Assembly: GCA_030725715.1 (NCBI GenBank)
Contig: JANRFG010000008.1
Location: 2,929-41,762, forward strand
Length of the DNA: 38,834 bases
Source of the DNA: Opitutales bacterium
GTDB lineage: Bacteria > Verrucomicrobiota > Verrucomicrobiia > Opitutales > UBA953
Direction: 5' to 3'
Below the pieces are notes generated by a model. That model worked only from the letters and a program-made list of their open reading frames with translations, did not search any database and was not told where the DNA came from. The translations under genes were made by a program, and so were the position numbers. Of this stretch, positions 1-38,834 are shown in pieces (positions within the stretch are counted from its first letter, which is position 1; every line of letters begins with the position of its first letter).

Positions 1-19
1 TCGCATCCGTCGGGGTTAA

Positions 20-152
20 GGGCGGACGCGATAGTGATCACGTCCCTACCTCGATGCAGAGGGAGAGCCAAGGGGAGACCGGAAACCGGGAGGTCTGCTG
101 CGGGCATGATTGATAAACCCCAGCCAATCATCCGGTCTCCGGTTTCCCTTTG
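20..152 (+). repeat. Composite intergenic repeat, copy 1
   Basis: A REP-like hairpin (24-50) is followed by a heptamer-built long hairpin. The arm at 73-89 reads as GGAGACC/GGAAACC heptamers and pairs imperfectly with 132-148 (15 of 17 positions), leaving a 42-nt loop. The whole element recurs in inverse orientation at 8650-8774. The inverse copy matches the hairpin, the segment CTACCTCGATGC, both arms and the CCCCAGCC in the loop, and lacks one heptamer of the right arm. A half copy lies at 8405-8441. The reading frames through it are non-genic: both full copies translate to a similar arginine-rich peptide only because the DNA is repeated. Confidence 0.8.
24..50 (-). repeat. REP-like hairpin 1 (CTACC foot)
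   Basis: Arms GGACGCGAT (24-32) and ATCACGTCC (37-45), loop AGTG, one mismatch, followed directly by CTACC (46-50). Read on the minus strand this is a GGTAG foot followed by a 9-nt-arm hairpin, the design of bacterial REP elements. The stem is the same class as hairpin 7 at 8744-8770. Confidence 0.7.
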
Positions 153-171
153 CGCGAACTTAACCGCCCTC

Positions 172-203
172 TGGCCAACCGGCCAACGGGTCAACGGATC
201 AAC
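172..203. repeat. Degenerate octamer array after purC
   Basis: Four 8-bp units in register: TGGCCAAC, CGGCCAAC, GGGTCAAC, GGATCAAC. The array ends 5 bp from the purC stop codon (purC is on the minus strand, stop at 209-211). Similar 7-8 bp arrays touch the stops of ftsK, the 8858 gene and the DUF1552 gene. Function unknown. Confidence 0.65.
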
Positions 204-208
204 CTCTC

Positions 209-1105
209 TTACGCCGTCAGCCGCTCGAGGCACTCCGCGTAGAGGGCCTGCGTCTTCTGCACGACGTCGGCCGGCAGGGTCGGGCCCGGCGCGGTCTTGT
301 CCCAAGGCTGGGTCTCGAGCCAGTCGCGGACGAACTGCTTGTCGTAAGAAGGCTGGGCGCGGCCGGGCTGCCAGGTGGCGGCGGGCCAGTAACGGGAAGA
401 GTCGGGCGTGAGGACTTCGTCGATGAGGACGAGTGAGCCGTCGGGGGCGGTGCCGAATTCGAACTTCGTGTCGGCGAGGATCACGCCGGCCTTGGCCGCG
501 CGTTCGGCGCCCATGCGGTAGAGCGCGAGGGACGTCTCCTGGATCGTGCGGAAGACCTTCTCGCCGAGGATCTCGCCGCAGCGGGCGCGGGTGATCGCCT
601 CGTCGTGGCCTTCGGCGGCCTTGGTCGAAGGGGTGAAGATTGGCTGGGGAAGCTTGGAGCCGTCGAGCAGGCCGGCCGGCAGCGGGTGGTCGAGGATCGC
701 GCCGGTCTTCTGGTATTCCTTGAAACCGCCGCCGGCCAGGTAGCCGCGGACGACCGCTTCGACCGGCAGGGGCTGGAGCTTGCGCACGAGCATCGAGCGC
801 GGGATCAGGTGCTCGTGGCCATGCAGGGCCTTGGCCAGCGCGTTGGCGTGGTCGGGCACGAGATGGGTCGGGAAGACGAGGCGGGCCTGGTCGAACCACC
901 AGAGGCTGATCTGGGTGAGCAGGATGCCTTTGCCCGGGACGCCGTTGGGCATGACCACGTCGAACGCCGAGAGACGGTCCGTCGCGACGATGAGGTAATG
1001 CGTGCCGAGGTCGAAGACCTCGCGGACCTTGCCCTTCGCCTTGAGCGGGTAGGGCAGGCCGGTGACGGTCATCAGCGCTTCGGCGGGCAGGGGCGGCGTC
1101 TTCAT
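209..1105 (-). CDS. purC: SAICAR synthetase (phosphoribosylaminoimidazole-succinocarboxamide synthase)
   Basis: Cytosolic enzyme of de novo purine synthesis that joins aspartate to CAIR using ATP, giving SAICAR. The N-terminus shows the family pattern KGKVREVFDLG and then a SAFDVVMPNGVPGKG segment. The middle has VEAVVRGYLAGGG, FTPSTKAAEGHDE, and near the C-terminus LIDEVLTPDSSRYWP, all hallmarks of the single-domain SAICAR synthetase of about 300 residues. The ATG at 1105 gives 298 residues; the reading frame stays open to 1144, but that extension is unconserved. A TTGCCC, 17 bp, CTATCT promoter-like pair lies 39 nt upstream. It is divergent from the TatD gene. No other pur gene is in the window. 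Confidence 0.95.
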   Translation of the reverse strand: MKTPPLPAEALMTVTGLPYPLKAKGKVREVFDLGTHYLIVATDRLSAFDVVMPNGVPGKGILLTQISLWWFDQARLVFPTHLVPDHANALAKALHGHEHLIPRSMLVRKLQPLPVEAVVRGYLAGGGFKEYQKTGAILDHPLPAGLLDGSKLPQPIFTPSTKAAEGHDEAITRARCGEILGEKVFRTIQETSLALYRMGAERAAKAGVILADTKFEFGTAPDGSLVLIDEVLTPDSSRYWPAATWQPGRAQPSYDKQFVRDWLETQPWDKTAPGPTLPADVVQKTQALYAECLERLTA

Positions 1106-1195
1106 CCTGCCACGGAGATAGGGCAGGGCGGGGCGGCAGGGCAAGGTGGTTCGTCGTTGAGGCGGCGGCGTCCGCGGTCAGCCTCGGAGCGACCG

Positions 1196-1990
1196 ATGGA
1201 TCTTCGCGACGCTCATTGCCATTACCAGTTCGCCGAGGTGCCGTATGCGGCGGTCGAGCAGGCCCGGGCGGACGGCGTCGGTCAGGCGATGATCAACGGC
1301 AGCGCGCCCGCCGACTGGGCCGACGTGGCCGCCCTCGCGCGCCGCGATCCGCGCAACCGCGTCTCGTTCGGCCTGCATCCGTGGGATGTCCCCACCGCGC
1401 CGCCGGGCTGGGAGGCGGAGCTCCGCGCGGTCCTGCTCGCGCACCCGGCCGCCGGCGTCGGCGAGATGGGCCTCGACCGTTGGGTGAAGGACTTCGATCC
1501 CGTCGCCCAGGAGGCGGCTTTCCGGACGCAGCTCGCCCTGGCCGTCGAACTCGACCGCGCGCTCACCATCCACGCCGTCAAGGCGATCGGCCCGCTCATG
1601 GATATCCTGCGCGGCGCCGAACTGCCGCGACGTGGCTTCCTGCTGCATAGCTGGAACGGGCCGGTCGAGCTCGTGCCGGCGCTCGCGAAGCTCGGCGCGT
1701 ATTTCTCCTTCAGCGCGCACCACCTCATCCCGCGCAAGGCCGACCTGCGCGTCCAGTTCGCCGCGGCCATCCCGCGCGAACGCATCCTGGTCGAGACCGA
1801 CGCGCCCGCGCTCTGCCCTGCGCCGGAGTTACGCCTGCGCGAACTCGCGCCGGACGCCGCCGGCACGGAGCAGAACCATCCGTCGAATCTCGTGCGTAAC
1901 AACGCCGAGCTCGCGCGGACCATGGGCGTCACGCCGGAGGAATCCGCCGCGCTCACCTCCGCGAACTTCGCCCGCCTATTCGGGGCGTAA
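1196..1990 (+). CDS. TatD family metal-dependent hydrolase
   Basis: Protein of 264 residues with TIM-barrel TatD features: an N-terminal D-A-H-C-H metal motif (His7, His9), FGLHPW, GEMGLDRW with the metal-binding Glu, LLHSWNG with a His, and LVETDAP near the C-terminal third. Family members are Mg-dependent 3'-5' exonucleases or deoxyribonucleases; the substrate here is not deducible. The start is the ATG at 1196, since the metal motif normally lies at the extreme N-terminus; the frame is open far upstream only as antisense to purC. The 3' end overlaps the convergent tcdA gene by 15 bp. Confidence 0.88.
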   Translation: MDLRDAHCHYQFAEVPYAAVEQARADGVGQAMINGSAPADWADVAALARRDPRNRVSFGLHPWDVPTAPPGWEAELRAVLLAHPAAGVGEMGLDRWVKDFDPVAQEAAFRTQLALAVELDRALTIHAVKAIGPLMDILRGAELPRRGFLLHSWNGPVELVPALAKLGAYFSFSAHHLIPRKADLRVQFAAAIPRERILVETDAPALCPAPELRLRELAPDAAGTEQNHPSNLVRNNAELARTMGVTPEESAALTSANFARLFGA

Positions 1991-2758
1991 GAGCGAAAGG
2001 CGCAGCGCCTCGCCGGCGGCCGCGAGGCCGAACGCGCCGGCCACATGGGCGGCCGTGCCGTAGCCCCATTCGCAGTTCGGACGCAGGTCTTCGCCTTCGG
2101 GGATCTCGCCGCCGGGCAGGCCTTCGCAATCCGTCGGCTGGGTGAAAGGTTCGTCGGACCACACGCAGGAGACGCCGAAGGGCGTCTTGCCGCGAGGGAA
2201 GTCGAAGTTCTGGCGCAGGCGCTTGCGCACGAGCATCATCAGCGGGTCGTCGCGCGAGTCGCGCAGGTCGGTGACCTTGAGCCGCGTACCATCGAGGCGC
2301 CCGGCGCACCCGCCGACCGTGACCACGGGCAGCCTGCGGTTCACCGCTTCGGCGATCAGGCCGCATTTCGGCGAAAGCGCGTCCATCGCGTCGACGACCA
2401 CGCCGTCGAAATCCGCGAGCACCTCGTGCGGGTTGAAGCGCGAGAGGAAGCGCTGGTGGAGCGTCGTGCGGATGGCAGGATGGATCGCCCGCGCGCGTTC
2501 GGCGACCGCCTCCGTCTTCGGGCGGCCTTCGTTGCCGGCGATCGCGTGCAATTGCCGGTTCGTGTTCGAGACGCAGACCGCGTCGCCGTCGACGAGGGAG
2601 AGGTGGCCCGCGCCGGAGCGGGCGAGGGCTTCGACGGTCCAGGAGCCCACGCCGCCGAGGCCGACGACGAGGAAGGACGAGCGGGCCAGGCGCTCCATGC
2701 CGGCGCGCCCGTAGAGGCGGCCGATGCCGGCGAAGCGTTGGAGATGGTCCGCGTCCAT
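1976..2758 (-). CDS. tcdA: tRNA threonylcarbamoyladenosine dehydratase (ThiF/E1 fold)
   Basis: Protein of 260 residues. TcdA (YgdL/CsdL) uses ATP to cyclise t6A37 of tRNAs to ct6A. It has the Rossmann nucleotide motif GLGGVGSW (33-40), an acidic Asp after LVDGD, the N-x-N-R-Q segment (SNTNRQ, 65-70) typical of E1-like adenylating enzymes, and the TcdA-specific start RFAGIGRLYG with a PNCEWGYGTAAHVAGAFG end. The ATG at 2758 is chosen because the RF-GIGRLYG motif starts eight residues later; upstream codons in frame are unconserved. A TTGGAG, 17 bp, TTCATT promoter-like pair puts the transcript start at the ATG. Confidence 0.92.
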   Translation of the reverse strand: MDADHLQRFAGIGRLYGRAGMERLARSSFLVVGLGGVGSWTVEALARSGAGHLSLVDGDAVCVSNTNRQLHAIAGNEGRPKTEAVAERARAIHPAIRTTLHQRFLSRFNPHEVLADFDGVVVDAMDALSPKCGLIAEAVNRRLPVVTVGGCAGRLDGTRLKVTDLRDSRDDPLMMLVRKRLRQNFDFPRGKTPFGVSCVWSDEPFTQPTDCEGLPGGEIPEGEDLRPNCEWGYGTAAHVAGAFGLAAAGEALRLSLLRPE

Positions 2759-2764
2759 GCGCCC

Positions 2765-2793
2765 AATGAAGCGGGGAAGCGGCCGCACTCCAA
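2765..2793 (-). promoter_or_regulatory. Predicted promoter of tcdA (leaderless type)
   Basis: On the minus strand, TTGGAG (2793-2788), a 17-bp spacer and TTCATT (2770-2765), ending 6 nt before the ATG at 2758. A transcript starting 7 nt after the -10 would begin at the A of the start codon. Confidence 0.45.
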
Positions 2794-2855
2794 GGCGGAA
2801 GCGTCGGCCGGGTCCGGGCTTGCTGGCCGGCGACGGCGGGGCATCGTCGTCGGCG

Positions 2856-3341
2856 ATGTCCGTGAGTCCCGCCGCCAAGCCCCTGCATCCGCCCGCGGAG
2901 ACGCGTCTGCGGGCCGGCCTCAAGGTCGGCGTGATCGGCCTCGGCCTCGGCTTGCTCGGCGCCACCCTCTTCATCATCCCGGACCAGATGCCCGCCAACG
3001 CCGTGCTCAAGGTCTTCGCCGAAGCCCGGGCCGGACTGCTGACCGAGCGCTTCGAGCGGGAGGCCTGGCCGGCGGACGCCGAGCTCACGGTCGCCGTCGG
3101 GCCCGAGCGGGCGCCGCGTCTCCGCGCGCTCATCGAGGCCTGTCCGCTCGCGGGGACCTGGCGGTTCGCCGGCGTCAAGTCCGCGGGCGCGGTGGCGATC
3201 GTCTTCACGCCGGCCGAACCGGGCCAGGCTTACGAACGCTGCCTGCGGCTCGTGGACACGTGGATCGACGACGGCGATCCGGCGGCCGGCGACTTCGTCG
3301 TCGGGCCGGAATACGCGCGGCTCCGCCTCAGCGCTGAGTGA
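2856..3341 (+). CDS. Small single-pass membrane or secreted protein, unknown function
   Basis: Protein of 161 residues, not recognised. A basic N-terminal stretch is followed by a hydrophobic segment at about residues 25-44 (VGVIGLGLGLLGATLFIIP), probably a membrane anchor. The remainder is a soluble alpha/beta-looking domain with two internal cysteines (Cys98 and Cys127 by count), possibly extracytoplasmic. The ATG at 2856 is chosen because the frame upstream is arginine-rich read-through antisense to tcdA. A TTG triplet lies 36 nt upstream of this ATG. The 3' end overlaps the convergent prfA stop by 14 bp. Confidence 0.65.
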   Translation: MSVSPAAKPLHPPAETRLRAGLKVGVIGLGLGLLGATLFIIPDQMPANAVLKVFAEARAGLLTERFEREAWPADAELTVAVGPERAPRLRALIEACPLAGTWRFAGVKSAGAVAIVFTPAEPGQAYERCLRLVDTWIDDGDPAAGDFVVGPEYARLRLSAE

Positions 3342-4413
3342 TCGCTTCGGCCCGCTGGCGCAGGTCGGCGTCGAACAGCGCGTCGATGAGCGCGTCGAGG
3401 TCGCCCTCGAGCACCTGCTCGATGCCGTGGACCGTGAGGTCGATGCGGTGGTCCGTGATGCGGTTCTGGGGGAAGTTGTAGGTGCGGATGCGCTCCGAGC
3501 GGTCGCCGGAGCCCACCTGCGTCTTGCGGTCCTGGGCGCGCGCCTCGCGTTCCTTGGCGCGGGTCAGGTCGAGGAGGCGGGAGCGGAGGACGCGCAGGGC
3601 CTTCTGGCGGTTGCGCAGCTGCGAGCGTTCGTCGGCGCAGTAGACCATCAGCCCCGTCGGCTTGTGGATGATCTGCACCGCGGATTCGGTCTTATTGACG
3701 TGCTGACCGCCGGCGCCGCTCGCGCGGGCCACGGACATGTCGAGGTCTTCCGGCTTCAGCACCACCTCGGCCTCTTCGGCTTCGGGGAGGACCGCGACCG
3801 TGGCGGCCGACGTGTGCACGCGGCCCGAGGCCTCGGTGGCGGGCACGCGCTGGACGCGGTGCACGCCGGCCTCGTGGCGGAGGTGGGCCATCGCGCCTTC
3901 GCCTTCGACGAGCAGGACCGCGTCGCGGACCCCGCCGAGGTCGGACGGCGAAAGGGACATCAGCTCGTGCTTCCAGCCGCGCTTCTCGGCGAAGCGGGTG
4001 TAGGCGCGGAGGAGCTCGGCGGCGAAGAGGGAGGCCTCCTCGCCCCCCGTGCCGGCCCGGATTTCTACAAGAGCATTACGAGAATCGTCCGGATCGGGCG
4101 GGATGATGGACCGGATGAGCTGTTCGCGGGCCTTTTCGACGGCCGGGGCGAGGCGGGCGACCTCTTCGGCCGCCATCGCGCGGAGCTCCGGATCGGACTC
4201 GGCGCCCATCGTGCGGGCGTCCGCGAGCTCCTTTTCCAGGCCCGCCAGCACGTCGTCGGCCTTGACCGCCTTGGAGGTGAAGCGGAGTTCGGCGCCGAGG
4301 GCGGCCGCCCGGCGGTTGTCGGCGAACGTCGCCGGGTCGGCGAGCAGCGCCTCGAGCTCGGCCAGGCGGCGGCGGAAGCCGGTCAGGTCGGGGCGGAGGG
4401 GGTCGGCGGACAT
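3328..4413 (-). CDS. prfA: Peptide chain release factor 1
   Basis: Protein of 361 residues, full length for RF1. It ends translation at UAA and UAG by triggering peptidyl-tRNA hydrolysis on the ribosome. The stop-codon recognition tripeptide is PAT (191-193), the RF1 form rather than the SPF of RF2. The catalytic GGQ is at 235-237 in SGAGGQHVNKTESAV; its Gln is normally methylated by PrmC, which is not nearby. The start ATG at 4413 has no Shine-Dalgarno sequence. It is divergent from the HAD gene across a 107-bp gap. Confidence 0.97.
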   Translation of the reverse strand: MSADPLRPDLTGFRRRLAELEALLADPATFADNRRAAALGAELRFTSKAVKADDVLAGLEKELADARTMGAESDPELRAMAAEEVARLAPAVEKAREQLIRSIIPPDPDDSRNALVEIRAGTGGEEASLFAAELLRAYTRFAEKRGWKHELMSLSPSDLGGVRDAVLLVEGEGAMAHLRHEAGVHRVQRVPATEASGRVHTSAATVAVLPEAEEAEVVLKPEDLDMSVARASGAGGQHVNKTESAVQIIHKPTGLMVYCADERSQLRNRQKALRVLRSRLLDLTRAKEREARAQDRKTQVGSGDRSERIRTYNFPQNRITDHRIDLTVHGIEQVLEGDLDALIDALFDADLRQRAEAITQR

Positions 4414-4435
4414 CGGAGAAGAGGGTTAATCGGGC

Positions 4436-4464
4436 TTGGACAGAAGACGTCCGTTCGTTATTCA
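4436..4464 (+). promoter_or_regulatory. Predicted promoter of the HAD gene
   Basis: TTGGAC (4436-4441), a 17-bp spacer and TATTCA (4459-4464): one of the best sigma70-like pairs in the window. The expected transcript start is at 4470-4471, which coincides with an in-frame GTG at 4470. Confidence 0.5.
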
Positions 4465-4520
4465 ATGGAGTGCGGCAGGCTCCCCTCCGCAAGCCCGACC
4501 TTCATCCCTTTCCGACCGAT

Positions 4521-5546
4521 ATGCAGCCCAAGGAACCCGCGCTCCGCGGCACCCACGTCGTCACCTGCGTGTGGGACTTCGACAAGACCCTCTGTCCGGG
4601 GTACATGCAGACCCCGCTTTTCAAGGCCTTCGGCGTCGACGAGGAGCAGTTCTGGAAGGAGACCAACCAGCTGCCGGCCCTGTACGCGCGCAAGGGCATC
4701 CGCACGCCGAAGGACTCCGTCTACCTCAACCACCTGCTCAGCTACGTGAAGTCCGGCCTCATGAAGGGCCTGACCAACCGCCGCCTCCGCGAGCTCGGGG
4801 CCGAGATCGCGCTCTGCCCGGGCCTCCCGCAGTTCTTCCCCGCCCTCAAGGAGCACGTCCGGGAGCTCGGCCGGAAGCACAACGTCGAGGTCGTCCTCGA
4901 GCACTACGTCATCAGCACCGGCCTCGCCGAGATGATCCGCGGCACCTCGCTCGCCGAGCACTGCGACGGCATCTACGGCTGCGAGTTCCTCGAGCATCCG
5001 CTGCCCCCGCACTTCACCAAGCAGGACGAGCTCTCGCTGGACCTGCCGACCGAGATCACCCAGGTGGCCGCGATGGTCGACAACACCATCAAGACCCGCT
5101 TCCTCTTCGAGATCAACAAGGGCTCGAACAAGAACGCCGGGATCGACGTCAACGCCGTCGTCCGGCCCGAGGACCGCCGCGTGCCCTTCGAGAACATGAT
5201 CTACGTCGCCGACGGCCCCAGCGACGTCCCCGTCTTCTCGCTCCTGCGGAAGAACGGCGGCAAGGCCTTCGCCGTCTACGTGCCCGAGAGCGAGGCCGAG
5301 TTCGCGCAGAACGACGCCCTCCTGCAGGCCGGCCGCGTGCATGGCTACGGCCCGTGCGACTATTCCGCCGCCTCCTTCACCCCGAAGTGGATCCGCCACG
5401 CCCTCGCCGGCATGGTCGAGCGCCTCGCCCAGGAACACGCCCGCGCCCTCGCCGCGCGCGTCACCCGTCCGCCCCGCCACATCCACGCCGATCCGCTGCC
5501 GCCCGGCTCCGCGGACGCCGCTTCGCAGGGCACCCTTTTCGGCTAA
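4521..5546 (+). CDS. HAD superfamily hydrolase (putative phosphatase)
   Basis: Protein of 341 residues with the HAD catalytic motif I CVWDFDKTL near the N-terminus (nucleophile and acid Asp pair in D-x-D-x-T), a motif-II-like ISTG, and a motif IV region IYVADGPSDVPVFSL carrying the metal-binding acids. The large insert between motifs I and II is helical and Lys/Arg-rich. It resembles uncharacterised haloacid-dehalogenase-like proteins; the substrate is unknown. The ATG at 4521 is used, but an in-frame GTG at 4470 lies exactly 34 nt after the -35 box and would add 17 unconserved residues. It ends 5 bp before ftsK and is probably co-transcribed with it. Confidence 0.82.
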   Translation: MQPKEPALRGTHVVTCVWDFDKTLCPGYMQTPLFKAFGVDEEQFWKETNQLPALYARKGIRTPKDSVYLNHLLSYVKSGLMKGLTNRRLRELGAEIALCPGLPQFFPALKEHVRELGRKHNVEVVLEHYVISTGLAEMIRGTSLAEHCDGIYGCEFLEHPLPPHFTKQDELSLDLPTEITQVAAMVDNTIKTRFLFEINKGSNKNAGIDVNAVVRPEDRRVPFENMIYVADGPSDVPVFSLLRKNGGKAFAVYVPESEAEFAQNDALLQAGRVHGYGPCDYSAASFTPKWIRHALAGMVERLAQEHARALAARVTRPPRHIHADPLPPGSADAASQGTLFG

Positions 5547-5551
5547 TAATC

Positions 5552-8170
5552 ATGCCCGCTCCCGCCCGCAAACGTTCCGCCACGCTCGCCCGCCCGGCCA
5601 GCGAGAGCCGACCGATCCTCGCCGCCGTGCTCGCGCTCGGCGCCGCCTACCTGCTCGTGGCGATGCTCTTCAAGGGCGCCGCCGACCAGAACCTCCTCCC
5701 GCAGTGGCTCGAGCAGACCTTCGGCCTGCCGGCCGCCTCCGACGCGACCTTGACCGACAACCCCTGCGGCGCGTTCGGCGCCACGCTCGCGGTCGTCGTC
5801 TTCGCCCTCTTCGGCTACGCCGCCTTCCTCATCCCGTTCTTCCTCTTCGCCGCGGCGTGGTTCGCGCTCAACCAGCGCGCGCACACCCTGTGGCCGGTCA
5901 AGGTCACGCTGATGGCGCTGTGCGTCATCCTCTTCGCGCCCATCCTCACGCTGTGGCTCGGCACCGCCCGCGACGTCGCCATCGCCTTCGACCCGCGCGG
6001 CCCGGGCGGCGTGCTCGGCGAGACGCTCGACGCGGCGGTCTTCCGCCCGATCCTCGGCGACTACGGCACCTGGATCCTCGTCTTCCCTTACGGCTTCTGC
6101 CTCCTCGGCGCCCTCGCCGACGACCCCAAGGCCACGCTGGCCTCGTGGATCGCGGAGATGCGCGACGCCTTCGGCGCGTGGAACGCCGACCGCAAGGCCG
6201 CCGCCCTCAAGGCCGCCGAAGAACAGCGCCGCCGCGACCAGGCCGCCGACGAGCTCCGCCGCAAGCAGCAGGAAGTCGTCGGCGCCGTGATGTCCGTCCC
6301 GCAGCCGAAGGAGACCGCCAAGCCCGTCTCGAAGTCCGTCCCGGTCGAGGTCGACACCCCGCACGAAGGCCCGGCCGAGGACGAGGCCGCCGGCCCCGAC
6401 CTCGTCCGGCCGGACAACGTGAGCATCTCGCCCGCCGAGACGCCCAAGCCTGTGAAGGCCAAGGCGAAGAAGGACGGGACGGAAGAAACGGAAGACGGGG
6501 ACGAGGAAGAAGCCCCCGAAGCCAAGCCGCCGCGCAAGGCCCCCGAGCCGCTCGGCCCCAACGCCGGCAAGGTGCTCGTCGTCCAGCCCGACAAGATCGA
6601 GAAGGCCCGCGCGAGCCAGGTCGTCAAGAAGCGCGGCGACTACGTCTTCCCCGAGATCCGGATGCTCAACGAGCCCTCCGTGAACTCGAAGCTCGAGCCC
6701 GAGGACTTCCGCAAGCGCGCCGCCGACCTCATCGAGACCCTCAAGCAGTTCAAGGTCGACTGCGTGCCGGTCGATCCGGCCAACGGCGTCGACGTCGGCA
6801 TCCAGCAGGGCCCGTCGATCACCCGCTATGAGATCAAGCCCGCCCCGGGCGTGCGCGTGGAGAAGATCTCCAACCTCTCGAACAACATCGCGATGAACCT
6901 CGAGGCCGTCGCCGTGCGCATCCTGGCGCCCGTGCCGGGCAAGGGCACCGTCGGCATCGAGATCCCGAACAAGAACCGCAAGTCCGTCCTCCTGCGCGAG
7001 ATCATCGAATCCAAGGCCTGGGCCGAGGCCCAGATGGAGCTCCCCGTCGTGCTCGGCGTCGACAGCGTCACGAACAAGCCCGTCATCCAGGACCTCGCCA
7101 AGATGCCGCACGCGCTCATCGCCGGCGCCACCGGCCAGGGCAAGTCGGTCTGCATCAACTCGGTCATCGTCTCGCTCCTCTACCGCTGCACGCCGCAGGA
7201 CCTGCGCTTCATCATGGTCGACCCCAAAGTGGTCGAGCTGCAGATCTACAACAACCTGCCGCACCTGCTCATCCCGGTCGAGACCGACCCCAAGCGCGTG
7301 CCCGCCGCCCTCAAGTGGCTCATCGCGGAGATGTCGCAGCGCTACAAGATCTTCGCCAAGTGCGGCGTGAAGAACATCACCGGGTTCAACGCCAAGATCG
7401 CCAAGGAGGCCGGCGCGCCGAAGCAGGAGGAGCTCCCGCTCAGCCCCGAGGAGCAGGCCGCCGCCGCGGCCGCGGCCGAGGAGGTCATCGACGACGGCGT
7501 CCGCGTCCAGACCGAGAAGCTGCCTTACATCGTCTGCATCATCGACGAGATGGCCGACCTCATGATGGTCGCCGCGCAGGACATCGAGACCTCCGTCGCG
7601 CGCATCGCCCAGCTGGCCCGCGCCGCCGGCATCCACCTCGTGCTCGCCACGCAGCGTCCGTCGACCGACGTCATCACCGGCCTCATCAAGGCCAACCTGC
7701 CCACGCGCATCGGCTTCAAGGTCACCTCGCAGATCGACTCGCGCACCATCCTCGACCGCGGCGGCGCCGAGACCCTCATCGGCAACGGCGACATGCTCTT
7801 CGTGCCGCCGGGCAGCGCCACGCTCAACCGCGTGCAGGGCGCGTTCGTCGGCGAGCAGGAAGTCGCCGCCATCGTCGAGTTCCTCGCCGAGAAGAACGGC
7901 AAGCCCGAGTTCGCCCAGGACGTCATCAAGGCCATCAAGGACGGCGCCGAAGGCGGCGAGGACGGCGAGGACGGCGAGGCGGGCGAGGACCCGCTGGTGG
8001 CCCAGAGCTGGGCCATCATCAAGCAGACGCGCCGCGCCTCGGTCTCGATGCTCCAGCGCAAGCTCAGCATCGGCTACAACAAGGCGGCCCGCATCATGGA
8101 TATCCTGGAAGAGAAGGGCTACGTCGGCCCCGAGAACGGTTCGAGCCCCCGCGAGATCCTCGTCGACTAG
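5552..8170 (+). CDS. ftsK: DNA translocase FtsK/SpoIIIE
   Basis: Protein of 872 residues. It is a septum-anchored hexameric ATPase that pumps chromosome termini and activates XerCD at dif. About four N-terminal membrane segments lie at residues 21-40, 74-106, 115-137 and 172-188. A charged linker (about 190-355) has an acidic run and Lys/Pro stretches. The motor carries Walker A GATGQGKS (525-532) and Walker B IIDEMAD (Asp665, Glu666), with an Ala/Glu-rich insertion between them. A Gly/Glu/Asp-rich hinge leads to the C-terminal gamma winged helix (SMLQRKLSIGYNKAARIMD) that reads KOPS sites. The start ATG at 5552 lacks a Shine-Dalgarno sequence. A long opposite-strand frame across the gene is a GC-bias shadow. 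Confidence 0.97.
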   Translation: MPAPARKRSATLARPASESRPILAAVLALGAAYLLVAMLFKGAADQNLLPQWLEQTFGLPAASDATLTDNPCGAFGATLAVVVFALFGYAAFLIPFFLFAAAWFALNQRAHTLWPVKVTLMALCVILFAPILTLWLGTARDVAIAFDPRGPGGVLGETLDAAVFRPILGDYGTWILVFPYGFCLLGALADDPKATLASWIAEMRDAFGAWNADRKAAALKAAEEQRRRDQAADELRRKQQEVVGAVMSVPQPKETAKPVSKSVPVEVDTPHEGPAEDEAAGPDLVRPDNVSISPAETPKPVKAKAKKDGTEETEDGDEEEAPEAKPPRKAPEPLGPNAGKVLVVQPDKIEKARASQVVKKRGDYVFPEIRMLNEPSVNSKLEPEDFRKRAADLIETLKQFKVDCVPVDPANGVDVGIQQGPSITRYEIKPAPGVRVEKISNLSNNIAMNLEAVAVRILAPVPGKGTVGIEIPNKNRKSVLLREIIESKAWAEAQMELPVVLGVDSVTNKPVIQDLAKMPHALIAGATGQGKSVCINSVIVSLLYRCTPQDLRFIMVDPKVVELQIYNNLPHLLIPVETDPKRVPAALKWLIAEMSQRYKIFAKCGVKNITGFNAKIAKEAGAPKQEELPLSPEEQAAAAAAAEEVIDDGVRVQTEKLPYIVCIIDEMADLMMVAAQDIETSVARIAQLARAAGIHLVLATQRPSTDVITGLIKANLPTRIGFKVTSQIDSRTILDRGGAETLIGNGDMLFVPPGSATLNRVQGAFVGEQEVAAIVEFLAEKNGKPEFAQDVIKAIKDGAEGGEDGEDGEAGEDPLVAQSWAIIKQTRRASVSMLQRKLSIGYNKAARIMDILEEKGYVGPENGSSPREILVD

Positions 8171-8174
8171 AGTC

Positions 8175-8206
8175 GAGGGCACGAGGGCTCGAGGGCTCGA
8201 GGGCGT
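8175..8206. repeat. Degenerate octamer array after ftsK
   Basis: Four 8-bp units in register: GAGGGCAC, GAGGGCTC, GAGGGCTC, GAGGGCGT. The array starts 4 bp after the ftsK stop codon. Its reverse complement (units of the type CTCGAGCC) is the same family as the eight-unit array at 8791-8854, so the two arrays bracket the 8.2-8.8 kb island in inverted orientation. Confidence 0.7.
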
Positions 8207-8220
8207 CGCCCTTGCCTCGA

Positions 8221-8246
8221 GGTAGGGACAGCACCACGTGCGGTCC
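8221..8246 (+). repeat. REP-like hairpin 2
   Basis: GGTAG foot (8221-8225), arm GGACAGCAC (8226-8234), loop CAC, arm GTGCGGTCC (8238-8246), one mismatch. The stem is the same class as the perfect hairpin at 17116-17136 in the second island. Confidence 0.7.
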
Positions 8247-8249
8247 TCG

Positions 8250-8265
8250 TTCGCCGCAGGGCGAA
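8250..8265. repeat. Linker palindrome between REP-like hairpins
   Basis: TTCGCC (8250-8255) pairs with GGCGAA (8260-8265) across a 4-nt loop, and is followed by CCTAGG, not a clean CTACC foot. It lies between two same-direction hairpins, as spacer sequence in a BIME might. A comparable 7-bp palindrome without a foot lies at 8336-8353. Confidence 0.5.
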
Positions 8266-8269
8266 CCTA

Positions 8270-8294
8270 GGTAGGGGCACGATTCATCGTGACC
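8270..8294 (+). repeat. REP-like hairpin 3
   Basis: GGTAG foot (8270-8274), arm GGGCACGAT (8275-8283), 2-nt loop TC, arm ATCGTGACC (8286-8294), one mismatch near the base of the stem. Confidence 0.7.
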
Positions 8295-8306
8295 TCCTGA
8301 GCGGGA

Positions 8307-8332
8307 GGGCGCGGCGTAGCCACGCCCCTACC
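8307..8332 (-). repeat. REP-like hairpin 4
   Basis: Arm GGGCGCGGC (8307-8315), loop GTA, arm GCCACGCCC (8319-8327), then the inverted foot CTACC (8328-8332). One mismatch at the sixth stem pair. Hairpins 3 and 4 point toward each other, giving a BIME-like REP/inverse-REP pair. Confidence 0.7.
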
Positions 8333-8357
8333 TTCGGCCGCCCTGCGGCGGCCTGGC

Positions 8358-8383
8358 GGATGCGATGTCATCGCATCCCTACC
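8358..8383 (-). repeat. REP-like hairpin 5
   Basis: Arm GGATGCGAT (8358-8366), loop GTC, arm ATCGCATCC (8370-8378), perfectly paired over 9 bp, followed by CTACC (8379-8383). The stem sequence is unrelated to neighbouring hairpins although geometry and foot are the same. Confidence 0.75.
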
Positions 8384-8404
8384 TCAAGACAGCGACACAT
8401 GGCT

Positions 8405-8441
8405 CAAGGGGAGACCGGAGACCGGATGATGGGCTGCGGCC
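8405..8441 (-). repeat. Half copy of the composite repeat
   Basis: Matches the inverse of the right half of the element at 20-152 (heptamers GGAGACC twice, then GGATGAT and GGCTG). It is placed shortly after REP-like hairpin 5, just as the full copy follows hairpin 1. Confidence 0.6.
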
Positions 8442-8470
8442 AATTTCAGGTCGCGGGTCTCGGCAGTCGG

Positions 8471-8590
8471 GTCCCAGGTTCAGGTGTTTAGGTGCGGGTA
8501 CAGGTTCAGGATCTGCATTTTGTCCCGTACCCGCACCTGTACCTGATAATCCGCACCAGGGACCTGAGGGCTGAGACCTGAGACCGGAAG
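8471..8590. repeat. Short-unit repeats with a 12-bp inverted repeat
   Basis: AGGTGCGGGTAC (8490-8501) is perfectly complementary to GTACCCGCACCT (8527-8538) across a 25-nt loop. Flanks are built of degenerate units: NNCAGG-type hexamers on the left, CCYGYA-type hexamers in the right arm, then heptamers CCTGAGG, GCTGAGA, CCTGAGA, CCGGAAG. No coding sequence is supported here. Confidence 0.55.
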
Positions 8591-8603
8591 TAGCCTGCAC
8601 CTA

Positions 8604-8629
8604 TGTCGTGACGCGGTCCCGACCCTACC
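8604..8629 (-). repeat. REP-like hairpin 6
   Basis: Arm TGTCGTGAC (8604-8612), loop GCG, arm GTCCCGACC (8616-8624), then CTACC (8625-8629). The last 25 bases are identical to the hairpin at 17082-17107. Confidence 0.7.
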
Positions 8630-8649
8630 CAAGGCAGAGAGGCGGCGCT

Positions 8650-8774
8650 CAAAGGGGAACCGGATGATCGGCTGGGGTTGTTAGTAATGCCCGAAGCAAC
8701 CCTTCCGGTTTCCGGTCTCCCTTTGGCTTTTCCTCCGCATCGAGGTAGGGACGTGATCACGTTCGCGTCCGCCC
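8650..8774 (-). repeat. Composite intergenic repeat, copy 3 (inverse of copy 1)
   Basis: Reverse complement of 20-152 with scattered substitutions and one heptamer fewer in one arm. It contains REP-like hairpin 7: GGTAG foot (8744-8748), arm GGACGTGAT (8749-8757), loop CACG, arm TTCGCGTCC (8762-8770). Together with copy 1 it forms a long inverted repeat flanking the purC-ftsK block. Confidence 0.8.
8744..8770 (+). repeat. REP-like hairpin 7
   Basis: GGTAG foot at 8744-8748, 9-nt arms at 8749-8757 and 8762-8770, 4-nt loop, two mismatches. The centre contains the 12-bp palindrome ACGTGATCACGT. It is part of composite repeat copy 3. Confidence 0.7.
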
Positions 8775-8790
8775 AAGGCAGATGGCTTTC

Positions 8791-8854
8791 CTCGTGCCCT
8801 CGTGTCCTCCGGCCCTCGATTCCTCCAGTCCTCGAGACCTCGAGTCCTCGCGTC
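8791..8854. repeat. Eight-unit degenerate octamer array
   Basis: Eight 8-bp units in strict register: CTCGTGCC, CTCGTGTC, CTCCGGCC, CTCGATTC, CTCCAGTC, CTCGAGAC, CTCGAGTC, CTCGCGTC. The first three positions are always CTC and the last is always C. The array ends 3 bp from the stop codon of the minus-strand gene at 8858, and is the inverse of the array at 8175-8206. Confidence 0.75.
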
Positions 8855-8857
8855 CGC

Positions 8858-9097
8858 CTATTTCTTCTTTTCCTTCTTCTTCCGCTCGGGGACGACGGGC
8901 TTCTTCTTTTTCTCGGGCACAGGGATCGACGGTTCCGGCGTAGGCTGGGTCGGATCGACGGTGGGGGCGGGGGCGTTCGGATCGAAGAAAGGCTTCGGCG
9001 CGGCGGGCGCGGGCGTGGCCGGCGTCGGGGCGGCCTCCTTGGCGGGTTCGACGGCGACGGCCAGGGCGGCCACGAAGAGCAGGGCGAGCGGGCGCAT
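8858..9097 (-). CDS. Tiny secreted Pro/Ala-rich protein with a poly-Lys tail
   Basis: Protein of 79 residues, family unknown. A short signal peptide (MRPLALLFVAALAVAVE) is followed by a Pro/Ala/Thr-rich stretch and a strongly basic tail of KKKK and RKKKEKKK runs. There is no recognisable fold and it is probably disordered. The ATG at 9097 fits the signal peptide; a GTG three codons earlier (9106) is possible. A promoter-like TTGCAA (9139-9134), 17 bp, TGTTTA (9116-9111) lies upstream. Its composition resembles the next gene upstream, also small, exported and lysine-rich. Confidence 0.55.
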   Translation of the reverse strand: MRPLALLFVAALAVAVEPAKEAAPTPATPAPAAPKPFFDPNAPAPTVDPTQPTPEPSIPVPEKKKKPVVPERKKKEKKK

Positions 9098-9158
9098 GGG
9101 GGTCACTGATTAAACATCGCGGGTGAGGGGAAGTTGCAAGCCTCCCGCGGCGGGCATG

Positions 9159-9185
9159 AAAAAGCCCCGTCGGGCGGGGCTTTTT
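9159..9185 (-). terminator. Rho-independent terminator of the 9205 gene
   Basis: AAAAAGCCCCG (9159-9169) pairs with CGGGGCTTTTT (9175-9185) across a 5-nt loop. On the minus strand the GC stem is followed by a T run, about 20 bp after the stop of the gene ending at 9205. The symmetric A and T runs would allow termination in both directions. Confidence 0.85.
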
Positions 9186-9204
9186 CGGCAGGGCTGCGGG
9201 CCGT

Positions 9205-9714
9205 TCAGGCGCCGGCAGCCTTCTTGGGCTTCTCGGCCGGCGGCTTCTTCTCGGACTTCGGCTCGGGCTTCTTGGACTCCGGCTTCTTTCCTTCCGGCTG
9301 GGCTTCGTCGGTTTCTTTCTTCGGCTTGGAAAGTTCCTTGGCGACGGCGGCGCCGGTGCCGACCACGGCTTCGGCTAGTTTGGCGTTGGAAGCGGCACCG
9401 ACGATCTTGCCCGTGCCGATGGCGGCGAGCTTGTCGGCCTCGGCCTGGGCGGCCTTGGCGGCGTCCAGGGCCATCTGCGTCGTGGCATCGACCGTCTGCA
9501 CGACGAGCGAGATCGGATCGGCCGCGGCTTCCGGAGCGGGTGCTTCCGCCTTGGCCTCCTTCTTCGGCTTCTTCACCTTCTCGGCCTTCTCGGCCGTGGC
9601 GGTCTTGTTGCCGCCGGGAGGCGTCGGGCCGCTCGGCTTCTTGGTGTTGGTGCCGGTGGAGGCGGCGAACGCGACGGACGCGGCGGCGAGCCAGGCGAGC
9701 AGGGGTGTCTTCAT
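9205..9714 (-). CDS. Secreted Lys/Ala/Pro-rich protein, unknown function
   Basis: Protein of 169 residues. A signal peptide (MKTPLLAWLAAASVAFAAS) is followed by a Lys/Pro/Ala-rich segment. A central helical stretch (about residues 67-125) is rich in Ala and Thr and looks amphipathic. The tail is again Lys/Pro/Glu-rich, with PKKETDEAQPEGKKP and KKPEPKSEKKPP. No domain is recognised; it may be a nucleic-acid- or envelope-associated disordered protein. The ATG at 9714 is supported by the signal peptide and by the promoter 9 nt upstream. The terminator at 9159-9185 ends its transcript. Confidence 0.65.
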   Translation of the reverse strand: MKTPLLAWLAAASVAFAASTGTNTKKPSGPTPPGGNKTATAEKAEKVKKPKKEAKAEAPAPEAAADPISLVVQTVDATTQMALDAAKAAQAEADKLAAIGTGKIVGAASNAKLAEAVVGTGAAVAKELSKPKKETDEAQPEGKKPESKKPEPKSEKKPPAEKPKKAAGA

Positions 9715-9723
9715 CTTGTGGAT

Positions 9724-9752
9724 ATTACACCGCCGGGCGGGCGGAGTTTCAA
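9724..9752 (-). promoter_or_regulatory. Predicted promoter of the 9205 gene
   Basis: On the minus strand, TTGAAA (9752-9747), a 17-bp spacer and TGTAAT (9729-9724), 9 nt before the ATG. It is the closest match to a sigma70 consensus in the window and predicts a leader of only about 3 nt. It overlaps the 3' end of the upstream DUF486 gene. Confidence 0.55.
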
Positions 9753-10117
9753 CCACGGTCCGGCCGGAAGATGAAGAAAACCGCCCCCAGGAGGCAACAA
9801 AACGCCCATAAATAGTCCCATTTCCACTTTTCGCCCAAGAAGAGGAGCAGGAAAGGCACGAAGACCGCGAGCGCCCCGCACTCCTGCAGGATCTTCAGTT
9901 GGGCGCCGGAGAGGCCGCCGGCATGGCCCAGGCGGTTCGCCGGGACCATGATCAGATATTCCCCGAGGGCGATGGACCAACTGACCAAGGCGGCCGCCCA
10001 ACAGGGGCTCTGCTGCATCGTGCGCAGGTGCCCGTACCAAGCGTAAGTCATGAAGACGGGCGAGACGCTGGGCAGGCCGACGGTGAGCAGCGCGGACTTG
10101 AGGAGTCCGGCACGCAT
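9749..10117 (-). CDS. DMT-fold small membrane protein (DUF486)
   Basis: Protein of 122 residues with four hydrophobic segments (about 8-26, 38-56, 79-97 and 101-117). Family features include FMTYAWYGHL, the conserved central E-Y-x-x-x-x-PANRLGH motif and the end KWKWDYLWAFCCLLGAVFFIF. DUF486 proteins belong to the drug/metabolite transporter fold but have no known substrate. The start is the ATG at 10117. Its 3' end overlaps the promoter region of the 9205 gene. It is divergent from the SulP-carbonic anhydrase gene across 121 bp. Confidence 0.85.
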   Translation of the reverse strand: MRAGLLKSALLTVGLPSVSPVFMTYAWYGHLRTMQQSPCWAAALVSWSIALGEYLIMVPANRLGHAGGLSGAQLKILQECGALAVFVPFLLLFLGEKWKWDYLWAFCCLLGAVFFIFRPDRG

Positions 10118-10201
10118 GAGGGAGGCAAAAGCCAGCGCGACGCAGATTCGTCACCCGATAGCAGCGAGCCTGTCAATCGACGGGGCAGCAAGCGGACAGG
10201 C

Positions 10202-10229
10202 TTGAATCTCGTCCATCGTCCATTATCTC
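10202..10229 (+). promoter_or_regulatory. Possible promoter of the SulP-carbonic anhydrase gene
   Basis: TTGAAT (10202-10207), a 16-bp spacer and TATCTC (10224-10229), ending 9 nt before the ATG. The pairing is weak, but the position fits the short-leader pattern seen at other genes here. Confidence 0.35.
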
Positions 10230-10238
10230 CCATACCCC

Positions 10239-12509
10239 ATGTCTGACTCCCCCGCTCCTTCGCCTGCCGTTTCGGCCCCCGCTGTCAGCGGAAATTCCCT
10301 GCCTAAGGATCTCGCCGCCGGATTGGTGGTCTTCCTGGTCGCGCTGCCCTTGTGCCTCGGCATCGCCCTCGCCTCGGGCGCCCCGATGTTGGCCGGCATC
10401 GTCAGCGGCGTGGTGGGCGGTCTGCTGGTCGCGTGGCTGAGCGGCTCGCACACCAGCGTGAGCGGACCGGCGGCCGGCATGGTGGCGGTCGTCCTGGCGC
10501 AGGTGGCGGTGCTCGGATCATACGAAGCCTTCCTCGTGGCGGTGATCCTGGCGGGGGCGATCCAGATCCTGCTCGGGGCTTTGCGCGCCGGCTTCATCGC
10601 CGCCTTCTTCCCGTCGAGCGTCATCAAGGGCCTGCTCGCCGCGATCGGGCTGATCCTCATCCTCAAGCAGATCCCCCACATGGTCGGCCATGACGCCGAC
10701 CCGGCGGGAGACATGGGCTTCCAGCAGATCGACGGCAAGAACACCCTGTCGGAACTGGTCGCCTCGCTGCTGGACCTGGATCCCGGCGCGATGATGGTCG
10801 GGCTCGTGTCGCTGGGAGTCCTGCTCGCGTGGGACCGGAGCCGCTTCAAGCATTCGCTCATCCCGGCGCCGCTCGTCGTGGTGCTGCTCGGCGTGGCGGT
10901 CAATCTCGTGTTCAAGTCGGCCGGCAGCCCGTGGGCCATCGGTCCGTCCCACCTGGTGCAATTGCCGACGGTGGCCGGGCTAGGGGAATTCCTGGGGACG
11001 CTGCCCCGCCCGGACCTCAAGGCCTTCGGCAACCCCGCCATCATCATGGCCGCCGTCACGATCGCCATCGTCGCCTCGCTGGAGACGCTCCTGAACCTCG
11101 AGGCCGTGGACAAGCTGGACCCGCGCAAACGGGTGAGCCCGCCGAACCGCGAGCTCATGGCGCAGGGCGCCGGCAACATCGTGTCGGGCCTCCTCGGCGG
11201 CCTGCCGCTCACCTCGGTCATCGTCCGCAGCTCGGTGAACATCAACGCGGGCGCGACGACCCGCCGGTCGGCCTTCTTCCACGGCGTCCTGCTCTGCCTG
11301 CTGGTGCTGCTGGCGCCGCGCTGGCTCAACGAGATCCCCTTGGCCTCCTTGGCCGCGATGCTGATCTTCACGGGCCTGAAGCTGACGAGCCCGGCGCTCT
11401 TCCGCCAGATGTGGACGGAAGGCCGCAGCCAGTTCGTCCCCTTCATCGTCACGGTCGTGGCCATCGTGTTCACGGACCTGCTGGTCGGCGTCCTCATCGG
11501 CCTCGGCACCGGCCTGGCCTTCATCCTGCACAGCAACTACCGCCGGCCCATGCTCCGCTTCATGGAGCACCACGTGAGCGGCGACGTCCTCCGGATCGAG
11601 TTCGCGAACCAGGTGAGCTTCCTCAACCGCGCCGCGCTCGAGCAGGCGCTCGAAGCCGTGCCGACGGACGGACACGTCGTGCTGGACGCCCGCAACACGG
11701 ACTACATCGACCCGGACATCCTCGACCTGATCGAGGACTTCCGCAAGCAGACCGCGACGGCGCGCAACCTCAAGGTGAGCCTCGTGGGCTTCAAGGAACG
11801 GTACGTGATGGCGGACGAGATCCAGTTCGTGGACGTCAGCACCCGCGAGGTGCAGGCGCAGCTGACGCCGGAGCGCGTCCTCCAGTTCCTCAAGGACGGC
11901 AACGAACGGTTCGTGACCGGCCGTCGCCTCACCCGGGACCTCGCCCGGCAGGTCGACGCGACGTCGGCCGCGCAATACCCGATGGCGGTCGTGCTCAGCT
12001 GCATCGATTCCCGCAGCCCCGTCGAACTGATCTTCGACATGGGCCTGGGCGACGCCTTCGTCATCCGCATCGCGGGCAACGTAGCGAAGGAAAAGGTCCT
12101 CGGCAGCATGGAATTCGCCTGCGCCGTGGCCGGCTCCCGCCTGGTCCTCGTGATGGGCCACACCAGCTGCGGCGCGGTCAAGGCCTCGGTGGAACTGTTC
12201 GAGACCGGCAAGACCGCTTCGCAGGCGACGGGGTGCGAGCACCTCGACTCGCTGGTCACCGAGATCCAGCGGGCCATCGAACCGGGCACCAAGCCGCGCG
12301 GCGGCTGGGTCACTCCCGAGACCAAGCTGACCTTCGTGGACGACGTGGCCACCCGCAACGTGGTCCGGACGATCGCCGGCATCCGCTCCGCCAGCCGCAC
12401 GCTGCGCGAACTCGAGCAGGCGGGCAAGATCGCCATCCTCGGCGCGATGTACGACATCAAGACCGGCAAGGTCACCTTCCTCGACGAGAAGGCCGGCGGC
12501 ACGGCCTGA
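10239..12509 (+). CDS. SulP-family anion transporter fused to a beta-carbonic anhydrase
   Basis: Protein of 756 residues. The N-terminal ~430 residues form a SulP transporter with the start SLPKDLAAGLVVFLVALPLCLGIALASGAP, multiple membrane helices and VSGPAAGMVAVV. A STAS-like region follows (about 448-530), and the C-terminal ~200 residues are a beta-carbonic anhydrase. The zinc and dyad residues are present: Cys588, Asp590 and Arg592 in SCIDSRS, then His641 and Cys644 in MGHTSCGAV. Such fusions are thought to couple bicarbonate uptake to CO2/bicarbonate conversion at the inner membrane. The start is the ATG at 10239. It is monocistronic or followed by radC 61 bp later. Confidence 0.93.
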   Translation: MSDSPAPSPAVSAPAVSGNSLPKDLAAGLVVFLVALPLCLGIALASGAPMLAGIVSGVVGGLLVAWLSGSHTSVSGPAAGMVAVVLAQVAVLGSYEAFLVAVILAGAIQILLGALRAGFIAAFFPSSVIKGLLAAIGLILILKQIPHMVGHDADPAGDMGFQQIDGKNTLSELVASLLDLDPGAMMVGLVSLGVLLAWDRSRFKHSLIPAPLVVVLLGVAVNLVFKSAGSPWAIGPSHLVQLPTVAGLGEFLGTLPRPDLKAFGNPAIIMAAVTIAIVASLETLLNLEAVDKLDPRKRVSPPNRELMAQGAGNIVSGLLGGLPLTSVIVRSSVNINAGATTRRSAFFHGVLLCLLVLLAPRWLNEIPLASLAAMLIFTGLKLTSPALFRQMWTEGRSQFVPFIVTVVAIVFTDLLVGVLIGLGTGLAFILHSNYRRPMLRFMEHHVSGDVLRIEFANQVSFLNRAALEQALEAVPTDGHVVLDARNTDYIDPDILDLIEDFRKQTATARNLKVSLVGFKERYVMADEIQFVDVSTREVQAQLTPERVLQFLKDGNERFVTGRRLTRDLARQVDATSAAQYPMAVVLSCIDSRSPVELIFDMGLGDAFVIRIAGNVAKEKVLGSMEFACAVAGSRLVLVMGHTSCGAVKASVELFETGKTASQATGCEHLDSLVTEIQRAIEPGTKPRGGWVTPETKLTFVDDVATRNVVRTIAGIRSASRTLRELEQAGKIAILGAMYDIKTGKVTFLDEKAGGTA

Positions 12510-12535
12510 AGGGTTCCGCTGGGGCATAACCTGGG

Positions 12536-12564
12536 TTGAGCCCGCGAGCGGAAGCGGCGGTCAT
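12536..12564 (+). promoter_or_regulatory. Predicted promoter of radC (leaderless type)
   Basis: TTGAGC (12536-12541), a 17-bp spacer and GGTCAT (12559-12564), 6 nt before the ATG at 12571. The GGAGG touching the ATG is too close to serve as a normal Shine-Dalgarno sequence. Confidence 0.4.
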
Positions 12565-12570
12565 CGGAGG

Positions 12571-13254
12571 ATGCTGACTCCGGAAGACCGTCCGCGCGAA
12601 CGCCTCGTGCGCCTCGGGCCGCGCGCCCTCCTCGACGCCGAGCTCATCGAGCTCCTGATCGGCGCGGGCACCAAGGGCGCGCCCGCGCCCGTCGTCGCGT
12701 CGGCCCTGCTCGCCGAGTCCGGCACGCTGGCCGCGCTCGCGACCTGGGACACGCATGACTTCGGGCGCGTCCATGGGCTCGGCCCCGCCAAGGCCGCCGA
12801 GCTGGCGGCCGCGATGGAGCTGGCCCGGCGGATCCGCGAACGCGCGCAGGACCCCGGGGAGAAGCTCGACGCCCCGGCCAAGGTCTGGGCGCGGCTCGAG
12901 CCCTTCGCGGCGGGGCTCGCCGTGGAGAAGTGCTGGGTGCTCTGCCTCAACCGCCGTAACCGCCTGCTCGCCCTGCATGAGGTCAGCTCGGGCACCGCGA
13001 CCAGCGCGCTGCTGCATCCGCGCGAGGTCTTCCGGCACGCGCTCAAGCACGCCGCCTCGGCGGCCATCGTCGCCCATAATCATCCGAGCGGCGACCCGAC
13101 GCCGAGTCCGGCGGACCGGGCGGTGACCCGCCAGCTCGCCGACGCGGGGAGGGTGGTGGGCGTCGAGCTGCTGGACCACGTGGTCGTGGGCCGTCCGGAA
13201 GCCGATCCGGCGGGGAAGGGCTGGTTCAGTTTCGGCGAGGCGGGCTTGATTTAG
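12571..13254 (+). CDS. radC: RadC-family JAB/MPN domain protein
   Basis: Protein of 227 residues. The N-terminus has the RadC signature PRERLVRLGPRALLDAELIELLIGAG and a helix-hairpin-helix-like VHGLGPAKAAELAAAMELARR. The JAB (JAMM) metal motif is intact: His169, His171, Ser173 and Asp175 in AHNHPSGDPTPSPAD. Despite the historic name, a role in DNA repair is unproven and the biochemical activity of chromosomal RadC proteins is not settled. The start is the ATG at 12571, three residues before the PRERL-type motif. A short 35-bp gap separates it from the next gene. Confidence 0.93.
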   Translation: MLTPEDRPRERLVRLGPRALLDAELIELLIGAGTKGAPAPVVASALLAESGTLAALATWDTHDFGRVHGLGPAKAAELAAAMELARRIRERAQDPGEKLDAPAKVWARLEPFAAGLAVEKCWVLCLNRRNRLLALHEVSSGTATSALLHPREVFRHALKHAASAAIVAHNHPSGDPTPSPADRAVTRQLADAGRVVGVELLDHVVVGRPEADPAGKGWFSFGEAGLI

Positions 13255-13289
13255 CGGAACTATCGGGTGTCCTAGGGGGTCGTAAGCCC

Positions 13290-15638
13290 ATGCCCTTTTC
13301 CCGGTCCATCAAGGTCGGGCTCGCCGTCGTCGGCGTAGCCGTCCTCGCCTTCGCCGGCCGTCAAGGTCAGCGCTATTACAAGAAGAACCTGGCCGCGCCC
13401 CGGGCGGGCGAAGCCGTCTACCGTCAGGATTGCATGAGCTGTCACGGTCCGGTGGGCGAAGGCGTCGCCGGCAAGTCGGACGAACCCCTTGTCGGCGAGA
13501 AGTCGGTCGCCGCCTTGGCCAAGTACATCGCCCGCGAGATGCCTGAAGACGACCCCGGCACCCTGTCGATGGCCGACGCCACCGCCGCCGCCGAACACAT
13601 CCATCAGGCCTTCTACTCCGCCGAGGCCCGCGCGCGGAACCACCCGCCGCGCATCGAGCTCGCCCACCTCACCGTCCGCCAGTACCGCGAGAGCATCGCC
13701 GACCTGCTCGGGTCGCTCCGCGGCGCCACCGGCACGACCGAGTCGGGCGGCCTGGCCGGCACTTACCGCGAGCGCCCGGAGCGCGACCCCAAGATGCCGG
13801 ACCGCAACCGCCCGGAGACCACCTTCAAGAAGCAGGTCGATCCGGTCATCGATTTCGACTTCGGCGCGAACGCGCCGGAGAAGGGAACGTACGCCGCGCA
13901 GTTCAGCATCAACTGGACGGGCTCGGTGCTCGTCCCCGATACCGGCGAATACGAATTCCGCGTCACCTCCCTCAACGGCGTCCGCCTTTACGTGAATCCG
14001 CCCGAAGGCGGCAACGAGAAGAACGCCCTCATCGACCTCTGGGTGAGTTCCGGCAAGTCGCGTTCGGCCCACGCGCCGGTCTTCCTGCTCGGCGGGCGCA
14101 GCTACCCCGTCAAGATCGAGTTCTTCAAGTACAAGGACAAGACCGCCGGCTTGAAGCTCGAGTGGCGTCCGCCCGGCGGCGACTGGACCGTGGTCCCGCG
14201 CGCGAACCTCTCGCCGGCCAGGTCTTCCCACGTCCATGTCGTCTCCGTGCCTCTGCCGCCCGATGACGGCAGCATCGGCTACGAACGCGGCTCCTCCGTC
14301 TCGCGGGAATGGACCGAGGCCGTCGCCAAGGGCGCGCTGCAGGTCTCCGCGATGATCGGGCCGGGCGTGTTCGGCCTCGCCGGCACCAAGGCCGACGCCC
14401 CGGACCGCGCCGAGAAGCTCAAGGCCTTCTCGCTGCGCTTCGCCCAGCTCGCCTACCGCCGTCCGCTGACCGACGAGCAGAAGGCCGACCTCGCCGCGAT
14501 CTACGCCGTCGGCGTCGCCCCGGAGGTCGCCGCCAAGCGCGCCTTCATCTTCACGCTCTCCAACCCCGCGTTCCTGTACCCCGGCATCGGACCCCAGGAC
14601 GACTACGCCGTCGCCTCGCGCCTCGCCCTCGCGCTCTGGGATTCCGTCCCGGACGCGACGCTGCTCAAGGCCGCCGCCGCCGGCCAGCTGAAGACCGAGG
14701 CCCAGGTCCGCCAGCAGGCCCGGCGCATGATGAAGGACCCGCGCGCCAAGGCCAAGCTCCGCGACTTCCTGCATGACTGGCTCCATGTCGAGGAAGGCGC
14801 CGAGATCGCCAAGGACCAGAAGGAGTATCCTGGCTTCGACCAGGGACTCGTCATGGACCTGCGCACCTCCCTCGACCTCTTCGCCGAGAGCGTCGTCTGG
14901 TCGGAGAAGTCGGACTACCGGCAGCTCCTCCTCGCCGACACCATCCTGATGAACGAACGCCTCGCGAAGTTCTACGGCCAGAAGGTCGCGCCCGGCGGCG
15001 GCTTCCAGCCGGTGAAGATGGACGCCGACCAGCGCGCCGGCGTGCTCACGCACCCTTACCTCCTCGCGACCTTCGCGTACACCAAGTCGACCTCCCCGAT
15101 CCATCGCGGCGTCTTCGTGACCCGCAACATCCTCGGGCGCATGCTCAAGCCGCCGCCCATGGCCATCGCCTTCATGGACGACAAGGTCGACCCCTCGTTC
15201 ACCATGCGCGAGAAGGTCACCGAACTGACCTCCAAGCCCGCGTGCATGTCGTGCCACGTCACCATCAATCCGCTCGGCTTCAGCTTCGAGCGCTTCGACG
15301 CCGTCGGCCGCGTGCGCGCCACGGACAACAAGAAGCCCGTCGACCCTGTCTCCGATTACGTCGCCGCCGACGGCAGCGTGCTCACGCTCAAGGGCGCCCG
15401 CGATGTCGGCGTCCACGCCGCGGAGAGCCAGGCCGGCCAGGCCGGCTTCGTGCGCAATCTCTTCCACTCGCTCGTCAAGCAGCCGCCGGCCGCCTATGCG
15501 CCCGAGCTCGTCGGCCGGCTGACCGACAGGTTCCGCGCCGACGGCTTCCACGTCCGCAACCTCGCCGTCGAGGTCGCGGTCGTCGCCGCCCTGCGTCCGA
15601 CCGTCTCCGCCGCTCCGGCCGCCCCTTCCGCCCGCTAA
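13290..15638 (+). CDS. DUF1592/DUF1588/DUF1585 cytochrome-type protein with a PA14 domain
   Basis: Protein of 782 residues. An N-terminal anchor (about 8-22) is followed by a c-type heme motif CMSCH (Cys48, Cys51, His52). A PSD-type block comes next (LTVRQYRESIADLLGSL, DUF1587-like). A PA14-like beta domain (about residues 195-310) contains YEFRVTSLNGVRLYVN. The conserved core then has FAQLAYRRPLTDEQ, a DUF1592 region, a DUF1588 region with a second CMSCH (Cys652, Cys655, His656) in ACMSCHVTINPLGF, and a DUF1585 end. These planctomycete/verrucomicrobial proteins are probably periplasmic; their chemistry is unknown. The DUF1552 gene follows after 4 bp. Confidence 0.88.
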   Translation: MPFSRSIKVGLAVVGVAVLAFAGRQGQRYYKKNLAAPRAGEAVYRQDCMSCHGPVGEGVAGKSDEPLVGEKSVAALAKYIAREMPEDDPGTLSMADATAAAEHIHQAFYSAEARARNHPPRIELAHLTVRQYRESIADLLGSLRGATGTTESGGLAGTYRERPERDPKMPDRNRPETTFKKQVDPVIDFDFGANAPEKGTYAAQFSINWTGSVLVPDTGEYEFRVTSLNGVRLYVNPPEGGNEKNALIDLWVSSGKSRSAHAPVFLLGGRSYPVKIEFFKYKDKTAGLKLEWRPPGGDWTVVPRANLSPARSSHVHVVSVPLPPDDGSIGYERGSSVSREWTEAVAKGALQVSAMIGPGVFGLAGTKADAPDRAEKLKAFSLRFAQLAYRRPLTDEQKADLAAIYAVGVAPEVAAKRAFIFTLSNPAFLYPGIGPQDDYAVASRLALALWDSVPDATLLKAAAAGQLKTEAQVRQQARRMMKDPRAKAKLRDFLHDWLHVEEGAEIAKDQKEYPGFDQGLVMDLRTSLDLFAESVVWSEKSDYRQLLLADTILMNERLAKFYGQKVAPGGGFQPVKMDADQRAGVLTHPYLLATFAYTKSTSPIHRGVFVTRNILGRMLKPPPMAIAFMDDKVDPSFTMREKVTELTSKPACMSCHVTINPLGFSFERFDAVGRVRATDNKKPVDPVSDYVAADGSVLTLKGARDVGVHAAESQAGQAGFVRNLFHSLVKQPPAAYAPELVGRLTDRFRADGFHVRNLAVEVAVVAALRPTVSAAPAAPSAR

Positions 15639-15642
15639 GCCC

Positions 15643-16959
15643 ATGACCCTCCAACATCGTCGCGACTTCCTCCGCCGCCTCGGCCTTTCGGCCGCCGCGC
15701 TGCCGCTCCTCGGCGGCCTCGCCACGCTCGGCGCCGCCGAGCCGGCTCCCGGCCGCCGCCAGCGCGTCATCTTCGTCTTCTCGCCCAACGGCATCGTCCC
15801 GCCGGCCTTCTGGCCCGACGAGGAAGGCGCGAGCTTCCAGCTCAAGGCGATCATGAAGCCCTTCGCGCCGTTCAAGGACAAGCTGCTCACGCTCAAGGGC
15901 GTGAACAACCGCGTCCGCGGCGACGGCGATTCGCACATGCGCGGCATGAGCTGCCTGCTCACCGGCATCGAGCTCTTCCCCGGCAACATCATGGGCGGCG
16001 GCGGCGCTCCCGCCGGCTGGGCGAGCGGCCCTTCCATCGACCAGACGCTGCGCACCTACCTGCAGGGCAACCCGCAGACCAAGACCCGCCTGGGCTCGCT
16101 CGAGATCGGCGTCGCCGTCGGCAACCGCGCCGATCCTTGGACGCGCTGGAGCTACGCCGGCGCCAACCAGCCGGTCGCGCCCGTCTCCAGCCCTTACGAA
16201 CTCTTCGACAAGCTCTACGGCTCGATGAAGGAAGGCGAGAACCTCGGCTCCGTCCTCGACGGCCTCAAGGACGACATCGCCAAGGTCGCCAACGCGGTCG
16301 ACAAGAGCGACCGCGCGCTGCTGGACCAGCATGCCACGGCGCTGCGCGAGCTCGAGCGCGGCCTCAAGGAGAGCCAGTCGCAGGCGGCCCTCAACGTGCC
16401 GCATCCGCCGGAGCCCGGCGTGCCGCTCGACAACGACAGCATCCCGCAGATCACCCGCCTGCAGACCGAGCTCCTCATCAGCGCCTTCCAGAACGACATG
16501 GCGCGCGTCTCGACGTTCCAGTTCACCAATTCCGTGGGCGGAGCCCGCATGAAGTGGATCGGCATCGAGGAAGGCCACCATGCGCTGTCGCACGACCCGG
16601 ACCTCAACACCAGCTCGGTCGAGAAGCTCACCAGGATCAACACGTGGTTCGCCGAGCAGATCGCGCACCTGGCCAAGCGCCTGCAGGAGACCCCGGAGCC
16701 GGACGGCAAGGGCAACATGCTGGACAACACCACCATCGTCTGGACGAACGAACTCGGGAAGGGCAACAGCCACACCCTCGAGGACATCCCCTGGGTGCTC
16801 ATCGGCGGCGGCCTCGGCTTCAAGGCGGGCCGCGCCCTCAAGTTCAAGAAGGAGCCGCACAACCGACTGCTCATGGCGATCGCCCAGGGCTTCGGACATC
16901 CCATGAAGACCTTCGGCAATCCGACCCTCTGCGAAGGCGGGGCGTTGAAGCTGGGATGA
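15643..16959 (+). CDS. DUF1552 domain protein, Tat-exported
   Basis: Protein of 438 residues. A twin-arginine signal (RRDFLRRLGLSAAALPLLGG) implies export in folded form. The body matches DUF1552, with VIFVFSPNGIVPPAFWP, LTLKGVNNRVRGDGDSHMRGMSCLLTG, a GPSIDQTL segment, and the later EGHHALSHD and IVWTNELGKGNSHTLEDIPW blocks containing conserved His/Asn residues. DUF1552 genes nearly always follow a DUF1592-type gene, as here. The pair may form an extracytoplasmic redox or hydrolytic complex, but the function is unknown. The reading frame ends just before the second repeat island. Confidence 0.9.
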   Translation: MTLQHRRDFLRRLGLSAAALPLLGGLATLGAAEPAPGRRQRVIFVFSPNGIVPPAFWPDEEGASFQLKAIMKPFAPFKDKLLTLKGVNNRVRGDGDSHMRGMSCLLTGIELFPGNIMGGGGAPAGWASGPSIDQTLRTYLQGNPQTKTRLGSLEIGVAVGNRADPWTRWSYAGANQPVAPVSSPYELFDKLYGSMKEGENLGSVLDGLKDDIAKVANAVDKSDRALLDQHATALRELERGLKESQSQAALNVPHPPEPGVPLDNDSIPQITRLQTELLISAFQNDMARVSTFQFTNSVGGARMKWIGIEEGHHALSHDPDLNTSSVEKLTRINTWFAEQIAHLAKRLQETPEPDGKGNMLDNTTIVWTNELGKGNSHTLEDIPWVLIGGGLGFKAGRALKFKKEPHNRLLMAIAQGFGHPMKTFGNPTLCEGGALKLG

Positions 16960-16971
16960 GGGTAGGTGGAA

Positions 16972-16999
16972 GCGGTTGGCGGATAGCGGTTGGCGGTTA
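16972..16999. repeat. Heptamer array after the DUF1552 gene
   Basis: Four 7-bp units in register: GCGGTTG, GCGGATA, GCGGTTG, GCGGTTA, which is also a 14-bp duplication with one change. It starts 12 bp after the DUF1552 stop and precedes three REP-like hairpins, as in the ftsK-downstream island. Confidence 0.65.
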
Positions 17000-17024
17000 G
17001 GCCAACTCACGAACTCAGGGTGAG

Positions 17025-17050
17025 GGTAGGGCTGACCGCCTCGGTCAGCC
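17025..17050 (+). repeat. REP-like hairpin 8
   Basis: GGTAG foot (17025-17029), arm GGCTGACCG (17030-17038), loop CCT, arm CGGTCAGCC (17042-17050). It is perfectly paired over 9 bp, and this stem sequence is not seen elsewhere in the window. Confidence 0.75.
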
Positions 17051-17081
17051 GCGTTCGCCATTCGGAGGCCATAGTCAGCAA

Positions 17082-17107
17082 GGTCGTGACGCGGTCCCGA
17101 CCCTACC
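17082..17107 (-). repeat. REP-like hairpin 9
   Basis: Arm GGTCGTGAC (17082-17090), loop GCG, arm GTCCCGACC (17094-17102), then CTACC (17103-17107). Same stem class as hairpin 6 at 8604-8629, with one mismatch at the sixth pair. Confidence 0.7.
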
Positions 17108-17115
17108 GAGGCATA

Positions 17116-17141
17116 GGACAGCACGTGGTGCTGTCCCTACC
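17116..17141 (-). repeat. REP-like hairpin 10
   Basis: Arm GGACAGCAC (17116-17124), loop GTG, arm GTGCTGTCC (17128-17136), perfectly paired, then CTACC (17137-17141). Same stem class as hairpin 2 but in the opposite direction. The stretch 17142-17326 after it holds no gene I can support; an AT-rich TATTAT at 17266-17271 is a possible -10 element without a clear -35. Confidence 0.75.
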
Positions 17142-17326
17142 TGTCATCTCTCAAAAAGGTCCCCCACCTGTGCCGATTCCGATTGGAGCTCCACTTGTTC
17201 CTGGATTTAGGTGGGCGGTACGTTGCCACGGCTCGGACGAGGCCGGTCGGGTCGCACCTCCCGTTTATTATGTTCGTAGGGAAGGGAGGCTGCCGCGGGT
17301 GTCGAACACCGCAGGGGACAGTCAAC

Positions 17327-17395
17327 ATGAAGGAAAACTCCCCGAAAAGCAAGCGGGGGAGAGAAGAGGGTAGATTCGCCCCTCGGTATCCGTAA
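17327..17395 (+). CDS. Possible 22-residue basic protein (bTHX-like?)
   Basis: ATG at 17327, stop at 17393-17395. The peptide contains KSKRGR followed by EGRFAPRYP. The pattern of basic residues, RG[RK], a glycine, an aromatic and a terminal proline loosely resembles the small ribosomal protein bTHX, whose Thermus form has RTRRGK then GTYGKYRP. AGGGG at 17313-17317, 9 nt before the ATG, is one of the few plausible Shine-Dalgarno sequences in the window. A TATTAT -10-like element lies 56 nt upstream. It ends 10 bp before the SGNH lipoprotein gene. The resemblance is by eye over very few residues, so it may be chance. Confidence 0.35.
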   Translation: MKENSPKSKRGREEGRFAPRYP

Positions 17396-17405
17396 ATAAG
17401 GACGC

Positions 17406-18701
17406 ATGCGATACCCCTGCGCGTTCCTGCTCCTCTGTCTCGGTCTGGTCGGCTGCCAGCAGACCCAGCCCCGACCGGACATCGTCCCGCCCGAGTATGT
17501 CGGCCGGCTCGCGCCGAAGACGCCGGCGCCGCTCCTCCAAAAGGGCGACCGGCTCGCGATCTGCGGCGACTCCATCACCGAGCAGAAGATGTACAGCCTG
17601 CTGATGGAGGCCTACATCGTCGCCGCGCGCTCCGACCTGCATGTCACCGTCCGCCAGTACGGGTGGAGCGGCGAGCAGGCCGGCGGTTTCCTCAGGCGCA
17701 TGGACAACGACGTCCTGCGGTTCAAGCCGACCATCGCGACGACCTGTTACGGCATGAACGATTTCCGTTACGTGCCGAAGGATGACGCCATCGCCGCGAC
17801 CTATCGCGCGAACCAGACCGCCGTCGTGCGCAAGTTCAAGGAAGCCGGCGTCCGCGTCGTGCTCGGCTCCTCGGGCACGATCCATTCCGTGCCGCCGTGG
17901 GTGAAGACCGCGAAAGGCACGTGGCAGGAGCTCAACCTCGCCCTGCTCGACTTCCGGAACATCGGCATCGAGGTGGCGCAGGCCGAGCAGGTCGCGTTCG
18001 CCGACGTCTACTGGCCGATGCTCGTGAAGGGCCATCAGGCGCGCGCCAAGTACGGCGAAGGCTTCAAGCTCGAAGGCAACGACGGCGTGCACCCCGGTTG
18101 GGCCGGCCATGTCGTGATGGCCACCGCGTTCCTCGAAGGCCTCGGCCTGCGCGGCGACGTCGGCCAGATCGACGTCGACCTGGCGACCGGCCAGGCGAAC
18201 GCCCGTTATGGCCAGCGCATCATGAAGGCCGAAGGCGGCGTGGTCTCGCTGCGCAGCTTCCGGATCCCCGCTTCGTTCGAACCGGGCGACGTCACCAAGG
18301 ACGGCACGATCGCCGCCGGCGTGGCCTTGGCGGATTTCCAGAAGAAGCTGAACCGCCTGACCCTGCGGGTCGCCGGGGCCAAGACCGCGCAGGTCAAGGT
18401 CACCTGGGGCGACGTCGCGAAGATCTTCACCGCCGCCGAGCTCGCCAAGGGCGTGAACCTCGCGGCCGAGTTTCCGCAGAACCCGACCTCGCCCGCGTTC
18501 GCCAAGATCTGGAAGGCCGTGGCCGAGAAGCAGGCCTATGAGACCAAGCAGATCAAGACCCTCTTCCGCAGCAAGGAAGCCAAGGCTGACATGGAAGCCG
18601 TCGTGAAGAGCTCGCAGGTCGAGTTCGACCGACTGGCCGCCGCGCTCCAGGCGACGCTCAAGCCCGTCGACTCGACCCTCAAGGTCGAAGCGGTGCGCTG
18701 A
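17406..18701 (+). CDS. SGNH/GDSL hydrolase-type lipoprotein
   Basis: Protein of 431 residues. A lipoprotein signal with lipobox LVGC puts the acylated Cys at residue 17. SGNH blocks follow: ICGDSIT with nucleophile Ser56, a YGMND block with Asn118, and DGVHP with Asp226 and His229. The catalytic set of a GDSL-type esterase or acetyl-hydrolase therefore looks intact. After the catalytic domain comes a beta-rich region and then a Lys/Glu-rich, probably helical tail (about 365-431) with no recognised domain. Likely an envelope-anchored carbohydrate esterase; the substrate is unknown. It is convergent with recA, with a terminator hairpin between. Confidence 0.88.
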   Translation: MRYPCAFLLLCLGLVGCQQTQPRPDIVPPEYVGRLAPKTPAPLLQKGDRLAICGDSITEQKMYSLLMEAYIVAARSDLHVTVRQYGWSGEQAGGFLRRMDNDVLRFKPTIATTCYGMNDFRYVPKDDAIAATYRANQTAVVRKFKEAGVRVVLGSSGTIHSVPPWVKTAKGTWQELNLALLDFRNIGIEVAQAEQVAFADVYWPMLVKGHQARAKYGEGFKLEGNDGVHPGWAGHVVMATAFLEGLGLRGDVGQIDVDLATGQANARYGQRIMKAEGGVVSLRSFRIPASFEPGDVTKDGTIAAGVALADFQKKLNRLTLRVAGAKTAQVKVTWGDVAKIFTAAELAKGVNLAAEFPQNPTSPAFAKIWKAVAEKQAYETKQIKTLFRSKEAKADMEAVVKSSQVEFDRLAAALQATLKPVDSTLKVEAVR

Positions 18702-18721
18702 GCGGAGTCCGTAAATGAAAC

Positions 18722-18743
18722 GGGCCGCACTTTCGTGCGGCCC
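18722..18743 (-). terminator. Terminator hairpin between recA and the SGNH gene
   Basis: GGGCCGCAC (18722-18730) pairs perfectly with GTGCGGCCC (18735-18743) across TTTC. On the minus strand it is followed by a weak T run (GTTTCATTT), 28 bp after the recA stop codon. It may also serve the convergent SGNH gene, though that side has no T run. Confidence 0.7.
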
Positions 18744-18770
18744 GGGCTATGGCTAGCCAACAACGATTGA

Positions 18771-19853
<1,083 letters not shown>

Positions 19854-19873
19854 AACGTTGGGTATGCGGAATC

Positions 19874-19902
19874 CAAATTGCCGGGCACGGCGAACGTGGC
19901 AA
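19874..19902 (-). promoter_or_regulatory. Possible recA promoter
   Basis: On the minus strand, TTGCCA (19902-19897), a 17-bp spacer and AATTTG (19879-19874). The LexA-like box lies 7 bp upstream of this -35. Unlike several neighbours, recA would have a leader of about 15 nt. Confidence 0.35.
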
Positions 19903-19909
19903 GCAAAAT

Positions 19910-19921
19910 GAACAAATGTTC
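19910..19921. promoter_or_regulatory. LexA (SOS)-like box upstream of recA
   Basis: GAACAAATGTTC, a perfect palindrome that extends to 14 bp with the flanking T and A. It fits the Gram-positive type SOS pattern GAAC-N4-GTTC. Its position upstream of recA supports a LexA operator. lexA itself is not in the window. Confidence 0.7.
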
Positions 19922-19953
19922 ACTACTTCTTTCCACCCCCTTCCGGCCGGGGG

Positions 19954-20910
19954 TTAGAAGCTAAACAAATCCCCCAGCCAGTCCCAGAAACCGGGCTCTT
20001 CCTTGGGTTTTACGGCTGCCTTGGGGGCTGGCTTGAGCGCCGGGAGGCGGGGTTGGGCTTGGAGCTTGGCCAGGCCGGCCTTCATGAGGTCGGCGGCCAG
20101 CTGATCGCGGAGCCGCTGCTCCGCCTTGGCCCCCAGGGGGCTCTGGCAACCCAGCACGACCGCGATGACCCGATGCTCGCCGACCTTGGCGGTGGTGACG
20201 ATCGAAGCGTCGGCGGCTTCGGTCCAGCCGGTCTTCAGGCCGTCGCAACCGGGGAAGGAGTCGAGCAGGTGGTTATGGTTCAGGACCTCCATCGGCTTGA
20301 ACGGCCGGCGGAGGACATACCGTCTGGCTGACGTGAAGCGCAGGGCTTCCGGCATGCCGCAGAGGACGACGGCGAGCTTGGCGAGGTCGCGGGCGGTCGT
20401 GGTGTCGTGCGGGCCTTGGCCGTAGGTCAGCCCGTTGGGGGTGACGAAGCGGGTGCGGCTCATGCCGAGTTCGGCGGCCCGGCGGTTCATGCGGGCGACG
20501 AAGGCCGGCGTGCCGCCTGCGCGGCCGACGGCCAGCGCCACCGCGACGTCGTTGGCCGACTTCAGCATCAGGGCGTAAAGCAGGTCTTCCACCGTGAAGG
20601 TCTCGCCCACGGCCAGCCAGATCTGCGAGCCGCCCGTGCCGGCGGCCTCCTTGGTCACGCCGACCCGGCTGCGCAGCGTCGTCCGGCCGTCGCGGATATC
20701 CTCGAGCACCAGCAGGAGCGTCATCAGCTTGGTCACGCTGGCGGGGCTGCCCGGATAATCGGCGGTGGTCTGGGCGAGGACGGCGCCCGTCGCCGCGTCC
20801 ACGCAGATCGTGCCGTCCACCCGCATGCCTTGCGTCGAGTAACGCGTCTGGGCGGCCGTCTCCGCGGTGAGCGCGGCGCAGAGGAGGAGGGCGGTCGCGA
20901 CGAAGCGCAC
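19954..20910 (-). CDS. D-alanyl-D-alanine carboxypeptidase (PBP5/DacA type)
   Basis: Protein of 318 residues. It is a periplasmic serine peptidase that trims the last D-Ala of peptidoglycan stem peptides. All three penicillin-binding motifs are present: SVTK (Ser58, Lys61), SAN (118-120) and KTG (226-228, in CDGLKTGWTEAAD). A hydrophobic signal sequence begins right at the chosen GTG start (20910), since no ATG or other start in frame fits. The C-terminus lacks the long PBP5-C domain and ends in an aromatic helix FWDWLGDLFSF, possibly a membrane-associating amphipathic anchor. It is divergent from sixA. Confidence 0.9.
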   Translation of the reverse strand: MRFVATALLLCAALTAETAAQTRYSTQGMRVDGTICVDAATGAVLAQTTADYPGSPASVTKLMTLLLVLEDIRDGRTTLRSRVGVTKEAAGTGGSQIWLAVGETFTVEDLLYALMLKSANDVAVALAVGRAGGTPAFVARMNRRAAELGMSRTRFVTPNGLTYGQGPHDTTTARDLAKLAVVLCGMPEALRFTSARRYVLRRPFKPMEVLNHNHLLDSFPGCDGLKTGWTEAADASIVTTAKVGEHRVIAVVLGCQSPLGAKAEQRLRDQLAADLMKAGLAKLQAQPRLPALKPAPKAAVKPKEEPGFWDWLGDLFSF

Positions 20911-20915
20911 GGGCG

Positions 20916-20944
20916 ATTGGTTGACGGCCGCGACGGCGGAGCAA
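20916..20944 (-). promoter_or_regulatory. Predicted promoter of the carboxypeptidase gene
   Basis: On the minus strand, TTGCTC (20944-20939), a 17-bp spacer and ACCAAT (20921-20916), 5 nt before the GTG start. The predicted transcript starts at the start codon. Confidence 0.4.
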
Positions 20945-20951
20945 GTCCGAT

Positions 20952-20980
20952 TTGCATCGGGACGGCGGGATGTCACGATG
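20952..20980 (+). promoter_or_regulatory. Predicted promoter of sixA
   Basis: TTGCAT (20952-20957), a 17-bp spacer and ACGATG (20975-20980), 5 nt before the ATG at 20986. It is back-to-back with the carboxypeptidase promoter, the two -35 boxes being 7 bp apart. Confidence 0.35.
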
Positions 20981-20985
20981 TCGGC

Positions 20986-21474
20986 ATGCGTCTCTACCTG
21001 CTCCGCCATGCCGAGGCCGTCCCCGGGACGCCGGACGCCTCGCGCGACCTCACGGCCCATGGGCAGCGGCAGGTCGCCCTGCTGGCTCCGGGCGCGGGCC
21101 TCGCCGCGTTGGCGGAAGTCGACGCGATCGAGCACAGCCCGCTGGTGCGCGCGGTCCGGACGGCCCAGCTGCTGCGGCTGGCGACCCGCTCGGCCTTGCC
21201 CTTGAAAGTGTTCGCCGGCCTGGAGCCGGAGGCCGATCCGCGCAAGACGGCGGCCATCGTCGCCAAGGCCCGGCGCAGCCGCCTGCTCGTCGGCCATAAC
21301 CCGCATCTCGCGGAACTGGCGGCGCTGCTGCTCGGCCTGCCCGACGGCGGCGCGGCGATCCGGTTCCGCAAGGCCGGGCTGATGGCCTTGGAGCGGCGGA
21401 GCAAGCCGGACCGGGCGCGGCCGTTCGGCGCCTGGAGCCTGCTGTGGATGGCGCCGCCCGACCTCACGAAATGA
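20986..21474 (+). CDS. sixA: SixA-type phosphohistidine phosphatase (histidine phosphatase family)
   Basis: Protein of 162 residues. The N-terminal catalytic motif is LRHAEA (Arg7, His8). HSPLVRAVRTAQ supplies the second Arg, and VGHNPHLAELAALL the later catalytic His. Size and motif order match SixA, a cytosolic phosphatase that removes phosphate from histidine residues, known in E. coli to act on the nitrogen PTS protein NPr. A stand-alone HPr-like protein is encoded at 34332, a conceivable substrate, but this is inference. The start ATG at 20986 is fixed by the motif seven residues later. It is followed by the tonB-like gene after 47 bp. Confidence 0.88.
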   Translation: MRLYLLRHAEAVPGTPDASRDLTAHGQRQVALLAPGAGLAALAEVDAIEHSPLVRAVRTAQLLRLATRSALPLKVFAGLEPEADPRKTAAIVAKARRSRLLVGHNPHLAELAALLLGLPDGGAAIRFRKAGLMALERRSKPDRARPFGAWSLLWMAPPDLTK

Positions 21475-21486
21475 CACGCCCCGTTC

Positions 21487-21515
21487 TTGACTGAACTCGT
21501 CGTCGCTCCGACCCT
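21487..21515 (+). promoter_or_regulatory. Predicted promoter of the TonB-like gene
   Basis: TTGACT (21487-21492), a 17-bp spacer and GACCCT (21510-21515), 6 nt before the GTG at 21522. It has a good -35, a poor -10, and the leaderless geometry. Confidence 0.4.
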
Positions 21516-21521
21516 GCCCGC

Positions 21522-22148
21522 GTGTCCGAACGCCGTCGCCATCGTCTGATCTGGGCCGCGGTGGCCTGCGTCCACGCGGTGGCCTTGGGCGCCGTCTGGA
21601 TCGGCGGCCAGCGCGGCGCCGGCGAGCCGGCCGCGGAAGGCGGCCACATCCTCGTGACCTTGCTGCCGGAGCCCGTCGCCCTGCCGGGCGAGGCCAAGGA
21701 AGGCGCCGCCCTCGGCGCCGGCCTGGCTTTGCCCGTGACGCCGGCCTTCGTCCCCGTGCCGGCCGTCGCGCTCCCGCCGGCGACCGCCCCCGTGGTGGCT
21801 TCGCCCGCCGTCGTGGCGCCCGTCGCGGCCGAGCCCCGCGGCGTGGCCGTCGCCGCGCCCGCGCCCGTCGCGGAGGTCTTCGTGCCGCCCGCCTTCCGCG
21901 CGCGGCAGGAGCCGGCCTACCCTGAGCGGGCGCGCCGCGCCGGCGTCGCCGGCATCGTCGGCGTCCGCATCGCGCTCGCCGCCGACGGCACCGTGCGCAC
22001 GGTCGAGCTCACCGCCAGCTCGGGCAGCCGCCTGCTCGACGAAGCCGCGCTGGCGGCCGCCCGGGCGTCGACCTTCGAGCCGGCCACGCGCAACCACGCC
22101 CCCGTCGAATCGGAGGCCGTCGCCAGCTATCGTTTCGAGCTCCGCTGA
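21522..22148 (+). CDS. TonB-family energy transducer
   Basis: Protein of 208 residues. A basic N-terminus and a single membrane helix (about 9-27) are followed by a long Ala/Pro/Val-rich periplasm-spanning stretch (about 45-125). The C-terminal TonB domain has PAYPERARRAGVAGIVGVRI, DGTVRTVELTASSGSRLLDEAAL and A-STFEPA. Such proteins, driven by ExbB/ExbD (absent here), energise outer-membrane receptors. The start is the GTG at 21522; no ATG fits before the membrane helix. The glycosyltransferase gene follows after 3 bp and is probably co-transcribed. Confidence 0.87.
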   Translation: MSERRRHRLIWAAVACVHAVALGAVWIGGQRGAGEPAAEGGHILVTLLPEPVALPGEAKEGAALGAGLALPVTPAFVPVPAVALPPATAPVVASPAVVAPVAAEPRGVAVAAPAPVAEVFVPPAFRARQEPAYPERARRAGVAGIVGVRIALAADGTVRTVELTASSGSRLLDEAALAAARASTFEPATRNHAPVESEAVASYRFELR

Positions 22149-22151
22149 CCC

Positions 22152-23192
22152 ATGCGCGTCCTCGTCGCTTCCTCCCATCGCGGCGTCAACGGCGCGGCCG
22201 TCTACACCCGCCGCATCCTGCTGCTGCTCCGCGCCGCCGGGCACGACGCCGCCCTGGCGTGCGAGCCGGAATCCTGGGTCGGCCGCGACCTGCCGGCCGA
22301 CGTGCCGGTGCTGCGCACCGACTTCAGACGCTGGCCGTTCGACGAGGCCGACCGGGTGGCCGCCTGGTGCCGGCAGGAGGGCGTGGGACTCATCCATTCC
22401 CACCTGACCCGCTCCGGCAACTTCGCCGCCCTCCTGCGCCAGCGGCATGGCCTCCGGAGCGTGGCGCACCTGCATGCGAACCACCCGCAGCTGCATACCG
22501 GCTTCCACGACCTGCTCGTCGCCGTCTCGGCCGACGTCGCCCGCCGCCATCGGCTGCTGCCCTGGAACTGGACGACCGAGGTCGTCACCTTGCCCAATTT
22601 CGTCGACGCCGATGATTTCCGCCCGGCGTCCGTCGGCGCGCCCGATCCCTTGCGGGCGGCGCTCGGCGTCGCGGCGGACGTCCCGGTCGTCGCGGTCGTC
22701 GGCCTGATCTCGCACCGCAAAGGCCAGGACCTCGCCGTGCGCGCCTTCGCGGAGCTGCGCCGCACGCGGCCCGACGCGGTGCTCGCCGTCATCGGCGGAG
22801 GCGAGCTCCCTTCCGGCCTGCCGCACGAAGGCGTCCGTCTGCTGGGCCATCGCGAGGACGTCGCGCGGCTGCTGCCGCATGCGTCCGTGGTGGTCGTGCC
22901 TTCCCGGGAGGAGCCGTTCGGCCTGGCCGCGATCGAAGCCATGGCGTGCGAAGTCCCGGTGGTGGCCTTCGCGGTCGGCGGCCTGGCGGAGGTCATCGGC
23001 GGCGGAGCCGGTATCGCCGTCCCGCCGGGCGACTGCGCGGCCATGGCCGCCGCGGTGAGCGGACTGCTGGCGGACGAAGCCGCCCGAGGTGAGCAGGCGC
23101 GTTCAGGCCGGGCGAGCGCGCTCGCCCGGTACGGCAAGGAGGCGCATCTCGCGGCCTTGGTCGGACAGTTCCGCCGCGTGCTCGCTCAGTAA
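22152..23192 (+). CDS. Glycosyltransferase family 4 (GT-B fold)
   Basis: Protein of 346 residues with the GT4 architecture. The N-terminal domain has GVNGAAVYTRRILLLLRAAGHDA and HSHLTRSGNFAALL. The linker is LPNFVDADDFRP. The C-terminal nucleotide-sugar domain has VGLISHRKGQDLAVRAF, LGHREDVARLLPHASVVVVPS, and the E-x7-E motif (Glu254, Glu262) in EEPFGLAAIEAMACEVPVVAF. Donor and acceptor are unknown. The acyltransferase gene that follows, which modifies lipid A in its family, makes a role in LPS or a surface glycan plausible. The 3' end overlaps the convergent acyltransferase gene by 7 bp. Confidence 0.9.
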   Translation: MRVLVASSHRGVNGAAVYTRRILLLLRAAGHDAALACEPESWVGRDLPADVPVLRTDFRRWPFDEADRVAAWCRQEGVGLIHSHLTRSGNFAALLRQRHGLRSVAHLHANHPQLHTGFHDLLVAVSADVARRHRLLPWNWTTEVVTLPNFVDADDFRPASVGAPDPLRAALGVAADVPVVAVVGLISHRKGQDLAVRAFAELRRTRPDAVLAVIGGGELPSGLPHEGVRLLGHREDVARLLPHASVVVVPSREEPFGLAAIEAMACEVPVVAFAVGGLAEVIGGGAGIAVPPGDCAAMAAAVSGLLADEAARGEQARSGRASALARYGKEAHLAALVGQFRRVLAQ

Positions 23193-24085
23193 GGGCTGAC
23201 GGGGTTGCCGTTGAAGCCCTTGAAGCGGCGGTGGACCCAGAGGTACTGCTCGGGAGCCGCGCGGATCGCGTCTTCCAGCATCGCCGTCAGGCGTAGCGTA
23301 TCGGCTTCCGGGTCGGCGGTGGGGAAGCCGGCCAGCGCGGGGCTGATCGTGAGCACGTAGCTGCCGTCCGGTTCGCGGCGCGGGAAGAAGGTGAACACCG
23401 CGGCGCCGGACATCTTCGCCAGGCGCGAGGTCGACAGGTTGGTGATGGCGGGCCGGCCGAAGAAGGGCAGCACCGCCGACTGCGGCGTCCACTTCGCTTG
23501 GTCGGGCGCATACCAGACCGCTTCGCCGTCGCGGAGGGCGCGCATGAGGCCGGACATATCGCGCATCTCGATGGCGCGGTTGGCCCAGGCCGTGCGGTGC
23601 TTGCGCAGCAGGTCGGCCAGCACGGGATTGTTCGGGTCGCGGTAGAGGCAGCAGATCGGCGTACGCAGGGCGAGCATGCGGCCGGCGATCTCGAGCGTCG
23701 TGAAATGGCCGGAGACCAGCAGCACGCCTTGGCCTGTGGCCCGGACCTTCTCCAGCGCTTCGACGCCCTCGATGCGGCAAGGCGGCAGGGCCTCAGGCCG
23801 GCGCCACCAGCAGCGCGCGACTTCCAGGATGCCGAGGGCGAGGGATTGGAAGTGGCGGCGCGCCAACGTGCGGCGGGCGGACTCCGTCAGCTCCGGGAAG
23901 CAGACGCGGAGGTTGACCATCACCACGTGCCGGCGGATCCGCACGACGTGGAAAGCGAAGGCGCCGAAAGCGGCGGCGAGGCCGCGCTGCCAGGACCAAG
24001 GCAGCCAGGCGACGAGCCAGAGGCAACCCAGGGCGACGCGGGTGAAGGCGGCGCTGGTCAGCCGGGCGAGACGTGGAGCGGGCAT
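23186..24085 (-). CDS. LpxL/HtrB-type lipid A acyltransferase
   Basis: Protein of 299 residues. Inner-membrane enzyme family that adds secondary acyl chains to lipid A. An N-terminal hydrophobic anchor (about 17-30) precedes the catalytic H-x4-E motif (His127, Glu132) in SGHFTTLEIAGR. Later family blocks are LYRDPNNPVLADLL, the APDQAKW segment, FFGRPAITNLSTSRLAKMSGAAV, and the end EQYLWVHRRFKGF. Whether the acyl donor is lauroyl- or myristoyl-ACP cannot be read from sequence. The start is the ATG at 24085. The GH16 gene lies 16 bp upstream on the same strand. Confidence 0.9.
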   Translation of the reverse strand: MPAPRLARLTSAAFTRVALGCLWLVAWLPWSWQRGLAAAFGAFAFHVVRIRRHVVMVNLRVCFPELTESARRTLARRHFQSLALGILEVARCWWRRPEALPPCRIEGVEALEKVRATGQGVLLVSGHFTTLEIAGRMLALRTPICCLYRDPNNPVLADLLRKHRTAWANRAIEMRDMSGLMRALRDGEAVWYAPDQAKWTPQSAVLPFFGRPAITNLSTSRLAKMSGAAVFTFFPRREPDGSYVLTISPALAGFPTADPEADTLRLTAMLEDAIRAAPEQYLWVHRRFKGFNGNPVSPY

Positions 24086-24101
24086 GGTGGGCAGGGCGGG
24101 T

Positions 24102-24857
24102 TCAGCGGAGGCGGCGCCAGGCCTTCACCCAATCGACCTCGAAGGTGTTCTGCGAGGCTGACTTCAGCCCATAGCCTTCCTTGGGACGTTCCCCGTTCCA
24201 GCCCCTGATGTTGGATTCGCTCGTGAGCAGGAGGAACTGCGGGGCCTTGGAGCCGGGGCATTTGGCGTCGGTCCAGACGACCTTGCCGTCGAAGCTGAAG
24301 CGGTAGCCTGAGTCGTCCCACTCGACGCCGTAGTCGTGCCACCCGCCGCCGACGGGGGCCGGCTGCTGGGTCGAGCTGCTCTTCTTCTCCGTCGCGTGCC
24401 TGTAAGGCCCCCAGTGCAGCGCGGACTGATAGCCGCCTTTCTTCAGACCGGTCGTCTCGAGGATGTCCATCTCCACGCCGTCGGTCGCCGCGCCGGCGGC
24501 CGTGCCGGATTTCCCGTAGGTCGGCGACTGCGACCAGAAAGCGATCTGCGTGCCGGGCTGGACGGAGAAGCGGCAGCGGGCCGCGACCTTGCCTTGGACG
24601 AGGGAGAATTTCTTCCGCGTCGTGACGAAGCCGCAATAGGTCGTGCCGTCGACGTCCGTCCACGTCGTGATCTTCAGCACGCCGTCCTGCAGGTCGACCG
24701 CCTTCGGCGAATTGAGCGAATCGCGACGCCGGCCGGTCTCGATGGTCCAGGTCTTCGCGTCGAGCTCCGCGCCGTCGAAGCCCTCGTCGAGCACGAGCTG
24801 GAAGGCCGGGTCGGCGGCGCCGGCGGAGGCGGCGAGCAGCAGCAGGAGGGCGCGCAT
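24102..24857 (-). CDS. Secreted glycoside hydrolase family 16-like protein
   Basis: Protein of 251 residues with a signal peptide (MRALLLLLAASAGAAD). It is a jelly-roll endoglycanase family; the GH16 catalytic motif E-x-D-x-x-E is present in VEMDILETTG (nucleophile Glu129, Asp131, acid/base Glu134). Supporting segments are the N-terminal LVLDEGFDGAELDAKTWTIET, WHDYGVEWDDSGYRFSFDGKVVWT and the final FEVDWVKAWRR strand. Possible substrates include beta-glucans, agars or related polysaccharides; none can be chosen. The start ATG at 24857 lies 1 bp from the stop of the upstream YdjM-like gene, so the two are probably co-transcribed. Confidence 0.87.
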   Translation of the reverse strand: MRALLLLLAASAGAADPAFQLVLDEGFDGAELDAKTWTIETGRRRDSLNSPKAVDLQDGVLKITTWTDVDGTTYCGFVTTRKKFSLVQGKVAARCRFSVQPGTQIAFWSQSPTYGKSGTAAGAATDGVEMDILETTGLKKGGYQSALHWGPYRHATEKKSSSTQQPAPVGGGWHDYGVEWDDSGYRFSFDGKVVWTDAKCPGSKAPQFLLLTSESNIRGWNGERPKEGYGLKSASQNTFEVDWVKAWRRLR

Positions 24858-24858
24858 G

Positions 24859-25890
24859 TTATTCGATTTCGATGAAACGGGGTTCCGACCCCGAGAGCAA
24901 GGCGCCGAGGCGGCCCCAGTCTCCGTCCCGTAGGCTCCGGTCCATGAGGAGGGTCGTGTCGGCGAGCGTGCCGCCGGGGGCGCAGCGCACGGACCACAGC
25001 GGACGGCTGCTGGTCGGGAGCATCGCGAAGCGGATGTCGCCGACGAGGATCGCGCCGTCGGCCTGGTCGTAGGTGTTCCAGCCGCCGGTGAAGCGGGAGA
25101 AGTCGGCGATCAGGTGGGAACCCTCGGAGAAGGGCGGGGGATTGCCGACGGACGTCGGCGTCCAGGCCGCGCGGGTCTCGCCGACCGCGAGGCGCGTCCG
25201 CGTGAACGGCACGTTGCGCACCGCCGCGACATGCCAGCGACCTTCGTGGAGCCAGACCGCGCGCCAGACGATGAGGTTGGAGACCGTCGGCTTCACCGCG
25301 AGCCGCTCCGGCATGATGGCCTGCGCCGCCAGCCACGCCCGCAGGCTGCGTTCGGCGCGGGCCTGCTGGGTCAGGCCGAGCACCGCGTAGGCGGCGAACC
25401 AGAGCAGCCCGTAAGCGGCGAGCCGCGGCGAGTGCCGGCGCCAGGCGAGCACCGCGAGCGTCAGCACGGGCAGCGTGACCATGAGGTCGACGATGGGGAG
25501 GCAGTCCCACGCGTAGCGCGCTTCCGTGAACGGCCAGAGGAGCATCGTGCCGTAGCTCGTGCAGCCGTCGCAGAGCAGGTGCGTGAGCGCGCCGGCGAGG
25601 CCGGGCGGGAAGAGTTCGCGCCACCCGACGTTATGTCGGCGGCGGAAGAACCACGCGGTCAGCCACGCGGCGACGAACGCCAGCACCGGCATGAACACGA
25701 TGCTGTGCGTGAAGTGGCGGTGCCAGCGGAAGGCGACGAGCGGGTCGTCGGCGGCCCGGATGAAGACGTCGAGGTCGGGCGCCTCGGACGCGAGCAGGGC
25801 GGCCACCGCGGCGGCGGAGACCGAGCCTCCGCGGCGATGGACGGCGATCCCGGCGGCCATGCCGAGGGCGGCGTGCGTGAGGTTGTCCAT
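24859..25890 (-). CDS. YdjM-type inner-membrane metal-dependent hydrolase
   Basis: Protein of 343 residues. Family features are the start MDNLTHAALGMAAG (His6), the acidic pair APDLD (Asp39, Asp41), HRHFTHS (His57, His59, His62) and THLLCDGCTSYGT. Four hydrophobic segments lie in residues 1-180 (about 63-83, 92-105, 132-148 and 157-172). The C-terminal ~150 residues form a soluble domain with no name I recognise. YdjM/DUF457 relatives are called LexA-regulated hydrolases in E. coli, but activity is unproven. The start is the ATG at 25890, fixed by the His6 motif. It is divergent from the SGNH gene at 26003. Confidence 0.82.
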   Translation of the reverse strand: MDNLTHAALGMAAGIAVHRRGGSVSAAAVAALLASEAPDLDVFIRAADDPLVAFRWHRHFTHSIVFMPVLAFVAAWLTAWFFRRRHNVGWRELFPPGLAGALTHLLCDGCTSYGTMLLWPFTEARYAWDCLPIVDLMVTLPVLTLAVLAWRRHSPRLAAYGLLWFAAYAVLGLTQQARAERSLRAWLAAQAIMPERLAVKPTVSNLIVWRAVWLHEGRWHVAAVRNVPFTRTRLAVGETRAAWTPTSVGNPPPFSEGSHLIADFSRFTGGWNTYDQADGAILVGDIRFAMLPTSSRPLWSVRCAPGGTLADTTLLMDRSLRDGDWGRLGALLSGSEPRFIEIE

Positions 25891-26002
25891 GCGTCGAACT
25901 TACGGGCCGCGGCTCCGGAAGGAAGGCGGACTTTCGATTTTCCGGCCCGACCGGGCAATAGGCTGGAACTCGCAGGCTTCCCCATCGTCTAATCCTCACC
26001 CC

Positions 26003-27292
26003 ATGAGACTGTTCTTCTCCGCCTTGGCGCTGTGCGCCGCCGTCCTCGGCCAGGCCGCCGACAAGGATTTCCCGCTGGCCGAAGCCCGGGAGGTCACGCC
26101 CCGCGGCGGGCTCCCGAATTTCTTCCGGAAGGCCCAGACGACCGGCGCGGAGATCAAGGTCGGCTACCTCGGCGGCTCGATCACCGCCCAGAAAGGCTGG
26201 CGCGTGCAGACCCTCGCCCACTTCCAGCAGGCCTACCCGCAGGCCAGCTTCACCGAGATCAACGCCGCCATCGGCGGCACCGGTTCGGATCTCGGCGTGT
26301 TCCGCGTGCAGCAGGACGTGCTGTCCAAGGGCCCCGACCTCCTCTTCGTCGAGTTCGCCGTGAACGACGGCGGCGCCGATCCGCAGCGCATCATCCGCGC
26401 GATGGAAGGCATCGTCCGCCAGACCTGGAAGGCTGACCCCAAGACCGACATCTGCTTCGTCTATACGCTCACCGAGTCGCTTTCGCCGCCGATGCTCGAG
26501 GGCAAGTTGCAGCGCTCCGCGAGCGCCATGGAGAAGGTCGCCGACTTCTATGGCATCCCCTCGATCGTTCTCGGCATGGAAGTCGCGAAGCTGGCCAAGG
26601 CCGGCCAGCTCGTCTGGCGCGCGAAGCTCCCGAAGACCGAAGCCGAGAGGGCGGCCCTCGCCGGCAAGTTCGTCTTCGCCGCGGACGGCACGCATCCGCA
26701 TGACTCGACCGGCCAGGTCCTCTACACGCAGGCCATCATCCGTTCGCTGCCGGCCCTCGCGATCGCGAACGCCACGCCGACCCCGCACGTGACCGGCCCC
26801 GCGCTCGACCCGGCGAACTGGGAACGCGCGACGCTCGTCCCCATCACCGCCGCGAAGCTCTCCGCCGGCCTCACGCCGGTCGACATGAAGGCCGACGCCT
26901 TCGCCAAGAACTGGGCGAACCGCCTGCCGGCGATGGTCAGGCTGACCCAGGCCGGCCAGAGCATCGAATTCAAGTTCCAGGGCACGCACTGCGCCGTCTA
27001 TGACGTCGTCGGCCCGGCCGGCGGCATGGTCGCCGTCACCCTCGACGGCCAGCCGCAGAAGCCGGCCCAGCGGATCGACGCGTATTGCACCTATGCCCGG
27101 CTGGCTAATTTCATCGTCGGCACCGACCTCCCCGAGGGCGTGCACACCGTCCGGCTCGAGCTGCTGGCCGACCCGATCGACAAGGCCGCCGTCCTGGCGA
27201 AGAACCAGAATAAGATCGATAAGCCCGAGCGCTTCGCCCCCCTCGAATTCACCCCCGGCGGCCTGCTGATCCTCGGCGAACTCGTCCCCTGA
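26003..27292 (+). CDS. Secreted SGNH/GDSL hydrolase family protein
   Basis: Protein of 429 residues. A signal peptide (MRLFFSALALCAAVLGQAAD) is followed by an SGNH domain with YLGGSIT (nucleophile Ser59), a GGTGSDLG block, VEFAVNDG (Asn) and DGTHPHD (Asp228, His231). A C-terminal beta-rich domain (about 285-400) contains IEFKFQGTHCAVYDVVG, resembling the jelly-roll that often accompanies acetylxylan-esterase-type SGNH enzymes. The likely role is deacetylation of a polysaccharide; the substrate is unknown. The start is the ATG at 26003; the frame upstream is antisense to the YdjM-like gene. It heads the carbohydrate module that continues to 29910. Confidence 0.87.
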   Translation: MRLFFSALALCAAVLGQAADKDFPLAEAREVTPRGGLPNFFRKAQTTGAEIKVGYLGGSITAQKGWRVQTLAHFQQAYPQASFTEINAAIGGTGSDLGVFRVQQDVLSKGPDLLFVEFAVNDGGADPQRIIRAMEGIVRQTWKADPKTDICFVYTLTESLSPPMLEGKLQRSASAMEKVADFYGIPSIVLGMEVAKLAKAGQLVWRAKLPKTEAERAALAGKFVFAADGTHPHDSTGQVLYTQAIIRSLPALAIANATPTPHVTGPALDPANWERATLVPITAAKLSAGLTPVDMKADAFAKNWANRLPAMVRLTQAGQSIEFKFQGTHCAVYDVVGPAGGMVAVTLDGQPQKPAQRIDAYCTYARLANFIVGTDLPEGVHTVRLELLADPIDKAAVLAKNQNKIDKPERFAPLEFTPGGLLILGELVP

Positions 27293-27374
27293 CAGACCCC
27301 CGACCCGTCGCCCAGCCTTGACCGCCCCCTGACCCCCTCTGAAACTCCGTTCCTCCCCCCTCACCCACACCAAC

Positions 27375-28229
27375 ATGCGTTTCGGCCTCAATACGTTCCT
27401 CTACGCCTCTCCGTTCACCAACGAGAGCGTGCACCTCTTCAAGAAGCTCAAGAACTGGGGCTTCGATTCCGTCGAGATCCCGATCGAGGATCCCTCGCAC
27501 GTCGACCCGAAGTTCCTGAAGGCCGCCGCCGCCAAGGCCGGCATCGCCATCGGTTCCATCTGCGCCGCCATGGGCCCGGGCCGCGACCTCCGCGGTTCCG
27601 CCAAGGACCAGGCCAACGGCCGCAAGTACATCACGGCCCTGATCGACCAGGCCGCCGAGATGGGCTGCCCGCGCCTCATCGGCCCGCTCTATTCCGTCGT
27701 CGGCCTCATCGGCGCCCATGACGACAAGACCAAGGCGAAGCACTTCAAGCTCGTCGTCAAGAACCTCAAGGTCCTCGGCAAGCACGCCCGGAAGAAGGGC
27801 GTCGAGCTCGACATCGAGCCGCTGAACCGCTTCGAGACCGACTTCCTCAACACCTGCGACCAGGGCCTGCGCCTCGTCAAGGCCGTCAACCTCCCGAACG
27901 TTAAGCTCCACCTCGACACGTTCCACATGAACATCGAGGAGAAGAACCAGGCCGCCGCCATCCTCAAGGCCGGCAAGCACCTCGGTCACTTCCACGCCTG
28001 CGGCACCGACCGCGGCACCCCGGGCAACGACTCCCTCGACTGGAAGCCCATCGTCGCCGCCCTCAAGAAGATCGGCTACAAGCAGGAGGTCGTCATCGAG
28101 TCCTTCACCACCGACGTCAAGGTGATCGCCCGCGCCGCCGCCATCTGGCGCGCCATGGAGCCCCGCCGCGACGACATCGCCGTCAAGGGCCTCAAGAACC
28201 TGCACCGTTTCTTCGGTCGCAAGAAGTAA
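27375..28229 (+). CDS. Psicose/tagatose 3-epimerase-type sugar isomerase (TIM barrel)
   Basis: Protein of 284 residues without a signal peptide, so cytosolic. It matches D-psicose/D-tagatose 3-epimerases: the metal ligands correspond one for one to those of the Agrobacterium enzyme with a constant offset of four, Glu148 (in IEPLNRFE), Asp181 (LHLDTFH), His207 (FHACGTDRG) and Glu242 (VVIESF). Glu154, His184 and Arg213, which contact the ketose, are also in place. Activity on a free ketose, or on a keto-sugar from the pathway below, is likely. DUF1080 follows after 19 bp and ThuA after that, suggesting one operon. Confidence 0.87.
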   Translation: MRFGLNTFLYASPFTNESVHLFKKLKNWGFDSVEIPIEDPSHVDPKFLKAAAAKAGIAIGSICAAMGPGRDLRGSAKDQANGRKYITALIDQAAEMGCPRLIGPLYSVVGLIGAHDDKTKAKHFKLVVKNLKVLGKHARKKGVELDIEPLNRFETDFLNTCDQGLRLVKAVNLPNVKLHLDTFHMNIEEKNQAAAILKAGKHLGHFHACGTDRGTPGNDSLDWKPIVAALKKIGYKQEVVIESFTTDVKVIARAAAIWRAMEPRRDDIAVKGLKNLHRFFGRKK

Positions 28230-28248
28230 TCGCCCGCGCCCCCGCAGC

Positions 28249-28932
28249 ATGAAGCTCTTCGCTCCCGTCCTCGCCCTCGCCGCGCTCTGCGCGTCGGTCT
28301 CGGCCGAGGACAAGTCCCTGTTCAACGGCAAGGACCTCACGGGCTGGAAGGGCCTGGATTTCTGGTCCGTCGAGGACGGCGTCATCACCGGCCGCACGAC
28401 CAAGGAGAAGCCCACCAAGGGCAACACCTTCCTCGTGTGGGAAGGCGAAGTCGCCGACTTCGAGCTCACGTTCCAGTACAAGATCGTCGGCGGCAACTCC
28501 GGCGTCCAGTACCGCAGCAAGCTCGTCGACGCGAAGGGCTTCGTGATCGCCGGCTACCAGGGCGACTTCGAAGCGGGCAAGACCTATTCCGGCATCCTCT
28601 ATGAGGAGAAGGGCCGCGGCATCCTCGCCAAGCGCGGCGAGAAGGTCGTCATCAGGGAAGGCGCCGACGCCAAGAAGCCGAAGATCGAAGTCACCGGCTC
28701 GCTCGGCAAGACCGAGGAGATCCAGGCCAAGATCAAGGCCGAGGCCTGGAACGAATACCGCGTCGTCGCCAAGGGCGGCCACCTGCGGCACTTCATCAAC
28801 GGCGTCCAGACCGTCGACGTCACCGACGAGACCGCGGTCGGCGCCAGGAAGGGCCTGCTCGCCCTCCAGCTCCACGCCGGCCCGCCCATGGTGGTCCAGT
28901 TCAAGGACCTCGTCCTCAAGGAGATCAAGTAA
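28249..28932 (+). CDS. DUF1080 (3-keto-disaccharide hydrolase family) protein
   Basis: Protein of 227 residues. A signal peptide (MKLFAPVLALAALCASVSAE) is followed by a single concanavalin-like beta-sandwich of the DUF1080 family, with the signature SLFNGKDLTGWKG, WSVEDGVITG, FELTFQYKIVGGNSGVQYRS, and the closing RHFINGVQTVDVTD and GLLALQLHAGPPMVVQFKDLVLKEI. Family members act on 3-keto-glycosides; the exact substrate here is unknown. The location is probably periplasmic. The ThuA gene starts 6 bp later. Confidence 0.9.
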   Translation: MKLFAPVLALAALCASVSAEDKSLFNGKDLTGWKGLDFWSVEDGVITGRTTKEKPTKGNTFLVWEGEVADFELTFQYKIVGGNSGVQYRSKLVDAKGFVIAGYQGDFEAGKTYSGILYEEKGRGILAKRGEKVVIREGADAKKPKIEVTGSLGKTEEIQAKIKAEAWNEYRVVAKGGHLRHFINGVQTVDVTDETAVGARKGLLALQLHAGPPMVVQFKDLVLKEIK

Positions 28933-28938
28933 CCCCTC

Positions 28939-29910
28939 ATGAAGAAGCCATTCCTCAGCCTCCTCCTGCTCTCGGCCGCGTTCCTCTCGGCCGCGGACAA
29001 GAAGACCGTCCTCCTCATCGCCGGCAAGCCGAGCCACGGACCCGGCGAGCACGAGCATAACGCCGGCATCCAGCTCCTCGCCGCCGGCCTGAAGCAAGGC
29101 GCCGCCGACCTCGTGAACATCGACGTCTCCCTCAACGGCGAATGGCCGTCCGACGAGCGCGTCGCCAAGGCCGACACGATCGTGATCTACTCCGACGGCG
29201 GCGGCGGACACCCGGCCCTCCCGCACCTCGACCAGCTCGCCAAGAAGATGGCCGCCGGCACCGGCTTCGTCTGCCTGCACTACGCCGTCGAGCCCGCCTA
29301 CGAGCGCGCCGGCTGGCTGAGCGTCGACGGCAAGCCCGTGAGCCCGCCTCCGGCCGGCCGTTCTTCCAAGGGCAAGGGCGCCCTCGAGTTCAAGGACTGG
29401 CTCGGCGGTTACTTCGAGCAGCACTGGTCCGTGAACCCGCACTGGACCGCCGACTTCAAGGTCATCCCCGACCACCCGGCCAGCCGCGGCGTGAAGCCTT
29501 TCGGCTCCAATGACGAGTGGTACTTCAACATGCGCTTCCGCGACGGCATGGAAGGCGTCACCCCGCTCCTCTCCGCGGTCGCTCCGGCCGAGACCATGAG
29601 CCGCAACGAAGGCCCGCACTCCGGCAACCCGGACGTCAAGAAACTCGTCCTCGAGGAGAAGAAGCCCGCGGTCGTCGCCTGGGCCGTCGAGCGCAAGGAC
29701 GGCGGTCGTGGCTTCGGCTTCACCGGCGGCCACTACCACGCCGGCTGGTCGAACGACAGCCAGCGCACCCTCGTCCTCAACGCGATCGTCTGGACCGCGA
29801 AGGCCGAAGTCCCCGCCGCCGGCGTCGTCTCCAAGTTCTCGGAAGAAGAGCTGAAGGCGAACCTCGACAAGAAGACCCCGCGCAAGCCCGCGGCCCCGAA
29901 GAAGAAGTAA
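28939..29910 (+). CDS. ThuA-domain protein, secreted
   Basis: Protein of 323 residues. A signal peptide (MKKPFLSLLLLSAAFLSAAD) is followed by a ThuA (class I glutamine-amidotransferase-like) domain: VLLIAGKPSHGPGEHEHNAG, ADTIVIYSDGGGGHP, GTGFVCLHYAVEP, LGGYFEQHWSVNP and the GGRGFGFTGGHYHAGW block near residue 260. ThuA is named for trehalose utilisation in Rhizobium; secreted versions are common beside DUF1080 genes in this bacterial group and their reaction is not established. The end is Lys/Pro-rich. A strong terminator follows 23 bp after the stop, closing the module. Confidence 0.88.
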   Translation: MKKPFLSLLLLSAAFLSAADKKTVLLIAGKPSHGPGEHEHNAGIQLLAAGLKQGAADLVNIDVSLNGEWPSDERVAKADTIVIYSDGGGGHPALPHLDQLAKKMAAGTGFVCLHYAVEPAYERAGWLSVDGKPVSPPPAGRSSKGKGALEFKDWLGGYFEQHWSVNPHWTADFKVIPDHPASRGVKPFGSNDEWYFNMRFRDGMEGVTPLLSAVAPAETMSRNEGPHSGNPDVKKLVLEEKKPAVVAWAVERKDGGRGFGFTGGHYHAGWSNDSQRTLVLNAIVWTAKAEVPAAGVVSKFSEEELKANLDKKTPRKPAAPKKK

Positions 29911-29933
29911 GCGGCCGTCAGGTCGCCCGCATC

Positions 29934-29961
29934 AGGCCGGAGGTTCGCCTCCGGCCTTTTT
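29934..29961 (+). terminator. Terminator after the ThuA gene
   Basis: AGGCCGGAGG (29934-29943) pairs perfectly with CCTCCGGCCT (29948-29957) across a TTCG tetraloop, followed by a T run. It is an intrinsic terminator 23 bp after the ThuA stop codon. Confidence 0.93.
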
Positions 29962-29986
29962 CGTGCCCGGAAAAGACGCGGGTCGT

Positions 29987-30015
29987 TTGACCCGGCAGGC
30001 TGGCCCGCAACCTTG
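29987..30015 (+). promoter_or_regulatory. Predicted promoter of the SDR gene (leaderless type)
   Basis: TTGACC (29987-29992), a 17-bp spacer and ACCTTG (30010-30015), 5 nt before the ATG at 30021. Confidence 0.4.
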
Positions 30016-30020
30016 CGGAC

Positions 30021-30716
30021 ATGTCCCAGCACATCGCGATCATCGGCGGCACTTCCGGCATCGGCCGCGCGACCGTCGCGCAGCTCCAGTCCGACGGACA
30101 TACCGTGCACGCCGCCTGCCGTTCGCCCGAGAAGCTGGCCGACCTCGGCATCGTCGCGCAGCCGTTCGACGCCGCCGCGCCCGGCCCGCTCACCTGGCCC
30201 GAACGCCTGGACGGCCTCGTGTACTTCCCCGGCTCGATCTCGCTCAAGCCCTTCCATCGCCTCACGCCGGAAGACTTCCAGCGCGACCTGCAGGTGAACC
30301 TCTTCGGCGCCATCGCCGCGCTGCAGTCGGCGCTCCCCGCGCTCAAGGCTTCGGGCAACGCGTCCGTCGTGCTCTTCTCCACCGTCGCCGTCGCGCAGGG
30401 CATGCCCATGCATGCGAGCATCGCCGCGGCCAAGGGGGCGGTCGAAGCGCTCGCAAGGAGCCTCGCCGCCGAATGGGCGCCGACCATCCGCGTGAACGTC
30501 ATCGCCCCGTCGCTGACCGACACGCCGCTCGCCGGCGCGTTGCTCAACTCCGACCTCAAGAAGGAAGCCGCCGGGAAGCGTCACCCGCTCCAGCAGGTCG
30601 GCCGCTCGGAAGACATGGCCGCGCTCGTCGCGCATCTCCTCTCCGGGAACGCCCGCTTCATGACCGGCCAGGTGCTGCACGTGGACGGCGGATTGTCCGC
30701 GGTGCGGACGTTCTGA
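30021..30716 (+). CDS. Short-chain dehydrogenase/reductase, atypical active site
   Basis: Protein of 231 residues with a Rossmann fold. The cofactor motif is GGTSGIG (9-15, the T-G-x3-G-x-G type), an NLFGA segment supplies the active-site Asn, the catalytic Ser is in VLFSTVAV, and a C-terminal MTGQVLHVDGG closes the family pattern. The usual Y-x3-K is not there: the Lys is present in ASIAAAKGAVEAL but the Tyr position is Ile. The same substitution pattern occurs in some SDR-like proteins, so this is more likely a subfamily trait than damage. Substrate and even oxidoreductase activity are uncertain. It is a single gene between two terminators. Confidence 0.85.
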   Translation: MSQHIAIIGGTSGIGRATVAQLQSDGHTVHAACRSPEKLADLGIVAQPFDAAAPGPLTWPERLDGLVYFPGSISLKPFHRLTPEDFQRDLQVNLFGAIAALQSALPALKASGNASVVLFSTVAVAQGMPMHASIAAAKGAVEALARSLAAEWAPTIRVNVIAPSLTDTPLAGALLNSDLKKEAAGKRHPLQQVGRSEDMAALVAHLLSGNARFMTGQVLHVDGGLSAVRTF

Positions 30717-30728
30717 GGAGGGCACAAA

Positions 30729-30757
30729 AAACCCGGGCGCCTCGCGGGCCCGGGTTT
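30729..30757 (-). terminator. Terminator of the pdh operon (bidirectional)
   Basis: AAACCCGGGC (30729-30738) pairs perfectly with GCCCGGGTTT (30748-30757) across a 9-nt loop. On the minus strand the stem is followed by TTTTTTGTG, 21 bp after the E2 stop codon. On the plus strand it could end the SDR transcript with a shorter T run. Confidence 0.88.
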
Positions 30758-30777
30758 CACCGGAGCCTGCGCTCCGT

Positions 30778-32064
<1,287 letters not shown>

Positions 32065-32082
32065 CGGATTTGAGAGTGAGGA

Positions 32083-33060
32083 TCAGGCGAGGACCTTGAG
32101 GGCTTCGCGGACGACGCGGTTCACGTCGGGGAGCTGTTGGTCCTCCATGCGCTTGCAGTAGATCTGCGGGGCGTCGATGGAGGACACGCGGTGGATCGGG
32201 GCGTCGAGCTCGTCGAACGCCTTCGACTGGATCAGGTAGGCCACCTGGGCGTCGACGCCGCAGAAGGGCTTGTTCTCTTCGACCAGCAGGGCGCGGTGCG
32301 TCTTGCGGACGGAGGCGAGGATGGTCTCCTCGTCGAGCGGGCGGATCGAGCGGAGGTCGACGACCTCGACGCTGACGCCGTGTTCCTGCTCGAGGATCTC
32401 GGCGGCCTTGAGGCTCGTGATGACGGCGCGGCCGTGGGCCACGATCGTGAGGTCGATGCCTTCGCGCTTCACGTCGGCGACGCCGAGCGGGACGATGTAG
32501 TCTTCGTCGGGGACCTCGCCCTTGTCGTTGTAAAGGATGGTGTTCTCCATCACGTAGACCGGGTCGTTGTCGCGGATGGCCGCCTTGAGGAGGCCCTTCG
32601 CGTCGTACGGGGTGGCCGGGCAGACGACCTTGATGCCCGGGTGGGAGGCGAGGATGGCCTCCGGCGTGTGGGAGTGGGTGGCGCCGACGTTGGTGCCGCC
32701 GTTGGCCGGACCGCGGATGACGATCGGGCAGTTGATGAGGCCGCCGGACATGTAGCGGATGTTGCCGGCGTTGTTCACGATCTGGTCGAACGCGACGTAC
32801 GAGAAGGACCAGAACATCAGTTCCATCACCGGGCGGATGCCGAGCATGGAGGCGCCGATGCCGAGGCCGATGAAGCCCGCTTCGGAGATCGGGGTGTCGA
32901 CGACGCGCTTCGGGCCGAACTCCTTGAGGAGGCCCTCGGTCACCTTGTAGGCGCCGTTGAACTGGGCGACTTCTTCGCCCATGATGACGACCTTGTCGTC
33001 GCGCTTGAGTTCTTCGCGCATCGCGGCGCGGAGCGCTTCGCGGTAGGAAATGACGGCCAT
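32083..33060 (-). CDS. pdhB: Pyruvate dehydrogenase E1 component, beta subunit
   Basis: Protein of 325 residues, normal length for the beta subunit of the heterotetrameric E1. Family features: the start ISYREALRAAMREEL, the thiamine-site Glu region VVIMGEEVAQFNGAYKVTEGLL, DTPISEAGFIGLGIGA, GPANGGTNVGATHS, and the end DLRSIRPLDEETILASVRKT. It decarboxylates pyruvate together with the alpha subunit. The gene sits 21 bp after pdhA and 18 bp before the E2 gene, consistent with a single transcript. The start ATG at 33060 is preceded by a pyrimidine-rich stretch, not by a Shine-Dalgarno sequence. Confidence 0.96.
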   Translation of the reverse strand: MAVISYREALRAAMREELKRDDKVVIMGEEVAQFNGAYKVTEGLLKEFGPKRVVDTPISEAGFIGLGIGASMLGIRPVMELMFWSFSYVAFDQIVNNAGNIRYMSGGLINCPIVIRGPANGGTNVGATHSHTPEAILASHPGIKVVCPATPYDAKGLLKAAIRDNDPVYVMENTILYNDKGEVPDEDYIVPLGVADVKREGIDLTIVAHGRAVITSLKAAEILEQEHGVSVEVVDLRSIRPLDEETILASVRKTHRALLVEENKPFCGVDAQVAYLIQSKAFDELDAPIHRVSSIDAPQIYCKRMEDQQLPDVNRVVREALKVLA

Positions 33061-33081
33061 GACGGTAGGTGCGAAGAGGGA

Positions 33082-34188
33082 TTATTCGAAGATGATGGTG
33101 CCGCGGCTGGTCGTGTCCGGACCGCGGTTGTCTTCTTCCCAGTAGATGTGCTTGGTGATGTCGGCGACGGTGGGATCCGGCGACTCGTCGGCGAAGACGG
33201 CGGCCTTGTCGGCCTCGGCCATCGCGGCGTCGTTGATCTCCTGGGAAAGCTCGGGGGTGAGGACCTTCTCGCGCAGGAGCTCCTGCTCGAAGGCGAGGAC
33301 CGGGTCCTTCTTCTCGCGGTATTCCTTGATCTCTTCCTTGTCGCGGTAGGTCTTGTCCGGGTCGGCCATGGAGTGGCCGAAGTAACGGTAGGTGAAGATC
33401 TCGAGGACGGTCGGCTTGGACTCCTCATGGGCGCGCTTGAGGGCGAGGGCCGTCTTGGCGCGGACTTCGTAGACGTCGTGGCCGTTGATGACGTCCCAGG
33501 CCATGTCGTAGCCTTCGGCGCGCTTGGCCAGGCAGCCCGGGTGGGCGGTGGAGCGCTCCTGGGAGGTGCCCATGGAGTAGCCGTTGTTCTCGATGACGAA
33601 GATCATCGGCAGGTCCCAGAGGGCCGCCAGGTTGTAGGCTTCATGGACCGCGCCTTGGTTGACGGCGCCGTCGCCCATGTAGGCGAGGCAGCTGCCCTTG
33701 AGGCCCATGTACTTGACGGCGTAGGCGAGGCCGGTGCCGAGGGGGGCCTGGCCGCCGACGATGCCGTGGCCGCCCCAGTAATTCTTATCAGGGGCGAAAT
33801 AGTGCATCGAACCGCCCTTGCCCTGGGAGCAGCCGGTGACACGGCCGGTCAGTTCGGCCATGCACTCGTTCATGCCCATGCCGACCATCAGGCCGTGGCC
33901 GTGGTCGCGGTAGCCCGTGATGATGTGGTCGTGCTTGCCCAGCAGGGAGATCGTCCCGGCGGCGACGGCCTCCTGGCCGACGTAAAGGTGGAGGAATCCG
34001 CCGATCTTGCCCTGCTGGTAGATACGGATGCAGCGCTGCTCGAAATGGCGGATACGGGCCATTTTCGTGTAAAGGGCGATTTTCTCGGCCTTGGACATCG
34101 AGGCGTTGACCGGATCCTTGGCATAGTCGGAAGGCCCGGCAGGGCGCTTCAGGGATTCGGGATGGGTAAGGACAGCGGGCTTGGCCAC
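33082..34188 (-). CDS. pdhA: Pyruvate dehydrogenase E1 component, alpha subunit
   Basis: Protein of 368 residues. The thiamine diphosphate/Mg motif runs from GDG (172-174) to NN (201-202) in MGDGAVNQGAVHEAYNLAAL to FVIENN. RIRHFEQRC, GFLHLYVGQEAVAAG, TGYRDHGHGL and the substrate-loop region RYFGHSMADPD (phosphorylation-loop equivalent) are all typical. The start is a GTG at 34188, as MAKPAVL-type N-termini are common. It is first gene of pdhA-pdhB-E2. The upstream region has several TTGACC boxes and a palindrome shared with the divergent HPr gene. Confidence 0.96.
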   Translation of the reverse strand: MAKPAVLTHPESLKRPAGPSDYAKDPVNASMSKAEKIALYTKMARIRHFEQRCIRIYQQGKIGGFLHLYVGQEAVAAGTISLLGKHDHIITGYRDHGHGLMVGMGMNECMAELTGRVTGCSQGKGGSMHYFAPDKNYWGGHGIVGGQAPLGTGLAYAVKYMGLKGSCLAYMGDGAVNQGAVHEAYNLAALWDLPMIFVIENNGYSMGTSQERSTAHPGCLAKRAEGYDMAWDVINGHDVYEVRAKTALALKRAHEESKPTVLEIFTYRYFGHSMADPDKTYRDKEEIKEYREKKDPVLAFEQELLREKVLTPELSQEINDAAMAEADKAAVFADESPDPTVADITKHIYWEEDNRGPDTTSRGTIIFE

Positions 34189-34248
34189 GGGAGTTCGTTT
34201 GGTTCGATTGGAGAGGTCTGGCGAGGAAGGTCAAGCGTCCCCTCCCAT

Positions 34249-34270
34249 CGGGTCAATTTGCCTTGACCCG
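34249..34270. promoter_or_regulatory. Inverted repeat between pdhA and HPr (possible operator)
   Basis: CGGGTCAA (34249-34256) is perfectly complementary to TTGACCCG (34263-34270) across 6 nt. Two further TTGACC boxes lie at 34229-34234 (minus strand) and 34291-34296 (plus strand), so each divergent gene has two outward-facing boxes. They may be -35 elements, an operator, or both. Confidence 0.4.
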
Positions 34271-34331
34271 ACTTGCGGCGGGCCTCCCCCTTGACCTATC
34301 CTGTGAGCCCTCTCCCAGGCCCCCTTTATCT

Positions 34332-34619
34332 ATGGAAGAAACCCACGAGGCTTCGGCCCGCGAATTCACCGTCCAGAACCGCATGGGCATCCACACCCGT
34401 CCGGCCGCCCAGATCGTCCGTCTGGCCAACCGCTACCCGGACGTCGAGATCACCGTCTCCAAGGACGACGAATCGGTGAACGGGAAGAGCATCATGGGCC
34501 TCATGATGCTGGCCGCCGGCCTGGGCTCGAAGCTGCGCTTCTCCGCCAAGGGCAAGGACGCCGCCGCCCTCCTGACCGAGATGGAGGCCCTCTTTGCCCG
34601 CAAATTCGACGAATCCTAA
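34332..34619 (+). CDS. HPr-family phosphocarrier protein
   Basis: Protein of 95 residues. The phosphorylatable His21 is in the motif GIHTRPAA and the regulatory Ser53 in NGKSIMGLMMLAA, at the His15/Ser46 spacing of classical HPr. With Enzyme I it could pass phosphate to PTS permeases, or serve a purely regulatory phosphotransfer chain. No Enzyme I, permease or HPr kinase is in the window. A Ser53 competent for HPr kinase would be consistent with kinase control. The start ATG at 34332 leaves an N-terminal tail of about 10 residues longer than usual. The unknown exported protein follows after 8 bp. Confidence 0.9.
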   Translation: MEETHEASAREFTVQNRMGIHTRPAAQIVRLANRYPDVEITVSKDDESVNGKSIMGLMMLAAGLGSKLRFSAKGKDAAALLTEMEALFARKFDES

Positions 34620-34627
34620 GCCCTCCC

Positions 34628-35812
34628 ATGTTCGCGCTGCTCGCCTCCCTCCTGATGCTCGCCGCAGGCGAGCCGGTCGCCCTTCCGGATCTCACCCCGG
34701 CGGAGGTCGTGCGTGAACTCAAGCCGGCGGAACTCGCCGAATGGCATAACGCCATGCGTATCAACGCCTTAGGGGAAGCACGTATCAAGGCAGGGCAGAG
34801 CATTCTTAAGACCAACGCTGCCGCCATGGCTAGTGGCCCGAAGATCGGCAGTCTTTCCGAGACGCCCGAGGAGATCAAGGTCCGGGCCCAGAAGATCATT
34901 GATCAGGGCAATCAGCAGGTCCAGCAGGTCGCGCCTTCCTTGGCCCGCTTGCGTCTGGTCGCGGCCCAGCGCGTCGCCGATAAGCTGAAGCCGGTCGATT
35001 TCGCGGTCGAGATCGCCGCCGCCGCGCCGCCCGCCGCCCTCGACGCCGCCGTCGGCCGTCTGCATAAGCAGGCCGCCGACCTTGGTTACGTTTCCGCCCA
35101 CCTCATCGGTTCGCTGCGCGTCAGCGCCGCCGGCCTCGAGCGCCCTGCCGACCTCACCGCCGACCTCCGTGCCGCCTGGTCGCGCCGGACCGGCGTCGCC
35201 TTGGCCGCCGTCCCGGCCGAAGGTTATGCCTACGTGCCGGCCGTCACGCCGGCCGCGCCCGCCTTGTCCAAGGGGCTCAAGCCGGCGACCGCGCCCAAGC
35301 AGTTCGCCGTGCTCTGGGCCGAGCAGTACGCCGTCGGCGTCGTCGGTTCGCAGACCTTGCTCTTCCTCCGTCTCGCTGACGCCCATTCCTTCCGCATCGT
35401 CGCCTCCGAGCTCGTCCTGACGGACACCGGCGCCGCGCCGGCCGTCGCGACCATCGCCCTGCGCGATGAGCGCAGCTTCGTCCCGCGTCTCACGCAGAGC
35501 GGCGAATGGACGTTCGGTTTCGAGCGGGACAGCCATCCCGTGGGCTCGGCCCTCCTGACCCATCTCTGCCTCACGCAGACCAAACTGTCCGTCGCGGGCG
35601 ACGCTTATGTCGCGATCGTCGCGGGCGGTGGTCCGGCCGGCGGCGTCGTCGGCGCCAAGTGGCGCGCGACCGCGGCCGCCCCCGCGGCCGAAGCCCCGGC
35701 TTCCGGTTCCGCCGCCGTCACCGCTTTCGGCATCGAAGGCATCCCGACGGGCGGCGCCGCGGTGTCCGTCGGTCCGCTGACGCTCCGCCTCGGCGCTCCC
35801 GGCGCGAAGTGA
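34628..35812 (+). CDS. Exported protein of unknown function
   Basis: Protein of 394 residues. A signal peptide (MFALLASLLMLAAGEP) is followed by a helical Ala/Lys/Glu-rich section (about 20-145), then an Ala/Gly/Val-rich, mostly beta-looking section that includes LWAEQYAVGVVGSQTLLFL and LTHLCLTQTKLSV. The last ~50 residues are a low-complexity Ala/Pro/Gly tail. I recognise no family. It lies 8 bp after the HPr gene, so it is probably co-transcribed, and is convergent with def, which ends 1 bp away. Confidence 0.7.
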   Translation: MFALLASLLMLAAGEPVALPDLTPAEVVRELKPAELAEWHNAMRINALGEARIKAGQSILKTNAAAMASGPKIGSLSETPEEIKVRAQKIIDQGNQQVQQVAPSLARLRLVAAQRVADKLKPVDFAVEIAAAAPPAALDAAVGRLHKQAADLGYVSAHLIGSLRVSAAGLERPADLTADLRAAWSRRTGVALAAVPAEGYAYVPAVTPAAPALSKGLKPATAPKQFAVLWAEQYAVGVVGSQTLLFLRLADAHSFRIVASELVLTDTGAAPAVATIALRDERSFVPRLTQSGEWTFGFERDSHPVGSALLTHLCLTQTKLSVAGDAYVAIVAGGGPAGGVVGAKWRATAAAPAAEAPASGSAAVTAFGIEGIPTGGAAVSVGPLTLRLGAPGAK

Positions 35813-36391
35813 TCAGGCCTGCTTGCGCGCCGCCTTCATCTCGGCGGTCGTCGCGCGTTTGAGCTTCTTCACCTTCGCGGCCGTCAGCAGCTGGTGGGCG
35901 CGCGTCATCCGGTCGATGAAGAGCACGCCCTGGCAGTGGTCGTGTTCGTGCTGCACGCAGCGCGCGAGCAGGCCGGCGCACTCGAGGACGTGGGGCGCGC
36001 CGTCGACGTCGCGGTAGCGCACGATCGCGCGCTCCACGCGCTCGACGTCGCCCGTGATCCCCGGGAAGGACAGGCAGCCTTCGGTGTAAGTGTCCGCCTC
36101 GCCCGCGGGGATCGTCACCGTCGCGTTGGCGAGCAGCATCGGCATGATGTCCTCGGGCCGGCGCTCCTGGCCGTCGAGCACGGGCGCGAAGTCCTCGTCA
36201 TGCACGTCCATCACGAAGAGCTGCAGCGAAAGACCCACCTGCGGGGCGGCCAGGCCGATGCCCTTGGCTGCCTTCATCGCGCGCAGCATGGCGTCGCCGA
36301 GGGTGCGGAGGGGCGCGCCGAATTCGCGCACGGGCTCGCCCGCCGCCCGGAGGACCGGGTCGCCGTAGGGGCGGATGGTGAATTCGGCCAT
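35813..36391 (-). CDS. def: Peptide deformylase
   Basis: Protein of 192 residues. It removes the N-formyl group from nascent proteins. All three motifs are present: GIGLAAPQ (44-51), EGCLS with metal ligand Cys106, and HEHDH (148-152) with His148 and His152 as ligands and Glu149 as catalyst. Length is normal to slightly long, with an insert near 64-85. The start is the ATG at 36391. A CII-like regulator gene lies 44 bp upstream on the same strand. The methionyl-tRNA formyltransferase gene that often accompanies def is not here. Confidence 0.95.
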   Translation of the reverse strand: MAEFTIRPYGDPVLRAAGEPVREFGAPLRTLGDAMLRAMKAAKGIGLAAPQVGLSLQLFVMDVHDEDFAPVLDGQERRPEDIMPMLLANATVTIPAGEADTYTEGCLSFPGITGDVERVERAIVRYRDVDGAPHVLECAGLLARCVQHEHDHCQGVLFIDRMTRAHQLLTAAKVKKLKRATTAEMKAARKQA

Positions 36392-36435
36392 GGGTTCTGG
36401 TTACCTTTTCGCGGGGGAGGGGAAAGCGAAAACGC

Positions 36436-36951
36436 TCACTTCCCGTCGCCGTAGTCGCCTTGCTCGCAGCGGCGGACGAACGTCTCGGCGCGCTTGCGCA
36501 GGCCGTTCCACTTGGCGCGCAGGTCCTGCGTCTCGTCCGGCGTCACGCGCCGGTCGGCGATGGCGTCGGCCACGTCGGCGATGAGCAGGCCGAACTCGCG
36601 GACCAGCGTGTTGGCCGCCTGGTCGAGGGCGCCGGCGGCGGGTTCCGTCTCGACCGGCGTGAACTGCCCGCCGGCCTTCGCCGCCAGCCAGTCGAGGATG
36701 CGCGTGTCGCCGGTGAGCGCGATCAGCTGGGCCGTGCGGTGGAGCGGATTCGGCTGGCCGCTGCCTTGGTCGGCCGGTTCGCGCCATTTGTACAGCATGG
36801 AGGGCGAGACCCCGAGGGACTTGGCGACCTCGCCGTGGACCCGGGCCTGGTCGCCGGGCCGGCCTTCGCCCGCTTTGCGCAGGGCGTCTTCCAGGACGTG
36901 GTGTGCTTCCTTGATCCGGCTTCGGCGGGGGGCGGCGGGCTTCTTGGGCAT
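36436..36951 (-). CDS. Phage CII-like DNA-binding protein (CP76 type), putative regulator
   Basis: Protein of 171 residues. A basic N-terminus (MPKKPAAPRRSRIKEAHHVLED) is followed by a helix-turn-helix-like stretch VAKSLGVSPSMLYKWRE and the segment HRTAQLIALTGDTRILDWLAAKAGGQF, which resembles phage regulatory proteins of the CII/CP76 family. The remainder is helical (about 110-165) with a cysteine near the end. The ATG at 36951 fits, as the frame upstream is antisense to the NfeD gene. It lies 44 bp from def, an unusual neighbour. No other phage gene is nearby, so it may be a domesticated regulator. Confidence 0.6.
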   Translation of the reverse strand: MPKKPAAPRRSRIKEAHHVLEDALRKAGEGRPGDQARVHGEVAKSLGVSPSMLYKWREPADQGSGQPNPLHRTAQLIALTGDTRILDWLAAKAGGQFTPVETEPAAGALDQAANTLVREFGLLIADVADAIADRRVTPDETQDLRAKWNGLRKRAETFVRRCEQGDYGDGK

Positions 36952-37045
36952 GGGGCAGGCTAGGGCGGGCGGGCCCGTTTCCGCAAGCGAGAGCGGGGTC
37001 CTTATAACCGGGCTCCGGCTTTGTAGCCGCCCGTCTCGGAAAAGA

Positions 37046-37074
37046 TTGGAAAGGCCGCCCGGCCGAGGCATTGT
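37046..37074 (+). promoter_or_regulatory. Predicted promoter of the NfeD-floA cluster (leaderless type)
   Basis: TTGGAA (37046-37051), a 17-bp spacer and CATTGT (37069-37074), 6 nt before the ATG at 37081. The predicted transcript starts at the start codon. Confidence 0.45.
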
Positions 37075-37080
37075 CCCGGC

Positions 37081-37563
37081 ATGGAAGAAGTCTCCCTCGT
37101 GCTGCCGGCCAGCCTCCTCGTGGCCGGCCTGCTCCTGATCGCCGTCGAGTTCTTCCTGCCGACCGTGTTCCTCGGGTTCGTCGGCGCCGCCGTCTCGTTC
37201 GCCGGCATCTATCTCTCCGCCGCCGCGGGCGCGTTCACCTGCGCGCTCTTCTGCGTCGCCTTCGTCGTGGTCCTCGCCCTCGAGTTCTTCGCCTTCCGCC
37301 GGATCCTGCCGCAGACCGTCATCGGCCGCGCGATGATCAACGTCAGCAGCAACGACGGCGCCGCCGTCCCCGCCGCCGCGGGCTTCGCCGTCTACGTCGG
37401 CAAGACCGGCAAGGCCGTGACCGTGCTCGCCCCCTCCGGCACCGCCGAGGTCGACGGCGCGCTGCTCGAAGCCTTCTCGCTCGACGGCTTCGTCGAACGC
37501 GGCGCCCCCGTCGTCGTCGTCGAAGCCGGCGCCGGCCGCGTCACCGTGCGCCGCGCGCGCTGA
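37081..37563 (+). CDS. NfeD-like membrane protein
   Basis: Protein of 160 residues. Two or three hydrophobic helices lie at about 8-28, 32-52 and 56-74, followed by a soluble C-terminal domain that looks like the OB fold of NfeD proteins ([41 protein letters not shown]). Short NfeD proteins usually work with a flotillin or stomatin partner, and floA follows here after 22 bp. No protease domain (the ClpP-like part of long NfeD proteins) is fused. The start is the ATG at 37081. Confidence 0.82.
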
Positions 37564-37585
37564 AAACTCCTTCCCCCTTACCAAC

Positions 37586-38599
37586 ATGGATATCCCCCCC
37601 GTCGTCATCTGGGTCGCCGCCGCCGCCCTGCTCCTGCTCGTCCTCTTCCTGCTCACCTTCCTGGCCGTCTGGGTCCGCGCCCGCCTCGCCGGAGCCGAGG
37701 TCGGCATCTTCGACCTCGTGGGCATGCGCCTGCGCGGCGTCCCTTACAGCGTGATCGTCGACGCCAAGATCGCCGCCACCAAGGCCGGCCTCTCGGTCGA
37801 CGTCGAGAAGATCGACGCCCACTACCTCGCCGGCGGCAACATCGTGCAGACCGTGCAGGCGCTCATCGCCGCCCAGAAGGCCGGCCTGCACCTCGACTGG
37901 AACCGCGCCTGCGCGATCGACATCGCGACCCGTGGCACGAACAAGTCCGTGCTCGAAGCCGTCCTCACCTCCGTGAGCCCCAAGGTCATCGACTGCCCGA
38001 ATCCTTCCAGCGGCCGCACCACGATCGACGCCGTGGCCAAGGACGGCATCCAGGTGAAGGTCAAGGCCCGCGTGACCGTGCGCACCAACCTCGACCGCTT
38101 CGTCGGCGGCGCGCAGGAGGAGACGATCATCGCCCGCGTCGGCGAAGGCATCGTGACGACCATCGGCTCCTCGGAGAGCTACAAGTTCGTCCTCGAGAAC
38201 CCCGACCGCATCTCCAAGACCGTGCTGGCGCGCGGCCTCGACGCCAACACCGCCTACGAGATCATGTCGATCGACATCGCCGACGTGGACGTCGGCGAGA
38301 ACATCGGCGCCACCCTCCAGGAAGCGCAGGCGAACGCGAACAAGAACATGGCGCAGGCCCAGGCCGAGATCCGGCGCGCCGCCGCCGTCGCCCTCGAGCA
38401 GGAGATGCGCGCCCGCGTCGAAGAGATGCGCGCCCGCGTCGTCGAGGCCGAAGCCCAGATCCCGCAGGCCCTCGCCGAGGCCCTGCGTTCGGGCCGCATG
38501 GGCTACCTTGATTTCCAGCGCCTCGAGAACCTCCGCTCCGACACCGAGATGCGCAAGGGCATCGCCGGCGACGGTCCCGCGCCCGGCGCCAAGGCCTGA
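37586..38599 (+). CDS. floA: Flotillin-like protein FloA
   Basis: Protein of 337 residues. An N-terminal membrane helix (about 6-30) precedes the FloA/YqfA-specific SPFH domain with [37 protein letters not shown]. The C-terminal helical region has [22 protein letters not shown] and the repeated [28 protein letters not shown]. FloA forms membrane microdomain scaffolds that organise envelope proteins. The start ATG at 37586 has no Shine-Dalgarno sequence. It is co-transcribed with the NfeD gene and the partial gene beginning 2 bp later. Confidence 0.94.
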
Positions 38600-38601
38600 C
38601 C

Positions 38602-38834
38602 ATGGAAGGCGCGGCCATCTTCAAGCTGCTCCTGGCCGTCGGCGGTTTCGCCGTCTGGGCCTACCGGCAGCTGCAGGCGAAGGCCGAGCAGCCGGCCGCG
38701 CCCATCATGGCCGCGCCGCCGCCCATCCCGCGTCGCGCGCGCAAGCCGCGGGCCGTCGCCAAGTCCGCGGCCAAGGCGGCGGCCGCGCCGCATCTCGACG
38801 CGTCGGACCTCGTGGTCACCCGGCCCGCCCGCGC
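38602..38834 (+). CDS. Partial membrane-anchored basic protein, cut by the window end
   Basis: ATG at 38602, 77 codons before the window ends. The N-terminus MEGAAIFKLLLAVGGFAVWAYRQLQAK is a probable membrane anchor. A Pro/Ala/Lys/Arg-rich stretch with RRARKPRAV follows, then HLDASDLVV. No family is recognised. The 2-bp gap from floA indicates the same operon as NfeD and FloA. Confidence 0.6.
   Translation, partial: MEGAAIFKLLLAVGGFAVWAYRQLQAKAEQPAAPIMAAPPPIPRRARKPRAVAKSAAKAAAAPHLDASDLVVTRPAR

Follow-up and report, generated by a model that had tools for sequence, protein, structure and literature searches.

The ten hairpins that stand out in the window, by which we mean the whole 38,834-nucleotide stretch of DNA analysed here, are REP elements of the GTAG type: the foot lies directly 5' of a short hairpin, the copies are many and inverted dimers occur. 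They probably derive from several RAYT (TnpA-REP) lineages within one Opitutia genus, whose transposases would read the tip of the hairpin, use the middle of the stem as a spacer and owe part of their specificity to a single residue, residue 53. From what is known of this family, RAYT transposases copy hairpin pairs in single-stranded form to new sites, most of which lie between genes.

All ten hairpins that an earlier note, made from the letters of this DNA alone, had placed in the window are there. Each has a GGTAG foot and a stem of about 9 bp, and the arm that is met first from the foot consists of nine bases beginning GG. Read in this foot-first manner the ten hairpins comprise seven different stems, each arm starting with GG, which bears out what that note had claimed. 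All nine pairs form (G-T allowed) in five hairpins, those at 24, 8307, 8358, 17025 and 17116, while four others have eight pairs and the hairpin at 8604 has seven. On one side of the main cluster is ftsK, ending at 8170, and on the other a short reading frame of the opposite strand (8858-9106). The features are given below, with stems in the GGTAG direction and arms and loop separated by points.

24..50, minus strand: REP hairpin of class D2, GGACGTGAT.CACT.ATCGCGTCC; in other parts of the genome D2 forms pairs with D1
8221..8246, plus strand: REP hairpin of class A, GGACAGCAC.CAC.GTGCGGTCC, one mismatch; class A also flanks the RAYT of contig C27
8252..8350, no strand: F2/F1 head-to-head dimer with outer inverted repeat; surroundings like those of the contig C16 RAYT (L035), compared by eye
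8270..8294, plus strand: REP hairpin of class F2, GGGCACGAT.TC.ATCGTGACC; head-to-head with F1
8307..8332, minus strand: REP hairpin of class F1, GGGCGTGGC.TAC.GCCGCGCCC
8358..8383, minus strand: REP hairpin of class D1, GGATGCGAT.GAC.ATCGCATCC; D1 also flanks RAYT L164 in another genome
8604..8629, minus strand: REP hairpin of class G, GGTCGGGAC.CGC.GTCACGACA, two mispairs; class G also flanks RAYTs L034 and L050/L161
8744..8770, plus strand: REP hairpin of class D2, degenerate copy, stem GGACGTGAT
17025..17050, plus strand: REP hairpin of class H, GGCTGACCG.CCT.CGGTCAGCC; stem also near RAYTs L023 and L071
17082..17107, minus strand: REP hairpin of class G, stem GGTCGGGAC
17116..17141, minus strand: REP hairpin of class A, perfect copy, stem GGACAGCAC

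Nested imperfect inverted repeats (8175-8194 with 8790-8809, 8405-8442 with 8688-8725, and 8490-8543) enclose hairpins of the cluster. Their words are GAGGGC-, CCGGTCTCC- and CAGGT-like, and similar-looking stretches are seen at these sites in the related genomes G003, G004 and G011.

The hairpins far exceed what shuffled sequence yields, a comparison on which the earlier note had staked its reading. A scan of both strands of the window for a GTAG foot and at least 7/9 pairs returned 19 matches, the ten hairpins with GGTAG and a GG stem and nine that lack this combination; the strict form of the scan found 5 GGTAG hairpins against a mean of 0.03 (maximum 1) in 100 dinucleotide shuffles. In 405,420 bases of the genome to which the window belongs, G000, there are 37 strict hairpins versus 0-1 in each of 10 shuffles; these bases are the window plus 20 stretches, about 21% of the genome, on contigs chosen non-randomly. 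Over the whole genome a loose pattern, with overlapping readings counted, gave 132+137 matches versus 66+53 for a reversed control. Among the 80 hairpins kept from contigs 1-10, which were the first matches in contig order after overlapping readings and unpaired matches had been removed by eye, we distinguish 14 stem classes and one leftover, and inverted head-to-head dimers of F1-F2 (five times), D1-D2 (three) and B-B (two). Copies with at most one mismatch in G000 number 43 for class A, 28 for class B and 21 for class D1, which is below the numbers usual in pseudomonads in the part of PMC3686654 available to us. These three classes are present in 10, 8 and 10, respectively, of the 12 other genomes searched of the same genus and absent from all 6 genomes searched of other families in the order. 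The named records nearest to the G000 RAYT are Opitutia (Opitutae), nearly all of them metagenome assemblies; the taxonomy of one was looked up.

The search for RAYT genes flanked by matching hairpins, proposed in the earlier note, succeeded both in G000 and in its relatives. G000 carries two different RAYT genes, each between its own hairpins, a low copy number unlike that of a spreading insertion sequence, and the gene on contig C27 is flanked by class A hairpins. For most of the other stems a RAYT is found in relatives, with matching stems alongside (the class G hairpins at L034 and L050 were located by direct pattern search); none of the RAYTs found goes with stem D2 or E, and class F is linked to one only through its surroundings. 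The RAYT protein, which we infer to be catalytically active, has an HUH nuclease and a conserved tyrosine and is closest to TnpA-REP, resembling E. coli TnpA-REP (PDB 4er8) in fold, HUH motif and tyrosine. Pfam Y1_Tnp detected one of the two G000 RAYTs, below cut-off, and a family-specific profile detected both; by NCBIfam the G000 protein scores 71.6 bits versus a cut-off of 80, and the relative L014 scores 81.7. A second type of Y1 protein occurs in the genus at L005, L007 and L008, in open frames of 306-333 aa, and the first two of these match NCBIfam REP_Tyr_transpos below its cut-off.

Across 98 RAYT loci, a set that contains some genes present in two collections, hairpins lie within 260 bp on both strands at 77, on one strand at 12 and on neither at 9, whereas only 2-3 of 80 control windows from the same loci have hairpins. 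The association is weaker in a fresh, more distant set of 108 loci, with hairpins on both strands at 36, on one at 15 and on neither at 57. Stem similarity tracks RAYT similarity: over six falling bins of RAYT identity the whole arm is identical in 0.87, 0.78, 0.11, 0.01, 0.00 and 0.00 of comparisons, the second to fourth values referring to 70-90%, 50-70% and 40-50% protein identity. Since RAYT genes are flanked by stems of their own that follow RAYT identity, the first of the two options left by the earlier note, several RAYT specificities, is the right one.

The contig C16 RAYT has neighbouring stems that differ from F1 and F2 of the window. By analogy with the "orthoswitch", in which a RAYT's flanking hairpins are altered and old copies persist (as described in the available part of PMC3686654), class F may be a case of this kind. 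Classes B and D1 are without a RAYT in the G000 assembly, and in the search up to one mismatch 26/28 copies of B and 20/21 of D1 are exact, compared with 37/43 of A, so that classes without a G000 RAYT are not visibly more decayed than class A. REP classes that outlive their RAYT have been published for Pseudomonas and Stenotrophomonas (PMC3686654, same part), and the intact copies of B and D1 sit badly with loss of the RAYT followed by decay. Possible reasons are that the RAYT was lost recently, that its gene falls into a gap of the assembly, that another RAYT copies these hairpins, or that the hairpin itself is under selection.

Hairpin presence at orthologous sites also differs between genomes. 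Behind ftsK, G000 has six hairpins with six stems. Among ten relatives whose ftsK ends are 69-91% identical, a class L pair takes their place in G008 and G011, and G003 has one D2 and one A; the other seven have no hairpins in the stretch compared, which in some of them ends early. A match inside ftsK of G004 looks like chance and was set aside. About 150 bases of the cluster, together with the class A stretch, recur inverted in G003. A terminator-like GC-rich hairpin and T run follows ftsK in G007 (L172), G004 (L174) and G002 (L178), where G000 has the REP cluster. For the second site, 17141 is both the outer end of the class A hairpin and the exact position from which G007, G004 and G011 are again homologous; other hairpins are found there in G012, G004 and G011, none in G007, and a degenerate class A hairpin is in place in G002. 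A palindrome of about 60 bases (GGTCAGACCGCTTCCGA...) lies at this second site, near DUF1552, in G007 (L192) and G002 (L196), and a like palindrome flanks a long (325 aa) Y1 transposase gene of G001 on either side (L005, 448 and 1462). Compared with 10 relatives at one site and 5 at the other, the sites are changeable, by insertion or loss, with no clean empty site and with parts shared in place or inverted in G003 and G002. They do not simply show fresh insertion, since G002 has a degenerate version of the class A hairpin at 17116 in the same place.

One alternative explanation is that the hairpins are kept as transcription signals or other structural signals, their stems being altered in place by compensating mutations. 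The in-place counterpart in G002 would fit this, as would the little-decayed orphan classes, the replacement by the cluster of a terminator-like hairpin seen in three relatives, and the location of 36/48 hairpins outside long ORFs, which cover 94% of the sequence (a rough proxy). We nevertheless think this improbable, given that a terminator-like site was looked for and not found in 8150-8900, that exactly the same sequences recur at many places across the genus, and that orthologous sites for the most part have different hairpins or none.

If the hairpins are instead REP elements of several RAYT lineages, the question is what each RAYT recognizes. In 54 distinct RAYT-flanking hairpins, 9/432 cells are mispaired at positions 1-8 and 8/54 at position 9, and positions 3, 4, 6 and 8 each show three or four Watson-Crick pair types. 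The high pairing is partly built in because the scan tolerated one mismatch, but the variety of pair types is not. The two arms thus change together, as the earlier note had it, and not by uncompensated single-arm changes. At 30 of 34 non-redundant RAYTs the hairpin on the gene strand and that on the other strand differ in stem (9-base arms). These 30 differing pairs share the first loop base in every case (shuffled mean 14.4), arm position 8 in 27 (9.6), position 9 in 22 (12.8) and the whole loop in 19 (2.7). Positions 3 and 4 are shared too (21 and 23 versus 9.9 and 12.5), position 7 only weakly (19 versus 13.9), and positions 5 and 6 are at chance (22 versus 21.1 and 10 versus 9.0). A fresh set of 18, one of which is identical to a first-set RAYT, shared the top pairs in 17 and 16 and the first loop base in 17, with positions 5, 6 and 7 shared in 7, 9 and 10 versus 8.2, 7.0 and 6.8. 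First loop bases disagree at 2/63 loci of the first set (L029 and L036). They also differ in the genomic D1-D2 dimers, and this difference counts against reading the tip as identity. In 34 nearest RAYT pairs, mid-stem changes accompany changes in column 104 (13/17 versus 0/17), a link that may reflect divergence or reading by the RAYT.

Judged from these sequence comparisons, the data suggest that it is chiefly the tip, and not mid-stem sequence, by which a RAYT recognizes its hairpins. Shared descent of a RAYT's two hairpins could contribute to the shared tip; descent alone, however, would not spare the tip yet not the middle, and is therefore insufficient by itself. The other option in the earlier note, that the transposase reads foot and shape alone, is unsupported as written because the tip goes with the RAYT, although something of it survives insofar as pairs 5 and 6 vary within one RAYT as freely as between RAYTs. 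A related proposal, that a single resident RAYT recognizes nothing but foot and shape and copies every stem equally, could draw on the two RAYTs of G000 set against about 14 stem classes in the contigs listed, and on the near-perfect copies of RAYT-less classes, but is very unlikely in our view, as RAYT loci carry their own stems, which track RAYT identity, and the tip is common within RAYTs and not between them. That the diversity was imported, through contigs assigned to the wrong bin or REP-RAYT pairs recently transferred horizontally, is the least credible account: the G000 assembly (1,927,859 bases, with the window on contig 8) is in 37 contigs and 94.86% complete, and the classes are common to many relatives, yet contamination is 0.2%, within the window several classes are neighbours on a single contig, and one RAYT query had no match in plasmids (E 1e-8) or phages (E 1e-6).

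We turn to the protein side of the proposed tip reading, with residue 53 numbered as in the G000 RAYT. In the first set, no column was tied more closely to the first loop base than residue 53, and RAYTs with Arg53 had G at that base in 15/15. As this column had been chosen from many, it was tested on fresh RAYTs: the Arg53-G rule was fixed beforehand, and 108 further RAYTs were then taken from 194 genomes of the phylum. At the 36 fresh loci with both hairpins, G stood first in both loops in 8/8 with Arg53 and in 5/25 with other residues, and 3 loci disagree. The eight fresh Arg53 RAYTs are at most 47-55% identical to any first-set RAYT; two of the 36 loci (L216 and L278) are identical to first-set RAYTs, and without them the counts are 8:0 versus 5:18. 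Two fresh Arg53 RAYTs and one from the first set lacked a usable hairpin pair and are uninformative. With both sets pooled, G accompanies Arg53 in 23/23 and is found in 7/71 without it (L055 and L164 of the first set and five fresh RAYTs), the strongest association of 397 residue-columns.

When any change in column 53 was counted in a nearest-pair test, the column ranked behind others for the first loop base (P 0.03, best 0.007); in the nearest-pair table arginine at 53 went with G despite this lower rank. The best tree offers 11 edge-disjoint pairs, with 9-11 in the Arg53-G direction and none opposite, on a RAYT tree of 136 columns that is weakly resolved (22/87 inner branches well supported); well-supported branches alone leave 2 pairs that test the rule, 2/2 in agreement, which is not significant. 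In a structural model, residue 53 is close to the end of helix 40-55, and it might directly contact the first loop base. Residue 92, which came top in the first covariation scan and first for arm position 8, was dropped after independent pairs gave 1.6 same versus 0.5 opposite. It aligns with 4er8 chain position 82, counted along the alignment, and K82 of E. coli TnpA-REP contacts the REP bulge (PMC8266576, in the part available to us).

Our preferred explanation is that each RAYT gene, lying between its own inverted hairpins, would copy such pairs to new places. G000 would then retain the hairpins of its two resident RAYTs, class A and, judging from surroundings, class F, as well as those of RAYTs so far found only in relatives (D1, G, H and others). 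The geometry would stay the same since foot and tip, held apart by a rod of fixed length, both have to be bound by a single protein fold. The tip, that is the top two pairs and the first loop base, would be the identity that the RAYT reads, and the stem middle largely a spacer, free to change if both arms change together; the stem base is also shared, and the RAYT may or may not read it. Specificity would shift partly through residue 53, arginine going with G as first loop base. More tentatively, and with rather less than even confidence, we propose for short-palindrome RAYTs in general a modular code in which foot and geometry are common, the tip gives identity and residue 53, where the first helix ends, reads the first loop base (Arg for G).

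Much of this resembles known systems. The earlier note was wrong to hold that classic families use one stem per genome, since several REP classes per genome have been published (PMC3686654 and PMC3733652, of each of which part was available to us, as of PMC8266576). Like the hairpins here, Stenotrophomonas SM1-SM13 and PF1-PF22 of fluorescent pseudomonads comprise several RAYT-tied classes, RAYT-less classes and inverted dimers, and in Stenotrophomonas perfect stems of 8-9 bp directly follow the tetranucleotide; unlike in the SM/PF classes, as far as that part of PMC3686654 describes them, the two hairpins of a RAYT locus here mostly differ in stem with a common tip. The GTAG repeats of PMC3733652 (24 families; Opitutus terrae, Verrucomicrobia) likewise have a GTAG foot, 5-13 bp stems, short loops, and homo- and heterodimers, but the part available does not use the tip to assign their stems to individual RAYTs. 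Group 3 TnpA-REP of S. maltophilia and Marinomonas also use short perfect palindromes, and the essential loop base of the S. maltophilia REP, G13, is the first in the loop, in agreement with our tip result; that 2021 biochemical study treats single pairs in vitro and, in the part available, leaves the loop-reading residue open, as loop contacts of short-palindrome RAYTs could only be guessed (PMC8266576). In its assays of the S. maltophilia enzyme, cleavage fell somewhat when the central or upper stem was altered and strongly with a mid-stem mismatch, while changes to the three bottom pairs were tolerated and improved cleavage. These assays speak both against a stem base that is read and against a fully passive middle, and fit our explanation only in part. 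E. coli REPs, unlike the hairpins here, needed a bulge, and their loop was structural only (PMC8266576).

Altogether, a genome with many REP classes and RAYTs is of a kind already described, whereas neither the shared tip nor an arginine-loop rule was found in print by a literature search of mostly bibliographic entries. REP elements are common in bacteria, and for the question of how each RAYT finds its own repeats, genomes like G000 are a natural mutagenesis set that names one residue and one base to test. If the modular code is true, the specificity of a RAYT would be predictable from its sequence, and new orthogonal pairs would arise through a change of tip while the middle of the stem drifts.
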